A stretch of DNA of 64,000 bases, taken from the NCBI GenBank assembly GCA_033398695.1, contig JAWKAU010000044.1, positions 186,001 to 250,000 of the forward strand, in the 5' to 3' direction. Source of the stretch: Orobanche coerulescens. Taxonomy: Eukaryota > Streptophyta > Magnoliopsida > Lamiales > Orobanchaceae. Positions 1 to 64,000 of the stretch are shown piece by piece. Below the pieces are notes generated by a model. That model was not told the DNA's origin, did no database searches, and saw only the letters and a list, made by a program, of their open reading frames with translations. Both the position numbers and the translations under genes were made by a program. The first letter of the stretch is position 1. The number at the start of each line of letters is the position of its first letter.

Positions 1-747
1 AAAGCGTATCAATCCATCCTCGTGGATCACGAATCCAGGGGCTTTCCCTTGAGTTACTTCATCCCAAACTTGAGATAAGAATGGGTCCGTAACTTGCTTT
101 GATCTGATCATATCATCAAGAGACGAAGAAATCTCAAGGGTGCAAAGTTGTCCCTGAACACGGTATAACCAAACTTCAATTTCTGGCCTCATAAGGTCTA
201 ACTGCAACTCCCTCTGTGCTGTCAAGTGGCTCAGCATCTGCTCCTGCACTGTCTTACGGCTCAAAGCGTCGGCAACCACATTTGCTTTACCCGGATGATA
301 AAGGATCTCGATATCATAGTCCTTGATTAATTCTAGCCACCTTCTCTGCCTCATGTTAAACTCCTTCTGAGTAAAAATGTACTTTAGGCTCTTGTGGTCA
401 GTAAAGATCTGGCAGGTAACTCCATACAGATAGTGACGCCAGATTTTCAAAGCAAACACCACGGCTGCTAGCTCCAAGTCGTGGGTCGTATAGTTAACTT
501 CATAGGGTCGCAATTGTCTCGATGCATAGGCAATCACTTTCCCTTCCTGCATTAGTACACATCCAAGGCCCTGTCTCGACACGTCACTATACACCACGAA
601 TCCTTCCGTTCCTTTTGGTAAGACCAAAACAGGTGCCGAAATCAATCGACTCTTCAGCTCATCAAAACTTTACTGACATGCTTTTGACCATAAATACTTC
701 TTATCCTTCCGTAGTAAGTTAGTCATCGGTTGCGCAATTTTAGAAAA
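1..747 (-). pseudogene. Element A: RT connection and RNase H of gypsy pol, partial
   Basis: This is the C-terminal part of a Ty3/gypsy polyprotein read on the minus strand. It continues the RT frame after an in-frame TGA (748-750) and meets a second in-frame TAA at 670-672. The translation holds the gypsy RNase H landmarks: [10 protein letters not shown] (normally YSDAS), then [20 protein letters not shown], then [10 protein letters not shown], followed by the linker motif [16 protein letters not shown]. The window begins just before the zinc-binding part of integrase, so integrase, any chromodomain and the 3' LTR lie to the left. RNase H would remove template RNA during reverse transcription. 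The two stops in the same frame show that this copy is dead. The family assignment is secure from the motifs; the clade (Tekay-like chromovirus) is inferred from similarity to element F. Confidence 0.88.
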
Positions 748-2109
748 TCATTCTACGAACCGTCGGTAGTAACCTGCTAGGCCGAGGAAACTACGAACTT
801 CCTTCACGTTCTTCGGTGGTATCCAATCTCTAATGGCTTCCGTCTTCTGTGGGTCCACTCTCACCCCTTCGGCTGATATCACATGTCCAAGAAAGATAAC
901 CTCAGGAATCCAGAATTCACATTTAGAAAATTTCCCATAAAGCTGTTCCCGCCTCAACGTATCGAGAACTTGGTGGAGATGATGTTCATGCTCTTCGTGG
1001 TCGTGAGAGTATATCAGAATGTCGTCAATAAAAATGACTACAAAGCGATCCAGATAGTTAATAAAAACTCGATTCATCAACTCCATGAATACCGCCAGTG
1101 CATTAGTCAATCCAAATGGCATCACCACAAACTCATAATGCCCATAACGAGTACAAAAGGTTGTATTTGAAATGTCAGACTCTCGAATCCTCAACTGATG
1201 ATAACCAGATCTCAAGTCGATCTTAGAAAACACGGCAGCTCCCTGAAGTTGATCCAATAAATCATCAATACGAGGCAAATGATATTTGTTCTTGATGGTT
1301 ACTCTGTAAAGCTCACGGTAATCAATACATAAACGCAGAGATCCGTCCTTCTTTCGTACAAATAACACTAGTGCTCCCCAAGGGGACGCACTAGGTCGAA
1401 TATAGCCTTTTTCAGTTAACTCCTCAAGTTGGTTCTTCAACTCTTGCATATCGGTCAGAGCCATACGATATGGTGCTTTTGAAAGCGGGGATCTACTTGG
1501 CTCTAACTCAATAATAAACTCCACGTCACGATGAGGAGGTATGCCTGGCAACTCGTCTGGAAATACGTCTGGGTAGTCTCGGACTACCGTAATGTCGGCC
1601 AATTCAACTGGTCGATCTGCTGTTTTGGTCATATAGCACCAATAAACAATACACCCTTGATTAAGCAGTTTCACTGCTTTCATAGCGGTGATGACTTTCT
1701 CGGAACAACTGGGATTATCACCTCGAAAAATACACTCGAAACCATCATCAGAAGTGACGGTTACCATCCGCTTACGGACACTAAGTATGGCATCATGACG
1801 ATCCATCCAATCGATACCCAAGATTATATCATCCTTAGGTAAATCGACTACAATCAGATTTGACAACCACTCACGGTCATTCATACGAATCGGACAGTCC
1901 TTGACTTCACGATTCCCAATAATTCTTCTACCATCGGGTAGACCTATCACATAGGGATCACAATTGGTAACATGGTCTAGAGGCAAACAACTTAAACAAG
2001 AAGTAGATATAAAAGAGTGTGAAGCACCGATATCAAAAAGAACACACACCGGCTGAGAGTGGATCTCAAGTATACCTGCAATCATGCTGGCCTCGGGATC
2101 GTCAGCTTT
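748..2109 (-). pseudogene. Element A: protease and reverse transcriptase of gypsy pol
   Basis: This is a long open frame on the minus strand. The aspartic protease motif [11 protein letters not shown] lies near 2034 (A replaces the usual T after DIG/DTG in many copies), followed by [10 protein letters not shown]. The RT palm and fingers follow: [58 protein letters not shown] and [15 protein letters not shown]. The catalytic box FIDD is intact at 1021-1032. The thumb ends [14 protein letters not shown] at a TGA (748-750) where homologues have a sense codon. The frame differs from the gag frame, so a frameshift lies around 2110-2150. Motif order and sequence fit a plant chromovirus. The RT box looks catalytically sound, but the stops make the polyprotein non-functional. 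Confidence 0.92.
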
Positions 2110-2110
2110 C

Positions 2111-3379
2111 TCATTTCGTAGATCCTGGGTTTTGCGGCTCCTGCACCATGTGCACCACTTTGATTCCAACGACCCATTCCCTGTTTGCCGCGGTAGTCTG
2201 ATAAGAAGCGGACGGAGGCACACGGTCCTGGACAACAGACTGATTTTGAGTATGAGATGCCACTGGTTCACGTCCGGGCCCATTTCTGCAAAAACGAGCA
2301 CGATGCCCATCCTTCCCACAAGTATGGCATGCGGCGGCCGGCCTCGGGCATTTGGAGCTGTAGTGCCCCTGGTGTCCACAATTATAGCACACAACAGATG
2401 AGGGGACCGCTCGAGAGTGCGATCCGGCTGGCTTCGATGCCATGGGTGGTCGATCAGAAGGGTTTGGCAATGACTGGGGCTTCCTGAATATCCCCCGGTT
2501 GCTCTCAGTATGGTTCTGGTTCCTGGACCTTTTGTTGTTGGACTGTGGTTGCTTCTTAGAAATCTCCTTCGCGGTGAGCTCGTATTCCAGAGCCTTCTCG
2601 ATGAACTCCGGGAGGGTCGTACAGTGGTGATTCAACAGCTACGTTCTCATTCGGGGTTTAAGCCTCTTGAGAAAGTATTTGATCTTATCAGCCTCTGTTC
2701 GGATAATTGTCGTGGCGAAAGGAAGAAGTGCCTGAAATTTCTCAGCGACAGATAGTACATCATCATCCTCGGACGGGTCTGGGTTTAGCAATTCTGACAG
2801 TTTGGCCTCATGGAGTGGCCCTGTATAGTAACAGTCTAGCATGAGGTTTTTAAATTCCTCCCAAGTATAAACACCATCACCTGGCCTCACTGAAAGCCAC
2901 CAGGTATGAGCGCCTTTGCTAAGGTAGTAAGCGGCTACAGAGACGCGGTTCTCTTCCGGGCAGTCCACCATCTCGAAAAGTTTCTCAAAATGCTCGATCC
3001 AATGCACAATGTCAGCAGGCTCAGAGGAGCCTTCAAAGGTTGGAGGTCGCTGGCGAGAGATGTCGCTGATGATCCGACTCACGGGTCTACCAAGCACAGG
3101 AGGAGGATGAGGCCCCTGTTGCTGGCCAGTAGTGGCCCTCTGCATAGCTTCCATTAATCGACCCATCTGGGTCATCTGAGTCATCATGCCCTGCATCACA
3201 ACGTAAGGATCGACACGCGCATCCTCTTGTCCAATGTGGTGCGATTCTTCCCTAGAAGGCGAACCACTGGCTGCGGAACTGTGCTCCACATTCGCGCGCC
3301 TGTTGCCTCGTGGTATCGGGATTCGGCCCCTTTCACAGCCTCGTCCCCCTCTTCCACGACCTCTCAGATTTCTTTCCAT
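2111..3379 (-). pseudogene. Element A: gag with two CCHC zinc knuckles
   Basis: This is the nucleocapsid polyprotein on the minus strand. I place the start at 3379 (MERNLRGRGRG), not at an upstream in-frame Met at 3400, because element F keeps a similar start context. The retrotransposon gag domain is seen as PPTFEGSSEPADIVHWIEHFEKLF and then GAHTWWLSV. A basic region and two complete CX2CX4HX4C knuckles follow: [14 protein letters not shown] near 2348-2389 and [14 protein letters not shown] near 2288-2329. The frame is interrupted by a single TAG at 2639-2641 between KPRMRT and [12 protein letters not shown]; a CAG to TAG change (C to T) would explain it. Gag forms the particle that packages the element RNA. 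The frame is lost again before the protease. Confidence 0.9.
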
Positions 3380-3409
3380 ACTGAAAGAATCAAACCGCAA
3401 TGATAACCA

Positions 3410-4588
3410 TGTTGTTGCCCAAAATATTTATCCGAAGATTAATACTGCTGGATGACGGACAACAAACAACAATTGCGGGAGCACTTCCGAGAGAAGATAA
3501 ATAATACAAGATTTGCCGGGTTTGTTAGGCCCGGGCTTGAATGCTCTCGCGAGATGTTATTAATACGAATATTCGTGGATACAAGTATTAATGTGAGAAA
3601 TCTAGATACAATGAGTGTAAAAAGACTCTGTTAATCCGGCTCTTGAGCGAAGCTCGGTGTTCTTCGTCCCTGCCGGTGATCTGCTCGAGGAGAAAGGCCG
3701 GGAGAAGTAAGACCGAAAGAAAGCTGTTGCCAAGAGTTGGAGATTAGCCAAGTGCTTGATGTTTGCTTCTGTATTGTGTGCTTGAATCGCGATATAGCCA
3801 AGGGAGTTTACAAGGGCAGGGGGCCTTGTATATATAGGGGCAATGGTCTGTCACGGGATTGCCGATCGTCTGCCGGCCATTAGAATAATCTGCCGATCGC
3901 CTGCCGGCCAATATAATATTCTGCCGACCGCCTGCCGGCCAATATTATAATTGGGCGATCTACTGGGCTGTCGGGCTAAAGTCCAAGAAAGATCTTGTTG
4001 CCGGGCTAAAGTCCAAGGAAGAGGCCGCACACTGGCGGTCCAATAAGGAGCCATCACGTGTCCGAGTCGGGCCAACATGCGGCCCTACCGACAAGCTTTC
4101 GGCTTTGTCTACCGGTGGAGAGAATCGCCAGACAGTGGTCAATGGCCCGGGATTCGCGGATCTTGTCCCGGTCTTTGCACATGGTGCCAGTCTTGAGGCT
4201 CGGCCTTCGCCGACTGGATGTCCGTCGGTGGTGATCGACATGAGCGGTCGTCTCTAGCTGATCATCCGAGGTCGCCATCGGCCAGTGGATGGAGGTCGCC
4301 AATGGTCGGTCACCAAGGGTAGGTCGGCAAGATGCCGAGAGGAGATCGTCCGTTAGTAGGTCGCCAGGGTCGGTCGCCGAGTACCGAGAGGCGATCGTCT
4401 TGAGGTCGATCGCTCGATATCGGGACTTGTCCTGGGGCCTTCGGTCGGTTGATGTAACTCGCCCGCTGGGCTAAGGCTCGGTCGCCAGGCCGCTGATCGG
4501 CAGATCTGACTTGGCCGCTCGGCAGTAAGTCGGTCGCTCGGCCTCGGAGGCGATCGCCGGTCGGAAGGTGTTAATTCTTGACACAACA
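3410..4588 (-). repeat. Element T 3' LTR
   Basis: This is the downstream LTR in the element's own orientation. It pairs with 6825-8013 over its whole length. A TATA-like CTATATATA lies near 3826-3840 (minus strand). The U3 upstream of it is rich in CGATCG and GCCGGCC palindromes; three copies of a GCCGAYCGYCTGCCGGCC unit lie about 31 bp apart from 3861. Differences from the other LTR are clustered in GC-rich stretches, for example 3840-3865 and 4020-4140, rather than spread evenly. Confidence 0.9.
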
Positions 4589-4606
4589 ATTGCCCCCCAG
4601 CTTGCT
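4589..4606 (-). promoter_or_regulatory. Element T polypurine tract
   Basis: The minus strand reads CAAGCTGGGGGGCAAT directly against the 3' LTR. This is the expected position and composition of the plus-strand primer in reverse transcription. Confidence 0.7.
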
Positions 4607-5358
4607 CCTATGTTGAAGACATGGGGCGAGGTGGTTCTTGCTGGTGATCGTGTCTGGATGAGGACGGGCGATCTGAGCTGACTTGGGATTCGAACTTGGG
4701 CTATCATGATCGATTGGCTTAGCTATCTTTCGGTCTTGTACCTGCAAAAACAACATTGGCCGATCCCCCACGGAAACTTGGTGGTTTCGCTTGTTTGAGG
4801 AATCGTGCACAGTCGCGGAGATCGATGGACCGACCCCATGACCGTGTCTTGGTGCGCGAAGACAATGAGTGTCTCGTGACTCACTTTATTATGAGGGTCC
4901 TCTGTTAGGCTGCGCCACGCCTTGTATTTAAACGAAGGGCGTGCGGTCTCGGTCTAGAGGAGTCCTTGCGCGGGGCAGCGTCGGATGAATCAACTCCACG
5001 CCCGCGGCTTGTTAGCTCTGCTTCCACCTCGGCCAGCCATGGAGATGGCCGACCTCGACGGTGTACGTTGAGACGGGGTTGTGGAATGAGTCCACTGATT
5101 AATGTTGGAGGGCCCTCAGACTACGCCGGCCTCGTATTTAAACGAAGGGCGGGCGATCTCGGCCGAAAGGGACCTTGCATGGCCGAAGCAGCCGGTTCCA
5201 TCGACTGCCAGGACCATGGCTTTATGATGTGCGGCGGAGGCGATCTTATGCCTTAGTCCGTCATGTTATATCTTTGGATCAGATGGCGATCGTGTCCGCC
5301 GGTTGCCGATGATGTTGCGACCGCCGAAGATCGGCGATCGTCGCCGCGGCCGATCGCT
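4607..5358. other. Element T non-coding interior with a tandem duplication
   Basis: This lies between the gag stop and the polypurine tract. I see no conserved domain. A segment with the core GTATTTAAACGAAGGGCG occurs twice, at about 4924 and 5133, each followed by a related CTCGG-containing stretch, so about 210 bp has been duplicated. The short open frames here look like chance products of high GC content. Confidence 0.5.
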
Positions 5359-6694
5359 TTATTCGTAGGTCGAAATTGGCGATCGGGCGCGGCTAGTCAT
5401 TCGCGTCGAATGGATCAGAGGCGGATCGAGTCCTCCGGCTCCGGGTAGTAGCGATCGGGCCGAGACCGGAGGTCGCCGCGGTGCCGATCGTTCTACTCCT
5501 AGCCAAGAAGAAGCCTTTGCTCGACAGAAATCTGCGGCTCCGGCCGGAAGGCTGCGTAGGTCGTCGGTAGGGTCTTCGTGAGATGCCCGAACATAGGCGA
5601 AGCCACGAAAACCTCCTAGGACCGCGTAGAGGGCGGTCTCATCGCTTACGGGCTCGCCGTTGAGGATGATCATGTCAACCCGGTCGATGTAGTCCGAGTC
5701 GGACTCCTGTTCTCCTTGCCTGATCCGCCACATGCGATGGGGACCTTCTGGCCGAGCGACCCTGGTGGCGAAGTGTTCCGTGAAGACGTGCGCCAGCTCG
5801 TTAAAGGAGCCAATGGACCGAGGTGGCAATGAGGTGTACCACCGGTGGGCGAGGTCGTCTAGCGTCAGAGGGAACATTCGGCACCGGGTCGCGTCCGATG
5901 CCCCACACCCGGTCATGTAGATGTTGAACTTGTGCAGGTGTGCTTGGGGGTCCGATCGCCCCTGGTACACGGGTGTCTGAGGAGGAGCGATCCTGTGCTG
6001 TACCGGGGCGAGCTCGATGTCGATCGCGAGCGGCTCGCTCGGCGCGGCGATCGTCTTGGTGGCGCCTGCCCCGGATTGCAGGAGCGCCTTCACGTCGTCG
6101 ATCTGACGTTGCATCGCGGCGATCGCCGCGGCTCGGCTGCTTGCGGATCGGCTTTGGGAGCGGGGGCCGAGGCGATCGTGTACCGACCTCCGGACCCCGC
6201 TGCTGCCGACCTCGGGAATTTGGCGAGCGGGAGCCAGGCGGCTGGATCGTCTTGTGGGAGCCGGGTAGGCCGAGCTCCTGGTGACGGACACCAACTCCGC
6301 TGCCTCGTAGCCGGGCCGGATCGCCTTGGCCGCTGTGTCGGGTCGCCGCCTGTGCGATCAAGACAGACGTGCCCTGCCGCCGAGCGCCTCTTGTTGCGGC
6401 GAGAGCCTCTGGCGATTGCTCGGCCAAGAGTGCCTTGAGCTTCCGCTGATCTTCCGGCGAGAGACCGGGGCGGTAGCCGGAGGCGCGTCGAGAGCACTCC
6501 GTCGCTCCCGAAGGACGGCTATGGCCTCTTCGATCTGTTCATTGGTTCGAACCGATCGAGCGAGAGGCTCGCCGCCTTCCCGGACGGGTCGAGCGCCTCG
6601 CCGCGGCGGCTACCTTCCACCATCGGGCCGCGCTCTGACCGACGGAACAGGTCTGCCGCCGGGCCGCTTTCTTCGACGCGGATGCGGAAGACAT
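5359..6694 (-). pseudogene. Element T gag (Tat-lineage-like), frameshifted
   Basis: This is the only protein of the element. Translation probably starts at the ATG at 6692-6694 (MSSASASKKAARR), but the frame changes before about 6540, and the conserved core is open from 6294 down to 5359. The core has the retrotransposon gag signature YQGRSDPQAHLHKFNIYM, then CRMFPLTLDDLAHRWYTSLP, SFNELAHVFTEHF and RIRQGEQESDSDYIDR. This combination is typical of Tat-type gypsy gag. A short helical segment rich in Ala, Arg and Gln precedes it. No zinc knuckle is visible downstream. Gag would build the particle into which RNA of this element is packaged; enzymes must come from a partner. One or more frameshifts near 6300-6540 make this copy inactive, unless they are sequencing errors. 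Confidence 0.8.
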
Positions 6695-6809
6695 GATTTC
6701 TGAAGGATTTCTTTGAAGTGCAGTAAGTGTCACTTCAAGTATCTGCCCCGAGAACAGTGAGTGTTCTTCGGGACGGTAGGTGTAAAAAATCGAGGGTTGG
6801 ATTCGCCCT

Positions 6810-6824
6810 CCTTCTAGCGCCAAT
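6810..6824 (-). promoter_or_regulatory. Element T primer binding site
   Basis: The minus strand reads ATTGGCGCTAGAAGG immediately inside the 5' LTR. A TGGCGC-type start is the usual form of a tRNA primer site in several plant gypsy lineages. Element J at 50914-50928 has the same sequence. I do not assign the tRNA. Confidence 0.7.
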
Positions 6825-8013
6825 TGTTGTTGCCCAAAATATTTATCCGAAGATTAATACTGCTGGATGGCGGACAACAAACAACAATTGCGGGAGCACT
6901 TCCGAGAGAAGATAAATAATACAAGATTTGCCGGGTTTGTTAGGCCCGGGCTTGAATGCTCTCGCGAGATGTTATTAATATGAATATTCATGGATACAAG
7001 TATTAATGTGAGAAATCTAGATACAATGAGTGTAAAAAGACTCTGTTAATCCGGCTCTTGAGCGAAGCTCGGTGTTCTTCGTCCCTGCCGGTGATCTGCT
7101 CGAGGAGAAAGGCTGGGAGAAGTAAGACCGAAAGAAAGCTGTTGCCAAGAGTTGGAGATTAGCCAAGTGCTTGATGTTTGCTTCTGTATTGTGTGCTTGA
7201 ATCGCGATATAGCCAAGGGAGTTTACAAGGGCAGGGGGCCTTGTATATATAGGGGCAGCCGGGTCCTGTCCTGGGATGGCCGATCGTCTGCCGGCCATTA
7301 GAATAATCTGCCGATCGCCTGCCGGCCAATATAATATTCTGCCGACCGCCTGCCGGCCAATATTATAATTGGGCGATCTACTGGGCTGTCGGGCTAAAGT
7401 CCAAGAAAGATGCTGGCTGTCGGGCTAAAGTCCAAGGAAGAGGCTGCCACAGCTGGGCGGTCCAATAAGGAGCCATCACGTGTCCGGAGTCAGTCAACAT
7501 GCGGCCCTACTGACAAGCTTTCGGCGGCTTGTCGGCTGGTGGAGAGAATCTGCCAGATTGTGGTCAATGGCCCGGGATTCGCGGATCTTGTCCCGGTCTT
7601 TGCACATGGTGCCAGTCTTGAGGCTCGGCCTTCGCCGACTGGATGTCCGTCGGTGGTGATCGACATGAGCGGTCGTCTCTAGCTGATCATCCGAGGTCGC
7701 CATCGGCCAGTGGATGGAGGTCGCCAATGGTCGGTCACCAAGGGTAGGTCGGCAAGATGCCGAGAGGAGATCGTCCGTTAGTAGGTCGCCAGGGTCGGTC
7801 GCCGAGTACCGAGAGGCGATCGTCTTGAGGTCGATCGCTCGATATCGGGACTTGTCCTGGGGCCTTCGGTCAGTTGATGTAACTCGCCCGCTGGGCTAAG
7901 GCTCGGTCGCCAGGCCGCTGATCGGCAGATCTGACTTGGCCGCTCGGCAGTAAGTCGGTCGCTCGGCCTCGGAGGCGATCGCCGGTCGGAACGTGTTAAT
8001 TCTTGACACAACA
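6825..8013 (-). repeat. Element T 5' LTR
   Basis: This is the upstream LTR. It begins TGTTGTTGCCC and ends ACACAACA on the plus strand, next to the target duplication at 8014-8018. A TATA-like box (CTATATATA on the minus strand) lies near 7237-7252. It has the same GATCG and GCCGGCC repeats in U3 as the partner LTR and is slightly longer because of small insertions. Confidence 0.9.
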
Positions 8014-8018
8014 AACCA

Positions 8019-8433
8019 TAAGTACCGTTCATGATACCAGTCAAAGTTCATGCTAAGTTAATAGCAATAAAGAATTTACACACTTAAGAAAACAGTTCAT
8101 AATGAATTATCGACACTACGAGTGTCACACAAAATATCATATCGACGCCGAGTCGAAAATTTCAACCATATAATCAATCCAGAACTTACCTCGAATTATT
8201 AATCAGATAAATCCTGCCACAAATCCTCGAAATAACAAGATCAATAAAGAGATCCATTCCCATATCAATATCATGCCAGTAATTAAATCATGGCTCATAA
8301 AGTACATACCGTATTTGGCTCGTAGGGTCAGGCGCTGGCACAGGTCACACGTGACACGAAGGTCTCTTGATACTAGTTCATTGTACAACGACTCTTAAAG
8401 AGAAACAAAGCAACACTCTCTGATACCATCTTC
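8019..8433 (-). other. Element A 5' leader and Met-tRNA primer binding site
   Basis: This is the untranslated leader of element A, separated from its gag by element T. The minus strand has TGGTATCAGAGAG at 8416-8428, five bases inside the LTR. It is a near match to the initiator-Met PBS TGGTATCAGAGC. A segment around 8335-8390 (CACAGGTCACACGTGAC) recurs in the leader of element F near 41394, showing that A and F are relatives. Confidence 0.8.
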
Positions 8434-11079
8434 TGTAACACCCCAAAGGCGGCTATTACAGTGCCGTGGACCCCACACTGGGACCCACCAGGCGATATCC
8501 AAAAATAGATTAAATAAGTATTACTTGTGATACCGAACCACAATAAATAGTTATTACTCCGATTTGGAGTTTATTAAAAATATGGCCAACAGCCTTAAGA
8601 TACACAGAATCCGAAAAACAGGTATAAACCATATGGAGATGGAATATACTCCAAAATACCAATACAACGAGATAGTAATTTAAATAAGGCAGAATTAAGT
8701 AATGTTATACGGTTTAAAACATAACCGGACAACAATAGACTTGGGCCCCCCGAACTAGTATCTCTCGAACCCTTCGCCGTCAACATGCTCTTCCCGTGCC
8801 TTGCCTTTGCCTCGACCTAAAATATAATACAAGTATTTCGCCCATAACACAGGGTCAGATATACATGATAATTAATTCTTCCGACATTATACAATTCACA
8901 TATATAGATCTCAAGGAAAACATCCCGACTATTAATCATACCCCTCAGGCATATGAAACAATCAGTCAAAAACCGTCGAACACATCCAATCATACATGGA
9001 CTATGAACGATTAATAATATGGCTCAAGATGGACATCACAGTACGCCCGATCCGGAAATGTGTCCGTGTACATGTCCACCCAATATACGAAATCTAGAAT
9101 ATACGTGTGACAATATACCTAATTAGCCTCACGAACTATGTCTCGTGTGCACAGTCCAATACGGAAACATCCACGTATGACTATATAAGTGCCCGGCTAA
9201 AAATCCTAGACAATATCCAATCGGCACGCAGATATGATTCCAGAAATGTCACAATACAACATGACAACGAAATTCAACGAAATACATATCCGATTAAGGA
9301 TCAAGAAAACTCACCGAAGTGACAGTAAGGACCAACAAGATCAACGATTCAAAGCGACATACTTGGGAATGCAACCCCATGACGAAAACGGGATAACATC
9401 AAAGACAATGTCAAATCACGACAAACATTCCATACACATGAAATGTATAAACATCACAAGAATCTAATCATCATTATAACCAAGCCAGATAACTTGCCTC
9501 AATATGGAGACGAGAATAATCCTCTTCTTGTCGAAACGAACGAGCGGTCCTCGACTAACATCATTTACTCGAACAATCAACCTTAAACGAAATACATTTT
9601 ACTCAATAACATATTCGTATAATTATCAATATAGGATTAGTAAGACGACACCCTACAATTCATTTAGAATAGTTTCGCTATCTCAAAATATCGAAGTCTT
9701 ATACCAAGAATTCTTTTTACCTAATTTCAACCATAAAATCGGTTCACAATACTTTTACCGAATGTTCATATGATTCTTCATAAATAAAGATTTTATCAAG
9801 AACATGTTGAATCACCACTTATGATGTTAAGATCATCTTATGATGATTAAACTTTCCAAAACATTACAATGTTGAAAGGTAAAATCTGCACAATTATGTT
9901 CATCCACCTCTCATCTAAATTGAATATCAAGCTTACAACAAGATTATTAGTTATGAGATTACACCATATTCATGAAGGTTATTGTTGTGTCGAGATTTAT
10001 ACGTCTCAATAGGCGATCGCCTCAGAGACCGGGCGACCAAGCCAGAGTCCAGCATCTAAGATAGATTGGCCGACCGAAGGTCCCAGGACAAGTCCCGGTG
10101 CCGAGCGATCGACACCTAAGGCGATCGTCTCTCGGTACTTGGCGATCGACTCCTGGTGACCGACTGAATGGCGACCGCCTCATGCCACGCGAAGCCATCA
10201 CCCGTCCAATCGGCGAAGGCGGAAGCTCGAAGTAAGAACCCACGTGCAGATCTGGAAAAGGTGCCGCAGCACATGGATCGTTGACCACAGCCTGTCAGCA
10301 TCTTCTCACCAACCGACAGACCCGCCGAAAGGTGTACAGTGGGACCGCCCGTGACAACAACTCAGGACGCGTACCGGCTCCTCATTGGACCGCACAGCTG
10401 GCTGCCAGCAGCAGCTGCAATCTTTAAGGCAGACAGCCCATGTGACATAAAGATGATCGCCCCTTATTATATTACATGAAAGGCGATCGCCCGCCAGTAA
10501 ACAGGGCATCTCAGCCCCTATAAATAGAAGGCTTCCTGCATTTGGGCACTTCTTCTGGTTTTTCCCACAACTTGGCTTTCTTATTCTTGGTAACAGCTAT
10601 CTCTCGGTTCTTTCTTCTCTCTCAACACCTCTTACACGAAAGACGGTCGGCAGAGACGAATCAGGCAAAGCTTCGCTCAAGAGCTGGATAAATAGGATCT
10701 TTTACACTCATTGTAATCACATTCTTACATTAATACTTGTATCCCTGAATATTTGTATTAATAACATCTCGCGAGAGCATTCAAGCCCAGGATCAACAAC
10801 CCCGGCAAATCTTGTGTATTTCACACCCCCACGGACGTGCTCTCGCAATTTGCTGTTGCTCAACCATTCCAGCAATATCTATCTTCGGATAATATTTCGG
10901 GCAACAACAGTTATTAAAATCATTCTTTACCAAGCTGGAAGATCCATTAACATCATTTATGAAATCACCATAACTTAGGTTTTAGAATTACCACACTAAT
11001 CTCCTAACATTCAACAAGGTGTTCCTATCAATCTTCATGGATTTGTGAATCTGAACCATAATGATGATAAAGTTTCTAT
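8434..11079 (-). repeat. Element A 5' LTR, truncated and interrupted by a solo LTR
   Basis: It starts TGTAACACCCCAAAGGCGG on the plus strand (the 3' end of the LTR in its own sense). It shares the block CCGTGGACCCCACACTGGG with solo LTR I at 56761, so it is the same family. It is split by the solo LTR at 9983-10909 and ends abruptly against the copia LTR near 11080. Its U3 part (TATA and palindrome array) is missing. Short open frames inside (for example 8796-9014 and 9504-9773) have no coding character. Confidence 0.8.
9983..10909 (+). repeat. Solo LTR of the element T family, plus orientation
   Basis: It begins TGTTGTGTCGAGA and ends GGGCAACAACA, the reverse complement of the T-family LTR ends. 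It is flanked by perfect duplicates GTTAT (9978-9982 and 10910-10914). It contains a TATA box (CCTATAAATAGAAGG near 10517) and the CTCGCGAGAGCATTCAAGCCC block also found in element T. It was left by recombination between the two LTRs of a lost element. It is clearly more diverged from T than T's two LTRs are from each other. Confidence 0.9.
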
Positions 11080-12211
11080 TGGGAAAACAAAGACCCTGTA
11101 TCGAAACAGCCGGGATACTCGAATCCCTGTATCGAATGTTATTTAGAGGTTTTGACATATATGCCAAATACAGTAAAGGAAACTGTATCGAAGCTTTGAG
11201 GCTTTATCTCAGTATCAAGACTGTCTCGAATCGGATAAAGTGAAGCTCACAAGATGACAAGTAGTCTTGTAAAAAGACCAAGTATGGAAACTGTCTCGAT
11301 GCTCAAAATACAGTTATCTTCCATACTGTTCACAAAAGGACAAGAAAGAACACAAGTAAAGTCCCGTTGAACAAAGAAGTATTTAAATACTCAAGGATAA
11401 AGTATTTAAATACTGCCAGTCTTCAGATCTTCAGAATCCCGCGAAATCCGGATCATGTCTTAAATCCCGTTGGAACGACATCTTATTCAAACGGATACAT
11501 CTCAACGGATACTTTCTTCAGAGACTATATATATCCTATGAAGACATTGAAGATCAGTTACCCAAGTAACCTAACACTCAAGCTATCAAAAGTTATCATC
11601 AGAGCAAACATATCTCCAAAGCATACTGCTATTAAGTACGAAAGAGATATACAGTGCTCAACATCAAGAACAGCCATCATCAGCTCAAGAACTTCAAAGC
11701 TGCTGTTCTTACCTGGTTACCTACCTTTTACCTCTGTGTAAAAACCGAGCTCTGTGTGAACTCAACAAGTTATTCTGACCTGTGTGGGACGAATAAGGAC
11801 GACGCTTTGGAACTGTGTGTGAAGAAGCTAGTCAAGAAGAAAGCTTTAACCAATCTGTGTGAACGGTTGAAAGCGACATTCTTTGTATCAATCTGTGTGA
11901 ACGATACAAGGATAGGTTTGTTTATAATTACGTAGTTGTGTACGCAGAATTATAATAAACTTTTACTCATGTGTGGAGGACCGGTGGACGTAGAGGGGTT
12001 TACCTCGAACCACTTAAATTATCGTGTCATTTACCTTGACTTTTCATTTTAAATTACCGTGATATATTAAGTATACACCAAATACTTCGTTGCTGTATCC
12101 ACGGCAACTAATCGTATCCAAGACTTCCGCTACGCACTCGATTTAGATTCCGTACAGTTTGTTGTTTAAACTATTTTCCAAATCGTATCCAAGATACTTA
12201 AGTGGCCAACA
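11080..12211 (+). repeat. Element S (copia) 5' LTR
   Basis: The left edge is set by the end of element A LTR homology and a TG at 11080. The right edge is CCAACA at 12211, next to a degenerate Met-tRNA primer site. A TATA box (ACTATATATATCC) lies near 11523-11534. About six copies of CTGTGTGRA are clustered at 11731-11900. Without the 3' LTR in the window the exact ends cannot be confirmed by pairing. Confidence 0.55.
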
Positions 12212-12227
12212 AGTCGTATCGGAGAGG
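12212..12227 (+). promoter_or_regulatory. Element S degenerate primer binding site
   Basis: AGTCGTATCGGAGAGG follows the LTR end. It resembles the Met-tRNA PBS (TGGTATCAGAGC) with three mismatches and sits in the correct place. Confidence 0.45.
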
Positions 12228-12319
12228 TTGATTCTAAAAAGAATCAGTATTTCTTTTAACCGAATCAGATTCAAATCACTTATTTTCAAAACAGTCTCTT
12301 TCATTCCTATATTATCAGT

Positions 12320-13678
12320 ATGGATACTTCTATGATTAACAAAGTCCCTATGTTCTCTATTAACGAATTTGACGACTGGAGAATTAGAATGGAAGCTCAT
12401 CTTGCAGCAATGCACGAAGAGATGATTTTTGTTATACAGGATGGTCCGATCAAGATCATGAAGGTCAATCCAGCCGCAAGGATTGAGGGCCAAGCCCATG
12501 CTGAAATGCTCGAGAAGGAACGCGAGCAATGGACAACCGATGAAAGGAAGCGAGCAAATCTCGACAACGTGGCTAAGAACGCGTTATTTGTCACTCTTGA
12601 CAAAGGCACGTTCTCAAAGGTAAAGAGCTGCAAAACAGCCAAAGAAATCTGGGATAAACTCAAGTTAATTTGTGAGGGAACTGAGCTCTCAAAAGAAAAC
12701 AAGATTTCAAAACTTACTCAACAATTGAATCTTTTGAAATGAAACCAACGGAAACACTTGAGAAACTTGACCTCATTTACCGGGTATTGTTGGTGAACTT
12801 GAAGCGTTGGGCAAGATTTACACCCAAAAGGAGAAGAACTTAAAAATTTTCAGATCTCTCCCACCGATGGGACATTAAGACCACACTATGCGTGTATCCC
12901 GTAATCTTAATGAAATATCCACTTTTGATCTCTTTTCGACCTTAAAGCTTTTGAGTATGAGATTGACAAGAGAGAAAGTCAAGAATCTCCTTCAAAGGTC
13001 TGACTCTCATTCTTTGTATCGAACAATCGACACAAAGATGCCTAGCTCGTCAAGCCTTGGTCACAAGAATGCCGATGGCGACGACATCTGTCACAAGATG
13101 AAATGGCGCTTCTAATGCATAAATTCAAAAGTTCATCAAACGATGCTGAAAGACTCCTACAGAGCCCAAACCTATCAACAAGGTAAGTACCAAACATCAT
13201 CCGGTGATGCTAACTCGTGTTATAATCGCAGAAACTGTGCCATTATGCAAACAAATGTCCTCATACCAAAGTCCAAAGATTGCCTGAGGCCGAGCAACAA
13301 GAGAGAGATGAAAGAAGACGTGCTTGGAAAGACAAGCTCAAGGCCCTGATTGGAGAATCAGAAGCCTCCCCCACACCATCCAAATCAGCAGAATGTCTTC
13401 AGGTGGTCACTGAAAGTGATTCATCTGACGATGAGTTCGATGATAAAGCATACATGTGCTTTATGGCCAAAGATGTTCCAGAAGGTGAAGACAGCGACGA
13501 TGAGGTAAGTTCAACCTCAGCTATTCCATCTAATGCATCTCATACTTTCGAAAATATGATGAATGAATTCAAAAACATTCAAAAGGCCCATGAGACTCTA
13601 AAAACTGAGAATATACAGCTTCAATTAACAAATTTAGAGCTGAAAGATGAAAATGACCTTTCTGAAAATAAATTATGA
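12320..13678 (+). pseudogene. Element S gag (Sirevirus-like), frameshifted
   Basis: The first 140 codons from the ATG at 12320 are open and show a Ty1/copia gag start: VPMFSINEFDDWRIRMEAHL, later KTAKEIWDKLKLICEGT. The frame then breaks several times between 12742 and 13280. A zinc knuckle can be followed at about 13218-13262, but it is out of frame and lacks key Cys codons. From 13280 an open stretch encodes an acidic region (ESDSSDDEFDDKAYMCFMA) and a predicted coiled coil (residues rich in E, K, L, N). An acidic linker and a coiled coil after the knuckle are usual for extended Sirevirus-type gag. This is a gag relic. Confidence 0.75.
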
Positions 13679-14585
13679 AAATATGTCTCTTGATTGTGAA
13701 ACCAAAGAAGGTCGATTTTGAAAACTCATGGAGAGCAATCATCAACTTGCTCATGAACTAAATGAGGTTAAAACCCACAATGAGAGCAAGACAAATGATT
13801 TGGTTCTACTACAAACCAAAATCACAACTCTCGAGAAGCGAAATCGAACTTGAGACCATTCTCAAGTCTTTTGAAAAATCGTCCAAAAGAATGGAAGAAA
13901 TTCTAAGCACCGGGCAACATGCTCATGATAAAAGTGGCTTAGGATACACTCATGTTCGAATAAAGGGAAAACTAGTACGGTGTTCGTCAAGAGTGTGGAA
14001 CACATTCCAATCGGAAGATACTCCTAGTCCCATAAAGGAACCTCTGTACCGAGAAAACCGAAGGCCGCAATTCCGCCTCAACTCTACTATTCGAGAGTGG
14101 AACCAACAACCACTCGTAAGGCGTAATCTACAAAGATGCTCCACAAGCATATCATCAAAGCCGAGTCATTCAGAAGAAAGCGGTATCCAACCACCAAAGG
14201 CCCGCACGGCAAGCATTCTGATGCGCCTAGGTATTGGATACAGAGCCCCGTTATCCCTCAAGACACAGATGCCGATTCGGTATCAACAACAAAGATTGGG
14301 AATCCAACTGGAGACCCGAAGACATCTTAGGCCTAAGAAAATGGCTCCACCTCCTAGACGGCACTCATCTTGGAATAATAATAATAACCCCGAATTTTAC
14401 ATGCATAGTAATTATCATGATTATAACAACTACGGATATGCCCCGTAGATATCGCAACACTGCACCGAGTACATCCTACAATAAACCAATTCTGTCAGGA
14501 AAGTTTGGGTACCTAAAGGAACTAACATATATGGACCCAAAAATCAAAGGGGACCTAAATCTACCTAATTTCTTTGTTACAGGAC
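13679..14585 (+). pseudogene. Element S gag-pol junction region, decayed
   Basis: This joins gag to protease. An open stretch at 13762-14448 contains SGLGYTHVRIKGKLV, which resembles the GxGY motif seen before the copia protease. The frame changes again near 14448. After that, pieces of a KVWVPKGTN-like segment are readable near 14500-14545. No domain is complete. Confidence 0.5.
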
Positions 14586-15111
14586 ATTCTAGAGGAGGAT
14601 ACGGTATTTCGATAGTGGATGCTCACACATGACCGGAGATAGGAGCAAGCTATCTGATTTTGTAGAAGGTCGCGGTCCAAAAGTTCGCTTCGGTGATAAG
14701 TCTAAAGGAAGAACAAGAGGGAAAGGAAACCTACTTGTCGGGAAATTCAAGGTCACCGATGTTGCATATGTTGAAGGCTTACGGTATAATCTACTTAGTA
14801 TTAGCCAGTTATGTGATAAACAGTTCTCGGTGAAGTTCTATATAGATCATTGTAGAGTCAAGAACACCCAAACCAAGGAAGTTGTGCTTACAGGAAGCAG
14901 ATCGGGTAATATGTACATTCTTGTTTGGAAGCCTATGAGCTCCTCAATTCCATGTTTTGTTGCCAAAGGCACTGCAGATCTTAGCCGGTTATGGCACAAG
15001 AGGATGTCTCACGTCAACTTCAAGACGATCAACAAGCTTTCAAGACAGGGTATGGTTAGAGGTTTGCCGATGTGTCATTCAAGAAGGACAAGATTCATGA
15101 CCATGCCGTAA
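14586..15111 (+). pseudogene. Element S protease and GAG-pre-integrase domain
   Basis: The copia aspartic protease active site YFDSGCSHMTG is encoded at about 14604-14636. The frame continues open to 15111. The rest of the protease follows (GKGNLLVGKFKVTDVAYVEG and then LRYNLLSISQLCDK), then the GAG-pre-integrase motif LWHKRMSHVNFKTINKLS, whose His residues begin the zinc-binding end of integrase. The Cys part after GLP is frameshifted. The sequence is close to Sirevirus-type copia pol. Confidence 0.85.
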
Positions 15112-15765
15112 AGGCAAGCAAATCAAGTCAACCCCGAAAAGCAAATCCTACCTTTCAACCCAAAGAGTGTTGGAAATGCTACACATGGATCTCTACGGTC
15201 CTGTAGACCCGGTAAGTTTGGGAGGTAAGAAATATTGCATGGTTGTTGTTGATGATTATTCCGGTATGCTTGGACGATCTTTCTTAGCAAGAAGAAGGAA
15301 ACAACATCAAGGTGCCCGAGCTCTGAGGAAGTTGCAAAATGAAAAGCGTCGAGTATCGTGTGCATTCGTTCCGACAGAGGTACTGAATTTACTAACCGCT
15401 TTATAGAGCAATACTGTTCGGAGAATGGAATACAGCACGAATACTCAGCTGCCCGTACACCTCAACAAAATGGTGTTGCCGAGCGAAAGAATAGGACGTT
15501 GAAAGAAGCAACAAGGACAATGATTGCCGCAAGCAAATTGCCACAGCGTTTCTGGGGTGAAGCAACCAATACAACGTGCTACACTCAAAACCGCTGTATC
15601 GTCAACAAGCACCACAACAAAACAACTTATGAGGTATGGAATAACAAAACTCCATTAGTTTCGTATTTTCACAATTTTGGATGCAGGTGTTATGTATTGA
15701 ACAATGGGAAGGACCAACTTAGAACATTTGATGAAAAATCGATGAAGGAATATTCGTAGGATACT
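15112..15765 (+). pseudogene. Element S integrase core
   Basis: The integrase catalytic core is split over two frames. The first Asp lies in MLHMDLYGPV near 15177. The second Asp (SDRGTEFTN) and the Glu (PQQNGVAERKNRTL) lie in the open frame 15358-15759. The domain continues with FWGEATNTTCYTQNR and FGCRCYVLNN. All three DDE residues are still present, but frameshifts near 15270-15360 and a premature stop after EKSMKEYS destroy the protein. Confidence 0.88.
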
Positions 15766-16260
15766 CCTCCGTCAAAGAAAGCTTTAATCTTCAATAAAAG
15801 GAAGTCGACGATCGAGGAATCGGTTCATGTAGTGTTCGACGAACCACACCATGACCCTACAGGAGTAGATGATATCACTCAGACATTCACCATCTATCTA
15901 TCTTGGATCCACCTACACCCATAGAACCCGTAGTTGATTTAGAAATCAACCCCGCACTGTAAGAATCGATATGGATGAAGCCGACGCTGCATGTGAAGCC
16001 GTACTACGTAAACTTTCGATACAAGATGGGATCCCGAACTAGAACCCGACCGAAGATGGTTGAGAGATCACCCGCAAGAGTTGATCATTGGAAACATTAA
16101 TGCAGTGTTTCTACTCGTAGGAGAATACAGTACACAAGGAAATGTACTTTGTGCACAAGAAGAATCTAATGTCAAGTCTCACGCTTCGAATGGAAATCTC
16201 AATCCGAACTTAGGAGACTAAATATGTGCACTATCGCCGTATTCTTAGCCCATCCGAACT
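15766..16260 (+). pseudogene. Element S integrase-RT linker, heavily decayed
   Basis: Only fragments can be read, such as a KRKSTIEESVHVVFDE-like piece near 15800 and a DHPQEL/IIGN-like piece near 16070. These are the usual linker motifs before copia RT. No frame stays open for long. Confidence 0.55.
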
Positions 16261-17079
16261 GTTTGACCATAGACGCTCTTAACAACTCTCATTGGATAAC
16301 ATCTATGGAAGAAGAGCTTAACGGTTTGAAAGAAACAATGTATGGTATCTTGTACCTGCATCGACACACCAATCGGTTATAGGAACCAAATGGGTATTTC
16401 GAAACAAAAAGGATCGAAATGGACTTATCATAAGGAACAAATCCAGACTAGTAGCACAAGGCTATTGTCAGGAAGAAGGAATCGACTATGATGAAACCTT
16501 CGCACCTGTAGCGAAACTAGAAGCCATTAGGATATTTTTAGCCTTTGCCGCCCATAAGAGTTTTATCGTATACCAAATGGACGTCAAGAGTGCTTTCCTG
16601 AATGGAGAACTTGCAGAAGAAGTTTATGTTGAACAACCACCAGGGTTTGCCAACACAGACGGTATCGATTTAGTTTACAGGCTAAGGAAAGCGCTGTACG
16701 GACTTAAACAAGCCCCTAGAGCCTGGTACGAAACCCTGTCCCAGTATCTAACCAACAACGGATTTGAGAAAGGTGCTGTCGACAAAACCTTATTCAAGAT
16801 ACAGGAAGATGATGACCTTCTAATGGTACAAATCTACGTCGATGATATTATTTTTGGTTCAACTAACCTTGCGCTATGTCAAAGGTTCTCACATCTCATG
16901 CAAAGTAAATTTGAAATGAGTATGATGGGGGAACTTAGTTATTTCCTAGGTTTGCAGGTAAAGCAGTTGCCTACAGGTATATTCATCAACCAGGAGAAAT
17001 ACAGCAAGGAACTTCTCAACAAATTTGGAATGAACAATTCCAAATCCTCGCCAACCCCCATGAGCACTTCCGCAAATTA
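16261..17079 (+). pseudogene. Element S reverse transcriptase (copia)
   Basis: RT motifs begin with [22 protein letters not shown]-like, [15 protein letters not shown] and then, in the open frame 16577-17079, [37 protein letters not shown] and the catalytic YVDD (16835-16846). [15 protein letters not shown] follows. The first part is broken by a frameshift near 16330. Residues such as KGAVDKTLF and [17 protein letters not shown] match Sirevirus-type copia RT. The catalytic Asp pair is intact, but the polyprotein is not. Confidence 0.9.
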
Positions 17080-17745
17080 GTGCCGATGAAGCCGAAAGCC
17101 ATTTGACCAATCACTCTACAGAAGCTCATTGGTTCGCCAGACCTAACGGCTAGCAGTGCCCGATATCCAGCTTTGTTGGAGTGTGTGCGAGATACCAAGT
17201 TGCACCTAAGGAATCACACTTCAATACAACTAAACGAATCTGAAGTACATTAAAGGAACAGTCGATGCAGGATCGTGGTATCCTAAGGAAGGCGGATTCG
17301 ATTTAGTTGATACTGCGACTCGGATCTCGGAGGTCGCAAGCTAGATAGAAGAGTACAAGTGGAACTTGTCACTTTCTGACCTAGACTCGTTTCTTGGTTC
17401 AAGAAGAAGCAATTAGCTAACTCTCTTTCCATGGTGAATCAGTACTATGTCAGCCGTAGTCGCCAGATGCGATCCTTTGATGCAAAGAACAACTGCCGAT
17501 TATGGAATCGATGCTAGAGAGACTCCAATCATGTGTGATAGCACGAGTGCAATTGCAATCACGCACAATCGCTTTTGCACTCGCGCACTAAACATATCAA
17601 CATGAAGCATCATTTTATCGGGAATCATGTCGAGAACAAGGATGTTCGCCGAAAAAGTTCATACGGACATCCAGTGGGCCGACATTTTCACCAAGCCTCT
17701 CGACACGCAAGATTCAACATGCTCGTAATGTAATTGGGAATACTA
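17080..17745 (+). pseudogene. Element S RNase H, decayed
   Basis: Copia RNase H fragments are readable in changing frames: SWFKKKQLA-like near 17395, CDSTSAIAITHN near 17535, HIKHHFI-like near 17600 and WADIFTKPLDT near 17678. The last motif marks the end of copia pol. Confidence 0.7.
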
Positions 17746-17779
17746 CGGCCGGACTCCTGTAAGTAAATTTCTGCTTTTA

Positions 17780-18012
17780 CTCAACAATTGAGGGGAATCT
17801 CAGAAGACCCGTGAATACAAGATTCAACATTAATTATCTCGTACACTCGTAATCATCAATACGATCAGAGCGAACTAACGCATATGAATCCTACATGTGT
17901 GTGCAATAATTAAGGGGGAATCTTGTAGGACCCATGAATATAGCATTAATCCAAATATTCAGTATGGAATTTAAAACCTATTAGTACCTTTTTAAGGGGG
18001 AACGTCAGACGA
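17780..18012 (+). repeat. Element S repeated polypurine motifs
   Basis: Three related units follow pol: GAGGGGAATCTCAGAAGACC near 17788, TAAGGGGGAATCTTGTAGGA near 17929 and TAAGGGGGAACGTCAGACGA near 17994. The first two are also alike downstream (GACCC, TGAATA, CATTAAT). Multiple polypurine tracts after pol are a known trait of Sireviruses. Here they precede the env-position ORFs rather than a recognisable LTR. Confidence 0.65.
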
Positions 18013-18370
18013 CGCGAGAACAAAGACATGCTATAGGATTTCGATTCAAGATATAATATAATATTATTTCCTTTTTAAAATAATTTTTGTCCACGTGCCT
18101 GCTTTTTATGTCAAACGTCATGTTCATTAAATGCCTTACACGACATCCGGACAATGAATCTCAAAAGCCGCGATGTTTTTAAATTGTTTATTATTTTTAA
18201 ACCGCCGTTTTAGGCATTTAGGGTATCAACCTATGTCGGAAGTGGGACCCATTGTATTTTAAAACCTTTTAATGGATTAGCGTATCATTACACTCAATCC
18301 ATCCTAACCGTTGATTTCAAAACCGGTTCCCATCCCTTAAAATCGACCATTCGTACTCTGCAAAACCCTA
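18013..18370. other. Element S intergenic region before the env-position ORFs
   Basis: AT-rich sequence without open frames or repeats that I can recognise. It separates the polypurine repeats from the promoter-like block at 18371. Confidence 0.5.
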
Positions 18371-18528
18371 TTTCGCGCCCAAGTATAAAAGGATCAGTAT
18401 CTGCCATTAGAGACTCTTTACGCTTTCTGCAATTACAAGAGTTCTCAAGCAAACAGCCTACATATTTTTCTGCATATTCACTGCGAAATTCGACTGTTTT
18501 CTTCCACCTTTGTTTTAAGAAAACATCA
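18371..18528 (+). promoter_or_regulatory. Putative promoter and 5' UTR of the env-position ORF
   Basis: TTTCGCGCCC (18371-18380) fits the E2F consensus TTTSSCGC. It is followed after three bases by a good TATA box, TATAAAA (18384-18390). The ORF ATG is at 18529, about 110 bases downstream of the expected start site, in a favourable context (ATCAATGGC). This looks like a separate internal promoter. The inference rests on sequence only. Confidence 0.55.
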
Positions 18529-19425
18529 ATGGCTAGTCAATCTTCTTCCCCTGTTCTGAAGAAATCCTCCAACATCATTGATGGCCGGATCTTCTCCAAA
18601 CCTGTCATCATCGAGCGTATTCTCTCGGAAACCAACGACTCAGAACCAATGGAGTATATCATTACTCGTCTTGAACAACAAGGTCTCTATCGCTTCGGGA
18701 GCAAGACCACCGACAAATACGACGCCCATCTGGTTGAGGAATTCTACCTCAACGCCGCCGTCCGTTTTCTGTCACTAGCCCAGGGAGGACATGTTGCTGA
18801 CATCACTGCAACAGTCCAGGGAGTGGAAATCTGTATCAATCGCGATCTACTCCAGAGAATCTACAGGCTGCCCGCCGATGGCCTGACCATGGACCAACTT
18901 GAGACGTTCGGGTCTCAAGAGCTCATTACTAAGTTTTATGGACTATTTACAGGGTCCAAAGTGGTTGATATGGTGACAACCACTTGTCACAAGAAAAATT
19001 TTCTTCTTCATTTTGTCTATCTTCATGACTTTTGCTCCAGGATCATTGAAAACCGAACCGGTGCGTTCGAGATGTGCACGAATTTAAGGTTCAGGATGAT
19101 GGTAGCTATTTTGACCTGTGAAAAGGTCAATTGGTGCCAAATAATTCTGAAACGTCTTCAAGAAGAGGTGTGCAAACCTGCCACCCAAAAGAAATCTTTT
19201 GGTTTAATGCTGAACTACATTCTGACGAAGTGCGGACTGACGCAATCCGCCGACGCAAAGAAAAATAGCTCGAGGATATACTTAGGAGGTGTCAAACCCA
19301 CTGCGTATAACCAGAGCACCATGCATTGCAACCACCCGAGAACCAGGCACATGCCTATTTCTGCCAACCCTAGAGATGAAACCGTGAAGGTCCCAGAAAT
19401 GGAATCTTCAAAGAAACGAAAGTGA
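18529..19425 (+). CDS. Element S env-position ORF, N-terminal part
   Basis: This is an open frame of 298 codons from the ATG after the promoter-like block, ending in TGA (19423-19425). It lies where Sireviruses carry their env-like gene. The protein starts MASQSSSPVLKKSSNIIDG. A globular region follows, with YITRLEQQGLYRFGS, LVEEFYLNAAVRFLS, ATVQGVEICINRDLLQRIY and LPADG. That layout resembles the 'putative plant transposon protein' domain seen in several plant LTR elements. I see no signal peptide and no obvious transmembrane helix, so a true envelope role is doubtful. The end is basic (SSKKRK). After the TGA the same frame stays open to a TAG at 19654-19656 and remains basic (SKKH, KKRLRRLSKIKAK), suggesting that the TGA is a mutation or a readthrough point. 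Function is unknown. Confidence 0.75.
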   Translation: MASQSSSPVLKKSSNIIDGRIFSKPVIIERILSETNDSEPMEYIITRLEQQGLYRFGSKTTDKYDAHLVEEFYLNAAVRFLSLAQGGHVADITATVQGVEICINRDLLQRIYRLPADGLTMDQLETFGSQELITKFYGLFTGSKVVDMVTTTCHKKNFLLHFVYLHDFCSRIIENRTGAFEMCTNLRFRMMVAILTCEKVNWCQIILKRLQEEVCKPATQKKSFGLMLNYILTKCGLTQSADAKKNSSRIYLGGVKPTAYNQSTMHCNHPRTRHMPISANPRDETVKVPEMESSKKRK

Positions 19426-19977
19426 TCTCACAGCAAGAAACACTCTGCTGGTGAGAAGTCCAAGAAGAGACTCAGGAGGCTCTCAAAAATCAAAGCCAAG
19501 CACTCCAAGGATGTCTCGCCCGTGGCGCAACCCACTGATGAAGAACCCTGTGGCCCAACCCCGTGGAAGAGGTGTCTCCTATCGTATCGACAGAGATCCC
19601 GAGCCTTGGCGGCTACGACGGATATAGAGACATCTCGCCAACGCTCAAGACTTTAGCGAGTCGGTGCCCATTCGAGCCAAAAGCTACCTCTCCTCTGCGG
19701 GATCCCACACCCGCACAGATCCAATTTCCTTCGGGGCACCATCCCCGCAAGGAGTCCATCTTCCGCACAGATCCCATACTGCACTGAATCCTCGAAACAG
19801 CGTCTGCACGTTATTCAAGTCCCTCCCGACTCGATCATAAATCAAACACTTCTTTCGGTTCAAATTGAACACGCGTACGAAAGATTCTGCAATGGAAAGG
19901 CTATAGGCTAGCTCCGTGCATTTATACACTGCATAACCGGAGCGAATGGAGCCACGAAGAGAGATTCGTCTCAAGTA
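19426..19977 (+). pseudogene. Element S env-position ORF, broken middle
   Basis: This segment joins the two open parts, which are in the same frame as each other. It holds Lys/Arg-rich sequence up to about 19510 and Pro/Ser-rich sequence later, but the frame is stopped at 19654-19656 and open pieces lie in another frame (19563-19787). Frameshifts of opposite sign probably occurred here. A minus-strand open frame at 19684-19983 is taken to be chance. Confidence 0.6.
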
Positions 19978-21603
19978 ATGCACTCAATGAAATTGAGGCC
20001 CCGCCGATGGGACAACGCCTCTTGCAAGGATCTAATTGAAAGCCACCGCCGCACAAATCGACGCCGGGAGGAAAGGAAAGAAGAAGTCGAGGATTCTCCC
20101 ATTAATCCAAAAGATGACGACGATCATGACTCGAGACGACGACGATGCTCTACAAGGTGTCCGAGAATGAGCCGTGAAGAGGTCAAGCCCGAGACCCTCT
20201 CCACCTTAAATGACGAAGGGCCTTCTACCCAAGCCAATCCCCCTTCGCCACAGCCCGAGAACATTCCCGACCAAGAGGAATCAGTCCCTCCAGTCGAGGA
20301 ACTTCAAGAAATTTTGGAACAGGCACCCAAGCCTGCTGCGACCGAAGAAGCTATTCCTGAAAGCCAACAGGAGGATTCAGTCCCTCCTGCATCCATGATT
20401 GCTGAAGAGTCTTCGCAACAGGAAGCTTCTCCACCAACTGTCGCCGAACCACAGGAAGCTGCTCCCGCCCCTTTAACCGTGGAATCCGAGGACGGTACCG
20501 AACCTGAGGATGTCCAACTTACTTCACGTCCATCCGTGAATGTAAGAAGGTTGAACGGCGCTGCAGACTTCGCCCAACCAGACTCTCCTATCTCTGCTGC
20601 ACGAAAAGAGCGCCTGCGAGCTCTTGGCCTTCAGACTGTATTTATCCAAGATGCAGTAAATGCTCTATCTTCCGTTGAAAAGGCACTGAATTGGATGCAC
20701 ACCTCTGCCGTCGAAGAAATGACCACTCTTCAACACGAAGTATCTCGAGTTGTCGACGCATTCATTCTTTTGCCAGAAGTTTTCAAGCAAGCCTTGAAGA
20801 TCATGGAAGATAAGCAGGAGCAACTGCTGAAGGAGGAAGCTACAAAGACAAGGATAGTTGAAGCCAAGACCGCTTGTGCAATGATTGAGAACAGCTCTCA
20901 ACTGCGTGCTCACGACAAATGCATTCAAGAAATGTCGCAGACTCTTTCCTCCCTTGTTGAAAGAATAACCAGCATCGAGACCAAACAGGACGCCGCTCTT
21001 GAAATCCTGCAAAGTCTTGATGAAGCCACAAAGGGGGAAGAGGCACGAGAAGCTGCTAGGAGAATAAGGCTGCAACAAGAAAGGGAATTTGAGGCTGCTC
21101 AGAACAGTATCACTGCCGAATTGAACAAGCTAGCACCTCAATCCCAAAGTTTTAAAATTTCAGGCTCCAGACCGGAATTCCATGACCCTAATATCCCTTG
21201 GCAAACTCTTATTCAAAGACCTTCGGAAATTCGTCTGCCGACCAACCGCAACCCAACTGCCGACGAAGTGAAGCACTGGAGGAAGAACGAACTGATGAGA
21301 TATTTTGTCAGACTCTTCAGGGAATCCGCCATCTTCAAAAATTATAAAACGTTAGCGGAAGCGGCAGATAAGTTTACGAAGATGCTTGAAGAAGGTAAAC
21401 TCCCTCTCCAAATCGAAATGAAATCCAAACATAGAAGAGGAGATCGGGTCACCCATCCAGAAGATTGGATACTTGCCTTTGATCGTTCATATGAAGGAAG
21501 AGCGATATACCAGGATCGAGGCAATGATTCACTTCAAAACTGGTGGCGCGGCACCGAGAACGAACCCGGAAAAAGACCATGGAGGCATGCGGATTATAGA
21601 TAA
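19978..21603 (+). CDS. Element S env-position ORF, coiled-coil C-terminal part
   Basis: This is an open frame of 541 codons in the same frame as the ORF at 18529. Residues 1-65 are basic (RRTNRRREERKEE, then acidic DDDDHDSRRRR). Residues 75-180 are acidic and Pro/Gln/Glu-rich (PPVEELQEILEQAP and similar), probably disordered. Residues 205-385 are predicted coiled coil with regular hydrophobic spacing (AVNALSSVEKALNWMHTSAV, then LKIMEDKQEQLLKEEATKT, then REAARRIRLQQEREFEAAQ). The last 140 residues form a mixed domain containing LIQRPSEIRLP and LMRYFVRLFRESAIFKNY. No membrane segment is visible. A coiled coil is shared with env-like proteins reported from Sireviruses. A nuclear or scaffold role would fit the basic and acidic segments equally well. 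Stop TAA; a poly(A) signal follows at 21686. Confidence 0.75.
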   Translation: MHSMKLRPRRWDNASCKDLIESHRRTNRRREERKEEVEDSPINPKDDDDHDSRRRRCSTRCPRMSREEVKPETLSTLNDEGPSTQANPPSPQPENIPDQEESVPPVEELQEILEQAPKPAATEEAIPESQQEDSVPPASMIAEESSQQEASPPTVAEPQEAAPAPLTVESEDGTEPEDVQLTSRPSVNVRRLNGAADFAQPDSPISAARKERLRALGLQTVFIQDAVNALSSVEKALNWMHTSAVEEMTTLQHEVSRVVDAFILLPEVFKQALKIMEDKQEQLLKEEATKTRIVEAKTACAMIENSSQLRAHDKCIQEMSQTLSSLVERITSIETKQDAALEILQSLDEATKGEEAREAARRIRLQQEREFEAAQNSITAELNKLAPQSQSFKISGSRPEFHDPNIPWQTLIQRPSEIRLPTNRNPTADEVKHWRKNELMRYFVRLFRESAIFKNYKTLAEAADKFTKMLEEGKLPLQIEMKSKHRRGDRVTHPEDWILAFDRSYEGRAIYQDRGNDSLQNWWRGTENEPGKRPWRHADYR

Positions 21604-21852
21604 AGAGCTGAAATTTATGTATATTATTTTTTTTTGTAATTTCTATTCGAAACAGCAAACTTTGTACTCAATCATTTTGAATATCAATAAAAACCGTTTG
21701 TTTGTCTTGAAAGATTACAACTCGTAATCTACTGTGTTAATGTATGATTACTTAAAATTGTTTGATAGGAATCTCAAGTTAGATAAACTTGATTGAAAAA
21801 TAAGCTGTACGAACTAGTCTACGAACAGTTCATAATTTCAGTTGTAAACTTA
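21604..21852 (+). terminator. Putative 3' UTR and poly(A) signal of the env-position unit
   Basis: AATAAA lies at 21686-21691, 83 bases after the stop, within a T-rich stretch typical of plant 3' ends. Homology to gypsy LTR B begins abruptly at about 21853, so element S has lost its 3' LTR at this junction. Confidence 0.5.
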
Positions 21853-23698
21853 GAATTTCGTTTTCCATCCATTTTTGATGAATTGATTGTTGTTAAATGA
21901 TGTTGTTAAATATATCCTGTGGATTGAACATCCATATTTCGGTTGGGAATTCCATTTTGATGTTTTTGTCGGGTCGATTCATATTCTTGGCCGTTTTGGG
22001 GGAAACCCTTGAACTTCGTCGTTGTTCCTTGAATTCAGCGGCTTTGGGTTGTACTTTGGAAGTCATTCTCGTTGTTATTGTTGTTGTTCGTAGTTTATTG
22101 TCGCGGGTTGTCGTTCGGTGGAGTCGGCGGGTTCGTAGTCAGTTCGTGCCATCCTACCTCGGCCAATTCTCCGCGTTGTGGTTATCCGAGGCAACTACCT
22201 TGTCCATACATTTCTATATTTTGTGAATAGAATGATCGGTGATCGTCTAAATGTGTTTGTTTGGTTGTTTTGAAATGAACTTTCAAAAGATTCGGTTTAG
22301 CCTCATCAAAGGCTCTCTTTCAAAACGTGTGTGTTTTGTGAATGTTGTGTCTCGTGATTGATTAAGTGAACCCCATGAATATTCTTGGTGTTGTTGTTGT
22401 GCTTTGATAATATAGATGCATATATTATCTCATTTCGGTACGTTGTGATTTGACAATTGTGTCGTGCTTTGTGTTTGTTGCCTTTGGGTGAATTGCTTAG
22501 ATATCCTTGGTATGACATGTTGATTGTGTGATTTGTGAATGTATTTTGCTCACCTCAGGAGGGTTCGACGGGGCCACGAAGGGAGTCGAATGGTTTCGCC
22601 CTGGATTCATGAGTGTTGTGTATGTTTTGTGAATGTATTTTGCTCACCTCGGGAGGGATCGACGGGGCCACGGAGGGAGTCCAATGGTTTCACCCTGGAT
22701 TCACGAGTAAAAACTTCACAAGTTGGTTTTATGTTTTGTGGATGTATTTTTCTCATCTCGGGAGGGTTCGATGGGGCCACGGAGGGAGTCTAATGGTTTC
22801 ACCCTGGATTCACGAGTAAAAACTTCACGAGTTGGTGTGTATGTTTTGTGAATGTATTTTGCTCACCTCGGGAGGGTTTGATGGGGCCACGGAGGGAGTC
22901 CAATGGTTTCGCCCTGGATTCACGAGTAAAACTTCACGAGTTGGTGTTGATTTTATGTACGTCGAGGACACGTGACGAAGGTTTTAACCCTGTGAGTTGT
23001 TGTTGGTTTTATTTGTTAAAACAAAACCTTTGGGCTGTGACCCCCCTGCTGATTTGAAAAGAGAAGGATTCGATAATCCTAAGTTTTTTTCTATTAAAAC
23101 TCCCGAGGGCATTTTAAACTATTTTACAAACCATCCTCGTTATTTACGATCTTTCGGATTTGGAAAGTTTTACTCAAACTCTTGCATCGGGAAGTGTTTT
23201 GTTTCTTTGTATTTGAACCTTTGAGGATTCCTGGTTATTATTATTCGTTGGAACTTGAATTGTATGACTCGTATTTTACACTTTGTACTTGCACTAGCAA
23301 AATAGTGGAATTTTGCTAACCCCCGAGTAATCGGGGGGTGGATGTCTGTTTTTGCATTCAGGTTTTGGGAGCGTAACACAGGGTCGACATGAAGGATGAT
23401 GAAAGATGATCGATACTAATCACATTAGGTCCCGTACATTGTCGTATTGGTTTAGTTATATTTTATTTCCGCTGCGGTATTCTTTCCCCGTTGTACGGGA
23501 GTGTGTTGTATTTCGATCCCTGCGTGGGCATGTATTGTGTTTTAGTTGTATGTATTTATTGAAAGACCAAATCGGTCTACTGAGTCATTCTAGCCTTAAA
23601 GGCATTTTTGAGTTGTTCGATGTATTTACCAGCCTGGTAGATCCTGGAGGAAGGGTTCTACGGCGTGTAATATCCCTGAGCGGATTGGGGGTGTTACA
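21853..23698 (+). repeat. Element B 5' LTR, 5'-truncated
   Basis: It is nearly identical to the right LTR from 28578 on and ends GGATTGGGGGTGTTACA next to a Met-tRNA PBS. The first 1.3 kb of the LTR, including the TATA and palindrome array, is missing. Four units of a GC-rich repeat (22535-22945) lie in the part downstream of where transcription should start. Confidence 0.88.
22535..22945 (+). repeat. Tandem repeat in LTR B, left copy
   Basis: Four units of about 90-110 bp begin at about 22538, 22627, 22734 and 22843. Each has GAATGTATTTTGCTCACCTC, GGAGGGTTCGACGGGGCCAC and CCCTGGATTCACGAGT. Open frames here on both strands come from the repeat lacking stops and are not genes. Confidence 0.85.
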
Positions 23699-23702
23699 TA
23701 CA

Positions 23703-23714
23703 TGGTATCGGAGC
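23703..23714 (+). promoter_or_regulatory. Element B primer binding site
   Basis: TGGTATCGGAGC, four bases inside the LTR, is the initiator-Met PBS with one change (A to G). Confidence 0.85.
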
Positions 23715-24333
23715 TTAGGTTATGGAAACCTAGGCTGTCGGGTCAAGTTGTGTCTGTTAAGTTTTGTCTCGTCGGATTTTGTCTGACTGAGTCGTATCGC
23801 GACGCGTCGTCTGAGTTTGTTGGTCGTGATTAGTATCGTGGGGTGATCATCACCTTCGTGCGACCCGTGGATGTAAGTCTCCCTTCTTTGTGATTGTGCC
23901 TCGTTTGATGCGAGCTACTGGTATGATTATGTATTAAGTGATGGAATCTTTATGTACATTCTCGGTTTCGTGTGGTGTTTATGTGACTCTCATGTTTCGT
24001 TGATATGAAGAGTGTTGGCAATATTTATGTCCTTTTGACTGTGATATTTGACTGTTCGTTTCCGGTAAAAGACAGGTGTTTTCTTGGTTTTGGACGAGCT
24101 GATGCGTGTATTATGATGTATGTAAGTGAATGTCGATACGTGTGAGTTTTGGGCACTCTGGCCTATTGGATTTTTGAAAACCTTGAGTATTTTAAAATTC
24201 GAGACGTACTTTTAAATGGATTGTATTTTCGAGGCGCCTACTAGCGCAACTATCTATTTCAAAATTCTTCTACTTTAAGGACCAAATTAATTTTTTTTTG
24301 ATATTCTAGTAATTTTGGAAATGCATTTGCTTA
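23715..24333 (+). other. Element B leader, no coding sequence
   Basis: AT-rich leader sequence with many stops in all frames. The gag start expected here is not recognisable. Confidence 0.55.
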
Positions 24334-24338
24334 GACCC

Positions 24339-25490
24339 TGTTGTTGCCCAGAATATTTATCCGAAGATTAAATACTGCTGGAATGTACGGACAACAAACA
24401 ACAATTTGCGGGAGCACTTCCGAGAGAATATGAATAAACACTAGATTTGCCAGGTTTGTTAGGTCCGGGCTTGAATGCTCTCGCGAGATGTTATTAATAC
24501 AAATATTCGTGGATACAAGTATTAATGTGAGAAATCTAAATACAATGAGTGTAAAAAGACTCTGTTAATCCGGCTCTTGAGCGAAGCTCGGTGTTCTTCG
24601 TCCCTGTCGATCGTCTGCTGAATGAGAGAGGCCGAGAGAAGAAAGAACCGAATGATAGCTGTTGCCAAGAGTTGGAGATAGCCAAGTGCTGAAGAATCTA
24701 TGTATTGTATGCTGAAATTGCGATAAGGCAGAGGGTGCTTGTTCAGTGAGCTAAAATCCGAGAGCTGTCCAAGTGCAGGGAGCCTTGTATATATAGGGGC
24801 TGAGGAGCCTTGTCTTCAGGCGGGCGATCGTCTGCCGGCCAATATTATAATGGGGCGATCGTCCTTATGGCACACGGGCTGTCGGCCTAAAGTCCAAGGC
24901 AGCTGCTGGCAGCCAGCTGTGCGGTCCAATGAGGAGCCAGCACGCGTCTGGAGTCACTGTCACATGCGGTCCTACTAACAACTTTCGGCGGGCTTGTCGG
25001 CTGGTGGACGGATGCTGACAGGCTGTGGTCAACGATCCGTGAATTGCGGATCTTGTCTCGGCTCTGCACGTGGGCTCAGTCCTGAGGCTCGGCCTTTGCC
25101 GACTGGATGACTATCGGCATGATGCGGTCGTCTCTAGCTGGTCACTGAGGGTCGGCATCGGCCAGTCGCTGAGGGTCGGCATCGGTCGGTCGCTGAGGGT
25201 CGGCATCGGTTGGTCACCAAGGGTCGGTCGGCAGGTGCCGAGAGATGATCGTCCGCTAGTCGGTCGCCAGTAGTCGGTCGCCAAGTACCGAGAGACGATC
25301 GTATATGATGTCAATCGCTCGGCACCGGGACTTGTCCTGGGACCTTCGGCTGGCCGATTTATCTTGACCGCCGGGCTAAGGCTAAGTGCTGGTCCGGCTG
25401 TCGGCGATTACGCCTCATTGCTCGGCAATGGCTAGGTCGCCCGATCTCCGAGGCGATCGCCGGTCGGAGAGTATAATTCTCGACACAATA
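24339..25490 (-). repeat. Solo LTR of the element T family in element B
   Basis: It begins TGTTGTTGCCCAGAATATTT and ends GACACAATA, flanked by perfect GACCC duplicates (24334-24338 and 25491-25495). The terminal CA has become TA. It has the same orientation as element T, a TATA-like CTATATATA near 24789 (minus strand) and the GATCG-rich U3. Tandem copies of CTGAGGGTCGGCATCGG lie at 25145-25205. Confidence 0.9.
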
Positions 25491-25495
25491 GACCC

Positions 25496-27255
25496 AAGGG
25501 TTGAATATTTCTGAAAGTTTTTCGCTAAAAGTAAAGTGTCCTCGTTTTATCAAACGCAAGATGGTTTTCAAAGTCTTGATAATGATGTTTGCACTACTTT
25601 TTGAAAGGTGATACTCAAGATCAACTAGTATTTCCAAAATCATTTTTTTCAAAGGTGGTTTTCATTTTTAAAACGTATCATTCCTGTTTGCGGTCCAAGA
25701 ATGTACATATAATGTTCGCACTTTCGTTAGGGTGTTATCCCCCGAGTTGTGATTGAATTGTTGGTGTGAGCGTTGAGTCGTTCACCACGCAATTGTTGTA
25801 TTAGCCCTCAGTGAGAGGTGTGATGTTGATCTTTAACATTGTCATTTCGTGGTGATTTGCATGCTATTGCACATGTGCGAGCTGTTAAAGCTTGGGTTTG
25901 TACGATTATGTAAATGCGCGATTGTTTCATGATGTTTTGTGATTATGTGTTGTTTATCGTTCGGGCCGTTGAGATCGTCGAACGATGTCGTTGTTGCTGT
26001 GATGTTGATATGTGTGTTGCGTGTTATGATTTTCTGTTGTGCTGAGTTGGCATCTCCGGTTTATTGTTTTGCGATGTTATATTCCATTTAGTAGTTGTCT
26101 ATTCGGTATGCCGAGCCGAGGTGCTTCAATCGTATTGTGCCGGGGGCATGCACGTGCAAATTGTCCTTCTCGTCAGTAACGCATTTCAAGTGTGGACTCG
26201 AGGGACACAGAATTCAGTTTTGCCAATTGGATTACCGAGACTTCCGGAGTTCGCGCTTTAGCATAGATATCAGGATCGGCTCTGAGAGGCCCATGGGAGA
26301 TGTTTTTGTCTGTTGCTTTTTGTGTTGTTACCTTGCTTCCGTTGTTGTGAGTTGCGGGGACGATATTTCTTTTATAAGAGGTCGAATGTAATACCCGTAT
26401 TATTTTTGACTTCTGCATTTTCTCCTTCTAAATTCTATCGACTTGCTCGTGTTCGTTGATACTTTTTGAACTTGTTTGGTATCTCGGTTGTCATCGTTCG
26501 AACAGGTTGTGACCTTGTTTTGGATCGATCTGTTTATCGTTGTGACTTTTACGAGTTCGGTTCGATTCTTGTGAACCTTATTCGAAAGTAACATCTTTCA
26601 GTTTCTACCAGCTCTTTTAATGTCTTGAGTTGAAGTGTGAACTTCGGAGTTATTTTTCGACCGTTGTTGTTCGATCACTGTTATTTGATCGTTGTTGTTC
26701 GGTCGTTGGGGTCCGATCGTTGTTGTTCGATTGGGGTTGTTTGACTGTTGTTGCCTGATCTCGTACCGCGAAGAATTGTTGTTCACCGTTAGTCTGTTGT
26801 TTCGAGTGTGGCCAGGTGGGTCACCGAGCCGTGCATTGCGAGACGGTAGCTGAGAGATTTTGGGATCGAGGTTGTGTCTCCACTCCGAAAGGACACGGAG
26901 ATGCCTAGTGTGCTTTTTGAGGATTTCGGCGTAGTTCGAATTGTTTGTGATTGTTCTTGTGGATCATTTTGTGTTTATTTTCTATTTTCTCAACTGTGCG
27001 TGTTTCCTTGTAATAGCTGACTTGTGTTTTGTGATTGTTCGGATAATTGACTTGGTTGTATTATCTGTTTGATGATGCTTGTCACTTGTTGGTTTTATTA
27101 TGTCTCTACCGATGGCGTTGTGTTAGTCGTCGTGGAGCGTGACTTGTAACGTTTTGCCGTCGGGCGTAAGTTACATGTTTCTTATGTATCTCGTTGAGTT
27201 TTTCTAGAGGGATATTGCTTCTCCCTACTTGTTTTAAGTTTTGGTACGAAACTTC
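25496..27255 (+). pseudogene. Element B interior remnant with gag zinc knuckles
   Basis: No long frame survives. A degraded knuckle can be read near 26182-26223 as HFKCGLEGHRIQFC (first Cys replaced by His), preceded by a half-knuckle near 26131. A complete CX2CX4HX4C knuckle, CFECGQVGHRAVHC, lies at 26798-26839. Between them, at 26388, the sequence TGTAATACCCGTATT and what follows resemble the start of a gypsy LTR. Pol is absent, so a large internal deletion or several recombination events have collapsed the element. Confidence 0.6.
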
Positions 27256-27272
27256 TTTTAAGGAGGGTAGTA
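27256..27272 (+). promoter_or_regulatory. Element B polypurine tract
   Basis: CTTTTAAGGAGGGTAGTA directly precedes the right LTR start TGTAATATCC. This is the normal plus-strand primer position. Confidence 0.75.
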
Positions 27273-27848
27273 TGTAATATCCGCAATTTCGATTTCCGGT
27301 AATTTTCTTTATTAGCGAGAGTCCATTTTGATGACTCTCTTGTGACCGTTTCGTCATTCTGAGAATGATTAATTCTGCACTTTTTGGCATTCGAGTTCAT
27401 TTCGGTGTCTTTTTCTTGGGTTCCGTGCTTCTTAGCGACTTTTACGCACTTGAGTTCGATTCTTGCGAATCTCATTCGAAACTGCTGTTTCGAATTTCCC
27501 GTAAGTCCGTTTAACTTTGTTAGACATGTTGTGAACTTCAGTTCGGTTATTCGATCACGTATCGTGATTTTTGGGCATTTTGGGTCATTTTATAATTTAC
27601 CCAAAGTCGTGGGTATCCGCATTCGTAATTGTTGTCTTGACCCTTTTCTTGGTCGCGTGCGATTAATTGATGCATGGTATTTCGTTTCGGATCGATGTTG
27701 TTGTCCACGAGCTTTTCGTCGTATTCGTTCCGTGCATTTTCGGAAACCGAATCGTCGGGACATGGTAGCTGGGCACTGGCCGGACGAGTGCGGCAGGCAC
27801 TGTCGGGAGTGCTGGGCACTGGCCGGGCAGACGCGGCAGGAACCGGCG

Positions 27849-28275
27849 TAGCGCGCGCTATTGCCGAAAGACTTCGCACGCTAGCTCGGCAGGACTAGCG
27901 TACGTTATTAGGCCGGCCAGCGCATGCTATCGGGCTGGGCAGAGGGGTTTCTGGAGTTCTGGACTCGGGGAGGATCGGCAGGTAGCGCACGCTACTGTCG
28001 GTCGTGGCGCGCGCTAATCGGCATTATAGCACACGCTGCCGGCCGACTAGGGTACGTTACTGCCGGCGGTTTGGCCTGAGGGTTACGGGCCAGTCGGCTA
28101 GCGCGCCAGCGCCCGCGCAGCCGCACGCCATCGGTCGGCGGTAGGTCCCGGTCGGCAATCGGGTCAACAGTGCCGGGTCGTGCGGGCCCCGGACGAGGGT
28201 TCTGGGCGATACTGGCTGATAGCGCACGCTACTGCCGGAAGGCTAGCGCACGCTAGGCCGCGCCAGTATAAATAT
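27849..28275 (+). promoter_or_regulatory. LTR B palindrome array and TATA box
   Basis: About ten sites of the form TAGCGYRCGCTA occur at 27849, 27872, 27896, 27918, 27983, 28005, 28027, 28048, 28220 and 28244. Spacings are 21-24 bp, or 65 bp across gaps. The last ends 11 bp before TATAAATAT (28267-28275). Each site has two CG dinucleotides. Confidence 0.75.
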
Positions 28276-29249
28276 GGCCGAGCAGTCATATTTTCATTCA
28301 TTTTTCATTTCTATCTTCTCATTTCCGCGGCTGGAGGCTTAGTGGTCAAGGAGAGATGTTGTCAAGCAATTAATCCACGAAGTTTGAGAGTTCATATCAT
28401 TGATTAATCATCCTATAACATCCTTTGATCCAACGAATCAAGGTTAATTAATCCATGATGAGTATGATTAATCTTAGTATTATTCATGTGTTTAACATCA
28501 TTTAATCCATTGTTCTTCACCAAATCAAGGTATATTTCTTAATTTTCCCTCGAGTTGACTTTTTGGGGGATTGGTTCTTGATTTCGTTTTCCATCCATTT
28601 TTGATGAATCGATTGTTGTTAAATGATGTTGTTAAACATATCCTATGGATTGAACATCCATATTTTGGCTGGGAATTCCATTTTCATGTTTTTGTCGGCT
28701 CGATTCATATTCTTGGCCGTTTTGGGGGAAACCCTTGAACTTCGTCGTTGTTCCTTGAATTCAGCAGCTTTGGGTTGTACTTTGGAAGTCATTCTCGTTG
28801 TTATTGTTGTTCGTAGTTTATTGTCGTGGGTTGTCGTTCGGTGGAGTCGGCGGGTTCATAGTCGTTTCGTGCCATCCTATCTCGGCCAATTCTTTGCGTT
28901 GTGGTTATTCGAGGCAAGTACCTTGTCCATACATTTCTATGTTTTGTGAATATAATGATCGATGATCGTCCAAATGTGTTTGTTTGGTTGTTTTGAAATG
29001 AACTTTCAAAAGATTCAGTTTAGCCTCATCAAAGGTTCTCTTTCAAAACGTGTGTGTTTTGTGAATGTTGTTTCTCGTGATTGATTAAGTGAACCCCATG
29101 AATATGCTTGGTGTTTTTGTTGTGCTTTGATAATATATATGCATATATTATCTCATTTCGGTACGTTGTGATTCGACAATTGTGTCGTGCTTTGTGTTTG
29201 TTGCCTTTGGGTGAATTGCTTGGATATCCTTGCTGTGACATGTTGGTTG

Positions 29250-29655
29250 TGTGATTTGTGAATGTATTTCGCTCACCTCGGGAGGGTTCGACGGGTCCAC
29301 GGAGGGAGTCCAATGGTTTCGCCCTGGATTCACGAGTGTTGTGTGTGTTTTGTGAATGTATGTTGCTCACCTCTGGAGGGTTCGATGGGGCCACGGAGGG
29401 AGTCCAATGGTTTCGCCCTGGATTCACGAGTAAAAACTTCACGAGTCGGTGTGTATATTTTGTGAATGTATTTTTCTCACCTCGGGAGGGTTCGACGGGG
29501 CCACGGAGGGAGTCCAATGGTTTCGCCCTGGATTCACGAGTAAAAACTTCACGAGTTGGTGTTTATGTTTTGTGAATGTACTTTGCTCACCTCGGGAGGG
29601 TTCGACGGGGCCACAGAGGGAGTCCAATGGTTTCGCCGTGGATTCACGAGTAAAA
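29250..29655 (+). repeat. Tandem repeat in LTR B, right copy
   Basis: Four units matching those in the left LTR start near 29257, 29348, 29458 and 29567. Unit number is the same in both LTRs. Confidence 0.85.
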
Positions 29656-30505
29656 CTTCACGAGTTGGTGTTGATTTTATTTATGTCGAGGACACGTGAC
29701 GAAGGTTTTAACCCTGTGAACTGTTGTTAGTTTTATTTGTTAAAACAAAACCTTTGGGATGTGACCCCCTGCTGATTTGAAAAGAGAAGGATTCGATAAT
29801 CCTAAGTTGTTTTCTATTAAAACTCCCGAGGCCATTTTAAACTATTTTACAAACCGTCCTCATTATTTACGATCTTTCGGATTTGGAAAGTTTTACTCAA
29901 ACTCTTGCCTCGGGAAGTATTTTGTTTCGTTATATTTGAACATTTGAGGATTCCTGGTTATTATTATTCGTTGGAACTTGAATTGTATGACTCGTATTTT
30001 GCACTTTGTACTTGCACTAGCAAAATAGTGGAATTTTGCTAACCCCCGAGTAATCGGGGCGTGGATGTCTGTTTTTTCATTCAGGTTTTGGGAGCGTAAC
30101 ACAGGGTCAGCATGAAGGATGATGAAATATGATCGATACTAATCACATGAGGTCCCGTACATTGTTGTGGTTTAGTTGTATTTTATTTCTGTTGTGGTAT
30201 TCTTTCCCCGTTGTACGGGAGTGTGTTGTATTTCGACCCCTGCGTGGGCATGTATTGTGTTTGAGTTGTATGTATTTATTGAAAGACCAAATCGGTCTAC
30301 TGAGTCATTTTAGCCTTAAAGGCATTTTTGAGTTGTTCGATGTATTTACCAGTCTGGTAGATCCTTGAGGAAGGGTTCTACAGCGTGTAATATCCCTGAG
30401 CGGATTGGGGGTGTTACAGTATTGTGCACGAATATTGCTTAAACGCAAGAGAACCTATGATTTAGATCATCAAACCTTATTCATAGTTGTTATTATCGTC
30501 AAAAT

Positions 30506-31421
30506 CACTACTACAAAAATAGGCAAAGAGACCCTTAATAAGAGACCCGTTGATTAGGATAACGGGTCTGTTTAATATAACAGACCTAATATTAAAAATA
30601 ACAGGTCTCTAATGTGTCAAAGGGCCCACCATTATTTGTGTGAGAGAAATTAGAGACCCGTTATTTAATTTAAGAGGTTTGTAATGCGTAAGAAATAAAA
30701 AACCCTTTGTTTGATTTAACGGGTCTATTCCCTTCCTTTCTTTAGCAAAACAATCGACCAGGTGTGAAGTCTCTTACATTTTCCTCTTCTTCCTTGAGAT
30801 ATTTACTAGGGCAAATATGCGGAAGTTTCTAACCACAACGAAAGAGGCATCTGCGACCTCACTCCGACACAGCGTCTAGCGAATTTCCCACCACCACCGT
30901 TGGCGATTTACCCATTACCACTGCCGGAGAACTACAAAGTCAGGAAAAACAAGGTCTACTTTTCTATTTTATTATCCTTTTTTTGCATCACTCCATTCTC
31001 CTCTTAGAAATATGGTTATATGGTATTAACTGGTTTATGTATTTGAAGAATGCATTGTGCCTAACATCCATTCCTTTTTGCAGATTTCCGAACCCGTTTA
31101 TCCCCCTATAATCACTCTTAAAACAGCCAGCCCTCTCAGAGATTCCTCAACAGATTATTATTAATATTTGTTAGTATTATTTTTTCCTTTAAGCTCTTGG
31201 GTTCACGATAATTGTCTTGTCTATGTGGATTTTATTTGGCTTCTTTGGTGTTATTAATTGGACTCCATAATTGAGTAAGTATTTACTTCATTTTTTGGTT
31301 TCGCATGATTTACATTTGCTGAATTTATTTACTAGAGGAACTTTTACCATGTTCTAGTTATATATGTGTGTGTTTGTGTTTGTGATTGTGTTTGTGTTTT
31401 TTATAATTTGTATATGATACC
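30506..31421 (+). mobile_element. CACTA (En/Spm-type) transposon left end, truncated
   Basis: The terminus CACTACTACAAAAA (30506-30519) is the hallmark of CACTA elements. It is followed by dense subterminal repeats in both orientations: GAGACCCGTT near 30541 and 30655, AACGGGTCT near 30560 and 30718, and AGGTCTCTAAT near 30603. The preceding trinucleotide AAT would be the target duplicate. No opposite end (TTTTTGTAGTAGTG) is present in the window. The remaining sequence to 31421 has no transposase motif and is cut by gypsy LTR C. Confidence 0.75.
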
Positions 31422-32604
31422 TGTAATATCCGACTGTAATTTTTCATTTTTACCTGTCGTTGTATTATTCGGATAATTTGATTATCATGAATCGTTGCAT
31501 TTAGTATTATGTTGAGGTATTATAGATTTGAACTTCATATTGTTGTTATTTCATTTCATACTTGATGATTCGATGTTAATTAGAGGGTTGCATTTTTTGA
31601 ACTTTTCTGTTGATGTAGCGTACGCTACGTAGCATGATTAACATACGTTAATCTTGTGCCTTAACGTACGTAATGTTTCCTCTGTTGCGTACGCTAAGAG
31701 AGAATCTGACATCAGTTGACTACAGCACGTGAACCTCTTATCCGTTGGCATGCATGTGATGATGTCTGGGCTGTCGTGTCGGCCAGAGTCAACTTTTATT
31801 AGCGTGCGTAACACCCTTTTTACTAGCGTGCGCGAATGGCCTGCAGATTCAAGACAGTAGCCACTGTAAGCCGCTTACGTATGTAACATTAACTGGGTAG
31901 CGTACGTAAGAGAGTTAACGTACACTAAATTTCCCCGATAGCGTACGTTAAGCCGATACAGTCTATTTATATGACCAGCCTGTTTTTCATTTCTTCACAA
32001 CTCTAAACCGATTTTCTCTCTATATATCGCCCCTCTGCACTTCCAAATCAATATCAACCCCCTCCAACTTGTATTTAAGCCTTAAATCTTGGAGTGGAGC
32101 TCATTTCCTTGAAGATTATGAGGTGTTCTTGAGCTTGGAGTGTACTTTCTCGTAGTGTTGAGGTTGTTCTTCGTTTCTGGAGGTAGGTGTACTTTCTTCT
32201 CTGTATTGTTTTCATATGTTGATGTTGATAATGAAGTATACTTCACCTAAAGTTAGATTAATCAAATAAAACATAGTTTTAATCCAACTTTTTGAACCCT
32301 TTTGATGAATATGATAAATGAGGGTTTGAGATGGATGTATTCTTGATGATATAGTGATATTAACCATGTTGTAACTATCATACTCATCTTGCTGGACGAA
32401 TTTAGCTCAGTAGAACATCTTTGAATCGGTTAACATCACCATAGTTGGATTTAAACAATAAAATTCATATCATAAAGTGTTTAAATACCATGCTTGATAT
32501 TCACTTACCTTGAGAAGAACTTTCCAATGTTTGAAGATAGTAAAATGTTTCCTTATTTCAGAAACCTTAGAAACTGTTGGCCACTTAAGTATACCGCGAC
32601 TCCG
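31422..32604 (+). repeat. Gypsy LTR C, 5' part only
   Basis: It starts TGTAATATCCGACTG and shares GTTGTATTATTCGGATAATT with the reverse complement of solo LTR I (59340-59410), so it is the same family in the opposite orientation. It has the array and TATA (31616-31972), then a downstream part ending where LTR D begins. The 3' half is missing. Confidence 0.75.
31616..31972 (+). promoter_or_regulatory. LTR C palindrome array and TATA box
   Basis: Ten sites of the form TWRCGTACGYWA occur at 31616, 31639, 31662, 31685, 31800, 31824, 31875, 31898, 31916 and 31939. Spacings are 23, 23, 23, 115, 24, 51, 23, 18 and 23. The last ends 13 bp before TATTTATAT (31964-31972). Confidence 0.78.
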
Positions 32605-33270
32605 TGTAATATCCGTACCTTTCCATTTTTAGCAGTTTCTATTTTTGGTGTATGTCTATTTTTATCGACTCGCTTGTAAACGTTTCGACATTTTGAATCT
32701 ACTTTATTCTTGGAGTTTTTCCATTTGGACGAGTTTCGGAGGTGTTTTTACGAAATTCCATTTCATGTTATGTTTTGCCGTATGCGGGTTCGATTCTCAT
32801 GAAACTTGTTCGTTTTCGTTGTTTCTTTGTTTGCATGAGTTCCTATGGTTGAGTTGTTCGTGTTGTGACTTTCGGTTTGTCAATCTGAAGTCGTATCGTG
32901 ATTTTCGGACACTTGGGCTATTTTTGTAATTTCCTATAAGTTTAGGGAATTTCATATTCTTTGTCGTATTTCGGATTCCCCGGTAGTCGGAGTTGTATTT
33001 TCTTTTAACGCTTAGATTCGTCATCGAGAATACTTCGTAACCATGTTTTTGGTTCGATAGCAGGTCCGAGTTTCGGAGTCGTCTGGGACAGTCCGGACAT
33101 CAGCTTCTTAGACTGTTGTCCAGTAGGGTGTTATGGCCGTAACACCCCATGCATTACTGCCATAATGTTGGCCTTGTTACGTCCGTAAGTTATCCCCTGT
33201 TACGGTCGTAACAGCCTGCTGTTTGAAGAATAGTGGGGAGAGGTCAGAAGCCTCATTTCACTTCTTTTCG
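32605..33270 (+). repeat. Gypsy LTR D, left fragment
   Basis: It starts TGTAATATCCGTACC. From about 32850 to 33268 it parallels the fragment at 47943-48330. Four weathered palindromes lie at about 33133, 33155, 33177 and 33200. It is cut at a CTTTTC microhomology against element E pol. Confidence 0.75.
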
Positions 33271-34227
33271 AAAAGAACTTAGCCCCTTGCAATTGATCAA
33301 ACAAATCATCGATACGTGGAAGAGGATAACGATTACGGATTGTGATACGGTTAAGCTCACGAGAGTCGATACACAGTCGCATACTTCCATCCTTCTTCTT
33401 AACAAACAAAACAGGTGCACCCCAAGGAGAGACACTGGGTCGGATGAAACCATTCTCCAAGAGTTCCTGTAACTGTTCCTTCAACTCCTTCAACTCTAAG
33501 GGCGCCATACGGTACGGAGCTTTGGAAATAGGTTCAGCACCTGGAATCAACTCAATGCCAAACTCAACTTCCCTAGCAGGAGGTATACCAGGAAGTTCGT
33601 CGGGGAAAACGTCGGGAAACTCTCGTACGACAGGAATACTTTCGATACTAGGACTCTTCAAAGATGTATCTTTAATAGAAGCCAGAAAACCTTGGCAACC
33701 ATGGGAAATCAAGGTTCTTGCCTTCATGGCAGAAATAATTTTAACAGATTTAAGAGGTTGAGAAGCATGATAAATAAAATCAGGCTGATGCAAGTCGCCG
33801 AAGATCACATTTCTGGCATGGCAATCAATGGTAGCTCTATGCGAAGCCAACCAATCCATGCCCAAAATCACATCGAAATCGATCATATCAATAGGGAGTA
33901 AATTCGCCAGACGAATGCGGTCATCAAACCGTAAGGGACAATTCACATATTCATGTTCAATGAGTACATGGTTTTTCATTGGTGTTGAGATGGATATACG
34001 ATTTGTTAGTGGTGTTGGGGTCATATTAAGTTTCTTGGAAAATGCAACAGATATAATGGAGTGTGTGGCACCAGTATTAAATAATGCAAAAACTGTACGA
34101 TCACCAATGTAAAGAATGCCGGTAATAGTACCTGATAAGTTTGTTGCTTGATCACGCGTCGTAGCATAAACACGACCCATAGTAGGAGCTGGCTTCGAGT
34201 CGACTGATCCCTGTACTGACGTTGGTT
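33271..34227 (-). pseudogene. Element E: protease and start of RT, truncated
   Basis: Gypsy pol on the minus strand continues the gag of element E that lies beyond element F. The protease motif [12 protein letters not shown] and [10 protein letters not shown] are intact. They are followed by [49 protein letters not shown] (normally CIDYRELN) and [19 protein letters not shown]. Homology stops there, just before the catalytic palm motif, at the junction with LTR D. There is no zinc knuckle between gag and protease in what remains. The frame from about 34,230 to the junction has no stop, so this part is well preserved; loss of the rest is by deletion. Confidence 0.9.
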
Positions 34228-34232
34228 GTTGT

Positions 34233-36821
34233 TGTAACACCCCAAACTAGGCGGATATTACAGTGCCGTAGATCCCCAACTGGGACCCACCAGGCAAATG
34301 AAAATGAATGAATTACACAGGATAAAATGTAGTACCGAACTACATTACAACAATAATTACTCTGATGAGGAGTTTGGTTACAACACACCAGGACAATACC
34401 GAATACTAGTGTATTTTATATGAAGATAAAATACACAACACTGAATGAAACGGAGTATTCAAATGAAAGTCTGCAGCGGAAAAATAAAGGACAATAACAT
34501 GAATAACTAAAAGATCGGGGCCCCCTACTAGTATCACTGGGACTCCTCGACATCAACATGCTATCCCCGTGCTTTTGCCTTGCCATGACCTGAAAAACAA
34601 AATCCCCAAACGGGGTCAGTTACAAAGAACAACAATCCTCAAGGGTTGAAAATACGCAATCATGATTATATCTGAAGTTATGAAATATCCTGTCGAAACA
34701 TACGCAATCAAACATGCTATATGCATCAACTAACAGTACGGCTCAAAGGGTGGCGCCACACTACGCCCGGGATGGAAATGTGTCCGTGCACAAGCCACCA
34801 ACGATCGAATACACGCGTGGTCTTGTACCTAATCAGTCTCACGAGACACATTGACTCGTGTGCACAGTCCAATGTGAGGCCAACAACCAACACACGACAT
34901 AAATGTGCCCGACATGAAAATCCTACACATACCAACCGGCACGCCAGTATGACCCGGAATGCCACGTTATAACAAAAGTGACATCGAAAATGAATAATGA
35001 CTCACCGAGGTGGAATGGTAATGAAATAAATGACAGCTCAATGAAAAGATTGGAACCGTCGTTCCTTATGACTGAAGTGATTAATTGACAACAACAAGTT
35101 TTGATACGGTTAATACAATAATGAATGAGTTATGATTATGAATGAACAACATCAAAAGGGATGAATATCCTTTTAGCCGAGTAAGAATTAACTTACTCAA
35201 CACCGGTGACAATTATCCTTCCACGAACAATGTCCTAATTGAGATATCGGTCGCTCGAACAACCTTGAACAATTCAATTACCAATAATCCGTTCAATATA
35301 CGAATCAAACACGAATATAACGAACTCAAAACGCCAATACGACTAAACCAAGTCCATTGAGGCATTAAATCAAACACGTTGCGTCCGAACTCCGATTGTT
35401 TACAATCAAATCTCAATATACCAATATCAAATCCCCCAAGAAATGTTTCAAACCCACAAAACATCTTCAATACGATTAATAATCCAAAACGAATATCCAA
35501 AAACGTGATTATAACGACGATTAATTGAAAACCCCCAATCTCAACTCGATATTCAAAGTGTTCTAGAATAATCATCAATAATCCAATGAATCCTTATACA
35601 AACTCATAATCATATACATAGCCCTTCATATAACATGATTATAACGTCCAAAACATCATCTCTCAACACAAAATCGAAATCCAAGGTGTTGAAGAAATTA
35701 CCTCTTGAAGATCCAACCACTTCGATCCGATGAATACGAGTTAAAACGAGTATCCAAGCTTCCCAAATGAATGAGGATGATGAAAGTCTACACTCAAGTG
35801 ATTGAGGATGGAAAAATCCCTCTCTCAAGTCTCTCTCTCGGAACAAAATGAAGAAAGGAAGAAAATGGTGAAAAATTGTCCCGCCGAGTCCTTAAATATC
35901 ACGGAAGTTACGGCCGTAACTCGGCCCTCTTACGGCCGTAACTTTCCAAGTCAACGGCCTTACGGCCAGAATCGCCAACTCAGACGGCCGTAACTCGGCT
36001 TCGTCGAAAGCTCGCCGACAGACTTACGGCCAGAATCCGCTCCAGAGTTACGGCGTAACTCCGCCTTCGTCAAAAACACCCGTCGACACCTTACGGCCGT
36101 ACCGCACAACTTACGGCCAGAATCGATGATACGGCCGTATCCGCCAACCTTACGCGTAAGCCCTCTTCGTCGAAATGACCAGCACCTTGCTCGCAGCCAG
36201 ACGGCCAGAATCGGCCAAGCCTTACGGCCGTACCTTCCTCGACTTACGGCCGTATGCCGCAACCCTTACGGCCGTAAGTCACCCTTGGTCGACAACACTA
36301 GAAATTTACGAACACCACTTACGGCCGTATCTCATCTTCCTTACGGCCGTAATTCACCTTCGGCCAAAATGCCTGGATAGCCTGCTGGACCGCTTACGGC
36401 CGTAACCGGCCAGCCTTACGGCCGTACCCGCTGACTTACAGCCGTATCCCAGAACCTTACGGCCGTAACTCGATGCTGGACAAGGTGAATAAATCCGATA
36501 ATTCCGATTCCTCGCTACGACTGATGAATGATCCGACATATAATACGAATGTGGAAGTGAACAAGTCTAACACTAGCCAAAGATGGTACTCCCAGTACAA
36601 GGCTATCAATCACAATGAAAATGATCATACTCCCGTCTCGATCTAAAAACGGAGATAAAATGACGATCCGTAACTGATATACGATTACAACATGCCAACA
36701 TTGAACGCAAATGAGTGATTCATGAATGATGAGTGATTATTAATGAGTGAGAATTACTGAGTGACAAATACAGACTGATAATTACCGAATGAAAATGACT
36801 GAGTTACAACCGGGTATTACA
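34233..36821 (-). repeat. Element F 3' LTR
   Basis: It starts TGTAACACCCCAAACTAGG and ends CCGGGTATTACA on the plus strand. It carries the palindrome array at 35908-36471. Several sites here are altered relative to the other LTR (see findings). Short open frames within are not genes. Confidence 0.92.
35891..36471 (-). promoter_or_regulatory. Element F 3' LTR palindrome array and TATA-like box
   Basis: Sites of the form TTACGGCCGTAA occur from 35908, next to a TATTTAAG box (minus strand, 35891-35898; gap 9 bp). Relative to the partner LTR, at least four sites read ACGGCCAGAATC in place of ACGGCCGTAACC (about 35960, 36026, 36113, 36200). Confidence 0.75.
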
Positions 36822-36840
36822 TACTCCCCCCCTTAAAAAG
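36822..36840 (-). promoter_or_regulatory. Element F polypurine tract
   Basis: The minus strand reads CTTTTTAAGGGGGGGAGTA against the LTR start TGTAATACCC. Confidence 0.85.
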
Positions 36841-36845
36841 AGTTT

Positions 36846-37490
36846 CGTCTCCGAAACTAAGGGTCAAACAACTCGGGATAACTCTCCCGCATATTCTCCT
36901 CGGTTTCCCAAGTGGCCTCTTCGACTCCGTGTCTAGACCACTGAATCTTGACCAAAGGGATTGTCTTGTTCCTCAACTATTCGATTCGCCGCTCTAACAC
37001 TCGTACAGGACGCTCCTCGTACGAATGATCATCTGCGATCTCGATTTCGTCGAACTGAAGTATGTGACTCGGGTCGGCAACATATTTCCGTAGCTGAGAG
37101 ACGTGAAACACATTATGAATCCTGCTCAAAGCCGGAGGTAAAGCCAGTCGAAGCTAACTCGCCTACTCGATCCAAAATTTCAAACGGTCCAATAAATCTC
37201 GGATTCAACTTCCCCCGTGTTCCGAAACAGAAAATACCTCGACTCGGGGATACCTTGACCAAAACATGGTCACCCGTCTTGAACTCTAGTGGCCGACGAC
37301 GATTATCCGCATACGATTTCTGTCGACTCTGAGCTGTCAACATATGACTCTTGATCAAAGCTACCTTCTCCCGGGCAGCTATAAGCATATCGGGCTCGGT
37401 GCCGATTGATTCTGACAAGTCATCCCAACATAAAGGAGAGCGACAACGACGACCGTACAAGGCCTCGTAAGGTGCTACCTTCATCGCAGC
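36846..37490 (-). pseudogene. Element F integrase C-terminus and chromodomain
   Basis: On the minus strand this reads PYEALYGRRCRSPLCWDD, then the GPY/F-like region KSYADNRRRPLEFKTGDHVLVKVSP and GKLNPRFIGPFEILDRVGELA. A frameshift near 37135 follows, then a chromodomain (LVKIQWSR, EEATWE and a final ELF near 36860). The chromodomain identifies a chromovirus, probably of the Tekay clade, and would direct integration to marked chromatin. The frame is broken, so it is not functional. Confidence 0.82.
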
Positions 37491-37851
37491 ATGCTAACTA
37501 AACTGTACGTGGACACAAACAACAGTAATTAGGCTTCCCATTCCTCTACTAATCGAGGACGCATGCCCTCACCATGTCCTCCAATGTCTGAAAAGTCCTC
37601 TCTGATTGTCCGTCGGACTGAGGATGAAAAACGGTAATGAGATTCAGCTGAGTTCCCATAGCACGATGAACTGATTTCCAAAATGAGACACGAATCGTCC
37701 GTCACGATCAGAAACGATACTCTTAGGGGTACCGTGAAGTCTCATTATCTCCTTGATGAACAACTGGCCAGTCTCTCGGGACCCCACATATCCTTGATTT
37801 CAAGGAAATGAGCTAATTTAGTAAAGCAGTCCGCGATCGCTCAGATCGTAT
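37491..37851 (-). pseudogene. Element F integrase core, decayed
   Basis: The catalytic core can be followed only as fragments in several frames. A FHPQSDGQSE-type motif is recognisable near 37600 and a DRFTKLAHF-like piece near 37810. Numerous stops are present. Confidence 0.65.
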
Positions 37852-38290
37852 TCATGCCACGACGACTCGTCGGCAACTCGTGATGAATTCCATAGAAATG
37901 TCTTCCCACTTCCATTCTGGAATAGGGAGCGGTATCAGCATACTCGCCGGTCGCTGATGTTCCATCTTGACTTGCTGATAGGCTAAACATCTCGAAACAA
38001 ATTCCGCGACTTCTCGCTTCATATTACTCCACAAGAAATTTTGTTTCAAGTCCTTGTACATCTTACTAGACCCCGGATGAACCGGATAAGGGGTAGCATG
38101 AGCTTCTCTCAAGATCGAGTTTTTCAACTCATCAATCGCCGGTACGCACAACCGATTCTCAAATCTCAAGAGTCCATCCTCGTGGACCACAAATCTAGGG
38201 GCTTTCCCCTGTACCACATCCTTGCGGATGATCAACAAAATGAATCTGAACCCTGATTCTCCCTGATTTCCTTCTCAAGTGATGATGGAA
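37852..38290 (-). pseudogene. Element F integrase zinc-binding domain
   Basis: The frame 37852-38238 encodes ILREAHATPYPVHPGSSKMY (the two His) and FVSRCLAYQQVKMEHQRPA, in which the second Cys of the HHCC site is replaced by Tyr. IPEWKWEDISMEFI follows, the usual bridge to the integrase core. Confidence 0.85.
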
Positions 38291-38690
38291 TCTCTAACAT
38301 ACAAGCTGTCCCTGAACTCGCTGAAGCCGGACCTCGATCTCAGGTCTAAGGAATTCCTGCTGAAGCTCCTTCTGAACTGTTAAACGAGCAAGCATCTGCT
38401 CTTGAACGGACTTACGACTCAAGGCGTCGGCGACAACGTTCGCCTTGCCCGGGTGGTAAGGGATCTCGATATCAAAATCTTTGATTAGTTCCAACCACCG
38501 CCTCTGTCACATATTTAACTCCTTGTGAGTAAATATATACTTCATCTCTTGTGATTGGTGAATAACTGACAGGTGACGCCATAAAGGTAATGACGCCAAA
38601 ATTCCAACGCGAAAACCACGGTTGCTAGCTACGGTCGTGGGTTGAATAATTAATCAACTAATCCGAGGAAACTTCCGATTTACTTAACAT
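38291..38690 (-). pseudogene. Element F RNase H end and linker
   Basis: The linker [16 protein letters not shown] is open at 38294-38494. The RNase H part upstream (38500-38690) is shortened: only the THDLE-like and TDHKSL-like ends remain, in different frames. Confidence 0.7.
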
Positions 38691-39444
38691 CTTTAGGAGG
38701 TTGCCAATCTCGGATAGTCTCCGACTTCTGAGGGTCGACACGAACTCTGTCAGATGAAATCACATGCCCGAGAAAGTCACTTCGGACCTCCAGAACTCAC
38801 ATTTGGAAAACTTTCCATAAAGTTGCTCTCGTCTCAACACGTCGAGAACCTGATGAAGATGAACCTCGTGTTCCTCTCGGCTACGAGAATAAATCAAAAT
38901 GTCTTCGATGAAGACAACAACAAACTGATCCAAAAAGTCGATGAAAACCCGATTCATTAACTCCATTAATACCGCAGGTGCAATAGTTAGCCCGAACGGC
39001 ATAACTACGAACTCATAATGACCATAGCGTGTACGAAACGCTGTCCTCGTGATATCCGACTCTCGAATCCGCAACTGGTGATATCCAGATCTTAAGTCGA
39101 TCCTGGAAAATACTGAGGCTCCCTGAAGTTGATCTAAAAGATCATCAATACGGGGTAAGGGATACTACTCTTGATCATCACCCTGTTCAACTCCTGGTAA
39201 TTAATACACACACGAGACGAGCCATCCTTCTCCTTGACAGATCACACTGGTGCTCCTCACGGGGACGCAATCGGTCGGAGATAACCTTTCTCGAACTACT
39301 CCTCAAGTTGAATCTTCAACTCTTGCATTCTGGTCGGGGCCATCCGATACGGTGCCTTCGATAAAGGGGACGTACCGGTTCCAACTCACTCCTGAATTCC
39401 ACTACTCTAAGTGAAGGCAACCAGATAACTCGTCTGTAAATACA
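38691..39444 (-). pseudogene. Element F reverse transcriptase
   Basis: The open part (38760-39074) has [28 protein letters not shown] and a catalytic box FIED in place of FIDD. The N-terminal part up to 39440 contains the [17 protein letters not shown] and PYRMAP-like motifs but is broken by stops and frameshifts. Both the box change and the breaks make it inactive. Confidence 0.82.
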
Positions 39445-39832
39445 TCGTCAATCGATGACAATGATACCATGAATGATTGAACATTTCGATTGCCCTAGAA
39501 TGGTCAGTCGATAAAAAGAGATACCAATAATGATTGAACAACTCGATTGCCTTAGAAAGGCCAATCGATGAAGATGATACAATGAATGTTTGAATGACTC
39601 GATTGTCTTAGAAAGGCCAATCGATGGAAATGATGCAATGAATGATTGAATGACTCGATTGTCTTAGAAAAGCCAATCGATGAAAATGATACAATGAATG
39701 ATTGAATGACTCGATTGTCTTAGAAAAGCCAATCGATGGAAATGATACAAGGAATGATTGAATAACTCGATTTCCTTAGAAAGGCCAATCGATGAGAATG
39801 ATACAATGAATGATTGAATAGTTCGATTGCGG
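39445..39832. repeat. 56-bp tandem repeat inside element F pol
   Basis: About seven units of 56 bp (first spacing 57). GATTGAA-type anchors occur at 39475, 39532, 39588, 39644, 39700, 39756 and 39812. Each unit has ACTCGATTGYCTTAGAAA and GCCAATCGATG. It lies in the protease-RT linker, and 56 is not a multiple of three, so each added unit shifts the frame. Confidence 0.93.
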
Positions 39833-40184
39833 AATTTCTCTGCTTCTGCCATAATAAAAATTCTACTGGAACAACGGGGATTACTTCCCTGAAGCACACA
39901 TTCGACAACCAACGACGGAAAGATAGTGACCAAACGCTAACAACACTGAGGATAGTATCAAGACGGTTAAACCAACTAATACTGAAAATTACATCGTCCT
40001 AAGATAAGTTCACCATGATTAGATCCATCAACCAATCGTGGTCATTAAGCTTAATTTGGTATAATTCCGAAAATTCTTCCATCTTCATGTAGACCGATGG
40101 TATGAGGTCCACAAGCAATAGGACTATCCCGAAATAAGTCTATTCAAGCATGATTCGAAAATGAATGAATGCGGTGTACCAGCA
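39833..40184 (-). pseudogene. Element F protease, decayed
   Basis: On the minus strand pieces of the gypsy protease remain, for example the LVVECVLQGSNPRCS segment (matching [13 protein letters not shown] of element A) and an FDAGTPHSF-like active site near 40175. Frames are interrupted. Confidence 0.65.
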
Positions 40185-40952
40185 TCAAAAGGTACACACA
40201 AGTTGAAATAAAATTACGAGTATACCTGAAATCATTCGGACCACCGGATCGTCGATCCTCCTCATCATATGAATCTGGGACTTGCCGGCCCCCGAACCGG
40301 ATGCTCCCGTCTGATAAATACGAGCTCCAACTCTATTTGCTTCCATTGTCTTAAACGACGTTGACAAAGCAGTCTGATTCTGAAACGCTGATTGCTTCGG
40401 GGCCTGAGATGCCGCCGGAGCCGACTTGGAGTCCTTTCGGCAAAAACGGGCCTTATGCCCAAAATTCCCACAATTGTAGCACGTGACAGACTGTCTCGGA
40501 CACTTGGTGCTGACATGACCAAGATCCCCACAGTTATAATAGGTGATGGCTGAACTGGCCGCTCGTGACTGAGATCCCGCACGATTATGCGCCGTAGGAG
40601 GTCGCTCAGAAACGATAGGACTCACACGAGGCTTCTTGAAGGTTGACTGACCGCCTTCGGATTGATTACGCTTCGTTGATTTCTTGCTGACAAATGAAGG
40701 TTGTTGTTCAGCACTTTCCTTAGCAGCTGGCTCATACGGAAGAGTTCTCTCGATTAATCCGTCGAGTGGCGCAATGATGATTGAGCAAGCGCACATGGGT
40801 CATCATGGCTGCATAAAAGTGAGTGGATCAACCCGAACATCTTCCGATCGAGCCGAGTCTGGGCACGATTTCCCGACAATGAGTGATTATTCCTCGGGTT
40901 TCGGCCCGCACCGCGCCTCTTCCGTGCATCTCCTAATGACTCTCCATACTGA
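40185..40952 (-). pseudogene. Element F gag with internal deletion
   Basis: The open frame 40185-40796 holds two knuckles: YYNCGDLGHVSTKC, in which the first Cys is lost, and CYNCGNFGHKARFC, which is intact. Upstream, the gag start (ATG near 40952, RGRG-rich) runs to a segment matching EDARVDPYVVMQ of element A and then jumps near 40815 to the segment matching LNHHCTT. The entire retrotransposon gag domain in between (about 600 bp in element A) is missing. Confidence 0.8.
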
Positions 40953-41486
40953 AGTAGGAAGGTCGCATAATGATTATATTACCCGCATGATTATCACGTT
41001 ATGATTACGTCATGAGATGATGAAAATGAGTATACATGCTCTAACTTAGTGATTATATGAATGATTGACTGAAGTGACATGAATATCTGATGAAATTCTT
41101 GAAATGATTATTTTGAATAACTTAACAAGATTTATAATATGATCATCTAGATCGGCAACTGAGTAATGAAATGAATTAAGTGATTAATGAATTAACATGA
41201 TCGTCCTGATCATTAACTGAGTAATGAAATAAATTAAGTGATTAATGAGTTAACATGATCGTCCTAATCATAATAAATGATGATGTTTGAGGATTGTTAA
41301 ATGATGAATGATGAATGAATGACTATTGCCAGAAATTATACCATGGCGTTAGAAATCTTACAGTTCTTTCGGTCTGATTGGCTCGGCATTTGCACAGGTC
41401 ACACGTGACGCGAAAGTCCAATGATACTAGTCTGATGACGATGATTTCAAATGAGACATGACTCGGAAGGTAGTATTCAAAACCAC
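40953..41486 (-). other. Element F leader
   Basis: AT-rich untranslated leader with ATGATTA and TGAATGA runs. It shares CACAGGTCACACGTGAC with the leader of element A. There is no coding sequence. Confidence 0.7.
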
Positions 41487-41500
41487 GCTCCGATACCAAC
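41487..41500 (-). promoter_or_regulatory. Element F primer binding site
   Basis: The minus strand reads GTTGGTATCGGAGC beside the 5' LTR. This is an initiator-Met PBS with one change. Confidence 0.85.
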
Positions 41501-41502
41501 TC

Positions 41503-44097
41503 TGTAACACCCCAAACTAGGCGGATATTACAGTGCCGTAGATCCCCAACTGGGACCCACCAGGCAAATTAAAATGAATGAATTACACAGGATAAAATGT
41601 AGTACCGAACTACATTACAACAATAATTACTCCGATGAGGAGTTTGGTTACAACACACCAGGACAATACCGAATACTAGTGTATTTTATATGAAGATAAA
41701 ATACATAACACTGAATGAAACGGAGTATTCAAATGAAAGTCTGCAGCGGAAAAATAAAGGACAATAACATGAATAACTGAAAGATCGGGGCCCCCTACTA
41801 GTATCACTGGGACTCCTCGACATCAACATGCTATCCCCGTGCTTTTGCCTTGCCATGACCTGAAAAACAAAATCCCCAAACGGGGTCAGTTACAAAGAAC
41901 AACAATCCTCAAGGGTTGAAAATACACAATCATGATTATATCTGAAGTTATGAAATATCCTGTCGAAACATACGCAATCAAACATGCTATATGCATCAAC
42001 TAACAGTACGGCTCAAAGGGTGGCGCCACACTACGCCCGGGATGGAAATGTGTCCGTGCACAAGCCACCAACGATCGAATACACGCGTGGTCTTGTACCT
42101 AATCAGTCTCACGAGACACATTGACTCGTGTGCACAGTCCAATGTGAGGCCAACAACCAACACACGACATAAATGTGCCCGACATGAAAATCCTACACAT
42201 ACCAACCGCACGCCAAGATGACCGGAATGCCACGTTATAACAAAAGTGACATCGAAAATGAATAATGACTCACCGAGGTGGAATGGTAATGAAATAAATG
42301 ACACTCAATGAAAAGATTGGAACCGCTGTTCCTTATGACTGAAGTGATTAATTGACAACAACAAGTTTTGATACGGTTAATACAATAATGAATGAGTTAT
42401 GATTATGAATGAACAACATCAAAAGGGATGAATATCCTTTTAGCCGAGTAAGAATTAACTTACTCAACACCGGTGACAATTATCCTTCCACGAACAATGT
42501 CCTAATTGAGATATCGGTCGCTCGAACAACCTTGAACAATTCAATTACCAACAATCCGTTCAATATACGAATCAAACACGAATATAACGAACTCAAAACG
42601 CCAATACGACTAAACCAAGTCCATTGAGGCATTAAATCAAACACGTTGCGTCCGAACTCCGATTGTTTACAATCAAACCTCAATATACCAATATCAAATC
42701 CCCCAAGAAATGTTTCAAACCCACAAAACATCTTCAATACGATTAATAATCCAAAACGAATATCCAAAAACGTGATTATAACGACGATTAATTGAAAACC
42801 CCCAATCTCAACTCGATATTCAAAGTGTTCTAGAATAATCATCAATAATCCAATGAATCCTTATACAAACTCATAATCATATACATATCCCTTCATATAA
42901 CATGATTATAACGTCCAAAACATCATCTCTCAACACAAAATCGAAATCCAAGGTGTTGAAGAAATTACCTCTTGAAGATCCAACCACTTCGATCCGATGA
43001 ATACGAGTTAAAACGAGTATCCAAGCTTCCCAAATGAATGAGGATGATGAAAGTCTACACTCAAGTGATTGAGGATGGAAAAATCCCTCTCTCAAGTCTC
43101 TCTCTCGGAACAAAATGAAGAAAGGAAGAAAATGGTGAAAAATTGTCCCGGCCGAGTCCTTAAATACTGCCGGAAGTTACGGCCGTAACTCGGCCCTCTT
43201 ACGGCCGTAACTTTCCAAGTCAACGGCCTTACGGCCGTAACCGGCCAACTCGTACGGCCGTAACTCGGCTTCGTCCGAAAGCCTGCCGACAGACTTACGG
43301 CCGTAACCGCCCCATAGTTACGGGCGTAACCCGCCTTCGTCAAAAACACCCGTCGACAGCCTTACGGCCGTACCGCACACCTTACGGCCGTAACTCGGAT
43401 GATACGGCCGTATCCGGCCAACCTTACGGGCGTAAGCCCTCTTCGTCGAAATGACCAGGCACCTTGCCTGCAGCGTACGGCCGTAACCGGCCAAGCCTTA
43501 CGGCCGTACCTTCCTCGACTTACGGCCGTATGCTGCAACCCTTACGGCCGTAAGTCACCCTTGGTCGACAACACTAGAAATTTACGAACACCACTTACGG
43601 CCGTATCTCATCTTCCTTACGGCCGTAACTCACCTTCGGCCAAAATGCCTGGATAGCCTGCTGGACCGCTTACGGCCGTAACCGGCCAGCCTTACGGCCG
43701 TACCCGCTGACTTACGGCCGTATCCCAGAACCTTACGGCCGTAACTCGATGCTGGACAAGGTGAATAAATCTGATAATTCCGATTCCTCGCTACGACTGA
43801 TGAATGATCCGACATATAATACGAATGTGGAAGTGAACAAGTCTAACACTAGCCAAAGATGGTACTCCCAGTACAAGGCTATCAATCACAATGAAAATGA
43901 TCATACTCCCGTCTCGATCTAAAAACGGAGATAAAATGACGATCGGTAACTGATATACGATTACAACATGCCAACATTGAACGCAAATGAGTGATTCATG
44001 AATGATGAGTGATTATTAATGAGTGAGAATTACTGAGTGACAAATACAGACTGATAATTACCGAATGAAAATGACTGAGTTACAACCGGGTATTACA
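41503..44097 (-). repeat. Element F 5' LTR
   Basis: The partner of 34233-36821, with the same ends. It keeps a regular array of about 20 palindromes. Small differences from the partner outside the array include a cluster near 42205-42230 (loss of single G or C bases). Confidence 0.92.
43159..43744 (-). promoter_or_regulatory. Element F 5' LTR palindrome array and TATA-like box
   Basis: Twenty sites of TTACGGCCGTAA or close variants start at 43177, 43199, 43229, 43252, 43295, 43318, 43362, 43382, 43402, 43424, 43475, 43498, 43520, 43542, 43595, 43617, 43670, 43692, 43712 and 43733. Most gaps are 20-23 or about 43-53 bp. TATTTAAG (minus strand, 43159-43166) lies 10 bp from the first site. Confidence 0.85.
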
Positions 44098-45018
44098 GTT
44101 GTTGCCATAACCCTGACGATCATTCCCATTCCTACCAGTAACCCTTTGATCCTGACCCCTGTACTCCTATCGCCGCTGATCAAAACCCCGATCCTGGCGG
44201 CCCCTGTGCTCAACACTCTGGTCCTGACGACCCCTATGCTCATGACCCTGGTCCTGACGACCCCTGTAGTTAATACGAACACCATCCCTGTCCCTCTTGT
44301 TCGAACCCCTATCAGCATGAAGTAACTCAATATTGCGGGCCGCGTCCGCTACTAGTGCAACATCGGTGTAATCAGTATTCACGATCCGGTCTAATATCCA
44401 CTTCTTCAGCCCCCACTTAAAGTGCATATCCTGCCTATGAGCATCACCCGCAATCGGTCCAACAAAGCTAGCTAACCTCAGAAACCTCTGCATATACTCT
44501 CCAGACGATTCCCGATCCAACTGATGAATAGCCCCATACTCGCGCTCATACCTTTGCTGCTCGGAGAAAGGAAAGTACTGCTTATAGAAGATTTCACGGA
44601 AAGTATTCCATGCACAAGTGTCAGCAAAGTTCTCTCCCTTAGCCAGAACATACGCCTTCCACCAATTCAATGCATCACCTTCCAGCTTGAAGGTAGCCAA
44701 ACGCGTCTTGAATTCATCACCGCAACCCAAGACATTGAACAACTTCTCCATACGTGTGATCCAATCTTCTGCCTCTGTGGGGGTGGCAGCAGATAGGAAA
44801 GAAAGAGGCATAAGCTTAGTGAACTTTTCAATCCAACCATGCATCCCGATAGGTGGAGCACCGCCACCCGACGAACCAGCACCATTTCTGATGTCATCGA
44901 TGATTCTGGTCCTCAATTCAGCAGAGAGATTCGGGAGAGCATTAGCCAAAGCAGCGGCTATCATGGCCTCGAAGTCAGGGATATCATCCCCATTAGGATT
45001 TCTACGCGTATACACCAT
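44098..45018 (-). CDS. Element E gag, 5' part
   Basis: Gag of the gypsy element that received element F. I choose the start at 45018 (MVYTRRNPNGDD); the upstream in-frame Met would lie in the leader. The frame is open to a stop at 44167. It contains MIAAALANALPNLSAELRTR and then the retrotransposon gag domain: WIEKFTKLMPLSFLSA, AEDWITRMEKLFNVLGC, KLEGDALNWWKAYV and FREIFYKQYFP. A basic tail of RGRQDQG-type repeats (three units) follows. The stop at 44167 lies only about 65 bases before the F insertion, and the continuation lies beyond 34228. No zinc knuckle is visible on either side. The protein would assemble particles. Apart from the insertion it is well preserved. Confidence 0.88.
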
Positions 45019-45150
45019 CTGAATGATTATCAAAATAATTTGCAAGGTTAAATACAGATGAAGTATGAAAGGAAAATACGCAGAAGGAAACCTAATGTCT
45101 ACCCAAATCCTCACAGGTCATAGCCTAAGCTCTACAGGTCAAACCTATTC

Positions 45151-45164
45151 TCCGATACCATAAT
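45151..45164 (-). promoter_or_regulatory. Element E primer binding site
   Basis: The minus strand reads ATTATGGTATCGGA beside the LTR, with TGGTATCGGA as its core. It is a Met-tRNA type PBS. Confidence 0.75.
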
Positions 45165-47942
45165 TGTAACACCCCAACCCGAAAAGGATAGAAGTATCAC
45201 ATTATGGTGGCATATCAGAACATACATAAATAAACGCAAGTGGAAGTCTTAAACATAAATAATCAAAAGGAGTTAAGTCGAAGTGACTTAAACCAAAACA
45301 TAAGTTCAACGAAAAGAAATACTTCAAAGGGATGAAAAACAAATCATCCAAGTCTAAACAATGTCCTAACAATAGTAAAATAAATCTAAGATGACTAGGG
45401 TAAAGTGTCCACAAGCTCAACTCTCAACCCCAAAGCAACCCCAGCTCCTAGCTTAGATACCTGCCGCAGAAAAAGGAAAATGCGACTGAGCTTAAAAAGC
45501 CCAGTGGACAGATATGTATAAACAAAACCAAACGATAAGGAACGAACATATAAAGTACGGTGCATTGGGAAAAGCATGAAGTATAAACAAATGGATATCA
45601 AAAGTAAGGAAAAGTCAGTAATCTACCATGAGCCCGAACATAAATCAAATCAAATATCATAGTAACCATGGAGTAGCTAACTCCCGAACATGTGAAAGAC
45701 GTGTATTGCACACAAGCATCAATCACCGAACATATCATATTATAATCATGTCATATCCAATCAGATACGAATCGAACCTAGGATGCATTCATACGCCCCC
45801 GAACAATCGTATTGGCCATAACAATTATAAAGTGCACATATCATATCAAAATGGGACGGTGTGGAATATCACTCAACCACACTAGAGTCATGCCATTGGT
45901 GCATCAATGAAACGGCCATGTTACCTGCATGGCTAGGAAACGAACTTGGCTCGGGTATCAAACTGAAGGGTTCAAATGGCATATCATATGGAAGTTCATA
46001 TTAAAGGTTCATATCAAATGTATCATATCAAAGTTTCAAAAGTATCCGTACGAATATCAAAACAAACGAAACAACCAATACAATGGTAGAGAGAAGGGGT
46101 ATCAAGAATATCCGTACCTCCAACCACAAAATGCAAAACACGTCAGAAGATATAAAGATTAGAGTTTACTCCTTCTTCAGCGAATCTACACAAATTAGGT
46201 TCATTTTATGCTTATTAGCTCATAATGTCATAACGGGTTCTTAATTACTTAACACCATTTATTAATGTGATTAGAGTTTTATTATTGGAATTAGGTTAAC
46301 ATATGACCAATTGTATCATAATTAATGTTCAAATGCATTTTAGGGTTCAAGTATATTAAATGGTATTAAAATCACAACAATCTTAATCTTCTAACAAATT
46401 CTGGTTTTACTATGTTTTAGCCTTCATTTTATGAACTTTAACACCACACCATATGTCAAAGTAAAAATTCATAAAATTTACCACTGAAGCATATATATCT
46501 TAGGATTCTACTTGAATTTTCTAAGATTTTATTCATTAGTACAAGTACACAATAAAAATCACTCTTTATACGACTGTCCAGAAAGTAAACTGCTGAAACA
46601 CCCAGAAGGTATACATTACAAAGGCATATCAAAACACTTTGGAAAAATTCACAAAAATTCCAGAACTTAGAAAACATGTGAAATATAACTCCTGTAAATT
46701 TGCAAGTCATAACTCCTTATAGTGTTTAAATTAAAAATCGTTAAACCAGACTAGATTTAAATTCTTAAAACTCAGATTTTGACATATGATCCCGTAAAAT
46801 TCAAAAGCATGACCAATACAACTTCAATTCCCTTCAAACCAATTGAAAAACGTAAATAAGACATTAAAATAAGTTTTTATGCAAAAGTACAGAATTAAAT
46901 CCTTATGAAACTCGAGCTATAATGCACACATATTCAGCTTTTCAAAACTGTCTCCTGCAGAAAACTGTTTTAGATCATTTTTAACATGTTTTACTTACAC
47001 AAACGCACACGAGACCTATATATATCACAAGACCTGGTTTAATTAATATATTAACCCACATGTTTCCAGCCTTTGATGATCATACACATGACACACACAT
47101 AACACAGAATATACGAGCCAAGTTAAACACATGAAATCATACCAAACCAGCCCTAGTTTTCTAGTATCAAATGCATATGCTTCTCATAAACACTTAGGGT
47201 TTTATATCAGATTTTAAAGGTACGTAATAGAGATCATATTAGGTTGAATAGATCAGGTTTAGGGTCGAATTAATAAGGAGTTGAATCAGATCAGAAACAT
47301 GAGTTGATTTGATTTGATATTTACATATCGAAACATCCAATACCGTTATGATTTTATGTGATCTTCTATATACGTCTTAACATATAATTCGAATAGAACA
47401 GATCAGATTTTTGTTTAGTATGTTAGGTTTCAAGTTTATATATTCAGATTATACGTGAAATCATGTGTCGAATAGAAAAGAGATTCAAGATCGATTAGAA
47501 ATACCTTATGATGAATCGAATAAAGGAGAGAACAAGAACGAAACCCTCAAGAATCGTATGAATGGAATGGAGAAGGACAAGAACTCACGTTATTAAAGAA
47601 AAGGAGCAGGCTGCATATAAGGAAGGTAGTAATTGATCATAATTGTGTTTGATTTGGTATAATGGATCGGTTATGGTAATATGAATAGTGGCCGAATTTA
47701 TGGAGTTTAGTGGAAAATTTTCGGTTATTGACATTGATTTGAAACGTGATGGATTATCATTTATGAAGGTTTCTTTGGTGTACAATTATTCAATTTAAAC
47801 ATAGACTTAGGTTACTAATTTCTTAATTTAATTATACCATATAGTATATAGGTTAAGGTTTAAAAAATGAATTATTACAAAGTATAGGGAAATTTTGAAA
47901 TTAGACGAAAATTTGAGATTCGAAATTTTTGGGGCTTTACAG
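45165..47942 (-). repeat. Element E 5' LTR
   Basis: It starts TGTAACACCCCAACCCG and ends TTTTGGGGCTTTACA on the plus strand. The right end is fixed because LTR D homology resumes at exactly 47943. A TATA-like TTATATGC (minus strand) lies near 47612-47622. The LTR is AT-rich and has no palindrome array, so it is a different family from B, C, F and I. Open frames inside are chance. Confidence 0.82.
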
Positions 47943-49625
47943 GTTGTTCGTGTTGTGACTTTCGGTTTGTCAATCTAACGTCGTATCATGATTTTCGGAC
48001 ACTTGAGCCATTTTTGTAATTTCCTATAAGTTTAGGGAATTTCATCTTCTTTGTCGTATTTCGGATTCCCCGGTAGTCGGAGTTGTATTTTCTTTTAATG
48101 CTTAGATTCGTCATCGAGAATACTTCATAACCATATTTTTGGTTCGATAGCAGGTCCGAGTTTCGGAGTCATCGGGGATAGTTCGGACATCAGCTTCTTA
48201 GACTGCTGTCCAGTAGGATGTTACGGCCGTAACACCCCATGCATTACGGCCGTAAGTTATCACCTGTTACGGCCGTAATAGCATGTTGTTTTAAGAACAG
48301 CGGGCAGAGGTTAGAAACCTCATTTCACATCTTTTCTCTCGTTTTTCCTCGTCAGGCGATCAAAGAACCTCCAGGGCGATTTCTTCCACTTCTCATCCAT
48401 GTATTCTTCATTTTCCATCACCGTAGAGTCGGTATATCATATCATCATCAACGTAATCATCTCCCTCTGTCCGAATTCAAGGTATTTTCGTCTAGAACCC
48501 TAACTTGTTAATTTTGGGGGTTTTCCGCATTTTGCTTGTTAGATTCGAATTGTTCAAGTATGTTGTGATATTCCTTATCAATTATTGTTATTGGGTGACT
48601 CCCAATCCAATTTTTGTCGAGTTTAATCCGTGAATTGTCGATTCGGGGAGGTTTTGCGTAAACCCTCGCCCGTATCGATTGATCGTATTGTGTCATAGCT
48701 TGTAATCGGGGTTGTGGGCGTTTTCAATTCGATTAATGTTATCGTATGGGACTGAGTTATGTTAATCCTTCATTTAGGAATGGCCGTTTTGCATCCGGAT
48801 CATTCGTAGTCGTTGTTCTTTCCTGTTTCGTCAAGAATGTCTCAAAGGCAAGTACTTTACATTTGTTTACATATTCTAGTATTTGAATTATGGCTTTTCG
48901 TGGTTGTTGTGGATGGATATGTGTATGTTCACCTAAGTACGGTCTGACGGGGCCTCTAGGGATACGTATTGCCATGAGTGTGCGTATCACGAACTATGGT
49001 TAACCACCCAGGGATGTCCGACGGGGCTTTGTGGGGTACAGTGGCCATGAGTCTCGTACCAACGGTTAACTTTGAATTGTTTTGTTGGAGAAATGTGTTT
49101 TGTGCTTGTGCACCGTAAATATTCCGGAATATAAATGATTTCTAAAATGATTTTTGGCGCATATTTTCAGCTGAGTAGAATGGTAGTTCAAATGGATTGT
49201 ACTTGCACTAGCAGTTGTCGCTAACCCCTTAAATGGGAGAAATAATTTTGTATTTCAGGTATAGGTCATGGAAGAAAACAAGCATGCGAGCCGTACGAGG
49301 ATGATGGGTAGGCGTGATTCTGTTCAGTGGTTGTCTATTGGTGTCTTGTTTTGGGATTTCTTTATTATGTCATTTGCTTAAGTACTCGAGTACTTCTTTC
49401 TTGAATTTATTAATTTTGTGTACCCATTTTGGGGAGTGGATTTGATGTCAAATTGTATTGTTGAATTTCAACCTTTGGTGTTGAATGTCGTGGATTGTGA
49501 AATTGTCGTTTTGTTGATGATGTATGTCTTTGTCGAACGTCATTTTGGTAAGTTAGCCTGGTGGATTCCATAATGTGGGGGTCCACGGTACTGTAATATG
49601 ACCTGATCATCTTGGGGGTGTTACA
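47943..49625 (+). repeat. Gypsy LTR D, right fragment
   Basis: It starts within the LTR (GGTTGTTCGTGTTGTGAC) and ends GATCATCTTGGGGGTGTTACA. The region after the TATA position has the GTACGGTCTGACGGGG and GATGTCCGACGGGG repeats near 48938-49030. No primer site follows, so it is the right edge of a 3' or solo LTR. Confidence 0.78.
48221..48296 (+). promoter_or_regulatory. LTR D palindromes
   Basis: Three perfect TTACGGCCGTAA sites lie at 48221, 48244 and 48267, exactly 23 bp apart. A weak TATA-like GTTTTAAG lies about 10 bp after the last site. This is a short version of the array in F. Confidence 0.7.
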
Positions 49626-50583
49626 CTCGTCTTAGTCGGCAATGGGAGGAACCAAGGAGTACGGGTAACACTTATCCAGTCTAGTGCTCCGTACCGTAAC
49701 CTAACTAAGAACGAATGATCGGATCATTCCAAAACTATTATGTCGTGAATGCCGTATACGTATAAACCCTTCAATCATATATCTCGGTTATGTATTAGGG
49801 TCACAGTAAAGTCAAACCCTATTGTAACTTGACTCTATGCTTTCTGTTAATGCAAACCGAGATCATCGAACTCTCGTGTATCAAATACAACTAGCTCTAA
49901 ATGCTTTGGCCAAAGACTTATGATCTCATTTGCCATTAACCGCATAGGACATTTACCTGCTCACTAACAGGAGAAAGAATTCTATCTTGATATTCAGTAG
50001 AGACTGCTACTTGCCCACTAAGTTGCATTTCGAGGTTGACCCCACCTACCGGCGATTGGATCAAACTACTCTAATGAATAACTTAATGTCACAAGCACAA
50101 CTCCTAATGAAACCCCAAGTCAAAGGTCCACATATACCTATCACAAACTTTCGATTCAGTCATTGACAAACCCTGAGTGATATCCATGACCGAATCGAGG
50201 TCAGTCGTGTTCGAGTATACTAATCTCATTAGCATACCTATAACGTGTGCTCCCACTAACTCTTAGTGAAGACTGGGACTCTACATGTCAACGTGCACGT
50301 TATACAATCTTGGCTAAACTTAATGCCCAATTAAGTTTTATCAACTTGCAAACTAGTTAAGCATTCGAGCTCTAGACACTTCCAGTGCCTATCTCCTTAT
50401 CTCCATAAGGAGTAGAATCTTTGCTCTAAAATCCAAGGACTATTATTCTATATACCAAATCACAATACCAGTGATATATAATAATATAGAAATAATAATT
50501 ACCTTATTAAATATTCATAATTACAATACAAATGCTCTCACTCTCTCATCCTCTGAGTGGCATTCGAGGGCATATTCCTAACA
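49626..50583 (-). repeat. Copia LTR G', fragment
   Basis: It matches LTR G at 62935-63903 over most of its length (for example AATGGGAGGAACCAA, GTATACGTATAAACCCTTC, CTCTGAGTGGCATTC). It ends TTCCTAACA, the LTR 5' end in its own sense. The other side is cut by LTR D. Confidence 0.82.
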
Positions 50584-50848
50584 CCTCCGCTGCATCCTCC
50601 ACGACCCGGGATATGGCTCTCTTCTTGTCCTGCTGGGGGGCAGCTGGACGGGTTGTTTGTGACTGGGCTTCATATTGGTCCTTCTGGCTCCTCAATTGAG
50701 GATTACCACTTTGGGTGACCCGCGCCACAAGGGCGCTCGTTCCTTGAATGAACGTGGGGTATTTAAAACATTCCACCACCTTGAGCACGTTTTCTTCCTC
50801 CGTGGAGTGTTGGGGATCTGCTTGATGCTGGGAACTTCCTTGAGACAT
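50584..50848 (-). pseudogene. Element J gag, N-terminal fragment
   Basis: An open frame begins MSQGSSQHQADPQHSTEEEN about 65 bases after the primer site. It contains KYPTFIQGTSALVARV and a Gln/Ser-rich region and is cut at 50584 by LTR G'. The position after LTR and PBS identifies it as the start of gag. No domain is complete, so the lineage is only suggested by the PBS it shares with element T. Confidence 0.6.
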
Positions 50849-50913
50849 GATGTGAAAGGGATCAAGTTTTTGAAACTTTGATGGATCTGTAATGATTTAC
50901 AGAGGTCCCCTTT

Positions 50914-50928
50914 CTTCTAGCGCCAATT
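50914..50928 (-). promoter_or_regulatory. Element J primer binding site
   Basis: The minus strand reads AATTGGCGCTAGAAG, the same site as in element T. Confidence 0.65.
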
Positions 50929-51790
50929 TGTTGATAACTGATTTGATCAACGAAATGTGTGCTGACCTGGATTAGGTGAATCGAAGCCACATAATACAGT
51001 AAAAAGCTGAATGAATAAGATAGCTAAATGTTATTGAATATTTTGTTATTATTTTTTAAGATAGAGCCGAGCAGAATTTTGTAGCCGGTCTAAATTGATT
51101 TTTTCTTTATTACAAGTCTAATCCCTCTCTCTGTTTTTTTCTTGGAACTTTTCAGTAGTCCTTTTTTTTAATCATACATTCCCTCTATATATAGAAAGCC
51201 TTGGCCAATCAGCTACGGAATGTTTGGGGATACATCCAAACACTTGTCAGAGGGAGAGGACGTCTTAGATACGTGGCGACATTTGGGGTCGCTTTAGGAA
51301 GAGCGAGGATAGAGTGCATTAATTGTCCTGTGTGCCTGTTCCGCGTGTCCCGTGGGCCTGTTCTGCATGCTTTTGGCAATGCTTATCCGTTTTGGTCAGT
51401 TCTGGGGTCGGCCCTTAGGTCTCCTGCTGCTCTGATCGGTCATGTCATGACGGTGTTTTGGAGCGTATTTTTCATGGATCTGGTCGGCCCTTTCGTCCTT
51501 GCCACGGGATGGTCATTGGGTTGGCCCTAGGTCTTTGACAGCTCTGCCCGGTCCCGTCATAATGGAGTTTTGGGGTATGTTTGGTATTTACTTGGTTGGC
51601 CCTCCTAGTCACCCAGCTCGGTCGGTATATTTGAAAATAGGCTCTTTTGTCTTCTGGTCCCCCAGAACCGGTATGGTTGAGCTGGCTGGAAGTGCATGAG
51701 TGGATGCCACGGCGGATCGGCTATCATCAGGATTAGGGACTAGAAATTGGTGATGGTGAATAAGCCGGAGAAATAGTACACATAACAACA
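50929..51790 (-). repeat. Element J 5' LTR
   Basis: It starts TGTTGATAACTGATTTG on the plus strand beside the PBS. The other end is placed at CATAACAACA (51790), giving TG..CA ends. A palindromic TATA box CTATATATAG lies near 51185-51194. The outer end is not confirmed by a second LTR. Confidence 0.55.
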
Positions 51791-52423
51791 TGGATTGGAT
51801 CTGAAGATGAATGCGTAAGTGAGAGTGAAAGGAATTACCTTTGTTAGAAAAGAGAAGGACTTTGCAGGACAGATTGGCTTATGACTGTTGGCAGAGATGT
51901 AAAACTATTTGTACGCGTGTTCTGTAAAAATTTAGTTGAGTATAATACTTTGTATTCATACAGTAGAGATTAGGTCAGGTATTCGAGAGAATCTCAATTG
52001 GGTTAGGTAAAGAATTTGGGCAACATGTAAAATACAACGTATCTTATTTATATTAATTGGGACAAAGGAATAAAAATAAAGTGATTCAAATAATTGGGCT
52101 AGAACTAACCAAATAATCATAATATTAATGATAATAATTATTATAAGAATAATAGTAAGTAATAATAATAACAAATAAAATTATTATTATTTGGTTTGTA
52201 AAAATTTTTGGGTATCAATTAACATCGTTTAAAATTTAACACAAGCTTAGAAATAACGAAGATGAAACGTATGACTTGACATAAAGTATGACATAAATGA
52301 ATTTGCATGATCATAAAAATGGGGTCAATTAAATGTTAACATTATTCGGGCATTAATTTAATATAATGAAAAAGGTTTTTCTATAATTCATAATAAATAT
52401 ATATGCGAAATCGGGGCGGTACA
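51791..52423 (-). repeat. Element H 3' LTR, fragment
   Basis: It ends TCGGGGCGGTACA next to a polypurine tract (AAAGGAAGTAGTT on the minus strand, 52424-52436). It is AT-rich, and its left part is cut by element J. It does not overlap the visible part of the 5' LTR at 60328, so it cannot be paired. Confidence 0.6.
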
Positions 52424-52436
52424 AACTACTTCCTTT

Positions 52437-52800
52437 AACAATTTTCTATCCTCGGAAATTAAGTCACGTAGCTTGAGAAATGATGTCGGGTACTTAAAAG
52501 GATCTCCACTTCACATTCCCAAGTTGCTTCATTCACACGATGATGGCTCCACTGAACTTTGACGAGAGATGCATCTCTACTCTGAAGCTTGTGAATCTTT
52601 CGCTCCAAGATAGCAATATGTATCTCTTCATAAGTCAAGTTACCGGCTACTTGAAGCTCCTCATAGTTGCAAATGTGCTCAGGATCGTACACATTTTTGC
52701 TCAACATATGAAATACATTATGCACCACAGATAATTCGGATGACCAGGCCAAACGATAGGCTAAATCTCCAACACGATCCAAAATTTCATACTATCCGAT
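52437..52800 (-). pseudogene. Element H integrase C-terminus and chromodomain
   Basis: The frame 52459-52782 encodes DRVGDLAYRLAWSSELS and VHNVFHMLSKNVYDPEHI, then the chromodomain strands VAILERKIHKL-like, LVKVQWSHHRVNEATWECE. This places H among chromoviruses. The end is altered by a frameshift. Confidence 0.85.
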
Positions 52801-53500
52801 AAAATGAGGTTATAACTTCTCTCTTTTACCGAAACATATCACGCCATTCCTTGGCGACACCTTCAAAAAGACCTTATCTCCGACCTCAAACTGAATATCC
52901 TTCACCGGTTTATCAACATAAGATTCCTACCGATCTTGATCAGTCTTAATGCTGCTCCTGGTCTCGGTTATCTTCTCAACAGTTTGACCAATCAATTCTG
53001 CTCCCAAAATCTTACCTTCCCCTACCTCACTCCAATATAGAGGTGATCGACACTTTCTTCCTTAAAGTGGCTCATATGGAGCCATTTGAATGGTCGCTTG
53101 GTAACTGTTATTATAAGCGAACTCTACTAATGACAAAATATTATCCCAATTACCTCTACTAGCCCTCAACAAATCTTCCAGTGTCTTGATAGTTCTTATC
53201 GATTGCCCATCAATTTGCGGATGATAATCAATACTAAAATTTAACTTAGTGCCCCATAACTCTGAAGACACTTCCAAAATCTCAAGTGAATAGCGGATCT
53301 CCATCCGACACAATCAAAACCGACTCCATGCAACCTCCAAATCTCTCGAGTATAAATTCTAGCATACTGATCCATACTCATATTCATCCTTACTGGCAGA
53401 AAGTGAGCCAACTTCGTCAAACGATCGATTATCACCCAAATTTCATTATTCTTTCTCAAAGTTCGTGGTAGTCCAACCACGAAATACACGGTAATATGTT
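52801..53500 (-). pseudogene. Element H integrase core, inactive
   Basis: Segments in two frames show the catalytic core: VVGLPRTLRKNNEIWVIID and RLTKLAHFLPV (first Asp), an altered SDRD region, and DYHPQIDGQSIRTIKTLED. The last normally reads GQSERT, so the catalytic Glu is replaced by Ile. WDNILSLVEFAYNNSYQATI follows. Confidence 0.85.
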
Positions 53501-53870
53501 CCCATTTTCCAATGGCTGTAATAAAACTCCCGACCGGTGATGTTCAGTCATGACTTGCTGGAAAACTAAATACTTTTCCACAAATGAACCGATATCTCAC
53601 TTCATACCTCTCCCAAAAGAACTTCTTCAGATCTTGGTAAATATTTATACCTCATGGATGAGCTGAATATGGTGCACAATACGCCTCCTCAAGAATTTCC
53701 TTCCTAAGGGTCTTGTCCTTAGGAACACAAATATTCTCATGATACATCAATACACCGTCTACCGAAATCATAAATCCTTCTATATCTCCAACTTGTGGTC
53801 GATCTCTGATCTTGCATAAGAACTTATCGTGGGTTTGAGACTCCTTCATCTTATTTCTCATTTGGTTACA
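53501..53870 (-). pseudogene. Element H integrase zinc-binding region
   Basis: The frame 53652-53861 has the linker GDIEGFMISVDGVLMYHENI, then CVPKDKTLRKEILEEAYCAP and YSAHP. The first His of the site is replaced (EAYCAPYSAHP instead of EAHxxPYSxHP). The Cys half is frameshifted. Confidence 0.75.
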
Positions 53871-54420
53871 CGACCAATGATGCCATCATTGCCTTCGTAC
53901 ACTTTGGAGGCTCAACTACCTCGATACTCTAATTGGGGAACTCTTTGATCAGCTTTTCCTGATGGTGAGAAAGCAAGCTAATTCACCCCTCGACTTCCGA
54001 CTGAAGGCATCATCTACCTCATTAACTTTTCCATGATGATAGTAAATCATACAGTCATAATCTTTCACCAACTCCAACCATATCCTTTGTCTCATATTCA
54101 GCTCTTTTTATGTGAAATGATACTTTAGACTTTTATAGGATGTGTATATCTCACACTTAATTCCGTAGAGATAGTGATGCAAAATTCTTAATGCATGCAC
54201 CATTGATGTCAATTCTAAATTATGCGTTGGATAGTTCAACTCATGTGGCTTAAGCTGCCTCGATGCATAGGCTACCACCTTATCTTGTTGCATCAACATT
54301 CTACCTAAGCCCTGCTTCGAAGCATCACTATAAATGAAAAAGTCCTTGGTCGGGTAAGGAATCGTCAGTATTGGTGCATAGGTTAGTCTTCTCTTCAACT
54401 CATTAAAACTTTCCTTGCAC
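53871..54420 (-). pseudogene. Element H RNase H
   Basis: Motifs [38 protein letters not shown] and [10 protein letters not shown] are followed by [13 protein letters not shown], where the usual TDHKSL has lost its Asp. Further decay lies toward 53880. Confidence 0.82.
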
Positions 54421-55260
54421 CTCTCATTCCATTCAAACTTCAGATCTCTTCATGTTACTGAGTCATAGGGATGGCTATTTTTGAGAACCCTTCTATGAAT
54501 CTTTGGTAATAGCTAGCTAAGCCCAGAAAACTACAGACTTTGCTCGCATTCTTAGGCATCCCCCAACTACTAACTGCCTCAATCTTGCCAAGATCTACCT
54601 CAATTCCCTTAGAGGTCACCACATGACCAAGGAATCCAACTCGGTCTAACCAGAATTCACATTTGTGTCTAAGTGTCTCCAACGTGACTCATTGCATTCT
54701 TAGGCATCCCCCAACTACTAACTGCCTCAATCTTTTTCTTGAACTTTGCATACAACTCATTGCAAAGTGTCTCCAACGTGACTCTTAGATGTTTTTGGTG
54801 TTGTTTGTTGTCCTTGAAATGCACCAAAATATTATCTATGAAGATAATCACGAACTTGTCTAAGTATGGGTGGAACACCCTGTTCATCAAATCCATAAAA
54901 ATAGCGGGTGCATTACTTGGATCGAATGGCATCAACACAATCTCGTAGTGCCCATAACGCATTCTAAATGCCGTCTTTGAAATATCACTCTCCTTAATCT
55001 TCAACTGATGGTAGCCATATCTTAAATTAATCTTTGAAAAAGTATTGGCACCTCTCAATTGATTGAACAAATACTATATTCTTGGGAGTGGATACTTGTT
55101 CTTCATAGTGAGTCGATTTGACTCCCTGTAATCGATACACATCCTGAGTGATCCATCATTCTTCTTAACAAATAAAATGGGAGGCCCCATGGCGATACAC
55201 TAGGGCAGATAAACCATAGCTCCAACAACTCTTGGATTCGAACTTTCAACTCTTGAAGTT
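54421..55260 (-). pseudogene. Element H reverse transcriptase with internal duplication
   Basis: The frame 54669-55070 contains [40 protein letters not shown] and [13 protein letters not shown], in which the catalytic FIDD has become FIDN. The thumb region is duplicated: two blocks recur in the order A-B-A-B (A near 54546 and 54692, B near 54668 and 54766). The N-terminal part toward 55260 is broken. Confidence 0.85.
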
Positions 55261-55780
55261 CCTTCAGCGCCATTCTATATGGTGCGTCGAGGCTGCCTTT
55301 GGTACCAAATCGATACTGAACTCCACTTGCCTATTAGGTGGAATTACCGTAAATTTTTCTAGGAATATATCCAAGTACTCCCTCATTGTAGGAACATCTG
55401 CAAGGATAGTCCCAACCCTTTGAGTGTCTACGAGACTTACCAAAAATTCCTGACACTTCCCTTTCGTCAAACTCTTCATCGCACTCATTGCCGAAATGAC
55501 TCTAGGTACCGTCTTCGACTTCGTACCATAGAATTTAATCATCTCATACGATGGCAATGCAACTTCCTTATCTCGACACCTTATGTCAGTATTATGTTAT
55601 TCAGCCAATCCATGCCCAGGATTACAACGAAGTCCGTCATGTCAATTAAATGTAAATCCGCAGCAAAGTTCTTTCCTCCTATCTCAATGTTCAAGTTATC
55701 TACCATTTCATTAGTTAGGATTGACTCCCCTCCTGGGATGCTAATTTATAGAGATTCGACAATAAAGCACTCTCACCATG
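55261..55780 (-). pseudogene. Element H protease region
   Basis: On the minus strand this shows PPNRQVEFSIDLVPKAAS, KGKCQEFLVSLVDTQ, IKFYGTKSKTVPRVISAMSA and, further up in another frame, a [22 protein letters not shown] segment near 55600-55650. The active-site motif near 55750 is not clean. Confidence 0.72.
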
Positions 55781-55948
55781 ATTCTTACCACATTTCGAGC
55801 ACTCCGGTCTACTGGTTTCAGGCATAGGTCCTAACCTCTGATCAACCTTTGCTTGCTTATTAGATGCCCCGTCATTATTTTGATTCCCATTCCAATGCCT
55901 CTTACCAGTATTAGGCTTCACAGGCTGTTGTGAATTCAGATTCTGTCT
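55781..55948 (-). pseudogene. Element H gag zinc knuckle region
   Basis: On the minus strand this reads QPVKPNTGKRHWNGNQNNDG and then RPECSKCGKNHGES. It is a CX2CX3H-type knuckle whose last Cys is lost. Gag continues on the far side of the hAT insertion at 56657. Confidence 0.72.
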
Positions 55949-55956
55949 AGCCTCAA

Positions 55957-56406
55957 TAGGGATGGGGCATGGCAAGGTCGGGATCCCCAGAACCATGGAC
56001 CAAAACTGGATCCAAAAACGGCCACAAAACCATGAAAATCAGTTCGGATAGTACCAAAAACCATCGGTTCCAAGTCCGATTTACCCAAGAGTACCCACAT
56101 TGTGTTTTAAATTATATTATTTACATCAACCTTAAAATAAAAATCAATAATATTAAAGTAACATATTTGCATTTTCTCATATTTTATTAACCATGTATCC
56201 AATTAATTAAATGAATGGATCTTTAAACTTTATAATACTATAATTAAAAATAAAATGAGCGATGCAAGAAACTCTAACTTGAATGAGAGATGCATATAAA
56301 ATAATTTATTCTTTTTATACTTATATATATATATATACCCGTTCAAGTTAAAGTTTCTAACATTGCTCATTTTATTTTATTTTTACATATATACATATAT
56401 ATATAT

Positions 56407-56480
<74 letters not shown>

Positions 56481-56648
56481 ACTCTATTTCGGGGCGGATC
56501 TTACGGGGATGGGTCTATTTATACCTAGACCCACGAATTTCTTCTCCTACCTGTCTCAGACCCGGACCTAAAAATAACTACCCGAAATAGACCCGTTCTG
56601 GTAAGTACCCGCGGGTATCCAGATCCATGGTTAATTTTGCCATCCCTA
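55957..56648. mobile_element. Non-autonomous hAT element
   Basis: The ends TAGGGATGG and CCATCCCTA are inverted repeats, flanked by a perfect 8-bp duplication AGCCTCAA (55949-55956 and 56649-56656). The length and lack of transposase mark it as non-autonomous. It contains a long (AT)n tract and a segment rich in GACCC/GGGTC pairs near 56505-56600. Confidence 0.92.
56383..56475. repeat. (AT)n and (AC)n microsatellite
   Basis: More than 30 AT dinucleotides, interrupted by a short CA run. It lies inside the hAT element. An open frame over it is an artefact. Confidence 0.95.
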
Positions 56649-56656
56649 AGCCTCAA

Positions 56657-56760
56657 CCTCTTGAGCTCGGAACATTGTTTCAGTATAGGGTATCATCCTA
56701 TGACCAACCACGATGTGATGGATACTCGGGTGTAAAGCACTCCAAAACTTAAGGGCTCTT
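56657..56760 (-). pseudogene. Element H gag, middle fragment
   Basis: A short gag piece lies between the hAT element and solo LTR I. The minus strand reads MFRAQEVEA at its low end, typical of the segment before the knuckle. It includes the CTCTT target site. Confidence 0.6.
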
Positions 56761-59413
56761 TGTAACACCCCAATAAGGCAGCTATTACAGTGCCGTGGAC
56801 CCCACACTGGGATCCACCAGGCGATACCCAAAACATAGATTAAATACACAATACATGTGATACCGAACCACAAAATATTGTACTTACTCCGATTGGGAGT
56901 TTACAGTAGTATGGCCAACGACCTTATTATACACGGGATTCAAATATAAGTATAACCCATATGGAGATGGAATATACTTTAAATAACAATACATTTGTTC
57001 ATAATTAAAATAAAGCGGAAAGATAACATTACACGGTACGAACATGACCGGACAACAAAAGACTTGGGCCCCCCGAACTAGTATCCTTCGAACCATTCGC
57101 CATCACCATGATCTTTCCGTGCCTTGCCTTTACCTCGACCTAAAATACAACACAAGTATTTCGCCCAACACAGGGTCAGATATACATGATAAATGGTTTC
57201 TCAAGATATTATACAATTCACATATATAAGATTTCAAGGAAAACAACACGACTAACGAACATACCCCTCGGGCGTATGAATGCTTAGTCACAAAACGTCG
57301 AACACATCCAAATATATAAATGGACTATGAAAGACTAAGATAGTACGGCTCAAGATGGACATCACAGTACGCCCGATCCGGAAATGTGTCAGTGCACATG
57401 TCCACCCCGTATACGGAATCCAGGATATACGTGGGACAATGTACCTAATTAGCCTCCCGAACTATGTCTCGTGTGCACAGTCCAATACGGAAACGTCCAC
57501 GCATGACTATATATGTGCCTGGATAAAAATCCTACACAATAACCAATCGGAACACAAATATGATTTCAGATATGTCACGATACAACATGACAACGAATTC
57601 AATAAATCACATATGACGAACTTGGGAATGCAATCCCATGATGAAAACGGGACATCATCAAATAATATTAATTCACGGATCACAATTTCATAAGTGTTTC
57701 ATATACACGAAACTCATAATCATCACAAGAATCCAAACATCATTATAACCAAGCAAGATAACTTGCCTCAACATGGATACGAGAATAGTCCTTCCTTGTC
57801 GAACGAACAAACAGTCCTCGACTTAATATCGGTTACTCGAACAATCAACCTTGTAAGGGATACAATCCATTCAAAACACATTTCCATAACTATCGGTGTC
57901 TAGTTCAGCGAATCGATAACCTAAATTCAATTCACTTAGTTCGACTATCTTTGTATTAATTCCATTTTAAAGATTCATACTAACTTCAATTTATTCCCAT
58001 TATTGGCTATCATTCAAGGTGTTCTCGATTATTCGTATAATTCAAACGAATTAGAGTTTATCAAGAATAAACATCAATGTTTTGAAAGAATAACCTAAAC
58101 AACTATGTTCTATAAAGCTTTGATCAAAATGAAGGTTACTCAACGACTAACATTGTTTGAACGGATTGAATTGTAAAGTTATTACCATGTTCATTGATTA
58201 TGAGTTCACCTAGTTAGATTAATGATGTAGTCGAGTTATTCATTATAAGATGATTACAAATTCATCAATAAGGTGAATTAATCATCTCTGGAACTTGGTT
58301 GATATAAATCAGGGTTCTACCAAATTAAATGAAGAACCCTAAGCCAATATTGTTTAAAAACCTCCTTAAGCATGGTGTTTGGGTTTAATGAAATGGTGGT
58401 AGTTCTACAAACAACCTATCTAAAATGAAGCTAAGGATTATTATCGTCTTGATGATGTAAAAAATCTAGTCAAGAGAGTGTGGTTATACTACACATGATC
58501 ATCACTATTAAAACACTAAGGATTCATCATTACAAAACCCTTAATCACCAAGTTGTTAAAAGTTAACTAAAATTTACTAGTTTAATTCATCTATAGGTGT
58601 AGTATGCTCCACCTCTAGTATCAAAACTACAAATTTACAAAGTGGAATCGCACACATATCTTCAGAAATGAAGAACACTACACCAAAATCACAAGAACAC
58701 ACCCTAAGCTTCAAGAATGACTCCAAACTTCCAATCAACAAGCTCCAAACCAAGATGTATAGCTCAAGCACAAGTGGAAAGAAGGTAGAAGTGATCTAGG
58801 GAGGCAGGGGGATGCTTATACTGGAGAAATCACGAAGTTGAACATGCAAAATGAAAGACACAAGTTGTCTTTTTATAACAGCACAGTTCGTTACGTACGT
58901 TATACACCAAAGGATAACGTACGTTAGGAGCTTTACGTACGCTACACCAAAAGTGTTACATACGTAAGCTAATTCCAGAGGCTACTGGACTAAAACACGA
59001 ACATCATTACATACGTTATCGCTTGGAGCATTACGTACGTAATGTAGGTCAACTAGGTTGCCTCCAAAAGATCAGATATTCGAATCACGCCCGACCCCAC
59101 ACGCCGAAAGTTGAGATCGGATACGACTACAAGTATTACGTACGTAAAAGGCACCTCCTTACGTACGTAAATCTCACATTATAACGTACGTTATGCTAAA
59201 GGGTTAGCGTACGTTAAGTACAGAATTACTAGCCCAAAAATGCACTTATCTATACAACGCTGAAAATTCAATCATAGTGCGAGTGAGTTTTTATTAAGTC
59301 TATTATGATATATTCCAACATCAACAAACATTAAAGAAATGCAACAAGACTACAACAGTATTGAATTATCCGAATAATACAACAGTAAGCAAGAATTTTC
59401 GTCGGATATTACA
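56761..59413 (-). repeat. Solo gypsy LTR I
   Basis: It starts TGTAACACCCCAATAAGG and ends CGTCGGATATTACA, flanked by perfect CTCTT duplicates (56756-56760 and 59414-59418). It has no internal sequence, so it is a solo LTR. It belongs to the family of the element A LTR and of LTR C. TATA box and array lie at 58871-59216. Confidence 0.92.
58871..59216 (-). promoter_or_regulatory. LTR I palindrome array and TATA box
   Basis: Ten sites TTACGTACGTAA or close variants occur at 58891, 58914, 58933, 58956, 59007, 59031, 59136, 59159, 59182 and 59205. Gaps are 23, 19, 23, 51, 24, 105, 23, 23 and 23. TTATAAAA (minus strand, 58871-58878) lies 12 bp from the first site. Confidence 0.82.
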
Positions 59414-59994
59414 CTCTTTTCCAATCCATATCCACCATATGCTCCACAAAGAAGTTGATCTGGTTGAACATTCTATCGTATTCTTCGACCATCATCCCCT
59501 TTGTTCGAGATTCTTGAACACTCTCTCCATTTTATCTCGGTAATGCTGTTGGTAGTACTGTTCCATTACTATTTCTTTGAACCAAACCCAAGTTAATACA
59601 GCACGCTCGGCTACAGGCCTCAAATGCTAGTAGCTCAACCCCCAATGTCCAGCATCCTCCACCATTTGATACTGGGTGCAAAGAATCCTTTGTGTATCAG
59701 TGCATCCCAATGAGCTCAAAGGTGCGCTCGAGCGACATGAATCATTCATCAACAAATGCTGGTCCTTCCCGATCGTTGAATAATGGTGGTGTGAAGCGCC
59801 AGAACTGTTGCATAACTTGTGCCTCGTTACAGGATGACACGTTATCATTGCGGTTATTCTGACCTCTTTTAGCACCACCAGTAGCTCCAGCACCAAGGTT
59901 GGTATTTTGACCATTGAGATTATCCGCACCTCGGTTAGCTGGGCGTCCATGTCCACAAGTTGCCGTGACCCTAGGGCATATCATGGACAAACCC
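59414..59994 (-). pseudogene. Element H gag, 5' part
   Basis: On the minus strand gag begins near 59990 with a GRPANRGADN-type basic start, then FWRFTPPLFNDREGPAFVDE, followed in another frame by a LERTFELIGC-like piece and TDTQRILCTQYQMVEDAGHW. This is the front of the retrotransposon gag domain. It continues, broken, to the LTR I insertion. Frameshifts occur near 59745. Confidence 0.78.
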
Positions 59995-60306
59995 TATAGT
60001 AATGATAAAATAACGCATGTCACATGTATATCTATGAATTTATAAGAAAACAATTGCATGCCCAAATATTTTATCATAAAATTCCTATTTACAAAATGGA
60101 CTGAAAATGCGTCTTTAATACATAAATCATGATTGATCTGGTAAACTATATTTAGCACATAATGAGTAATAATAACTTAAATGTACCTTGGGAGTCGAAG
60201 TGTGGCAAAGGTGATTGACCATAATTGCTACAAGAATTTTGACTACATGCAAAAATAAAATTGTAGTTTGAAAAAGAAACCATCTTAATGAGTCTACAGA
60301 ACCGTA
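59995..60306 (-). other. Element H leader
   Basis: AT-rich untranslated sequence between gag and the primer site. No feature seen. Confidence 0.6.
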
Positions 60307-60322
60307 GACCCGCTCTGATACT
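60307..60322 (-). promoter_or_regulatory. Element H primer binding site
   Basis: The minus strand reads AGTATCAGAGCGGGTC. It matches the initiator-Met PBS (TGGTATCAGAGC) apart from its first bases. Confidence 0.75.
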
Positions 60323-60327
60323 ACTTA

Positions 60328-61898
60328 TGTAGCACCATATTATAGGGAAAATAATTCTTCTAATTTTAAGAAGAATAAATAAATGTTTGCAGCGGAAATA
60401 AATTTTCAAAATCAAACATAATACCACAAGTACTATTCTCGAAGTCATCATTAAACAAAACGTACTTGATGTGAATTTAAACAATTCAAACACTTGTTCG
60501 TAAAATATAACTTGAAATAAATAACAATAAATTAACAAATAAGCATCTATAAATGAAACTCGATCATCCCGCACTCAAGCACACGTTATAACGAACTCTT
60601 AACCTGAAAGAGATAAATAAATGGAGTAAGCTTTCAACTCGCTCAGTGTGGAGAGTACGCAATATGTCTAAGTTAATTTCTAAATATATTAGCAAGTATA
60701 ATCAACATAACTGGTAAATTCTGAAGCCTGCCGGCTAGCCTGAAGGCTTTATGCACAATTAAGTACTTCTAAACGATTTGTACATTCAAGTGCTTCTGGC
60801 GGATTTGCGTAATTAAGTGCTACTGACTGATTTGTATATTTATATATTTTTAATTGATTTCACATGCACATATAAGACAATATATAAAGCAATTAAAATA
60901 AACAAAAGCATAGTATAATTTCTCCACACCTGATATATGATGCTATTCTTGACTTGAAAGTGATGATGTAGATGCTCGACTCAATAATTCTAGGCCCGTA
61001 ACTCCTTGTTATTATCTATAAATAATAAATTAAAATATTACAATATGATCGAAAATAAAATAAGAGAATAAAAAAAATTAGATGATGACACTACATGAAA
61101 GGGGGTCAAAGTGAGATTTTAAAAATGAATAGGTTTAAAGTGAAGGAGCTGATAACTAGGGGTTAAATTGAATTAAAAGCTGAGAGATCCATTTGTAATT
61201 TTTCATAAGTTTAAGGTATAAAAATCTCCCCCTTCACAATCAGGGGTGGTATACCGTACCGTACCGAATATTTTTGCCAATACCGTATACCGTACCAAAA
61301 GTTTCGATATAACAAAATTCATACCGATACCGTACCGAAAGTTTTGGTATATCGAAATTCGGTATACCAAAATTTCGGTATGGCTTTCGGTCCATACCAA
61401 TACCATACCAAAATTTTGACATACTAAATTTTATTTCGGTACCGATATATAGCGAACTTATCGAAATACCGAATTACCAAAATATAGAAAAATCTTGATA
61501 TACCAATATATATCGAAATACCGAACAAATAAAATACCGAAAATATCAATATACTGATATATATATATATATATATTGAGATATCGATTTTTTTTGGTAT
61601 TTCAGTATCTACCGAAATACCAAAAATACAAAATTCATACCATTACCGTACAGAAAATTTTTGGAACGGTACCATATCGTACCGAAAATTTTCGGAACGG
61701 TACCATACCGTACCGAACATTCGGTATACTGAAATTTTTGAAAATTTCAGTAAATTTTCGGTACGGTAAAATTGGTATTCCGACATTTCGGTATATTTTG
61801 CCACCTCTATTCACAATTAGGTCAGCCAATTTCTCTATCACTGATCTCTCACTGAACCTCTCAAATTCTTCGCTCTCTCAACGATTCTCTCTGGAAAA
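60328..61898 (-). repeat. Element H 5' LTR, interrupted
   Basis: It starts TGTAGCACCATATTATAGGG on the plus strand. It carries the MITE at 61241 and is cut by copia LTR G at 61899, so its other end is outside the window. AT-rich, no array seen. Confidence 0.65.
61241..61809. mobile_element. hAT-like MITE rich in ATACCG/CGGTAT
   Basis: The ends CAGGGGTGG and CCACCTCTA are imperfect inverted repeats, flanked by a perfect 8-bp duplication TTCACAAT (61233-61240 and 61810-61817). The interior is almost entirely made of ATACCGAAA, GGTACCG and CGGTATA words in both orientations, so it can fold on itself. No protein is encoded; open frames such as 61576-61923 are artefacts. Confidence 0.88.
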
Positions 61899-63904
61899 TG
61901 TTACGATTTGGTGCCTAAAATAAAGGCCCAGCGGAAGCGGTAAAATGAAAATTAATTCAATCCGAATCCCTACGAGGATCGATCGAGCTATGTATATACG
62001 AATATTAAAATGAAATACAAGATATGCAAGAAACTTACCCTTGAAGTCCGTTGATTAAATGAATTCCTTCTCTTGAGTAACTCCCCAAGCTTTAGTTGCA
62101 TTTCCTACGATCCAATTTGCTCCAAGCTCTTGGATGATCCAACACGAAAAGGACTGCGTCTCTACTTGCCATGCGCTGGAAAAACGACTGGAATGACTAA
62201 ACCTCGTTATCCTCCAAGGATACGGCTAGAACAAGGCTGTAAAATCTTTGCTAATCAAGATTACAACACTCTAAGTATATAATCTTTGATCTATCTATCT
62301 CACTCTTATTTTCTCCAAGAAAAGTTATGAAATAAATGAAGATGATGAAGAATGTTGTGAAGCCTTAGAAAACTATTTTCCTTTCTCTTCTCCTCTCCCA
62401 AAAAACCGTGAGATTGAATGTTCCAAAAGAGAGATGTAGTCTTCACATTTTTTCTCATCTATATCTCCCCATATCTCCTACCTTTTGACAATATCACCAA
62501 AGGTGATCTTTGTCCCCTTGATTGGTCACAAGGATAGTACCCCACCAAGTGAAGACCAAGACCATGGAGGGAGTAGGTGATTGGGGCGGCCATATAGAAG
62601 GAGCCGGACAAGTTCGATCCGTTTCGGACTCCCGTGAGTACAAACAGATAAACTCCTATTCCGTTCCGATGTATTTGTGCCGATTAATTAATCCAATTAA
62701 TTAATCACATCAAATACATAACAACATAATTAATTTCTCCAAGAAATAATTATATCCATGAATTAAATTAATCACCCAGTAATTTATTTAATACATTAGG
62801 CCATAAATTAATTTATCCAATAAATCGATTTAGACATCCAATGTCCCAAATTAGATATCCAATATCTAATATTCATAATGAGATAATAAAATAGATTCAT
62901 TACGTCGTCAATCCTATTGCGCGACTCGTTAGGTCCGTCTCAGTCAGCAATGGGAGGAACCAAAGAGTAGTAGCACCACCTAGCCAGCCTGGCGGCCTAC
63001 ACTGTACCCCAACTGAGAACTAATGATGGGATCATTCAAGAACCATTCTATTGTGAATACCAGTATACGTATAAACCCTTCTTTTAAATATCCCGATCAA
63101 GTTATAGCGTCACGGTTAGTCAAACCCTATCTGTACTTGACTCTATGCATTTGTTAATGCAAATCGAGATCATCGAGCTCTCGTGTATCCAATACAACTA
63201 GCTCCAATGCTTTGGCCAAAGACTTATGATCTCATCTGCCAATAACCGCATAGGACATATAACCTGTTCACTAACAGGAGAAAGAATTCTATATTGGTAT
63301 TCAGTAGGACCTGCTACTTGCCCATCAAGATGCACGTCGACATTGACCCCCACCTTCCGGTTTATAGGGTCGAACTACTCTAATGAAAATATTGACATCA
63401 CAAGCACATCCCTACTAAATCCTCAAGTCGAAGGTTCACGAATACCTATCACAACCTTTCGATTCCGTCATTGACTGTCCCGGAGTGAAATCCCTGGGAC
63501 GAATCGCGGGTGAGTCGGTTCGAGTATACTAATCCAATTAGTATACATTTAACGTGTGCTCCCACTAACCATTAGTGTCCGATAGGCACTCTCTTGTCAA
63601 AGAACACGTCATACAAGTCTTCACATAAACTTAACGCCCAGTCAAGTTTCATCGACTTGCGAACAATTAAGTATTTGAGCTATAAACCTTTCCAGTGCCG
63701 ACCCCCTTATCTAATAAGGAGTGGAATGTTTTGCTCTCAAATACACGGACTAGTTTCTATATGTATATTTACGAGTTAGGAATGCCAGTAACTACCAGTA
63801 AATAAAGAAACATTCATTTGCCTTGTGATAATGATTTACATAATTACAAGTACAATGCCTCACTCAACATCCTCTGAGTGGCATTCAAGGGCATACTCCT
63901 AAAA
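61899..63904 (-). repeat. Element G (copia) 3' LTR
   Basis: It starts TGTTACGATTTGGTGCC on the plus strand. It ends near CATACTCCTAAA beside a purine-rich GTGGGAGATTTTT (minus strand) and the copia pol end. It matches LTR G' at 49626. Its 5' terminal TGTTAG is altered to TTTAG. Open frames inside are chance. Confidence 0.82.
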
Positions 63905-63919
63905 ATCTCCCACATGCAC

Positions 63920-64000
63920 TCAATGCCACACACTATGGTATCTAATACCCATGTTCTCCAGATGACTCTCCAAGCTAGTCTGAGAAAGTGGCTTAGTCAG
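63920..64000 (-). CDS. Element G copia pol, extreme C-terminus (partial)
   Basis: The minus-strand frame runs in from the window edge and reads LTKPLSQTSLESHLENMGIR followed by YHSVWH and TGA (63920-63922). LTKPL and HxxxMGIR are the closing motifs of copia RNase H and pol. The rest of the element lies to the right. Confidence 0.85.
   Translation of the reverse strand: MTKPLSQTSLESHLENMGIRYHSVWH

Follow-up and report, generated by a model that had tools for sequence, protein, structure and literature searches.

Arrays of CpG-bearing palindromes at conserved distances from a TATA-like box as putative homotypic enhancers in the LTRs of related Ty3/gypsy retrotransposons

In a 64-kb stretch of a 3.65-Gb genome (contig C44, positions 186001-250000; hereafter, the window), the 12-bp palindrome T[TA][AG]CGNNCG[CT][TA]A is arrayed in several LTRs. 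The element types point to a plant as the source. The first-pass annotation of this DNA had reported arrays in the LTRs B, C, D, F and I, and all of them were found where it had placed them (Table 1). When at most one mismatch was allowed and a CpG-to-TpG/CpA change was scored as half, the window contained 71 sites. Seven array segments, 3,957 bp in all, account for 63 of them, and the other 60 kb for 8. Exact sites numbered 5 in B, 6 in C, 11 in F2 and 8 in I, and the shuffled counterparts of these segments never exceeded 2 (means of 0.03-0.06, 1000 dinucleotide shuffles each). The sequence TATAAATA starts 11 bp past the last site in B, TATTTATA 13 bp past it in C and TTATAAAA 12 bp past it in I. 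Seven of the nine gaps are identical between C and I, one differs by 1 bp and one by 10 bp; note that a permissively scored alignment matches the two LTRs at 60% over 1,005 columns, and thus they are not independent cases.

Table 1. Palindrome arrays and associated features of the carrier elements in the window (window coordinates)
Feature	Position	Strand	Remarks
Primer-binding-site-like sequence of B	23703..23714	+	follows the truncated 5' LTR, which ends near 23699
Array B, 7 sites	27849..28255	+	most are TAGCG-NN-CGCTA, two carry one mismatch; the two sites closest to TATA are 24 bp apart
Array C, 10 sites	31616..31950	+	gaps (5' to TATA) 23,23,23,115,24,51,23,18,23
Array D2, three sites	33131..33211	+	truncated second D LTR; gaps 46,23; one site CpG-decayed
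Array F1	35908..36468	-	in the 3' LTR of element F; kept out of spacing statistics
Element F, 5' LTR	41503-44097	-	LTR pair with 34233-36821, 97.8% identical; primer-binding-site-like sequence at 41498
Array F2, 19 sites (at most one mismatch)	43177..43744	-	TTACGGCCGTAA type; in the 5' LTR of element F
Array D, three sites	48221..48278	+	TTACGGCCGTAA sites; gaps 23,23; degenerate TTTAAG box 11 bp past the last site
Array I, 10 sites	58891..59216	-	gaps (5' to TATA) 23,23,23,105,24,51,23,18,24

Compared with its partner LTR, the F1 region (35880-36530) shows one and the same multi-base change at four sites and single-base losses at CGG-like words. These recurrent, identical changes resemble a systematic artefact of sequencing or assembly more than mutation, and they are the reason for the exclusion of F1 noted in Table 1.

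The carriers of the arrays are related Ty3/gypsy LTR retrotransposons, which we take to belong to the Tekay/Del clade. Copies of I and D elsewhere in the genome have LTR pairs and gag, protease, RT, RNase H and integrase domains of Ty3/gypsy type (internal matches to RVP_2, RVT_1 and SH3_Tf2-1); a Chromo domain was matched in one D copy only (E 0.0016), below its cut-off. The interior of element F contains a zinc-knuckle ORF and an RT match between the LTRs. Compared over 133-161 aa, the RT domains of I, D, F and element A of the window share 70-87% identity, and these four share 60-63% with a further RT fragment (54735-55169) that is tied to no array. LTR C was assigned to the I-like LTRs and, by its homology to I, is a putative Ty3/gypsy sequence. 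Primer-binding-site-like sequences follow the LTRs of B, F, D and I, and an initiator-Met-like primer binding site is a Ty3/gypsy trait. The 3' LTR of B ends near 30418. In both B LTRs the promoter is followed by tandem repeats of 94 and 109-110 bp (22525-22947 and 29248-29671), and in element F a 56-bp unit of the interior is tandemly repeated in 6.8 copies (39449-39830), besides tandem repeats with units of 20, 22 and 66 bp.

The exact palindrome occurs 2,615,881 times genome-wide (0.72 per kb) versus 46,903 times for the reversed pattern, an approximately 56-fold excess over a control that carries GC where the site carries CG, so that the two patterns are not CpG-matched. Among the first 100 places listed on contig C1, 98 have a neighbour at most 250 bp away and 2 do not, and 31 of the 81 gaps of up to 250 bp measure 23 or 24 bp. 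The first-pass annotation had described a real pattern, and one larger than it stated. Its estimate that the spacings are mostly 20-24 bp was right in that 23 bp is the commonest step, but the range was too narrow because 18, 19 and 20 bp also recur. Pairs of the form TTACGNNCGTAA-N11-TTACGNNCGTAA numbered 35,197 versus 0 for the control, and the spacers were highly varied among the places listed. The loci L064-L094 used below were found through such TTACG-type pairs and are therefore biased to TTA flanks, whereas the listing of contig C1 is free of that bias.

The arrays keep a nearly constant distance to the core promoter. In 21 of 27 arrays, a TATA-like box (scored as any of six permissive words) starts 9-14 bp past the nearest site; in three it starts at 18-19 bp, and in three none was present within 32 bp. 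At random positions from the same loci or the window, the first TATA-like word fell at 9-14 bp in 1.1-1.4%. In six later arrays the box was found at 10-11 bp (three), 18 bp (one) and 23 bp (one), and one had none nearby. The fixed distance to TATA claimed earlier is borne out in the window, where the boxes lie 10-13 bp past the last site in B, C, D, F2 and I.

Positions further upstream were compared in 20 oriented segments, all picked for having a TATA-like box, which starts 9-14 bp past the nearest site in 17 of them. Measured from that nearest site, distances of 23+-1 bp recurred in 19 segments, 42+-1 in 8, 65+-1 in 10, 117+-2 in 13 and 140+-2 in 12. These recurrent positions are common to sites with the centre CGTACG and sites with the centre CGGCCG: all five distances are present in the CGTACG arrays C, I, L065a, L065b, L078b and L084 and in the CGGCCG array L069. 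The gaps of the CGTACG module appear in mirror order in L066 and L082, with TATA 18 bp away, and L089 (89% identical to F) matches the F2 positions within 1 bp up to 247. L091 has sites at 23, 74, 97, 120 and 143, L092 repeats D, and L090, L093 and L094 fit the recurrent positions more poorly. Note that the families share ancestry, and the arrays are therefore not independent. Part of L066 is 82% identical to the B region.

The first-pass annotation also held that the rotation of the sites on the helix is fixed. Across 20 arrays and periods of 8-30 bp, the strongest period was 10.7 bp (power 4.37), and shuffling the order of gaps within arrays gave 3.18 and never reached the observed value (0/2000); separated by class, the same shuffling gave p 0.21 for the CGTACG/CGYGCG group and p 0.043 for the CGGCCG group. 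This set omits near copies, overlapping places and short arrays (L064, L068, L070-L075, L077, L079, L083, L087 and D2), with D standing for L071-L075, and F1 for its suspect sequence. In 15 representative arrays (L066, L067, L080, L082, L085, L088, L089, L090 and L092-L094 further omitted, L091 added and L071 used for D), the peak below 16 bp was again 10.7 bp, with a power of 4.05 versus 1.33 when gaps were jittered by up to 5 bp and 2.35 when the long gaps alone were jittered (0/2000 in both cases). Exact phasing at 10.5 bp was rejected, because its power in the set of 20 arrays (0.95) was no better than that of jittered arrays.

The CGGCCG class shows good one-face phasing, the CGTACG class weak phasing. 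The four CGGCCG arrays reached 8.21, versus 1.75 under full jitter and 3.87 under long-gap jitter (0/2000 each), and F2 alone has its best period at 10.7 bp with a power of 12.72 of a possible 19. In the proximal 215 bp of the eight CGTACG arrays, the strongest period under 16 bp was 8.3 bp (2.67), not 10.7 bp, and the value in the 10.2-11.0 band (2.53) was reached by 1/2000 full jitters and 287/2000 long-gap jitters; array B alone showed no significant phasing. Among the first 100 places listed on contig C1, the peak below 16 bp was at 10.8 bp (2.79 versus 1.40, 0/1000), with a higher one overall at 23.3 bp. Since 23 bp corresponds to 2.15 turns of 10.7 bp, adjacent sites are not quite in register, and it is the cumulative positions that carry the phase signal. 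Thus, the earlier proposal holds insofar as phasing exceeds jittered controls, strongly in the CGGCCG class, but rotation is not fixed in the CGTACG class; the relatedness of the families and the tandem repeats in F mean that all these numbers overstate independence.

The flanks and the centre of the palindrome are coupled. Among 211 exact sites (window sites including F1, plus some near copies), the half-site flank was TTA in 149 of 150 for the centre GC and TAG in 26 of 28 for CA/TG, while the centre TA was flanked by TTA (119), TAA (41), TAG (24) and TTG (2). The first 100 places listed on contig C1 gave the same picture (TAG in 121 of 128 for CA/TG and TTA in 22 of 22 for GC). Three classes can thus be distinguished, TTA-CG-GC, TAG-CG-YR and TWR-CG-TA, and this coupling suggests recognition by different proteins or paralogs. 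Plant bZIP and NAC factors read ACGT, and SBP factors read GTAC. The ACGT-type (bZIP) or NAC-type factors named earlier as candidates would not account for the CGGCCG class, which has neither an ACGT nor a GTAC core, and the same holds for SBP proteins.

We also compared sites with spacers. In seven CGTACG-class arrays the sites are 72-94% identical between arrays, whereas the four short spacers exceed shuffled identity in only three of 21 pairs (C-L076, I-L065a and I-L078b). In the other 18 pairs the short spacers are at chance identity and the gaps are nevertheless kept, so length is conserved where sequence is not. The spacer of 39-41 bp in this class (for example, 31836-31874 in the window) is up to 62% similar between some families, and a CAGTAGCC-like core occurs in it in several families; this is perhaps a candidate site of a second factor.

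Within family D (30 copies), variable cells in A/T columns amounted to 5/641 in sites, 24/328 in short spacers and 259/5561 in the rest of the queried region, so the sites of this family are constrained. Family I (28 copies) showed no extra constraint inside sites by the same measure (13/2184 in sites, 7/1035 in spacers and 14/2352 in the rest), perhaps because it is young, and the case for constraint therefore rests on D and on the cross-family comparison. A first count had suggested selection inside the family I sites (0.63% versus 2.83% non-CpG divergence); however, it was confounded by query choice and base composition, the signal was gone when the count was restricted to A/T columns of the queried region, and we withdrew it.

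Taken with a rough probability of 0.6, our reading is that, in related Ty3/gypsy elements, the arrays serve LTR promoters as homotypic enhancers and are bound by symmetric dimers in fixed geometry. Repeated symmetric sites do stand at conserved positions from the core promoter, as expected of a homotypic enhancer, and the palindromes support the proposal, made from the window alone, of dimer-type sites. Each palindrome would bind one symmetric protein dimer reading T[TA][AG]CG on either side of the 2-bp centre, and several dimers at set positions from the TATA box could contact one another and the initiation machinery, possibly binding cooperatively and activating transcription. The protein would most likely be a host factor exploited by the elements, with families differing in the site variant used, and its binding may be sensitive to methylation of the CpGs in the site. 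A more specific form of this reading, to which we give somewhat less than even odds, is an enhanceosome-like LTR promoter of fixed geometry, common to Ty3/gypsy families, whose recognition code is split into at least three coupled classes, with the same positions in two of them.

The binding protein might instead be encoded by the elements themselves, as VANC is by VANDAL and TnpA by Spm, and lift the silencing of the arrays that they carry, with the site classes reflecting family-specific specificities. The three coupled classes would fit such a protein, and so would the gain and loss of whole 23-bp units: the gaps are 23,23,23 in fourteen of the 30 D copies, one unit is missing in eleven, and five show other offsets. 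VANC motifs are likewise expanded by tandem repeats, according to the part of PMC5735166 available to us. The coding capacity of the elements points the other way. In four I and D copies, 13 of the 16 ORFs of 150 aa or more match gag-pol domains, which makes a host factor likelier than a VANC-like one. The remaining three are a 152-aa ORF that overlaps gag-pol in another frame and, where the D coding region begins, two ORFs of 160 aa that have no accepted Pfam match and so could be candidates: one has no match at all, and the other has a sub-threshold match to EBNA2_Core (E 0.00042) that we took as low-complexity. Both are located just ahead of gag and may be its start. Two further ORFs of the window (18214-19425 and 19912-21603) were examined as possible element-encoded regulators and discarded: with a primer-binding-site-like sequence at 23703, the stretch 21855-23699 is a truncated 5' LTR, and both ORFs, being upstream of it, are consequently outside B. 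They encode 403 aa with a sub-threshold match to Transposase_32 (E 8.8e-7) and 563 aa without a Pfam match.

Lasting protection of the sites, which self-encoded anti-silencing might have left behind, was not seen either: CpG decay inside sites was not lower than outside in I (64/559 versus 53/470) or in D (43/212 versus 330/1899). We therefore dropped the idea that the sites are protected from methylation. The result means that resident copies show no lasting protection, and it is silent on active copies. With this evidence on both sides, a self-encoded protein appears unlikely.

A further explanation, slightly less likely still, is that the palindromes act as nucleic-acid structure, with LTR transcripts folding through the self-complementary units and feeding small RNAs. 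Predicted folding was indeed stronger than in 40 shuffles (z -2.6 in B, -3.3 in C, -11.3 in F2 and -4.8 in I); however, any palindrome array would fold in this way, and pairing between units needs no fixed spacing, TATA distance or 10.7-bp phasing. In a 2016 follow-up study, the palindromes of maize Sireviruses were reportedly proposed to fold and feed small RNAs. The 2016 study on Sirevirus palindromes is cited in PMC5311732, as seen in the accessible part of that article.

It is improbable that the arrays are recognised by a host repressor or silencing factor in a KRAB-zinc-finger-like role. One host factor could in principle recognise many element families, but elements would be expected to lose sites for a repressor, and yet the D sites are conserved and the sites are very numerous. 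Least probable of all is that a 20-24 bp unit was duplicated in tandem and the resulting arrays serve no function, as the repeats in F and the whole-unit differences among D copies might suggest, since sites and spacer lengths are kept where the sequence of most spacers is down to chance identity, the same positions occur in two site classes, and D sites are less variable than D spacers.

If the homotypic-enhancer reading is right, these LTRs would be a natural record of promoter geometry under selection, with positions retained and spacer sequence lost in several families and at least two recognition classes, and helical spacing in plant enhancers would become testable. They would also offer a route to the factor behind palindromic LTR boxes, a question left by the 2010 Sirevirus paper discussed below. 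If the split into coupled classes is true as well, specificity would have changed jointly in the elements and in a small family of dimeric DNA-binding proteins, and some 2.6 million sites, which add up to about 0.9% of the genome's length, would have been seeded in the process. How would the host targets of a factor with 2.6 million potential sites compete with the repeats?

Several known systems resemble these arrays in part. The subterminal repeats of Spm/CACTA (bound by TnpA) and Ac comprise multiple short CG-containing sites near a promoter with methylation-sensitive binding, and the present arrays share with them such sites near a transposon promoter. Spm/CACTA and Ac are, however, DNA transposons, their sites serve transposition, and the protein is element-encoded; we know of no fixed, phased layout in these repeats. 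The BII boxes of Tnt1 and the Su(Hw) array of Drosophila gypsy are repeated transcription-factor sites in the regulatory region of a retrotransposon, but their sequences differ from those of the present sites, and to our knowledge they do not have fixed palindrome positions relative to TATA.

VANDAL is a Mutator-like DNA element. The VANC anti-silencing protein had been offered as a parallel in design, and this parallel is apt in that both systems have short, family-specific motif arrays in noncoding transposon DNA with gain and loss of repeats (PMC5735166 and PMC10398659, in the parts accessible to us). It is otherwise loose, because the VANC21 motifs (YAGTATTAY) are non-palindromic, arrayed in one orientation and free of CpG, and VANC is encoded by the transposon (PMC5735166, accessible part), whereas the present sites are palindromic and CpG-bearing; the nearest precedent, which the first-pass annotation had not named, is the Sirevirus boxes.

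In the accessible part of Bousios et al. 2010 (PMC2829016), palindromic repeated-motif (RM) boxes are described in Sirevirus LTRs upstream of a conserved TATA. They are element-specific and CG-rich, number at least 8 and up to 32 per element and 3-14 in the 3' LTR, and share a CGG-CCG core in 12 of the 13 elements, Tnd-1 being the exception; they also occur upstream of env, and their clusters define CpG islands (PMC2829016). The boxes are called 'Sirevirus specific' within the Ty1/copia set studied there, no common binding factor was identified, and that part of the paper contains no analysis of their spacing or phasing (PMC2829016). In the open literature searched, including the accessible parts of PMC11963269 and PMC3414828, we found no description of such arrays in Ty3/gypsy LTRs. 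As far as this comparison goes, the arrays described here are of the same kind as the Sirevirus boxes, in another superfamily: the LTR carries many copies of a palindromic box ahead of TATA, and the CGG-CCG core is present in the CGGCCG class (F and D), although it is missing from the CGTACG and CGYRCG classes. Unlike the Ty1/copia Sireviruses, the present carriers are Ty3/gypsy elements by the internal domains of I and D. Relative to the precedent so described, what is new is the Ty3/gypsy carriers, the conserved positions, the phasing and the coupled classes.
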